From positions 1 through 25,476 of IMG/VR virus record IMGVR_UViG_3300032046_000198: DNA of 25,476 bases, one strand, 5' to 3'. This document shows, piece after piece, positions 1 through 25,476 of this stretch. A program made the position numbers and the translations under genes. Source of the DNA: a virus. The notes under the pieces were generated by a model. The model was given only the letters and a program-made list of their open reading frames with translations. It did no database searches and was not told where the DNA came from. Numbering within the stretch: position 1 is the stretch's first letter; every line of letters starts with the position of its first letter.

Positions 1-257
1 TGTTCAGGTGTCTGTATCAAATATCTTTCTTCTGCAAACTTTTTTGCAAAGTATGTGTCAAGGTCAACCCATTTTCTGGCAACCTTTGGTGCGGCGTTAT
101 GGTAATTAACTATGTAGTCAGATTGAGCTCTTGTTGGGTAAAACTTTTTTGAGTTTTTTTTTTTCTGTTTTAAAAAAATTATATAGTTATTTGCGCCGCT
201 ATATGACTCGAGAATTTCGAGAGCCTGATGCTCAACTAAGGAAGATTCGTTTTCCAA
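1..257 (-). CDS. N-terminal part of unrecognised leftward gene, possibly a helicase
   Basis: Reading leftward, an open frame runs from a TTG codon at 257-255 off the left edge (85 codons seen). No ATG or GTG lies upstream in frame before the divergent gene, so TTG is the best start I can offer. The visible protein begins with an acidic stretch, then has a lysine-rich patch coded by eleven consecutive A (T-run at 154-164 on the + strand), then a conserved-looking stretch with PTRAQSDYIVNYH, a VARKWVDLD motif and a YFAKKFAEERYL helix. I have an impression that N-termini like this occur on phage SNF2/DEAD-type helicases, but no helicase motif is inside the window, so this is a weak inference. 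It is transcribed away from the tail genes. The coding frame itself is well supported. Confidence 0.6.
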   Translation of the reverse strand, partial: MENESSLVEHQALEILESYSGANNYIIFLKQKKKNSKKFYPTRAQSDYIVNYHNAAPKVARKWVDLDTYFAKKFAEERYLIQTPE

Positions 258-292
258 ATTTAGTCTTTTAATAAAAATAACAATAAAATAAA

Positions 293-300
293 TATTTATC
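293..300 (+). promoter_or_regulatory. putative phage promoter box (TATTTATC variant), divergent region
   Basis: A one-mismatch copy of the TATTTATA box followed by AATAAAA ends 14 nt before the ATG at 315. The surrounding ATAAATATTTAT is self-complementary, so the opposite strand carries TATTTATT at 294-287 facing the leftward gene. One site could therefore drive both directions. The assignment rests on the same box and spacing at several other starts in this window. Confidence 0.45.
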
Positions 301-314
301 AATAAAATAACTAA

Positions 315-827
315 ATGAGAAGTAATGTTCCAATAACAAGGTTAGGTAAATTCTTTGGAGATAGAGATTTTGAATTAGAAGTTGAGATGGGTCAGGAATG
401 GCTTATTGGTGACATGAACTATACTTGCGTTCTGTATAAAATTGATAGAAACAAAATTAAAACTGACGATGTTTATGGTGAAGTTACTGAGGACGGAGTT
501 AAATTTTTACCACCTATAGAGTTTAACGCTCAAATAACGGTTGCTGCGCCTGAAAACAAATTTATTGGCACTACAAGAATGGATCAGTTTGAGCCAGGTA
601 ATATTACAATTTCAGTTTATTTAAAAACTTTAGAAAACTTAAACATTGATGTTGATTTTGGTGACTACATTGGATACTATGACAGTGAAAATTTTGTTCG
701 TTATTATACTGTTATTAACGATGGTCGTGTAATATCTGACACAAAACACACATATAAAGGATTTAAACCTTTTTATAGAACAATAATCGCGGCTCCTGTT
801 GGACCAAATGAATTTAGAGGATTATAA
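315..827 (+). CDS. neck protein, T4 gp14-like
   Basis: 170-residue protein, probably a neck/head-completion component that sits between head and tail. The pattern resembles T4 gp14: an early segment YTCVLYKIDR around residues 36-45, then an acidic stretch, a beta-rich middle, and a C-terminal GDYIGYYDSENFVRYYTV segment around residues 115-132 matching the 'GDLIYF...LFEINWV' part of gp14. It is shorter than T4 gp14 (256 residues). The stop overlaps the next start by one base (TAATG), implying translational coupling with the gp15-like gene, which is also the T4 order 14-15. The start is the first ATG after a TATTTATC box and has no Shine-Dalgarno sequence. Family assignment is by recalled pattern only; it could be another connector protein. 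Confidence 0.55.
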   Translation: MRSNVPITRLGKFFGDRDFELEVEMGQEWLIGDMNYTCVLYKIDRNKIKTDDVYGEVTEDGVKFLPPIEFNAQITVAAPENKFIGTTRMDQFEPGNITISVYLKTLENLNIDVDFGDYIGYYDSENFVRYYTVINDGRVISDTKHTYKGFKPFYRTIIAAPVGPNEFRGL

Positions 828-1870
828 TGGCATTACCAAAAAGTCACCCAGTTAAACCAACAATACCTTTGAACTATTCCAAAATTCTTTTACCAAGAAG
901 GGAACAGATAAAAGATATGATTACTAAGGATGGTACTTATCTACCTAAGTCCCTTCTTCATGCTGATTTGGATAAAGGGTTTTTAGAATTTGTTAAAGAA
1001 AAATTCAATATAGTTTCAGAAGGAAAAAAAATACCTGTGGTTGATATTATAATAACCACTCAGAATTGGTCACAATTTGTTGAGACATGGGACTTTCAAA
1101 ATATAGACAAGAATATAGAACCACCTTTTTTAACAATAATTAGGAATCCTGAAGTAAAGTACGGTAACAATCCGGCAGTTATGTATAACATACCTAACAG
1201 AAGGATGTATTATTACATGGAAGTACCGACTTGGGATGGCAATAGAGCGGGGGCAGACATTTACAAAATTCCACAACCAGTCCCTGCAGACTTCAAATAT
1301 ACAGTTGCAATTGTTTGTAATAGAATGAGAGAAGTTAATACTTTAAACCAAAGGGTTCTTGAAACATTTGCATCAAGACAGGCATACCAAGTAATTAATG
1401 GTCACTATATCCCAATTATAAATGACGGGTTTACTGACGAATCAGTTTTAGATTTAGAAAAAAGAAAATATTACATACAAAAATATGATTTTACAATGAT
1501 GGGATTTTTAATTGATTCAGATCAATTTGAGGTATCACCAGCGTTATCAAGGACATTCCAAGTATTTGAGGTTGACCAAAGAACATCAAAAAGAAAACAA
1601 AAAAGACAAGAACCCGTTAATCCTGAAAAAATTTATTTTGACTATCCGAATAGTGCAACAACTAAAGAAATTCATTTTGATTATACATGTAACTTATATT
1701 TTGAGGATAGTAGAAATATTGGGTCATATTCGGTTTACATAAATAACCAATACTATGGAGATGATGTAACATTAATCCAAGTTAATAGTGATGATTTGAT
1801 AAGAATTGTTATTATAATAGGACAAGTTAGTGAAGACCCACAATTAGTATTTACTCAAAAACTAATTTAG
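827..1870 (+). CDS. tail completion / sheath-stabilising protein, T4 gp15-like, with C-terminal extension
   Basis: 347 residues. The first 240 or so follow the T4 gp15 plan: an N-terminal segment, a middle with YTVAIVCNRMREVNTLNQ (about residues 159-176), a HYIPI segment and a closing MGFLIDSDQFEVSPA stretch. T4 gp15 (272 residues) caps the finished tail tube and sheath and joins it to the neck. After a basic linker (KRKQKRQ, about 256-262) comes an extra region of about 85 residues rich in beta-type sequence and acidic loops, with no counterpart I recall in T4. The gene starts inside the stop of the gp14-like gene; GAGG lies ten bases upstream but within coding sequence. Its stop overlaps, tail to tail, that of the leftward RHH gene. 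Confidence 0.6.
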   Translation: MALPKSHPVKPTIPLNYSKILLPRREQIKDMITKDGTYLPKSLLHADLDKGFLEFVKEKFNIVSEGKKIPVVDIIITTQNWSQFVETWDFQNIDKNIEPPFLTIIRNPEVKYGNNPAVMYNIPNRRMYYYMEVPTWDGNRAGADIYKIPQPVPADFKYTVAIVCNRMREVNTLNQRVLETFASRQAYQVINGHYIPIINDGFTDESVLDLEKRKYYIQKYDFTMMGFLIDSDQFEVSPALSRTFQVFEVDQRTSKRKQKRQEPVNPEKIYFDYPNSATTKEIHFDYTCNLYFEDSRNIGSYSVYINNQYYGDDVTLIQVNSDDLIRIVIIIGQVSEDPQLVFTQKLI

Positions 1871-2031
1871 TTTTCTCCATAGATATCTTTCTTTTCAGTA
1901 CATTTTTCTAAAATTAAAGACTCTAAAAATCGATACATTTTAATCCCTCTTTTATCACAATATTTTTTAAGGACCGCATGAACTTCAGGGTCTATTTTTA
2001 AATTTTTTATCATCTTGTTATCTTTAGGCAT
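1867..2031 (-). CDS. small ribbon-helix-helix DNA-binding protein
   Basis: A 54-residue leftward gene. The sequence is MPKDNKM, then IKNLKIDPEVHAVLKKYC (a beta strand followed by helix 1), then a DKRGIK turn, MYRFLESLILEKC (helix 2) and a charged tail. This order and the KIDPEVH...LK..C..RGIK...FLE.LI pattern are typical of Arc/MetJ-type RHH proteins, which dimerise and insert a beta ribbon in the DNA major groove. The start ATG (2031-2029) has no alternative in frame nearby. Its stop overlaps the stop of the gp15-like gene by convergent arrangement. It lies in the opposite direction to all tail genes, directly beside the leader of the sheath gene, and has a tandem repeat immediately upstream (2035-2052). 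A role as an autoregulator or as a regulator of the sheath unit is inferred. Confidence 0.75.
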   Translation of the reverse strand: MPKDNKMIKNLKIDPEVHAVLKKYCDKRGIKMYRFLESLILEKCTEKKDIYGEN

Positions 2032-2034
2032 AGG

Positions 2035-2052
2035 GGCAGAAAAAAGGCAGAA
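2035..2052 (-). promoter_or_regulatory. tandem heptamer repeat, possible RHH operator
   Basis: GGCAGAA occurs twice on the + strand, at 2035-2041 and 2046-2052, with an 11-base period, about one helical turn. On the leftward gene's strand it reads TTCTGCC twice, just before the ATG. RHH repressors usually bind such tandem or dyad sites and repress their own genes, so this is a reasonable operator candidate. Binding is inferred from position and period only. Confidence 0.4.
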
Positions 2053-2112
2053 TAAAATCTCACCAAAATGTAAATAGTTTTAGTAATATAAAGTTTTTGA
2101 TGTTTTACCAAG

Positions 2113-2120
2113 TATTTATA
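2113..2120 (+). promoter_or_regulatory. putative phage late-type promoter box before the sheath gene
   Basis: TATTTATA followed by an A-rich run. It ends 36 nt before the sheath ATG, leaving a long, almost G/C-free leader. The box recurs before other virion-gene units in the window. Its reverse complement is TATAAATA, the core of the T4 late promoter, which is suggestive but not proof of orientation. Confidence 0.5.
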
Positions 2121-2156
2121 AAAAAAAATAAATAACTAAAAAAAGAAATACTTGAT

Positions 2157-5100
2157 ATGGCAACTAATAGTAAAGTTTTTGTTTCTCCTGGTGTTTATAC
2201 CTCAGAGGTTGATTTAAGTTTTGTAGCTCAAAGTGTTGGAGTTACTACTTTGGGAATTGTAGGCGAAACACTAATAGGACCGGCTTTTGAACCAATATTC
2301 ATCACAAGTTTTGATGAGTATCAAACTGTGTTCGGTGGAACATCACCAGAAAAATATATAAACACACAAATTCCAAAATATGAAGCGTCTTATATTGCTA
2401 AGGCGTACTTACAACAATCTAACCAATTGTTTGTTACAAGAATTCTTGGATTATCGGGTTATGACGCAGGACCATCTTGGTCTGTAGCAACAGTTGCGAA
2501 TGTTGATGTAAATACTGTGGGTATCTACTGTCTTAGTGGTACTCAAAGTGTTAACACTTGTGACTTTATTTGTGTAGACCCAAAAGAGATCGAATTCTTT
2601 GTTGATTTCTCAGGATGTTCAAATGATACCGCAACTATCGCATATAATAATGATTTTCCTGATGAGATACAGGCAATACTTTATAACCAATACGAACAAT
2701 ACAACGGAAGTACATCAACATTAGATGAACAAATTAAAGATTTAATTTTTAGCGTAATTAGTGCTGACTCACCAACTACCGCAGAAGATGAAGTAATTTC
2801 TTACTTTGGTTCTATCCCAACGGTTGATTATGACGCACTTTCAGGATATAGTGCATCAACAAATGTATTCGAAGTTCCTTCTGTTTCATTAAACGATACT
2901 GATTTGACTTCAGCACTTAACGATTCGTGGTATTACGCTTTATTTGAAAATACGGGTAATTATCAGTACTCAGGATATTCCTTCTACGCAAATGTAACTG
3001 GATTAACTCAGATTATTATTACCTCAACAACAACTAGTACCTCAACAACGACTACTACAACTAGTCCTTGTCCTACACCAATACCAACAACTACAACAAC
3101 GACTACAGTACAACCTGTAAATTGTTACAACGGTACTATATATGGTAAATTATATTACTATACAGGTACATCTTATAGTGATTACGATAATGTTGTGGTA
3201 GGTACATTAAGATCAAGAGGTGTTGCAACTTACACAAACGCAACTAACCCAGTATACTCTGTAACTGGAATAACTAATGTGTCTTTAAACATGGCAGGTC
3301 AATATTCGGGAGTACTTAAAAATCCTTATTTGACCTTTGGTGTAAATGTAACAGATAAGTTTGGGACAAATTATAGTTTTGAAACATCTTTTTCTCAAAA
3401 CGATCCCGAATATTGGTCAAAAGTATTTGGTATTACTAACTTCCAAAAACCAAGAATAGAAGTTCCTGTTTTTGCTGAGGAGAACTTCCAATCGTGGTTG
3501 AACTATTCATGGAAAAAAGGTTATATCAGAGGATTAAACCCTGACTTAATTTCATTAGACTCTGCACAATCAGGGGATTTTGATTCAATTGGTTGGTATT
3601 TAGATAGATGGCAAACACCAAACTCTCCTTTTGTTGTGTCAGAATTAAGAGGTAATAAAGTATATGATTTATTTAGATTCTATACAATTTCTGATGGTGA
3701 TGCGGCAAATACATTACTAAAGATTTCAATTATTAACCAATCTTGGTCAAATCTAACATTTGATATTTTAATTAGAGATTATTTCGATACAGATGCAAAT
3801 CCTGTAGTACTTGAGAAGTTTACTAACTGTACAATGGATCCAGGACAAAATAGTTTTGTTGGAAATAAAGTTGGTACATTAGATGGTGAATACATGTTGA
3901 ATTCAAAATATGTAATGGTTGAAATGTCTGAAGATGCGCCAATAGACGCTCTTCCTTGTGGATTTAACGGATTTAACTTCCGTCTTTATTCAGGAGCACA
4001 ATCACCATTCCCAATTATTAAAGGTAAATATGATTTCCCTGGTGAAACTGTATGGAACCCACCTTTTGCACTTTCTTCAGGAGCGGTTAATTCAACATTA
4101 AGTCAAGGTGATAATGTAAGAAGAACTTATTTAGGTATATCTAACAGTTACGGATGGGATCCTGCATACTTCGAATATGTTGGTAAGACGGAACCAAATA
4201 GTACTTGTGATATTGATTCAGTTCCGTGGAACTATATATCAGCAGGTTTCCACATGGATGCAAATGCAAGTGCATTAACAATAAACGATTTATATTCAAC
4301 ATCTGGAGATACAAGATTTATTTGTGGTAATTCACCATTCATTACAGAACCAGAATTACCAACAAATGTGTACTTTAGGTTGTTTGCTCGTAAATTCACA
4401 TTCTTAGTACAAGGTGGGTTTGACGGATGGGATATCTATAGAGAATGGAGAACCAATGAAGACAGATTCCAAATTGGTAGATCAGGATTCCTTAACGGAG
4501 CTTGTCCAACATCAAGGTATCCAAATGCAGTTGGTTGGGGAGCGTTCAAAGAGATTTCTATTGGTGATGGTACCATGGACTTTGGAAACACAGACTACTA
4601 CGCATACTTATTAGGTCAACAAACATTTGCAAATCCTGAAGCAACAAACATTAATGTATTTGTAAGTCCAGGTATTGATTATGTTAATAATAGTAATCTT
4701 GTTGAAGACGCAATTACTATGATAGAGTTCAATAGGGCTGACTCACTTTATGTTTGTACAACCCCTGATGTTGATTTGTTTAGTCCTACATTAACAGGTG
4801 GTCAAGATATATTTATATATCCAACTGAAACGGTTGATAACTTATTTAACACAGGAATTGACTCTAACTATACGGCAACTTACTACCCTTGGGTATTAAC
4901 AAGAGATAGTGTAAACAATACTCAAATCTATATCCCACCAACAGCTGAGGTAACAAGAAATTTAGCGTTAACAGATAACATCGCATTCCCTTGGTTCGCA
5001 GCGGCGGGTTACACTCGTGGTATTGTTAACTGTATTAAAGCTCGTAAGAAGTTAACTCAAGAAGATAGAGACATTCTTTACAACGGTAGAGTTAACCCAA

Positions 5101-5483
5101 TCGCAACCTTCTCTGATGTTGGTACTGTAATTTGGGGTAACAAAACTCTACAAGTAAGGGAATCGGCTCTTGATAGAATCAATGTGAGAAGATTGTTATT
5201 ACAAGCTCGTAAATTGATTTCAGCCGTATCTGTAAGGTTATTGTTTGAACAAAACGACGCACAAGTAAGACAAGACTTCTTAAACGCTGTTAACCCAATA
5301 TTAGACTCAATAAGAAGAGACCGTGGTTTGTATGACTTCCGAGTAACAGTTTCATCAAATCCTGAGGATTTAGATAGAAACCAAATGACAGGTAAGATCT
5401 ATATTAAACCCACAAGATCTCTTGAATTTATAGACATAACATTCTACATCACTCCAACAGGAGCATCGTTTGAGAATATTTAA
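2157..5483 (+). CDS. tail sheath protein, gp18-like, enlarged
   Basis: 1108 residues, against 659 in T4 gp18. The sheath surrounds the tail tube and contracts on infection. The N-terminus (FVSPGVYTSEVDLSF, then a SFDEYQTVFGG segment and a TRILG strand) and the C-terminal region (ARKKLTQEDRDILYNGRVNP, then ALDRINVRRLLLQARKLI, with a DFRV strand and an IYIKPTRSLEFIDITF ending) are typical of sheath proteins, where they form the conserved inner, interlocking domain. The middle is greatly expanded with surface-type domains and includes a threonine-rich linker at residues 289-317. The leader is 36 nt of mostly A, with no Shine-Dalgarno sequence. A terminator follows 21 nt after the stop. Confidence 0.92.
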   Translation: MATNSKVFVSPGVYTSEVDLSFVAQSVGVTTLGIVGETLIGPAFEPIFITSFDEYQTVFGGTSPEKYINTQIPKYEASYIAKAYLQQSNQLFVTRILGLSGYDAGPSWSVATVANVDVNTVGIYCLSGTQSVNTCDFICVDPKEIEFFVDFSGCSNDTATIAYNNDFPDEIQAILYNQYEQYNGSTSTLDEQIKDLIFSVISADSPTTAEDEVISYFGSIPTVDYDALSGYSASTNVFEVPSVSLNDTDLTSALNDSWYYALFENTGNYQYSGYSFYANVTGLTQIIITSTTTSTSTTTTTTSPCPTPIPTTTTTTTVQPVNCYNGTIYGKLYYYTGTSYSDYDNVVVGTLRSRGVATYTNATNPVYSVTGITNVSLNMAGQYSGVLKNPYLTFGVNVTDKFGTNYSFETSFSQNDPEYWSKVFGITNFQKPRIEVPVFAEENFQSWLNYSWKKGYIRGLNPDLISLDSAQSGDFDSIGWYLDRWQTPNSPFVVSELRGNKVYDLFRFYTISDGDAANTLLKISIINQSWSNLTFDILIRDYFDTDANPVVLEKFTNCTMDPGQNSFVGNKVGTLDGEYMLNSKYVMVEMSEDAPIDALPCGFNGFNFRLYSGAQSPFPIIKGKYDFPGETVWNPPFALSSGAVNSTLSQGDNVRRTYLGISNSYGWDPAYFEYVGKTEPNSTCDIDSVPWNYISAGFHMDANASALTINDLYSTSGDTRFICGNSPFITEPELPTNVYFRLFARKFTFLVQGGFDGWDIYREWRTNEDRFQIGRSGFLNGACPTSRYPNAVGWGAFKEISIGDGTMDFGNTDYYAYLLGQQTFANPEATNINVFVSPGIDYVNNSNLVEDAITMIEFNRADSLYVCTTPDVDLFSPTLTGGQDIFIYPTETVDNLFNTGIDSNYTATYYPWVLTRDSVNNTQIYIPPTAEVTRNLALTDNIAFPWFAAAGYTRGIVNCIKARKKLTQEDRDILYNGRVNPIATFSDVGTVIWGNKTLQVRESALDRINVRRLLLQARKLISAVSVRLLFEQNDAQVRQDFLNAVNPILDSIRRDRGLYDFRVTVSSNPEDLDRNQMTGKIYIKPTRSLEFIDITFYITPTGASFENI
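3021..3107 (+). repeat. low-complexity threonine-rich linker coding repeat in the sheath gene
   Basis: ACA/ACT codons alternate through 29 codons (residues 289-317 of the sheath protein). They give two Thr/Ser runs, TSTTTSTSTTTTTTS and TTTTTTT, separated by a proline-rich PCPTPIP. This looks like a flexible, extended, possibly O-glycosylated spacer between two domains of the exposed sheath insertion. Confidence 0.85.
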
Positions 5484-5504
5484 TGTGGTAAATAAAAAAG
5501 AAGA

Positions 5505-5530
5505 GGGGGATCGAAAGTTCCCCTTTTTTT
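5505..5530 (+). terminator. rho-independent terminator after the sheath gene
   Basis: GGGGGA at 5505-5510 pairs with TTCCCC at 5518-5523 (one G-T pair) around a TCGAAAG loop, followed by seven T. The last T is also the first base of the TATTTATA box that serves the next gene. Confidence 0.85.
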
Positions 5531-5537
5531 ATTTATA
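5530..5537 (+). promoter_or_regulatory. putative phage promoter box before the HAD gene
   Basis: TATTTATA fused to the end of the upstream terminator T-run. It ends 14 nt before the ATG at 5552, the spacing seen at other units. A second near copy, TATTTATT, lies at 5541-5548 but would be too close to the start. Confidence 0.45.
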
Positions 5538-5551
5538 TGATATTTATTAGT

Positions 5552-6379
5552 ATGCGTTATAAAAAAGTTGTTAAAGAAATAATTTCTGAAATTATACAAG
5601 ATCAGTTAACACCAACAATGAAATATTATGCTTTTGATTGGGATGATAATCTTATGTATATGCCAACTAAAATTTATTTAAAAGATAAAGACGGTAATAG
5701 TGTTGGCATGTCAACAGAAGATTTTGCCGAATATAGGTCTGAAGTTGGAAAAGAACCTTTCGAATATGAAGGACATACAATAGTTGATTTTGATGATGAA
5801 CCATTTAGAAATTTTAGAGTTACAGGTGATAAACAATTTTTAAATGATGCAATGAAAGCCCCAACAGGTCCTGCGTGGGACGACTTTGTGGAGGCGGTTA
5901 ATAACGGGTCTATTTTTGCAATAGTTACTGCAAGAGGTCACACACCAAGTGTTTTAAAAAATGCCACTTATAATTTAATTAAAAAAAACAAACATGGTTT
6001 AAATCAACAAGAGTTGGTTAAAAATTTAAGAAAGTATAGAGATATTACAGATGAGGAGGATATGACTGATGACGAACTTATAAAGACTTATTTAGAAATG
6101 TGTAAATGGCATCCTGTTAGTTTTGGGGAAGGTTCGGCTGCGAATCCAGAAGAACTTAAAGTAAGTGCCATGAAACAATTTATGGAATATGTTAGAACTT
6201 TATCACAAAAACTTCAAGAAAAGGCATATATTAAAAACAAAATTAGTAATTATTTTACACCATATATTGGTTTTTCAGATGATGACCTAAAGAATGTTCA
6301 ATCAATGAAGAAACATTTTGATAATGAAAGTGGATTAGATATTTATCATACAGGAGGAGGAAAAAAAACTAAATTTTAA
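5552..6379 (+). CDS. HAD-superfamily hydrolase-like protein in the tail module
   Basis: 275 residues from the ATG at 5552. An in-frame ATG at 5537 is disfavoured because it lies on the promoter box. The haloacid dehalogenase fold signature is present: motif I AFDWDDN (D29 and D31), motif II IVTARGH (T126), and a C-terminal GFSDDD (240-245) fitting motif IV acidic residues. A lysine for motif III could lie in the LKVSAMKQ segment. This suggests a phosphatase or nucleotidase-type activity using an Asp nucleophile; the substrate cannot be told. Residues 1-20 are a lysine-rich helix ahead of the fold. It sits between sheath and tube genes, with its own box and without a strong terminator, and has no counterpart at this place in T4. 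Confidence 0.75.
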   Translation: MRYKKVVKEIISEIIQDQLTPTMKYYAFDWDDNLMYMPTKIYLKDKDGNSVGMSTEDFAEYRSEVGKEPFEYEGHTIVDFDDEPFRNFRVTGDKQFLNDAMKAPTGPAWDDFVEAVNNGSIFAIVTARGHTPSVLKNATYNLIKKNKHGLNQQELVKNLRKYRDITDEEDMTDDELIKTYLEMCKWHPVSFGEGSAANPEELKVSAMKQFMEYVRTLSQKLQEKAYIKNKISNYFTPYIGFSDDDLKNVQSMKKHFDNESGLDIYHTGGGKKTKF

Positions 6380-6399
6380 CTAGTTATAGTTCTAGTTAA
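6376..6399. repeat. perfect 8-bp inverted repeat at the end of the HAD gene
   Basis: TTAACTAG (6376-6383) and CTAGTTAA (6392-6399) flank an 8-nt loop, and the left arm includes the stop codon. No T-run follows, so it is not a standard terminator. It may be an mRNA 3'-end hairpin or a protein-binding dyad. The rest of the gap to 6498 is A-rich leader with a promoter box. Confidence 0.5.
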
Positions 6400-6450
6400 G
6401 ATATAATTTGAAAAATAATTGAAGTAAATAGAAAAATTTTTATTTCGCAG

Positions 6451-6458
6451 TATTTATA
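6451..6458 (+). promoter_or_regulatory. putative phage late-type promoter box before the tail tube gene
   Basis: TATTTATA followed by ATAAAAAATAAA. It ends 40 nt before the tube ATG. The leader is nearly pure A with scattered C and T and ends in GATATG, just as the sheath leader does. Confidence 0.5.
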
Positions 6459-6498
6459 ATAAAAAATAAAACAAAACAAAAATTAAAAAAAATAAGAT

Positions 6499-6987
6499 AT
6501 GGCTGATTTATTAATGAAAATGCCGATCCCTTACGAACCGAAAAGGGAGAACAGGTGGATTTTGAGGTTTCCATCATCACTTGGTATTAATGAGTGGTAT
6601 GTTGAGACGACATCAAGACCAAAACTTACAATTGCCGCAACTGAAATTCAGTTCTTAAATACTTCAACATATGTTGCAGGTAGATTTAACTGGGGTGAAT
6701 TACCCGTTACTTTCCGTGACCCAATCGGACCTTCTGCGTCTCAAGCGGTTATGGAATGGATTCGTCTATGTGCTGAGTCAGTTACAGGTCGTATGGGTTA
6801 CGCAGCAGGTTACAAAAAAAATGTTGACCTTGAGATGTTGGACCCAACAGGAGTTGTTGTTGAGAAATGGATTTTAGAAGGAACTTTCTTAACAGGATAT
6901 GATGGGGGTTCCTTAACATATTCCACAGATGGTCTCGCTAAGATTACTTGCAACATGAGAATGGACCGTTGTATATTAGTTTATTGA
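6499..6987 (+). CDS. tail tube protein, gp19-like
   Basis: 162 residues, almost exactly the length of T4 gp19 (163). Hexameric rings of this protein stack to form the inner tube through which DNA passes. Visible marks are the N-terminal RENRWILRFPSSLGINEW stretch, a central ELPVTFRDPIGPSASQAVMEWI segment (about 67-88) and a C-terminal beta hairpin with TGYDGGSLTYSTDGLAKITC. The pattern is typical of T4-type tubes. The gene follows a long A-rich leader and is closed by a strong terminator, so it forms its own transcription unit, as expected for a very abundant protein. Confidence 0.9.
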   Translation: MADLLMKMPIPYEPKRENRWILRFPSSLGINEWYVETTSRPKLTIAATEIQFLNTSTYVAGRFNWGELPVTFRDPIGPSASQAVMEWIRLCAESVTGRMGYAAGYKKNVDLEMLDPTGVVVEKWILEGTFLTGYDGGSLTYSTDGLAKITCNMRMDRCILVY

Positions 6988-7029
6988 TTTTTTATCAAAA
7001 ACTTACTAAAAAAAATAAAACATAACATT

Positions 7030-7066
7030 AAGACCTATTTACTTTACTAGTGATAGGTCTTTTTTA
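7030..7066 (+). terminator. rho-independent terminator after the tube gene
   Basis: AAGACCTAT (7030-7038) pairs perfectly with ATAGGTCTT (7053-7061) around a 14-nt loop and is followed by a run of T to 7065. An in-frame ATG at 7066 directly follows the T-run, which argues against it being the start of the next gene. Confidence 0.9.
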
Positions 7067-7092
7067 TGTTTATAAAAAAAGAACTTTATATT

Positions 7093-7863
7093 ATGGAACA
7101 AGACGCATATCAAGCTGGTCAAGCAGAATTTAATTTACCACACGATGTAATACAATTACCTAGTCAAGGTGTGTTTTACAAATCAAAAAAGAAATCGATA
7201 AAAGTTGGTTATTTAACCGCCGCTGACGAAAACATTATTGCAAATGTTGACTCAAGAAAGAGTATTCAAGAAAGTATTATTATTCCCCTTTTAAGAACTA
7301 AAGTTTATGAAAGAGATTTAAGACCTGAAGAAATGCTTGATGGCGATATTGAGGCAATTTTAATTTTTTTAAGAAACACTTCATTTGGTCCTGAGTATAC
7401 AATTAATGCTGTAGACCCTAAAACTGACGATAGATTTAAAACAACGATTGTTTTAGACGAATTAAATTACAAAAAAACAAAGTCTGCCCCTAATGAAGAT
7501 GGTTTATTTGAAACCACACTTCCTGTATCAGGAAAAAAAGTCCTATTAAAACTTCTTAGTTTAAAAGACAAACTTGATATTGAACAATTAATAAATTCTT
7601 ATCCTTCAGAAAGAACCGCACCAACTATCACCTCAAGACTTAACAAACACATTGTTTCAATTGAGGGAGATTCTGACAATTTAAAAATTGCAACATTTGT
7701 TGAAACTTTACCTATTGCGGACTCTAAATATATTAGAAGATTTATTTTAGATAATGAACCAAGATTAGACCTATCAAAAGAAGTTATCGCCCCGTCAGGA
7801 GAAAGAGTAATGGTCGACATTACTTTTGGGGTGGAATTTTTTCGGCCTTTCATATCAATATAA
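7093..7863 (+). CDS. tail assembly chaperone / baseplate hub protein, T4 gp26-like (zero-frame product)
   Basis: 256 residues from the ATG at 7093, chosen over 7066 because the latter abuts the terminator. The protein is soluble and charged: FNLPHDVIQLPSQGVFYKSKKKSIKVGYLTAADE at the N-terminus is the kind of opening seen in T4-like gp26 proteins, and it continues with helices such as LDIEQLINSYPSERT. Lying directly between the tube and the tape measure is the place of tail assembly chaperones in long-tailed phages. The zero frame ends only six codons after TTT TTT, with RPFISI. A second frame runs on through the gap for another 50 codons, which suggests a frameshifted long form of 300 residues. 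A weak box (TGTTTATA, 7067-7074) precedes it. Confidence 0.65.
   Translation: MEQDAYQAGQAEFNLPHDVIQLPSQGVFYKSKKKSIKVGYLTAADENIIANVDSRKSIQESIIIPLLRTKVYERDLRPEEMLDGDIEAILIFLRNTSFGPEYTINAVDPKTDDRFKTTIVLDELNYKKTKSAPNEDGLFETTLPVSGKKVLLKLLSLKDKLDIEQLINSYPSERTAPTITSRLNKHIVSIEGDSDNLKIATFVETLPIADSKYIRRFILDNEPRLDLSKEVIAPSGERVMVDITFGVEFFRPFISI
7837..7845 (+). promoter_or_regulatory. candidate programmed frameshift site TTT TTT CGG
   Basis: Six T followed by C sit in the zero frame as TTT TTT CGG. After the second TTT, a tRNA-Phe could slip forward one base to TTC, with GGC as the next codon, or slip back two bases within the T-run. Both enter the same open frame. CGG is uncommon in this A/T-rich coding (arginine is mostly AGA), so a slow A site may favour slipping. 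The site lies within the only stretch, 7811-7863, where both frames are open. Confidence 0.5.
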
Positions 7864-7996
7864 AACAAGTTTATTAGACGAATTTTATTATTTCTCTAGA
7901 ATTTTTAGAACACAATATTCTGAGTTTATGTGTATGCCAACTTATGTTAGAAGGTATTTGATTGGTAAATATGTTGAAGAAACAAAAAAAACTTAA
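7844..7996 (+). CDS. frameshifted C-terminal extension of the chaperone (gpG-T / gp51-like)
   Basis: The frame offset by +1 is open from 7811 to the TAA at 7994-7996, filling what would otherwise be an empty 160-nt gap. From the slip site it codes 50 residues: GLSYQYKTSLLDEFYYF, then SRIFRTQYSEFMCMPTYVRRY and a lysine-rich end. The sequence looks like real protein: amphipathic helices, aromatic residues and normal codon use. No good independent start exists (the first ATG, 7928, leaves 22 residues with nothing in front). Expression is most easily explained by frameshifting from the upstream frame, as for lambda G/GT. A sequencing or assembly error in the T-run, or a frameshift mutation, would be the alternatives. 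Confidence 0.6.
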   Translation, partial: GLSYQYKTSLLDEFYYFSRIFRTQYSEFMCMPTYVRRYLIGKYVEETKKT

Positions 7997-8001
7997 TCAA
8001 A

Positions 8002-8013
8002 TATTTATAAATA
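8002..8013 (+). promoter_or_regulatory. putative phage promoter box before the tape measure gene
   Basis: TATTTATAAATA holds both TATTTATA (8002-8009) and the exact T4 late core TATAAATA (8006-8013). The first ends 12 nt before the ATG at 8022, so any transcript would have a very short leader. Confidence 0.5.
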
Positions 8014-8021
8014 AAAGTTAA

Positions 8022-9890
8022 ATGGCAGGTGTAGATCCAATTTCATTAACCAAGAAGGATAAAGATGAGCTTATTGAGATGATCAATGCCCAAAAAACTG
8101 AAATCGATCAATTAAAAAAAGACAAGACCCGCGGCAAAACTGGATCGGATGAAACAGTTGATGGCACAAGTAGTATTGGAAATGCTTTTGATCCATTAAA
8201 ATTGGCGAATGTTAGTGGTCTGCTAGAGTCTATGAAAGAATCTATACTTGGGGTTGCAAATATTAAAGATTTCAGTACATTTAAAGAATTAGACGAACTA
8301 AGTAATACAATACAACAAAATTTTGGTTTAGCAAAAGGAAGAGTTAGTGAATTTAAAACTGCAATTGCCGACGCAGCTCCTGAGTTGGCAAAAATGGGGT
8401 ATACTCAACAGGAATCCGCCGATTTAATTGCCGACTCAATGGACGGGTTAAAAAGCTCAGCTCTGTTAAGTACCCAAACATTAATTGAAATGGGAGCGGT
8501 TTCAAAAGTCACAGGTTTAGATGTTAACGAGTTAGCTGAGGGGTTTAGAAGTGTCGGGATCTCAATGCAAAAGGTTGGTGAAGAAATGAAAGGGGTTACT
8601 GACTACGCAAGAAGTGTTGGAATGTCAGTTAAAACAATTTCAAAAGGAGTTGAACAAAATATTGAAAAAATCAATTTGTATAATTTTGACAATGGTGTTC
8701 AAGGTTTAGCTAAGATGGCGGCTACTTCAGAAAGATTCGGGCTTTCAATGACTAATACATTCAGAATTGCCGAAGAGTTATTTTCACCTGAAAACGCAAT
8801 TAATATGGCGGCAGGACTCCAAAGGCTGGGAGTTGCGTCAAGTGCATTATTAGACCCACTAAGAGCTATGGATTTAGCCCAAAACGACCCTGAAGCGTTA
8901 CAAAAAGAAATTGTTAACTTAAGTAAGGAATTTACAACATTCAATGAGAAAACAGGTAAAATGGAAATTCTACCTGGAGCTCAAAGAAGACTAAGAGAGG
9001 TTGCTAAAGAGTTGAACATAGACGCTTCTGAGTTTGCAAAAATGTCAATTCAGGCAGGAGACTTTGATAGAAAGTTAAAACAAATTAGAATGCCTTCATT
9101 GGCGGAAGGTGATGATGCAACCAAAGAATTAATAGCTTCTATGGCTCAACTTGATTCTAGTGGTGTTGCAACAATCCAAGTCAAGGATATGGAGACGGGT
9201 AATTTAATAGAGAAAAATGTTGAAGAATTAACGCCTGAAGATATTGAGAATTTAAAAAAGGCTAATGATGAATCTTCCATGAAGATAGAAGAGATTGCAG
9301 TTAAACAATTAGATGAAACAAAACAAACTAATAGTATTCTTACAAGTTCTGAATACGCTGGAAAATTCGCAAGGGCAACATCACCAACAATGGAAAAACT
9401 AACAAATTTTGTCTCCAATAGTTATAAGGATGTTGCAAGTAAATTTAGAGATGAGATTGGAACAACCCAAGGTTTAAGAAATAAGTTTGAAAGAGTTGCG
9501 GGACCTACAGAAGATTTATTTGTTGCTATGGCAGAACGTAAAGAGGAAAATGTAATAAAGGCAATGGCAGAGTTTACTAAGGGGGCGTCTGACATAAAAG
9601 ATAGTTTTTTAAGTGCATCTGAAAGTTTTGTTGCTAATGTAATTAACAGTAGAAAAGAAGATTTGAAAAAAACTTATAGTAGCGATTATAAACCGGTTAA
9701 TGAAACAAAAACTTTTAATGTTAATTGGAATATTACTGGTGATCCTAATGTAACTAAAAATATAAATCAAGAAACATTTGATAAAATGTTAAACACATCA
9801 ACAACCGACCCAAACATTAATGTAATGGTTAGCTCAAATTTAGACGGAGGTTCTGCTCCATCGGCAGCAACAGGTTCTAAAAATAAGTAG
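8022..9890 (+). CDS. tail tape measure protein, gp29-like
   Basis: 622 residues, close to T4 gp29 (590). Tape measure proteins fill the tube during assembly and set tail length. The sequence is mostly helical: a charged coiled-coil-like start (about residues 11-39), then long helix-forming stretches with alanine, glycine and small residues, a less polar segment around 240-290 (AAGLQRLGVASSALLDPL) and a Ser/Thr/Asn-rich tail. The pattern TGLDVNELAEGFRSVGISMQ (about 165-184) resembles phage tape measure repeats. Position supports this: it comes directly after the frameshift chaperone and before baseplate genes. By the usual rule of about 0.15 nm per residue, it predicts a tail near 90 nm. Confidence 0.8.
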   Translation: MAGVDPISLTKKDKDELIEMINAQKTEIDQLKKDKTRGKTGSDETVDGTSSIGNAFDPLKLANVSGLLESMKESILGVANIKDFSTFKELDELSNTIQQNFGLAKGRVSEFKTAIADAAPELAKMGYTQQESADLIADSMDGLKSSALLSTQTLIEMGAVSKVTGLDVNELAEGFRSVGISMQKVGEEMKGVTDYARSVGMSVKTISKGVEQNIEKINLYNFDNGVQGLAKMAATSERFGLSMTNTFRIAEELFSPENAINMAAGLQRLGVASSALLDPLRAMDLAQNDPEALQKEIVNLSKEFTTFNEKTGKMEILPGAQRRLREVAKELNIDASEFAKMSIQAGDFDRKLKQIRMPSLAEGDDATKELIASMAQLDSSGVATIQVKDMETGNLIEKNVEELTPEDIENLKKANDESSMKIEEIAVKQLDETKQTNSILTSSEYAGKFARATSPTMEKLTNFVSNSYKDVASKFRDEIGTTQGLRNKFERVAGPTEDLFVAMAERKEENVIKAMAEFTKGASDIKDSFLSASESFVANVINSRKEDLKKTYSSDYKPVNETKTFNVNWNITGDPNVTKNINQETFDKMLNTSTTDPNINVMVSSNLDGGSAPSAATGSKNK

Positions 9891-9922
9891 GTCTACACTA
9901 AACAAAAAAAACACATAATATC

Positions 9923-9930
9923 TATTTATA
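9923..9930 (+). promoter_or_regulatory. putative phage promoter box before the baseplate operon
   Basis: TATTTATA followed by GAATAAAG. It ends 12 nt before the ATG at 9943. It would serve the three tightly joined genes up to 22353, since no other box or terminator lies between them. Confidence 0.5.
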
Positions 9931-9942
9931 GAATAAAGTAGT

Positions 9943-12900
9943 ATGGCCGAAAGTTTTTTATCGTTTGGTAATTCAGAAACATTCCGAAAACAGTTATTGG
10001 TAAGAAATTTATCACCATACAATGTGCCAGGAAGTTACAACTCACCTGGTAACCCAATTAATTATGAAACTAATCTAACCGTTAGTAATGTTACGGACTC
10101 ACCAAACAACTATGTCTCAACAAATTTATTTGCGTCTGATTTATATCCTTTAAATGAATTTGGACCCGAAGGCGGATTTGGAGTCCCTATTGGTGTAAAT
10201 TTAACACCTGTTTTAGAACCAAACCAAGGACCTTATTATCCTTTGACTTCTGGTCAAATGGAGGGACTACCATTAATCAACGAATTTTATATTGAGTCTG
10301 CATATGTAACAAACAAATGGGGACCTTCAGGTGGTTATAAAGATTTAGTTATAATTACCGATACTTTCCTAACAAACCCAATATATCAACCTTTTTGGAA
10401 TCCAGGGTATTATAACTATTCATCATATTCGTTATATAATGTTATTTTCCAAGACGACCCAATTGGTTCAAACGGGTCTTTATCTTCGGATAGTTACTTA
10501 GCAAAGATAGGAGCAACCCAACTTAAGTTTGCATTTGAAGAAAGGGTTGCACAAGAAATTAATCAGGCAACACTTGGTGTAATTAATTTAGACACCATAA
10601 CGGATCCATTTACCGCTAGCTTATTAGCCACAGGACAACAACCATTCTTTATAAGAGATTGGAGGATTACGGTACCTGAAAATCCATTAGCAAATGCCGT
10701 TAATTTAATAAACAGAATTACAGGTACATACTTTCCTGTATCATTTATACCGGGTGATTACTTTAATGAGAATTCGCCTTATGTAAATCCACAACAACAA
10801 AATGGTGCTTTAAATACCATTAATAATTTAACGGGTGGTTTATTATCTCCAATATTAAATAAAACTAGAAATCCATCAGAAATTTTTGTTGCAAATTCAG
10901 GTAATGGTACAAGATCAACATTATTTGCTGCGTTAAATTATAACCTATATCGGCCGTCTTATAACATTGGGTTAATACAAGGTCTTTCGGCATTGGCAAA
11001 CGCCTTTGTTGGGCAAGATAGTCCTGAGACTGGAACATATTATGTTGGTAGTCCAAATTCAGAACCAAGTTTAATTGATTCGCCAGCAAACCAAGTACCC
11101 GTTAATCAGTTTGGAGAACAACAAGCAACAATTGTTTATGGACCACAAGAACTTGGAATATTATATGAAGGCAATGAAAGTCAATTAAAATTTGGTCTTA
11201 AAGGTAAATCATATACTGACGGTGGTGGTATTACAGGGCAATTAGTTTGGACTTCACCAAAATACAAAGGTAACGCAGGTTTTAGAGCAACACAAGGTGG
11301 TGGGGCGGGAAGTCTTGATGACGACTTTAATCAAATATCTGCGGATTACTTACAATACCAATCTGTTGACATCCCATTCAAACCTGGATCAATTTTATAT
11401 AACACACAAAGATTAATTGAATCCGCAGATCAATTACAAGGTCAGGCTAGATTAAAACATGTTGGAACCGCAATTAATCAGGTCTCAAAAGTATTCAATG
11501 ATGGGTACAAAGAATTAACAAAAGGATCACAAGTTTTATCATATGTTAATCAGGCGGATGGAACACAAGCAGGATTAGAATACTGTAGAGTTTTCCAAAA
11601 AGACACCCCTTATTATACTTACGCTGACTTACAAAAATCTGACGGTATTACCAAAACAGGTCGTCAGTTTGATTATTCAGTGTTAGATAACACTTATAAC
11701 TTGAACATTGCTCCTTTAAGAAACCCTGGATCAACAAATATAGTTGACAATAAAGTAAAAAAATATATGTTCTCCCTTGAGAACTTAGCTTGGAGAACTT
11801 CAGATAGACCTGGATTTACTTACGATGAATTACCAACATGTGAGAAAGGGCCTAATGGAGGAAGAATTATGTGGTTCCCACCTTATAACTTAACATTCTC
11901 TGATGATTCACGACCTGAATTTAACCCAACAACATTCTTAGGTAGACCTGAACCAATATATACCTACAAAAACACCGCTAGAAGTGGACAATTAAGTTGG
12001 ACAATTATTGTTGATAATCCAGCCATGATGAATACAATCATTGAAAAACAAATGAAGGGAGCTAATAAAGATAGAGTACAAAGTATTATTGATTCGTTTT
12101 TTGCAGGTTGTATGAAGTATGATTTATATGAATTGGCGGCAAAGTTTAACACAATACCCTCTAAAGATTTATATACTTACCAACAAATTTTAAATAACCC
12201 ACGATTAACTTCCGAAGAACAAATACAAGTTTTACAAAGTATTCCTGTCAATAATGAAGGCGGTAATGTAGGTAAGGTTTCAAACGCCGACGATATCCCA
12301 AATTCTACCGCAAATGGAAATCAAGAAGCCCAAAACCCACAATTTGAAACTGTTGATTTGACATCAAAATATGAGGGATATGGTTTTTATTTCCATAATG
12401 ACATTCCAAAATCAAAGCTAACAACTGGTCCATATAATGATTATTATAATGCATACTTGGGTTTACAAAATGGTGTTTACACAACACAAGCACCACAAAA
12501 AGTTATATCAGGTACTGATGTATTTTTAGGATCAGGAGTTCAAAATTTCTTTAATGAAGTTGTTATTGGTAATTTTAATTTTATTTCAACAGAATTATTA
12601 AAACAGATAGAAGAGATTTTGGTAAATCAAAATGGTAAAATTGATATTGAAATGATAGGTTCGGCCTCAGCAGTTGCGGCAGTGTCGTATAATCAATCCC
12701 TCTCTGAAAGAAGAAATAATTCAGTACTCCAATGGTTTTTACAACAACCACTTTCAGGAGGTACAACAATTAAAAAATATTATGACGATAAAAAGTTTAA
12801 TCTTGTATTAAACCCTAATGGTGAAGAAATTGTAATTGCTAAAACAAGAGCAGAGGCGGCAGCTACGGAAACACCTACCGATGTAAGTGTTAATAATGCT

Positions 12901-14991
12901 CAAGGAGGAAATATTTTAACTTCGAGTGTTGATTGTAGAAATAATGTTAAAGATGCATTTTATAATCCACCTAAAGTGACCTCACAGGCCGAATGGTATA
13001 GTGTTCCTGCAATGGCATGTAGAAGGGTTGCCATAAATAAAATTGTTGCAACAGTACAAAAGAAACCTGAAGTACCCGTTATTCCACCACCTGTGGTAAT
13101 TGAAACAACTAGTAACAACCCACAAAATATTCTAACAGGGATTACTCAAAGTATCAAACCCGAACCTAAAATTACTATTGAACAAAAATTAAAAGAAGGA
13201 ATTTCTAAAAAAATATTAAGAAATTTATTTACGGAATGTGATTATTTTGAGGTTATTAAAGAAACCAATCCGATGATCTACGACACCATTAAAGATAGAG
13301 TTAAATTCTTTAGCCCATCATTCCACTCAATGACACCTGAAGGTTTAAATGCTAGATTAACATTTTTACATCAGTGTACAAGACCTGGACAAACAATTCC
13401 TATTATTGGACCTGACGGTAGACCAAAATATAACGACGCATTAAATACTTCATTTGGGGCACCACCGGTTTTAGTGTTAAGAATTGGTGACTTTTTCAAT
13501 ACTAAAATCATACCAACACAACTTGGTCTTACATTTGAAGGATTAGATTTAAACCCTGAAGGTATTGGAATACAACCAATGTTAGCAAAAGTAACATTGG
13601 GATTTAATATTATTGGAGGTATGGGACTTAAAGAACCTGTACAACAATTACAAAACGCACTTTCATTTAATTTTTATGCGAATACAGAAATTTATGACGA
13701 AAGAGCGACCGCAACTGAAGACACAAGTAAGTTAGACAAATATGTTGTAAATAAAATAACAGGAGGAGTTCCACCTGTTAGTCAGCAACAAGTCAATCAA
13801 ATTAATAGTGTACAACCACAAAAAGGTGGAGATACAGTTGGTACAGTGGTCGATGGGACTACTATGGACTACGCAGGGATATATACAGAGTTAGAAGGAA
13901 AATTACAAGAGTATTTTAAAGCCTATAGCGATATGTTGAGTAAAACAACATTGGATTATTCATATGGAGCAACTTTAATTGCTATGAAAAATAACAACTA
14001 TACTAAAGGTGAACTTTGTGGATACATAAATGAAGCGGTTGATACCGTTATTTACGGTAAGTCTAATGAGTATCAAAATTTTGTTGATGATTTATATGGT
14101 GAGGTAGTAAAAGACATTAATCAAGGAGATAACCCAATTTTATTTGCGGCAATAAATAGATCGGGCGGTATAACCGGAAAACAAAAAAGAGAATTAGAAG
14201 AAAAATTAAAAATACAAGTCTCTACAGGTAAAGGGGAGATATTAAACTCAATAACTAACAACACGACTAACATAGTTTCTGTAGAAAATGAATTGAACTA
14301 TATTTTTAGACGGTTAGATGTGGTATCATCAAAATTAGATGGAAGGTTACAAGGGACAAACGAACCATTATTATATGACTTAAGTGGTGATACATTCTTC
14401 AGTGTAAACGAAAATAGCGGATCTATTATAGATGTACTCACATTTAAAGTGAAAAATATTATTGAAAGTTTTAATGGTTTAATTTATGCTCGAGGATTTA
14501 CAGGTGATTACTTTAAGAAAAGTAACTCTACTATTGATAGTGGAAGTGGTTGTTCGTCTGTTGTTGTTGGGTTAAACCAATCTTTCTTTGTTGATTGTCC
14601 TACTAATAGATATTATAGTCTTATGTCGCCATTCTTCTTAACTGAAAATAAATACCAAACAATGGTTAATGAGTTGACAAGCGGTAATGAAGTTAAAGGT
14701 GATACTAATTTGGTTGATCTTATTAAAAGTACATGTGAAAATTTAAAAAACACACAATTCGCACCTTTTAAAACTTATTGGGAGGGAGAATTGAAAAAGT
14801 TAGTTGACGACCCAATTTATATACAAGCCTCAACTTGGAAGATACCAGATAACACAGTAAAAACTTGTGGTTACAAAACTCCGGCTGAAGGCAACTTAAA
14901 CACAAAAACTAAAAGAATTAAAGACTTATATTCAAAAAATAACTTGAATGAACAAAAATCAACATTCAACGGGAAAGTAACATTTAATTAA
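9943..14991 (+). CDS. giant baseplate protein with an OmpA-like domain and tube-initiator-like segments
   Basis: 1682 residues. I read it as a multidomain baseplate component. The N-terminal third is rich in N, P, Y and G. A middle segment with FSLENLAWRTSDRPG and IMWFPPYNLTFSD and a later one with PPVLVLRIGDFFNTKIIPT and GIQPMLAKVTLGFNIIGG look like baseplate or tube-initiator (gp48/gp54-type) building blocks; this is an impression, not an alignment. Around residues 855-970 lies an OmpA-like fold: IDIEMIG, then YNQSLSERRNNSVLQWF (916 onward), matching the family YNQ.LSERR..SV signature. The usual Asp after the glycine is replaced by Ser, while the Arg of LSERR is kept. The next start lies two bases after the stop, so the gene is cotranscribed with the gp53-like and hub genes. 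Confidence 0.7.
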   Translation: MAESFLSFGNSETFRKQLLVRNLSPYNVPGSYNSPGNPINYETNLTVSNVTDSPNNYVSTNLFASDLYPLNEFGPEGGFGVPIGVNLTPVLEPNQGPYYPLTSGQMEGLPLINEFYIESAYVTNKWGPSGGYKDLVIITDTFLTNPIYQPFWNPGYYNYSSYSLYNVIFQDDPIGSNGSLSSDSYLAKIGATQLKFAFEERVAQEINQATLGVINLDTITDPFTASLLATGQQPFFIRDWRITVPENPLANAVNLINRITGTYFPVSFIPGDYFNENSPYVNPQQQNGALNTINNLTGGLLSPILNKTRNPSEIFVANSGNGTRSTLFAALNYNLYRPSYNIGLIQGLSALANAFVGQDSPETGTYYVGSPNSEPSLIDSPANQVPVNQFGEQQATIVYGPQELGILYEGNESQLKFGLKGKSYTDGGGITGQLVWTSPKYKGNAGFRATQGGGAGSLDDDFNQISADYLQYQSVDIPFKPGSILYNTQRLIESADQLQGQARLKHVGTAINQVSKVFNDGYKELTKGSQVLSYVNQADGTQAGLEYCRVFQKDTPYYTYADLQKSDGITKTGRQFDYSVLDNTYNLNIAPLRNPGSTNIVDNKVKKYMFSLENLAWRTSDRPGFTYDELPTCEKGPNGGRIMWFPPYNLTFSDDSRPEFNPTTFLGRPEPIYTYKNTARSGQLSWTIIVDNPAMMNTIIEKQMKGANKDRVQSIIDSFFAGCMKYDLYELAAKFNTIPSKDLYTYQQILNNPRLTSEEQIQVLQSIPVNNEGGNVGKVSNADDIPNSTANGNQEAQNPQFETVDLTSKYEGYGFYFHNDIPKSKLTTGPYNDYYNAYLGLQNGVYTTQAPQKVISGTDVFLGSGVQNFFNEVVIGNFNFISTELLKQIEEILVNQNGKIDIEMIGSASAVAAVSYNQSLSERRNNSVLQWFLQQPLSGGTTIKKYYDDKKFNLVLNPNGEEIVIAKTRAEAAATETPTDVSVNNAQGGNILTSSVDCRNNVKDAFYNPPKVTSQAEWYSVPAMACRRVAINKIVATVQKKPEVPVIPPPVVIETTSNNPQNILTGITQSIKPEPKITIEQKLKEGISKKILRNLFTECDYFEVIKETNPMIYDTIKDRVKFFSPSFHSMTPEGLNARLTFLHQCTRPGQTIPIIGPDGRPKYNDALNTSFGAPPVLVLRIGDFFNTKIIPTQLGLTFEGLDLNPEGIGIQPMLAKVTLGFNIIGGMGLKEPVQQLQNALSFNFYANTEIYDERATATEDTSKLDKYVVNKITGGVPPVSQQQVNQINSVQPQKGGDTVGTVVDGTTMDYAGIYTELEGKLQEYFKAYSDMLSKTTLDYSYGATLIAMKNNNYTKGELCGYINEAVDTVIYGKSNEYQNFVDDLYGEVVKDINQGDNPILFAAINRSGGITGKQKRELEEKLKIQVSTGKGEILNSITNNTTNIVSVENELNYIFRRLDVVSSKLDGRLQGTNEPLLYDLSGDTFFSVNENSGSIIDVLTFKVKNIIESFNGLIYARGFTGDYFKKSNSTIDSGSGCSSVVVGLNQSFFVDCPTNRYYSLMSPFFLTENKYQTMVNELTSGNEVKGDTNLVDLIKSTCENLKNTQFAPFKTYWEGELKKLVDDPIYIQASTWKIPDNTVKTCGYKTPAEGNLNTKTKRIKDLYSKNNLNEQKSTFNGKVTFN

Positions 14992-14993
14992 TT

Positions 14994-15317
14994 ATGGCAT
15001 ATCAATATTGGAATAGGTATTCGGATTTTTTGCTCAATGGTGAACAAACTGTTGTACCGTATGTGCAATTACCCTCAAAATCATCTGATAAAAATTACAT
15101 CTATATTGTTGGACAATCTAGATTGGATAAAGTATCGCAACTTTATTATAACACACCATACTTTGGGTGGTTAATACAAGCGGCAAACCCCCAATATTCA
15201 GGAGATGAATACTCAATCCCTGATGGAGCAGTTTTAACAATTCCATTTCCTTTGGTTGCTTCACTACAAGACTATAAAAATACATACGAAAACTATTTCT
15301 TCTATTATGGTAGGTGA
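14994..15317 (+). CDS. baseplate wedge protein, gp53-like with LysM-type fold
   Basis: 107 residues. After a YWNRYSDFLLNG opening comes a LysM-like motif: YIVGQSRLDKVSQLYYNTPYFGWLIQAANPQ, then GDEYSIPDGAVLTIP (about residues 40-85). In T4, gp53 (196 residues) carries such a domain and joins the wedges round the baseplate hub; the present protein is close to the LysM part alone. It begins two bases after the preceding stop, and the next gene starts inside its last codons, so the three genes are translationally linked. A host-wall-binding role for the LysM fold is less likely than a structural one. Confidence 0.75.
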   Translation: MAYQYWNRYSDFLLNGEQTVVPYVQLPSKSSDKNYIYIVGQSRLDKVSQLYYNTPYFGWLIQAANPQYSGDEYSIPDGAVLTIPFPLVASLQDYKNTYENYFFYYGR

Positions 15318-18300
15318 TCAAGAAAATATTTTAGTTGAACTTGATTATGATAACATTAGTTTAATTGACCCAAATAAAACTGTTGATGAACTTGGTAATG
15401 TTAGCGATAGATTGGTTAAACAAGAAAACTTAGTTTATTATGCTAATTTAGAATGCAATGTTTTACCAAGAACAAAGTTAGCGGTTGGTACCGCAATGAA
15501 CGACTCATCAAGAACTATATCAGTTAGTAAAATTAATTTTTTAAATCCCGGAAATAAAACATTCATGGATACCAATTGGGCGGATGAAGTAACGGGCAAG
15601 GATACTCTTTCAGGTCAGGGTGTAAATCAACCAAAACAAAACTCGGTAAAAAACCCAAATAAATCTGACGATTATTATATGACACAAAACCTTTGGTCTA
15701 ATGGTACTCCAGGTGCGGTAGACAATGGTTTGTTAGGTATGAAAGCCATTAGGGTATCAATTGGTACAGATTTTTTACCTGTAATTGATGTTGATTTAGA
15801 GGATGTTAAAGGTAGAGCGTTATTTGAAGGTGGAAACAACTCACCATATGCTGCGTTTTTCCAATTACCATACCCACAATTCACATTAACCTTAAAAGGA
15901 TACTATGGGAAAGCAATTAAGTTTCCTATAATGTTACAGTCTTTTACATCAACATTTGACCCATCAACGCACAACTTTCAAATTAAATTAAAGTTTTATG
16001 GGTACAAATATACTTTGTTGTCTTATGTAAATTTTGGAGCTTTAATGGCGGTTCCTCAAATGTATAAAAGTACAATTACCACAACACCTGTAGTTAAACA
16101 ACAAGGTAATACCACATCTGGTTCTGACTCTGTTACCGCACCACAAACTGTGAGTAGAGGATATCAAAAAATGAAAGAGATTTATTCTGATTATAAATCT
16201 AAAGGACTTATTCCTGATAACTTTCCTGAGATAACATTACTACAATTAAAATATAGATTACAAAACTTTATAACAGATGTTTTAGCTCAATTTGAAAAGG
16301 AAAACATGGGTCTTCTTACAGACATGACGCTCTTTACAAACAATCTTTTAACCTACCAACAAATTATATTCCTATATGGGAATGGATCATGGTTTTCAAC
16401 TAACATGGATAGAGAAAATCCTATTGTGTTAAAAACAAAAGAAAATACATTTGTTTTTAAGGAAGTATTAGACTTAGAAAAAAGAGGTATTGCGGTCGCA
16501 AAACTTGAAGGAGACATACAACAATATAATGACATCTTAGGTCAAAATAGTATTTTTGGGATTAATGGTAGTTACACAATTGGTGGTATAAAAACTAAGT
16601 CAGACATACCATCAAATGTTTCGGTAGGAAAACTAAAAAAACAAGTTGATATAAATCAAATTGATTTGGTTACAACCTATGTTTCACAAAAAAATGCACC
16701 TAAAGGAGATTATAAAGAAAGTGATGCTGTTATTATTAACTTTAAACAAACTTTAGAGGGAATTTTAAAGAAAAATAATAACACCGTTTGGTTTTTTGAG
16801 GGTTCAAATTCGTTTATGTCAATAACAGATTCTATGGCAAAAAAGGTATCTGAATTTAGAAAAAAAATTGAATATGAAATAAGTGCCTCTTTAGCTACAA
16901 AATTTAACGCACAAGGTAATGGTGGTTTGGGATTCGTACCATCAATTAGAAATATACTTGCAGTCTTTTATTGTCAAGGAGAAGCGTTTCTTAGATTGTT
17001 AGATGAGGTTCATAAAAAAGCTTGGGACCAAAGAGAAAATCAATTTAGAAGAGCGGCAATATTTGGTAATATTTCCGCAGCACCTAGCGTTGATGTAAAA
17101 ACATCATCACAAAACAACGAACCAATTTATCCATGGCCACAAGTAATTAAAGAAAGTATTGGTGAGGATAATAAAGAAAAATTTGAAGTTATTTATCCTG
17201 GTGATCAAACCGTAGCAAGTACTTATAGGGCGTATAGCCCTGAAGTTTGGCCTGAAGTTGAATTTGTTGAACAATTTATTAAAGGGTATACGGAAAGGTT
17301 GGCCGATAAGGATATTGATTTCCAAGTATTCGATAGTAACACCCAACCATTAAGAGAATCTTTAAATTCGATTGATTTCCCCATCTCAAATGAGGTCTTT
17401 CAAAATAAAGAAGAATCTAAATACTTTTATGAGATTTACGAAAGACTTATTGTTAATTCTTATTATAGTAGATTCAATAGAAAGAGTGGATATAATTTAA
17501 GTATATATGAAGTTGAGTCTGATAGTGAAGCGGTAAATATCCTACAAAGTTTAGGCAATGACAATCCATTCTTATCTAAAAAATTAAAAGAATATCTTTT
17601 AGATTCAAACAACTATGTCCCATTTTTAATGCATATATCAAATCAAGGTCAAGGTGAGAGTTGGCAAACATTCTCTAGAGGTGAATTTGTAACCCCATAC
17701 CTAAAAAATGATGCGGCTAACCCAAATGTTATTTACAATGGGTCTATTTTTTCATCTCTTAAATCTCAACCATCCGTATCGTTATCAAACACTAATAATA
17801 TTACAAACATAAATAAGTACTTAAGTAATTCATCAGTATCTAACGAATTTGATTTTGTGGATACATACCCATTTACAAATTTTTCTTGGGTTAAAACAAA
17901 TATGGCTAATGGGAAAAGTTTAAATAATGTTACAGATGTAATAGACACTAAATTAGTTATAGGTTATAATGAAGTCCATAAAACCGTAACAAACTTTACG
18001 CTCTCAGATACTAATAACGACAAAAGACCATTTACACATTTTAATTTTATAAATTTAAATGTCACAATCGACACATCAAACCTTAAGACTTTTTATGAAA
18101 CAAGAGGGTTTGCAAGTCAGTTGATTACTGAAGGTAATTTAAATTATGAAAACTATACCAACTACTTAACAGATTCTCAAACGACATCAATGTTGAATAC
18201 CCCATATTTTATTAATGCAATACAACAGGGGGTATTTAATTTCAGATACAAACAAAATGATTTATATCCTTACAAAAATGCTGCTTATCTTTTCTTAAAC

Positions 18301-21300
18301 AGTTTGCCTTTAGCGACTTTAAAAGAAAAATATAAGACATACTCGAATGAAACTGAAACTGATTTAGATTACATTGTTGCAACACTAAAAAAGTTTGGGG
18401 CTGTACATAAGTTACCATATGCATGGATATTAAAATACGGATCAATTTGGCACCGATATAAAATTTATAGAGATACAGGAGTCGACATATTAGATGATGT
18501 GTGGAAAGACTTTAATTATTTAGAAAATTGGGATCCTGCGACTTCCGCCGCAACATATAACTATAATCTTGTTGTTGATGGGACACAAAAAAATTTAGTT
18601 TTGGATACCACAACAGGATCTCCATCATTTACGGATATTAATACAGGATTCTACCCACAATTGATGGATGACTTTAATGTGTTTATACAAGGTCTTAAAT
18701 TGTTTAGTGGTCAAACACAAGTTTCGGGAACATGTATTGTACAAACAATTACGGGAGCAAGTAATGTTATACAAGTTACGGGAACATGTTCCACAAATGG
18801 TACTGGTATTACAATTAATAGTATATCAAATAACTTTATTACTTTACCACATACAATTTTTATTCCTTCACTAAATGCTAATATACAATTAGTGACACAA
18901 GTAACTGGTACAACAGGAGGTATTGGATACTATACCACACCATTAAACTTTAGCGCCGCATTTACAACCTTACCGTTTGTGTTGGGGTCATATGGTTACT
19001 TAACAAATACAACACCATACCCAATACAACCAGGACAAATTATTGGTGGTAGCCCATCTACATCTGCGGTTACAGTTTTAAATATATACAGTGCAACTAC
19101 AGGAGTCACTCAAATTTATGAACTAACAAGCACATCGGCAGAAACATATAATTATACTGTGTTGAATCCACCAATACAAGTGATTGCAATTTCAAATAAT
19201 GTGGTTACAAATGGATCAATATTAAACGGACAGAACCTTAATGGTAATGTTGTTATTACATCACAAGTTTCAGGTTCAACAGGAGGAATAGGATTATACC
19301 AAACCTCAACAATACAAACGGCAAACACATCAAACTTTGTTGTTCAAAATGCTTATGTTCAGGGAATTGGGTCACAACAAATACAAAATTATCTTAACGA
19401 CAATAAGTTAATGATGTTTAACACACAAAACTCAACAATTTTTGAAACATCAGGATTTGACCCAAATAGTAATCAAAGATCTATGAGAGTTAGTCCTTGG
19501 TCTGTTGTTGTTAGAAGTACATTACTTCCTGATTCATATTATGTTTTGCCTTCATTTGGTTCTAATATTAATCAAGCAAAAGTTGAAGCGTTTAAGAATC
19601 AAAAAATGAAAGTTGAGTTATCTAATAATCCAGCAATGTTTAATGGTAGTGTTAGGTTATTTTGGAACGCACCACAATACGGATGGTTTGATAATTCAAA
19701 AATTGTAAAAAATAGTCCCGATACCTACCTTAAAAAAATATTGTTTAACCAATCTAGCCAACAAAACTTTTCATTATATGGTGATATAACACAATACAGT
19801 AACTTTGAAGAGTTGTTCACAACATTTGAACTTGAATTAATGGATAAGTTTGAGTCGGAATTTTTAAACTTCAGCAGATCTGTTTACGATTATAACGACA
19901 CATTACCCAACTATCTTGTACAAGAGGAAAGTTTTCCTGGATCAAAACGATTGCTTAATGGCGTAAGTGAAGAAGAAAAAAGTTATAAAAATTTTCAATA
20001 CTTAATGAGGTCTTTATTAATAATAAATAAACCAACAGGAACCTCACCAGAAACAAAATTAGAAAATGTAATTACACAACAAAACCAAAGATTCCAATTT
20101 GTATTGGGAGAATTTGTTAATTACAATGTCGCATTTAAATTTGGAAATCCAAGTAATTTTAATAAAAGATTATACTATACATTTTCAACAAGATATATTG
20201 AGGAACCAATTATTTATGGTCCATACGAACAAGGAAATTTACCACCACAAGTAAGTTTATCACAATCTAAACAACAAAATCCAAAAACTTGGTTGGCTTT
20301 AGAAAAATATGTTGGGACATCAACAATACCTCAGTTAGAATATAAAAATAGTGGTTCTTATATCACGGACTTTTTTATTAATATGAATGTTGCGTTTAAT
20401 GAAAAAAATGTTCAAGATTTTTCACCAATCATTAAAATATTTGCAACTCAAAAATTATTAAACAGTAACTTAAATGTTACAAGTTTTTATAACTTGATGG
20501 ACAATTATTTAATAGATTCTGAAACTTATATTGGAACAGTTTTAAACACTATGTTACCTGTAGTAAGAAATGGTTTACCTAATGTTTTCATAAATAATGA
20601 TGATAGCGCTAATAGAGCTGGATTGGAGGCAGGCTTTACAGAACAAACAAGAACGGAACTTTGGGAAACATTTAAAGCGTTAAATGACACATGGATTGCA
20701 GGATTTGATTTTCAAAATAAAACACTTTTTGAAGATGTTATGTTGGTTGATAGAGCTAGTAGAAATGTTGGAGATAAAATATTAGTGGACATTTTTGGTA
20801 TTATTAATTTATTAGAAGATGGTGCAACAGAAAAACACTCAGGGTCAAACTCATATAAGAACACATTACTTGACATGGTTACAACTATTTTAGTACAGAA
20901 TAACTTCCAACACTTTATGTTACCGTCTTATGTTAATTTTTATAATGTGCAAGACGCACAAAAAAACGCAACACCTAGACCTGATGGAACACTCGAAGTT
21001 GGTAATATGATGTTTGGTACTTATTTAAATGTGGATTATAGACAAAGTTCTCCTAAATTCCTTTGTTATTATGTAAACAAACCAAGTGAACATCTTAACT
21101 TGAATGACAATATTGATTATAGATTTAGAGATGATGCTTTTGATTTAAGAAGGGCAAGCGACAATCCATTAGTTGAAAACTTGGCAAATAAAAATGATTG
21201 GGATAAATCTAATAAGATTGTAGGTTTTAATGTTGATATCACACGAGAGAATCAACAAATATTTACATCGTTCAGTGTTGCTCAGGATCCTGGTAAACCA

Positions 21301-22353
21301 ACATCAGAATCATTGGAAGTTTTAAACCAAATGGCTAACTTAGGTAAAAACAGAAGATCAACAACTCAAAATGTTTCCTTGTATAACTTATACAAAAATA
21401 GAAGTTACTCATGTTCTGTTGATATGATGGGGTGTGCGTTAATCCAACCAATGATGTATTTTAATATTAGAAATATACCAATGTTTTCAGGACCATATAT
21501 GATCACTAAAGTTACTCATGATGTTTCTGAAAACGGATTCAAAACACAATTTGAAGGAATTAGACAACCATTCTATAGTTTACCAACAGTTGACAATTTT
21601 TTACAGACATTAAATGAAAAATTAGTTTCTCAATTACAAACTAAAGTTAGAGAAAATGAAGAATTAAACAAAGCTAAATCAGAGAATGTACAAATACAAG
21701 CGTCTAATACTATTGCTAATTTAAGTAGTGAAGATACATTAACAAAAAATCAAGATTGTGCGGCACAAATAAAGTCAAGATATCAAGGATTTGTTGCAAC
21801 CGATGAACCAACACCGACTTCGTTTTCTACAAAAGATTTATATAATACAATTGTACAAGTTCTTTTAGATAATAAATATTCTCAAACCGGAAGTACTTTT
21901 GGTGATTTAGTATCTTTAATGTTCACATTTGTATTTGTCGATTCAGGAACTGGTAATGGGTCAGAAATAAAAGCATATGAGAATAATTTTAGCACTATTG
22001 ATCTAACTCAAGTTTATGCTGATAAATTTTTTGAGTATATAAACAGAAGATACTATTGTGTTTCTAGAGGGTCTAACCCTAACCTTCCGGTGGTTTCGTT
22101 CAGAAGTTTATATGATTTTCTAAACTTTGTTCATTATTCAGTAAGAAATTTACCAACAAATATTAAAGCGGAATTACAAAACTTTGGGGATAATGAATTA
22201 CCTTTTATATATGCAAAACTTTATGTTTTGTATTATCCTGTAAACCAAAACTCTAATGTTTATACTCAAATTGAAAAGGACAAAAATCAAATAGATAAAT
22301 TAAGACAGGAGTTTATAAGCGCGGCAAATGTATTAACGGCAATTTTACAATAA
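15307..22353 (+). CDS. giant baseplate hub-like protein with inserted beta repeats
   Basis: About 2348 residues from the ATG at 15307. An in-frame ATG at 15256 would overlap the gp53-like gene by 62 bases, and the sequence between is poor. N-terminal segments such as IRVSIGTDFLPVIDVDLEDVKG and FFQLPYPQFTLTLKGYYGKA are beta-rich and recur in tail proteins. The C-terminal part with RSYSCSVDMMGCALIQPMMY, then FSGPYMITKVTHDVS and QFEGIRQPFY resembles gp27-type hub or tail-associated folds. In the middle, about residues 1138-1360, lies a Thr/Ser/Gly-rich insertion with duplicated beta modules (see repeat). A role as hub or tail-tip component is inferred; the split into domains is uncertain. Confidence 0.65.
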   Translation: MVGDQENILVELDYDNISLIDPNKTVDELGNVSDRLVKQENLVYYANLECNVLPRTKLAVGTAMNDSSRTISVSKINFLNPGNKTFMDTNWADEVTGKDTLSGQGVNQPKQNSVKNPNKSDDYYMTQNLWSNGTPGAVDNGLLGMKAIRVSIGTDFLPVIDVDLEDVKGRALFEGGNNSPYAAFFQLPYPQFTLTLKGYYGKAIKFPIMLQSFTSTFDPSTHNFQIKLKFYGYKYTLLSYVNFGALMAVPQMYKSTITTTPVVKQQGNTTSGSDSVTAPQTVSRGYQKMKEIYSDYKSKGLIPDNFPEITLLQLKYRLQNFITDVLAQFEKENMGLLTDMTLFTNNLLTYQQIIFLYGNGSWFSTNMDRENPIVLKTKENTFVFKEVLDLEKRGIAVAKLEGDIQQYNDILGQNSIFGINGSYTIGGIKTKSDIPSNVSVGKLKKQVDINQIDLVTTYVSQKNAPKGDYKESDAVIINFKQTLEGILKKNNNTVWFFEGSNSFMSITDSMAKKVSEFRKKIEYEISASLATKFNAQGNGGLGFVPSIRNILAVFYCQGEAFLRLLDEVHKKAWDQRENQFRRAAIFGNISAAPSVDVKTSSQNNEPIYPWPQVIKESIGEDNKEKFEVIYPGDQTVASTYRAYSPEVWPEVEFVEQFIKGYTERLADKDIDFQVFDSNTQPLRESLNSIDFPISNEVFQNKEESKYFYEIYERLIVNSYYSRFNRKSGYNLSIYEVESDSEAVNILQSLGNDNPFLSKKLKEYLLDSNNYVPFLMHISNQGQGESWQTFSRGEFVTPYLKNDAANPNVIYNGSIFSSLKSQPSVSLSNTNNITNINKYLSNSSVSNEFDFVDTYPFTNFSWVKTNMANGKSLNNVTDVIDTKLVIGYNEVHKTVTNFTLSDTNNDKRPFTHFNFINLNVTIDTSNLKTFYETRGFASQLITEGNLNYENYTNYLTDSQTTSMLNTPYFINAIQQGVFNFRYKQNDLYPYKNAAYLFLNSLPLATLKEKYKTYSNETETDLDYIVATLKKFGAVHKLPYAWILKYGSIWHRYKIYRDTGVDILDDVWKDFNYLENWDPATSAATYNYNLVVDGTQKNLVLDTTTGSPSFTDINTGFYPQLMDDFNVFIQGLKLFSGQTQVSGTCIVQTITGASNVIQVTGTCSTNGTGITINSISNNFITLPHTIFIPSLNANIQLVTQVTGTTGGIGYYTTPLNFSAAFTTLPFVLGSYGYLTNTTPYPIQPGQIIGGSPSTSAVTVLNIYSATTGVTQIYELTSTSAETYNYTVLNPPIQVIAISNNVVTNGSILNGQNLNGNVVITSQVSGSTGGIGLYQTSTIQTANTSNFVVQNAYVQGIGSQQIQNYLNDNKLMMFNTQNSTIFETSGFDPNSNQRSMRVSPWSVVVRSTLLPDSYYVLPSFGSNINQAKVEAFKNQKMKVELSNNPAMFNGSVRLFWNAPQYGWFDNSKIVKNSPDTYLKKILFNQSSQQNFSLYGDITQYSNFEELFTTFELELMDKFESEFLNFSRSVYDYNDTLPNYLVQEESFPGSKRLLNGVSEEEKSYKNFQYLMRSLLIINKPTGTSPETKLENVITQQNQRFQFVLGEFVNYNVAFKFGNPSNFNKRLYYTFSTRYIEEPIIYGPYEQGNLPPQVSLSQSKQQNPKTWLALEKYVGTSTIPQLEYKNSGSYITDFFINMNVAFNEKNVQDFSPIIKIFATQKLLNSNLNVTSFYNLMDNYLIDSETYIGTVLNTMLPVVRNGLPNVFINNDDSANRAGLEAGFTEQTRTELWETFKALNDTWIAGFDFQNKTLFEDVMLVDRASRNVGDKILVDIFGIINLLEDGATEKHSGSNSYKNTLLDMVTTILVQNNFQHFMLPSYVNFYNVQDAQKNATPRPDGTLEVGNMMFGTYLNVDYRQSSPKFLCYYVNKPSEHLNLNDNIDYRFRDDAFDLRRASDNPLVENLANKNDWDKSNKIVGFNVDITRENQQIFTSFSVAQDPGKPTSESLEVLNQMANLGKNRRSTTQNVSLYNLYKNRSYSCSVDMMGCALIQPMMYFNIRNIPMFSGPYMITKVTHDVSENGFKTQFEGIRQPFYSLPTVDNFLQTLNEKLVSQLQTKVRENEELNKAKSENVQIQASNTIANLSSEDTLTKNQDCAAQIKSRYQGFVATDEPTPTSFSTKDLYNTIVQVLLDNKYSQTGSTFGDLVSLMFTFVFVDSGTGNGSEIKAYENNFSTIDLTQVYADKFFEYINRRYYCVSRGSNPNLPVVSFRSLYDFLNFVHYSVRNLPTNIKAELQNFGDNELPFIYAKLYVLYYPVNQNSNVYTQIEKDKNQIDKLRQEFISAANVLTAILQ
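18717..18789 (+). repeat. in-frame direct repeat and beta-module duplication in the giant hub gene
   Basis: ACAAGTTNCGGGAACATGT occurs at 18717-18735 and 18771-18789, 18 of 19 bases alike and 54 bases (18 codons) apart, coding QVSGTC and QVTGTC. Two further protein-level copies of a QVxGxTGGIGxY motif follow, near 18898 and 19264. Each closes a module starting ISNN (about residues 1172 and 1294). This looks like internal duplication of a surface beta domain. Confidence 0.75.
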
Positions 22354-22359
22354 ACATGA

Positions 22360-22371
22360 TATTTATAAATA
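22360..22371 (+). promoter_or_regulatory. putative phage promoter box before the two small genes
   Basis: TATTTATAAATA, holding TATTTATA (22360-22367) and TATAAATA (22364-22371). The first ends 13 nt before the ATG at 22381. It is identical over 12 bases to the box before the tape measure gene. Confidence 0.5.
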
Positions 22372-22380
22372 AAAACATAT

Positions 22381-22605
22381 ATGAACACTAAATTAATATT
22401 AGATAACTACTTGGGTAAAAATACAAGAGTTTCAGAAAAAGATATGGGTGATGGTACTAAACAAGTTTGTGATTTAGACACAGGAGATTGTTATACTGTA
22501 AGAATAAAAGACGGATTGATTGAAAGAGTTGACAATACAATGAAGACATTCAAAAAAATTCAAGTAGAAACCAAAAATGGTATAAAAACTTTATTGAACG
22601 GATAA
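22381..22605 (+). CDS. small hypothetical protein
   Basis: 74 residues, not recognised. It is polar and probably beta-rich, with a compact CDLDTGDC element (two cysteines, about residues 30-37) followed by YTVRIKDGLIERVDN and a lysine-rich end finishing GIKTLLNG. It has its own promoter box and ends one base before the next ATG, so it is coexpressed with the acidic protein that follows, probably late. No signal peptide or membrane segment is visible. Confidence 0.75.
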   Translation: MNTKLILDNYLGKNTRVSEKDMGDGTKQVCDLDTGDCYTVRIKDGLIERVDNTMKTFKKIQVETKNGIKTLLNG

Positions 22606-22606
22606 G

Positions 22607-23293
22607 ATGAAAATTGACGAAAAAATATTAAATGAGATTGCAAGATATCAATCAATAAATAAGTATATCATGGAACAAGATGTTCCACCACCGGTTGAGG
22701 ATCCAGCATTAACGGGAGCAGGAGCACCACCACCACCAACTGATGCCGCAGGAGCACCACCAGCGGCAGGAGCGACTCCACCACCCGCACCACCCGCAGG
22801 AGAACCTATTGATTTATCTAAAGATCCTGATGTTGAAGAATTACCTGGTGATGATGAAGAAGGAACAGAGGGTGAAGGTGAAACTGAAGAACTAGATATA
22901 ACGGACTTAGTTGATTCACAAAAAACTATGGCAGATAAACAAGAAGAATATTTTGAAAACTTGTTTAATCAAATTAAAACAATGGAAGAAAAATTGGCCG
23001 AAATGGACAATATAGTTCAAAAAATTGATATATTGGACGCTAAAGTTGAGAGATATAGACCTAAGACACCACAAGAAAAACTTGAACTAAGAAGTTTAGA
23101 TTCCGGACCATACAAACAAAACTTAGCAGACTTCTTCAAAGACAAAGAAGAAGAAATGGAAAAAACAGGTAAAAACGAATATGTTTTAACCCAAGATGAA
23201 GTTGAAAACTTTAGCCCTTCCGACATTGAAAAAACATTTAATGAACCAATGGAAGACGAAGACGATATTTTATTAAACAGATATAATTCATAA
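22607..23293 (+). CDS. acidic Pro/Ala-rich coiled-coil protein, possible internal head or scaffold protein
   Basis: 228 residues. Parts in order: an amphipathic N-terminal helix ending KYIMEQ (1-24); a Pro/Ala/Gly linker with PPPP and PPAAGATPPPAPP (about 27-66); a strongly acidic stretch (about 70-97); a helix or coiled coil (about 100-150, KTMEEKLAEMDNIVQKIDIL); and a charged C-terminus. The family is not recognised. The build resembles T4-like core/scaffold or internal proteins, and I-M-E at residues 21-23 fits the T4 prohead protease rule (L/I-x-E), so the N-terminus could be a removable targeting peptide. That is inference. A terminator overlaps the end of the gene. Confidence 0.7.
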   Translation: MKIDEKILNEIARYQSINKYIMEQDVPPPVEDPALTGAGAPPPPTDAAGAPPAAGATPPPAPPAGEPIDLSKDPDVEELPGDDEEGTEGEGETEELDITDLVDSQKTMADKQEEYFENLFNQIKTMEEKLAEMDNIVQKIDILDAKVERYRPKTPQEKLELRSLDSGPYKQNLADFFKDKEEEMEKTGKNEYVLTQDEVENFSPSDIEKTFNEPMEDEDDILLNRYNS

Positions 23294-23330
23294 GTTTTAA
23301 GGTCGAAAATATAGACCTTAAACTTTTTTT
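23292..23330 (+). terminator. rho-independent terminator ending the virion-gene block
   Basis: AAGTTTTAAGGTC (23292-23304) pairs with GACCTTAAACTT (23314-23325), with one bulged T and a 9-nt loop, and the right arm runs into seven T (23324-23330). It separates late-type genes from the ssDNA-binding protein unit. Confidence 0.85.
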
Positions 23331-23340
23331 ACAATACTAT

Positions 23341-23369
23341 TTGACTATACCTTTTTATATACCTATAAT
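23341..23369 (+). promoter_or_regulatory. sigma70-like promoter, TTGACT-N17-TATAAT, before the gp32-like gene
   Basis: TTGACT (23341-23346), a 17-base spacer and a perfect TATAAT (23364-23369), 34 bases before the ATG. It resembles T4 early promoters used by host RNA polymerase. Preceding T gives TTTG, which also fits the Bacteroidetes -33 element. It has no TATTTATA box, so this unit is probably early or middle. Confidence 0.65.
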
Positions 23370-23403
23370 TCTACAATAAACCTTTAATTTAAATTTAACT
23401 AAA

Positions 23404-24264
23404 ATGGCGACAAATTCATTAGACGCAGTACTTTCACAGTACGAAAAATCACAAAGTAGCTCAAACGCTACATCAAAAATGTCTTCAGAAGACCGTATGA
23501 AAAAATATTTCGCGGCAATATTGAAAGACAACGAAAAACAAGGTCAACGGACAATCCGTATTTTACCTACAACAGACGGATCTTCACCATTCAAAGAAGT
23601 ATGGTTTCACGAAGTTCAAGTAGACGGTAAATGGCAAAAATTTTACGATCCAGCAAAGAATGACAATGAGCGTTCACCTTTGAATGAAGTTTATGAAGAA
23701 CTTATGTCAACAGGAAAAGAATCTGACAAACAATTAGCAACACAATATAGATCTCGTAAGTTTTATATTGTAAAAGTTGTTGATCGTGATAACGAACAGG
23801 ATGGCGTAAAATTTTGGAGATTTAAACACAACTACAAACAAGAAGGTATCCTTGACAAAATCATTCCTATTTGGAAGGCTAAAGGAGATATTACAGATCC
23901 TGATAATGGTCGTGATTTAATTCTTGAGTTAACAAAAGCTAAAACACCAAAAGGCGCGACTTACACGGTTATCCAAACTGTTATGTATGACGACCCAACC
24001 CCAATTTCTAAGGATACGGATCAAATGGCTGATTGGGTTGGTAATGAAATGACTTGGGAGGATGTTTATTCAAAAAAACCTGTAGAATACCTTGAGGCAC
24101 TTGCAAGAGGAGAAACCCCAAGATGGGATTCTGAAAAGGGCGGATACGCTTATTCAAACAATGAAACATCTGAAGTTTCTATTGGAGGCACAAAATCAGT
24201 TTCAATTACTGAGGTTGCGGACCCACAAAAAAATGATGAAGTAGACGAAGACTTACCATTCTAA
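23404..24264 (+). CDS. single-stranded DNA-binding protein, T4 gp32-like
   Basis: 286 residues, near T4 gp32 (301). It would coat ssDNA during replication and recombination, working with UvsX next door. The N-terminus has a short basic segment after a Ser-rich stretch; the core holds RTIRILPTTDGSSPFKEVWFHEVQVDGKW (about 49-77), as in gp32 relatives. Where T4 has the zinc ligands His-Cys-Cys-Cys, this protein has H69, D82, S91 and N94, and it has no cysteine at all. The C-terminal tail is acidic and ends DEVDEDLPF, like the interaction tip of bacterial SSB. It forms its own unit between two terminators. Confidence 0.85.
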   Translation: MATNSLDAVLSQYEKSQSSSNATSKMSSEDRMKKYFAAILKDNEKQGQRTIRILPTTDGSSPFKEVWFHEVQVDGKWQKFYDPAKNDNERSPLNEVYEELMSTGKESDKQLATQYRSRKFYIVKVVDRDNEQDGVKFWRFKHNYKQEGILDKIIPIWKAKGDITDPDNGRDLILELTKAKTPKGATYTVIQTVMYDDPTPISKDTDQMADWVGNEMTWEDVYSKKPVEYLEALARGETPRWDSEKGGYAYSNNETSEVSIGGTKSVSITEVADPQKNDEVDEDLPF

Positions 24265-24282
24265 TTTAATTAAAAAAACTAT

Positions 24283-24313
24283 AACGGGAGCAGTTTATTG
24301 TTCCCGTTTTTTT
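24283..24313 (+). terminator. rho-independent terminator after the gp32-like gene
   Basis: AACGGGA (24283-24289) pairs with TCCCGTT (24302-24308) around a 12-nt loop and is followed by seven T (24307-24313). The uvsX-like gene begins 32 bases further on, so it needs its own promoter or read-through. The A/T-rich stretch between shows no clear box. Confidence 0.85.
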
Positions 24314-24345
24314 ATGTATATTTTATATAACAATTATTAATTATT

Positions 24346-25329
24346 ATGGCATTGAAAAAGAAAGAATTTAGTTTAGACGCAATAAAAAGTAAGTTTTCCA
24401 CCAAAACAAAATATAAACCCGAAAGTTTTTATAATTGCGGGGAAGCGTTTATGAACTCTTGTGGATTACCCGGACCTGTAATGGGGGGTGTTAACATGTT
24501 TTTAGGGCACTCAAATACTTCAAAAACAACGGCAATGATTCTTGCTGCGGCTGACGCACAAAAGAAAGGTCATTTACCTGTTCTTATTATTACTGAGAAA
24601 AAATGGTCTTGGGAACATGCAATTGAATTAGGATTGCAAGCGGAGAAAAACGAACTTGGTGAGTATGATGGTATGTTTATTTTTAACGATTCATTTGATG
24701 TGATTGAACAAGCAACTGAGTTTATTAATGAAATACTTGATTCTCAAGAAAAGGGAGATATACCTTATAATTTATTGTTTTTATGGGATAGTATTGGTAG
24801 TGTACCTTGTCAGATGACTTTTGATGGAAAAGGCGGTGGAATGCACAACGCTAAGGTACTTGCAGATAAGATTGGTATGGGGATTCATTCAAGAATCTCA
24901 AAATCTAAAAAAGAAGAATATCCTTATTATAACACTTTGGTGATTTTAAATCAGCCTTGGGTGTTACTTCCTGATAATCCATTTGGACAACCTGAAATCA
25001 AGGCTAAAGGTGGTGAAGCGGTATGGTTGGCATCATCATTAGTGTTTTTATTTGGTAATCAGAAAAAAGCGGGTATTAGTCACATTGACGCCACTAAGAA
25101 TGGTAGAAAAGTGTCGTTTGCAATTAGAACAAAAATTTCTATATTAAAGAACCATGTTAATGGTCTTGGATATAAAGATGGTAAGATCATTGCAGTACCA
25201 CAAGGTTATATTACAGACACAAAAGAGTCTTTGGATAACTATAAGAAAGAATATTCAGATTATTGGGAAACAAAATTAGGATATTCAGATTATTCTTTAG
25301 ACGAATCTGATGATGACTCTGACGAGTAA
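24346..25329 (+). CDS. uvsX: UvsX / RecA-like recombinase
   Basis: 327 residues (T4 UvsX 391). An ATPase that forms filaments on ssDNA for strand exchange and recombination-dependent replication. The Walker A motif GHSNTSKT is at 54-61, the Walker B LLFLWDS at 143-149 (D148), and a likely catalytic glutamate lies in IITEKK (E84). A glycine-rich FDGKGGGMHNAK loop (about 159-170) matches DNA-binding loop positions. An NQPW segment follows the QPWVLL strand. The C-terminus is very acidic (DESDDDSDE), as in RecA and UvsX, where the tail restrains DNA binding. It lies directly after gp32-like SSB, its usual partner. Confidence 0.88.
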   Translation: MALKKKEFSLDAIKSKFSTKTKYKPESFYNCGEAFMNSCGLPGPVMGGVNMFLGHSNTSKTTAMILAAADAQKKGHLPVLIITEKKWSWEHAIELGLQAEKNELGEYDGMFIFNDSFDVIEQATEFINEILDSQEKGDIPYNLLFLWDSIGSVPCQMTFDGKGGGMHNAKVLADKIGMGIHSRISKSKKEEYPYYNTLVILNQPWVLLPDNPFGQPEIKAKGGEAVWLASSLVFLFGNQKKAGISHIDATKNGRKVSFAIRTKISILKNHVNGLGYKDGKIIAVPQGYITDTKESLDNYKKEYSDYWETKLGYSDYSLDESDDDSDE

Positions 25330-25361
25330 AAAAGTATTTTCAAACAACTTAAAAAATTTAA

Positions 25362-25476
25362 ATGATTAAAACTCTTGTTATTGACGGCAACAATCTACTA
25401 AAGATTGGGGTTTGTGGGGTCAAAGATTTTTATAATAACGGAGAACATGTTGGTGGGATTTGGCATTTCTTAAACA
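25362..25476 (+). CDS. start of 5' nuclease, T4 RNase H / FEN-like (runs off the window)
   Basis: 38 complete codons from the ATG at 25362. The start MIKTLVIDGNNLLKIG, with D8 after a hydrophobic strand, is the N-terminal metal-binding element of the FEN/PIN 5' nuclease fold, followed by a GGIWHFLN helix as in phage 5'-3' exonucleases. In T4 the counterpart (rnh) removes RNA primers from lagging-strand fragments together with gp32. It lies 32 bases after the uvsX stop, probably in the same unit. Only the N-terminus is seen, so other PIN-like nucleases remain possible. Confidence 0.7.
   Translation, partial: MIKTLVIDGNNLLKIGVCGVKDFYNNGEHVGGIWHFLN

Follow-up and report, generated by a model that had tools for sequence, protein, structure and literature searches.

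A divergent OmpA/PorE-type domain inserted in a probable tail-tube initiator of uncultured T4-like phages

The window analysed here, a 25,476-base stretch of DNA from an IMG/VR record, carries its tail genes in a T4-like order (Table 1) and also encodes a 2365-aa tail protein. At 1108 aa, the sheath protein is very large; its long variable N-terminal part contains a run rich in Thr, and known sheaths were matched solely by its C-terminal part. Between the sheath and tube genes lies a 280-aa ORF (5537-6379) in which we noticed by eye a HAD-phosphatase-like FDWDDNL motif; a comparison of this ORF with PHROGs gave no match. The protein considered below is encoded by a 1682-aa ORF that stands between the tape-measure-like and gp53-like genes, and is syntenic with gp035 (716 aa) of Flavobacterium phage immuto. 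This phage is the nearest isolate by recombinase and among the nearest by sheath, and its genes run in the order sheath, tube, hub, tape measure, gp035, a small gene in the gp53 position, and a large hub-like gene.

Table 1. Tail genes of the window and features of the 1682-aa protein (residue numbers are those of this protein).
Feature	Positions	Strand	Basis
Sheath	2157-5483		profile match
Tube	6499-6987		profile match
Baseplate-hub-type protein	7066-7863		profile match
Tape-measure-like 622-aa ORF	8022-9890		position
1682-aa ORF (P0001), probable tail-tube initiator / baseplate central protein with OmpA-like insert	9943..14991	+	open frame, homologues, synteny
Tube-like domain, N-terminal half, residues 600-745, highly conserved	11740..12177	+	predicted long strands, immuto gp035 match
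OmpA/PorE-type domain, full extent, residues 801-1038	12343..13056	+	extended HMM, AF2, Foldseek
First strand YF[DEH]ND.P, residues 813-822	12379..12408	+	conservation; cellular counterpart F[HRK]ND
G906-S-A-S909, equivalent of GHTD; S909 at the DAP-binding Asp position	12658..12669	+	Ser 77/78, Asp 0/78
Y916 N917 ... R923 R924, pocket side (PorE Tyr583, Asn584, Arg591)	12688..12714	+	75/78, 77/78, 78/78, 78/78
G960-E961, equivalent of OmpA GYGE	12820..12825	+	78/78 and 77/78
Stretch bounded by invariant Cys998 and Cys1026, not in cellular motif	12934..13020	+	100% conserved
Last strand VPAMACRRV, residues 1021-1029, equivalent of OmpA NRRVEI	13003..13029	+	conservation; cellular counterpart YSxxAAxERKIEIQ
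Tube-like domain, C-terminal half, residues 1130-1262	13330..13728	+	71% median identity (residues 1076-1262), joint alignment
gp53-like small baseplate wedge subunit	14994..15317	+	phrog_7145 E 1.5e-5; LysM-like sequence by eye

Homologues of the 1682-aa protein were gathered in three scans of viral contigs using family members, with up to 80 loci from each scan. These proteins measured 1600-1743 aa and had the same architecture as the window protein, and conservation was counted over 78 non-redundant homologues (<90% identity). When the window protein and one distant homologue were compared by tblastn with a set of 50,697 phage records, nothing matched, and no relative was encoded in the bacterial genomes scanned with patterns from the core. 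The phages that bear the domain are uncultured and T4-like, and form a large and broad group.

The conserved core of the window protein (coreN HMM) was matched by immuto gp035 with E 2.3e-4, and when both core halves were compared jointly with gp035 (hhalign/hmmsearch) the resulting E of 6e-4 was better than that of either half alone. The OmpA-like domain itself is absent from immuto gp035, from immuto-like contigs, from Microcystis phage Mel-JY01 and from LR756508. In the predicted model, long strands flank the insert on both sides, at low pLDDT, and a Foldseek search with the flanking model returned baseplate chains of ~225 residues from several eCIS, with weak scores (E 0.13-0.4). We take these chains to be of the Afp7/Pvc7 class. 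PHROGs gave no match for the 1682-aa ORF or for its tube-like halves, and phmmer with the tube-like domain of the Microcystis phage found nothing in the PDB. Taken together, sequence and model make it likely that the 1682-aa protein is a tail-tube initiator (T4 gp48/gp54, Afp7-like), and the insert probably interrupts the tube-like beta fold of this initiator. The earlier note had assigned the domain to a giant baseplate protein; that this is a central baseplate protein agrees with the synteny and with the weak fold evidence. Seven cysteines of this protein (548, 633, 723, 998, 1026, 1099 and 1145) never change among the 77-78 non-redundant homologues, unlike its other cysteines, which vary; the invariant set recalls the disulfide-locked baseplate of phage Milano (PMC10811340) or metal sites.

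When the whole window protein was searched with PF00691, residues 884-940 matched with E 0.015 and 16.1 bits (cut-off 27.2 bits), and in a six-frame scan the match reached E 7.8e-6. PF00691 was matched singly by 30 of 36 homologous domains, and one homologue passed the curated cut-off (29.6 bits). The profile of these 36 homologues, run against all PDB sequences, retrieved OmpA/Pal/YfiB chains and little else, with a best E of 1.1e-5. An AlphaFold2 model of the domain, made with the 36 homologues, had a pLDDT of 87.9, and the leading Foldseek matches of this model were nearly all OmpA-family, with the C-terminal domain of PorE first. Each of these matches was weak by itself (E at least 0.013, none below E 0.001), probably because of insertions in the domain. 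The single-sequence Pfam score under the curated cut-off and the lack of a Foldseek match below E 0.001 would fit a chance or motif-only resemblance to OmpA, a reading that is contradicted by the profile, fold, homologue and tree results and that we regard as extremely improbable. Since the homologue, PDB-profile and fold results agree, the PF00691 match is more than chance, and profiles and model together identify the insert as a genuine divergent OmpA/Pal-fold domain. The OmpA signature reported by the earlier note is thus upheld at its place, as is the fold by structure prediction; the profile search that it had proposed did find its match, but for the window protein alone this match stayed sub-threshold.

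For modelling, the domain bounds were first set at 825-1072, which left out the first strand. We now place the domain at about residues 801-1038, because the corresponding region of the cellular relatives described below opens with LYFHNDxP and closes with YSxxAAxERKIEIQ; the phage counterparts of these motifs are FYFHNDIP and YSVPAMACRRVAI. The AlphaFold2 pLDDT was about 90 over most of this span. The span of residues 863-970 given by the earlier note was therefore right in location and too short in extent, as it excluded the YFxNDxP strand at the start and the AMACRRVxI strand at the end. The domain was present in all 130 distinct homologues that cover the region, and its first strand is strongly conserved (Y816 77/78, F817 78/78, N819 77/78, P822 78/78). 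The median pairwise identity of the domain was 36%, versus 68-71% for the flanking core (68% for residues 471-745 and 71% for residues 1076-1262). Cys998 and Cys1026 may be a disulfide or metal pair.

In PorE, the DAP of the stem peptide is bound by Asp576, Asn584 and Arg591 through their side chains, with Phe541, Tyr583 and Ile587 alongside, and the DAP amine contacts both Asp OD1 and main-chain amides (PMC7192894). The phage domain has the same spacing as PorE (Asp576=S909, Tyr583=Y916, Asn584=N917, Ile587=L920, Arg591=R924), and we regard F817 as the counterpart of Phe541. The S909 position was Ser in 77 of the 78 homologues and Asp in none, the sole exception being locus L213 (Phe). This locus is a natural variant with a degenerate motif (GSNF, YN lost) in which RR and ACR are kept. 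The other tested pocket residues (Phe, Tyr, Asn, Arg) were conserved at 96-100%, with F817 and Arg924 present in all 78. Conservation of at least 95% was seen in 21 of 238 columns, and 5 of the 6 pocket positions are among these (p 1.9e-5), a value that cannot tell ligand binding from fold constraint because the pocket residues also form the family motif.

In the canonical OmpA domains that we sampled, the DAP-binding position was Asp in 29 of 30. Among the residues expected of the superfamily, the phage domain thus has the Arg and the Asn and lacks the DAP-binding Asp. As Asp is common and not universal in the superfamily (GYASPEG type), its absence bears more on canonical DAP binding than on fold membership. 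Moreover, Ser is fixed across the whole subfamily, including cellular PorE-like proteins, so that it is by itself no argument for a loss of function in the phages. By these counts the missing Asp is explained, being ordinary within a Ser-type subfamily. Both the retained Arg and the Ser in place of the Asp after the glycine had been read correctly in the earlier note, which went astray in taking the lack of Asp to be peculiar to this one protein: it is a fixed trait of the subfamily, with Ser in 30 of 30 cellular relatives.

OmpA domains with Ser for Asp of the GYASPEG type are common in Bacteroidota (pattern scan; loci L249-L328). These domains were rejected as the source of the Ser, since they score no better than canonical ones and fall outside the phage clade. 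When the phage profile was run against genomes of the order to which a Crocinitomicaceae genome belongs, it retrieved proteins of 635-770 aa (best 82 bits), and 199 of 249 genomes had some match at E <= 0.001. With the extended phage-domain HMM, the median score was 87 bits for the cellular PorE-like domains (top 110), 20 for the GYASPEG type and 19 for canonical GHTD domains. Ser, Tyr, Asn and Arg-Arg were each found in 30 of 30 members of the cellular family. A maximum-likelihood tree joined the phage and cellular domains in one clade (support 100/98), inside which they are sister groups, the phage group (93/79) and the cellular group (100/91) each being single. A loss of Asp in the phages after acquisition was rejected, as the cellular sister family also has Ser. 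In a phylum-wide sample the cellular family occurred in 5 of 118 genomes at E <= 1e-8, and is thus restricted in distribution.

The cellular proteins consist of TPR, PD40 and the OmpA-like domain, with DUF1573 in the member scanned, and their N-terminal parts match the NCBIfam PorE and CHU_0125 models, far below the cut-off. The two cellular loci examined are PorE/CHU_0125-like gene clusters with a gene for a type-B CTD T9SS cargo protein and PorP/SprF. In Porphyromonas gingivalis, PorP is bound by PorE and itself binds a type-B CTD protein, and PorE has been proposed as a bridge to peptidoglycan (PMC9143113); PorE-like proteins of Bacteroidota are thought to tie the secretion machinery to the cell wall. 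In the phage protein neither TPR nor PD40 was matched: the domain sits in a tail gene and is the sole part shared. Judged by profile scores and tree, the closest relatives of the phage domain are the OmpA-like domains of TPR-PD40 PorE/CHU_0125-like proteins from a Flavobacteriales-type order, and the closest cellular protein is probably PorE-like and located in the periplasm. Transfer from cell to phage would be the simpler direction, because the cellular copy occupies the place of PorE's canonical OmpA domain, and the tree alone does not prove this direction. We consider the identity of the domain together with its Bacteroidota-type origin very likely. The phages probably infect a Flavobacteriales-type order, to judge by the kinship of the domain and by their nearest isolate, a Flavobacterium phage.

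As the best overall explanation, to which we assign a probability of roughly 0.5, we propose a PorE-type domain in the tube initiator that would engage a wall ligand after contraction. In the virion, the domain would be packed between the tube initiator and the wedge, with six copies ringing the tube tip. Upon contraction, the tube initiator would depart from the baseplate with the tube and the domain would reach the periplasm, where its putative carboxylate-binding pocket (F817, S909, Y916, N917, R924) would engage either the stem peptide of peptidoglycan or a binding partner of the host's PorE-like protein; the engaged domain would then steady the tube tip while DNA enters. Contraction in phage Milano requires the baseplate central protein to come away from the baseplate (PMC10811340), and a Milano-like exit of the central protein would carry the six copies to the envelope. 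That the phages took a T9SS-anchoring PorE-like wall domain from their host, and that the ring grips peptidoglycan or the PorP/PorE assembly after contraction, guiding or stabilising the injection channel, is a more tentative suggestion.

For the pocket itself, residue conservation and the PorE analogy put retained ligand binding at a little under an even chance. The loss of the Asp that contacts the DAP amine counts against it; the Ser need not abolish binding, because in PorE this amine also contacts main-chain amides. It is quite possible that the domain is purely structural, a clamp between the tube-initiator ring and the wedge, gp53 or sheath initiator that binds no wall component, like baseplate LysM. 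The LysM fold, which binds peptidoglycan elsewhere, is built permanently into Mu gp43, Milano gp25, A-1(L) gp16 and T4 gp53 (PMC11915804, PMC10811340, PMC10966104), and in the window a gp53-like gene lies directly downstream of the 1682-aa ORF. Retention of the domain in every homologue that covers the region, together with the loss of Asp and the gain of two invariant Cys, would also suit a clamp, and since the pocket residues overlap the fold-defining motif, their conservation may be structural. A clamp fits less well with pocket positions, five of six, that stay at 96-100% despite the divergence of the domain, or with related phages that build a baseplate without the domain. The earlier note had named a cell-wall anchor and a structural module as the two candidate functions, and sequence does not decide between these. 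Between ligand binding and a structural role we remain undecided; we hold them to be about equally likely, with ligand binding slightly ahead. A different carboxylate ligand, either a protein C-terminus or a periplasmic partner of a PorE-like protein, would account for the Ser, as there would be no amine to recognise, and the retained Arg and Asn, the change from Asp to Ser in phage and cellular families alike and the cellular genes adjoining PorP/SprF are all compatible with it; this support is indirect, and we think such a ligand improbable.

An open-access literature search found no earlier description of a baseplate or tube initiator with an OmpA-type domain. The wall-binding folds known from phage baseplates are mainly LysM, and the OmpA-type insert in a probable tube initiator extends this kind. 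With its nearest relative in a secretion-anchoring family, this insert ties phage entry to the Bacteroidota envelope, and the analysis exposes a bacterial Ser-type OmpA subfamily. Whether the domain is an anchor or a scaffold is directly testable using one purified domain.

Two further phage OmpA-like proteins were observed. At locus L238 (G004:C1:228950-229249), in a 272-kb phage record that also carries the baseplate copy, a separate 286-aa ORF matches PF00691 and has GSSS at the GHTD position. Maribacter phage Colly_1 gp017 (L243) is annotated as OmpA family, has a signal-peptide-like start and adjoins a tail fibre gene; where GHTD would stand it has FASA, again without Asp.

Among known systems, the LysM domains of Mu gp43, Milano gp25, A-1(L) gp16 and T4 gp53 likewise place a peptidoglycan-binding fold in the central baseplate, but that fold is unrelated, and LysM is terminal or a separate protein whereas the phage OmpA domain interrupts a tube-like fold. 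The T6SS accessory protein TagL resembles the phage protein in having an OmpA-type domain tied to a contractile machine; it differs in belonging to the membrane-bound anchoring complex and not to the tail, and its DAP pocket is conserved (PMC8253398). The cellular TPR-PD40-OmpA-like proteins share the YFxNDxP, GxAS, YN, RR and final-strand motifs and the Ser with the phage domain, but they carry N-terminal TPR and PD40 and lie beside PorP/SprF, while in the phages the domain is inserted into a tail protein. The best fold match is the C-terminal OmpA_C-like domain of PorE from the P. gingivalis T9SS (6TOP), in which the pocket spacing of Asp/Ser, Tyr, Asn and Arg is the same. PorE has Asp and binds the DAP stem peptide, whereas the phage domain has Ser, and PorE is a periplasmic lipoprotein whereas the phage domain is part of a predicted tail protein. 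Relative to PorE, the first helix region of the phage domain is extended; further differences are Cys1026 and a long insert that contains Cys998.
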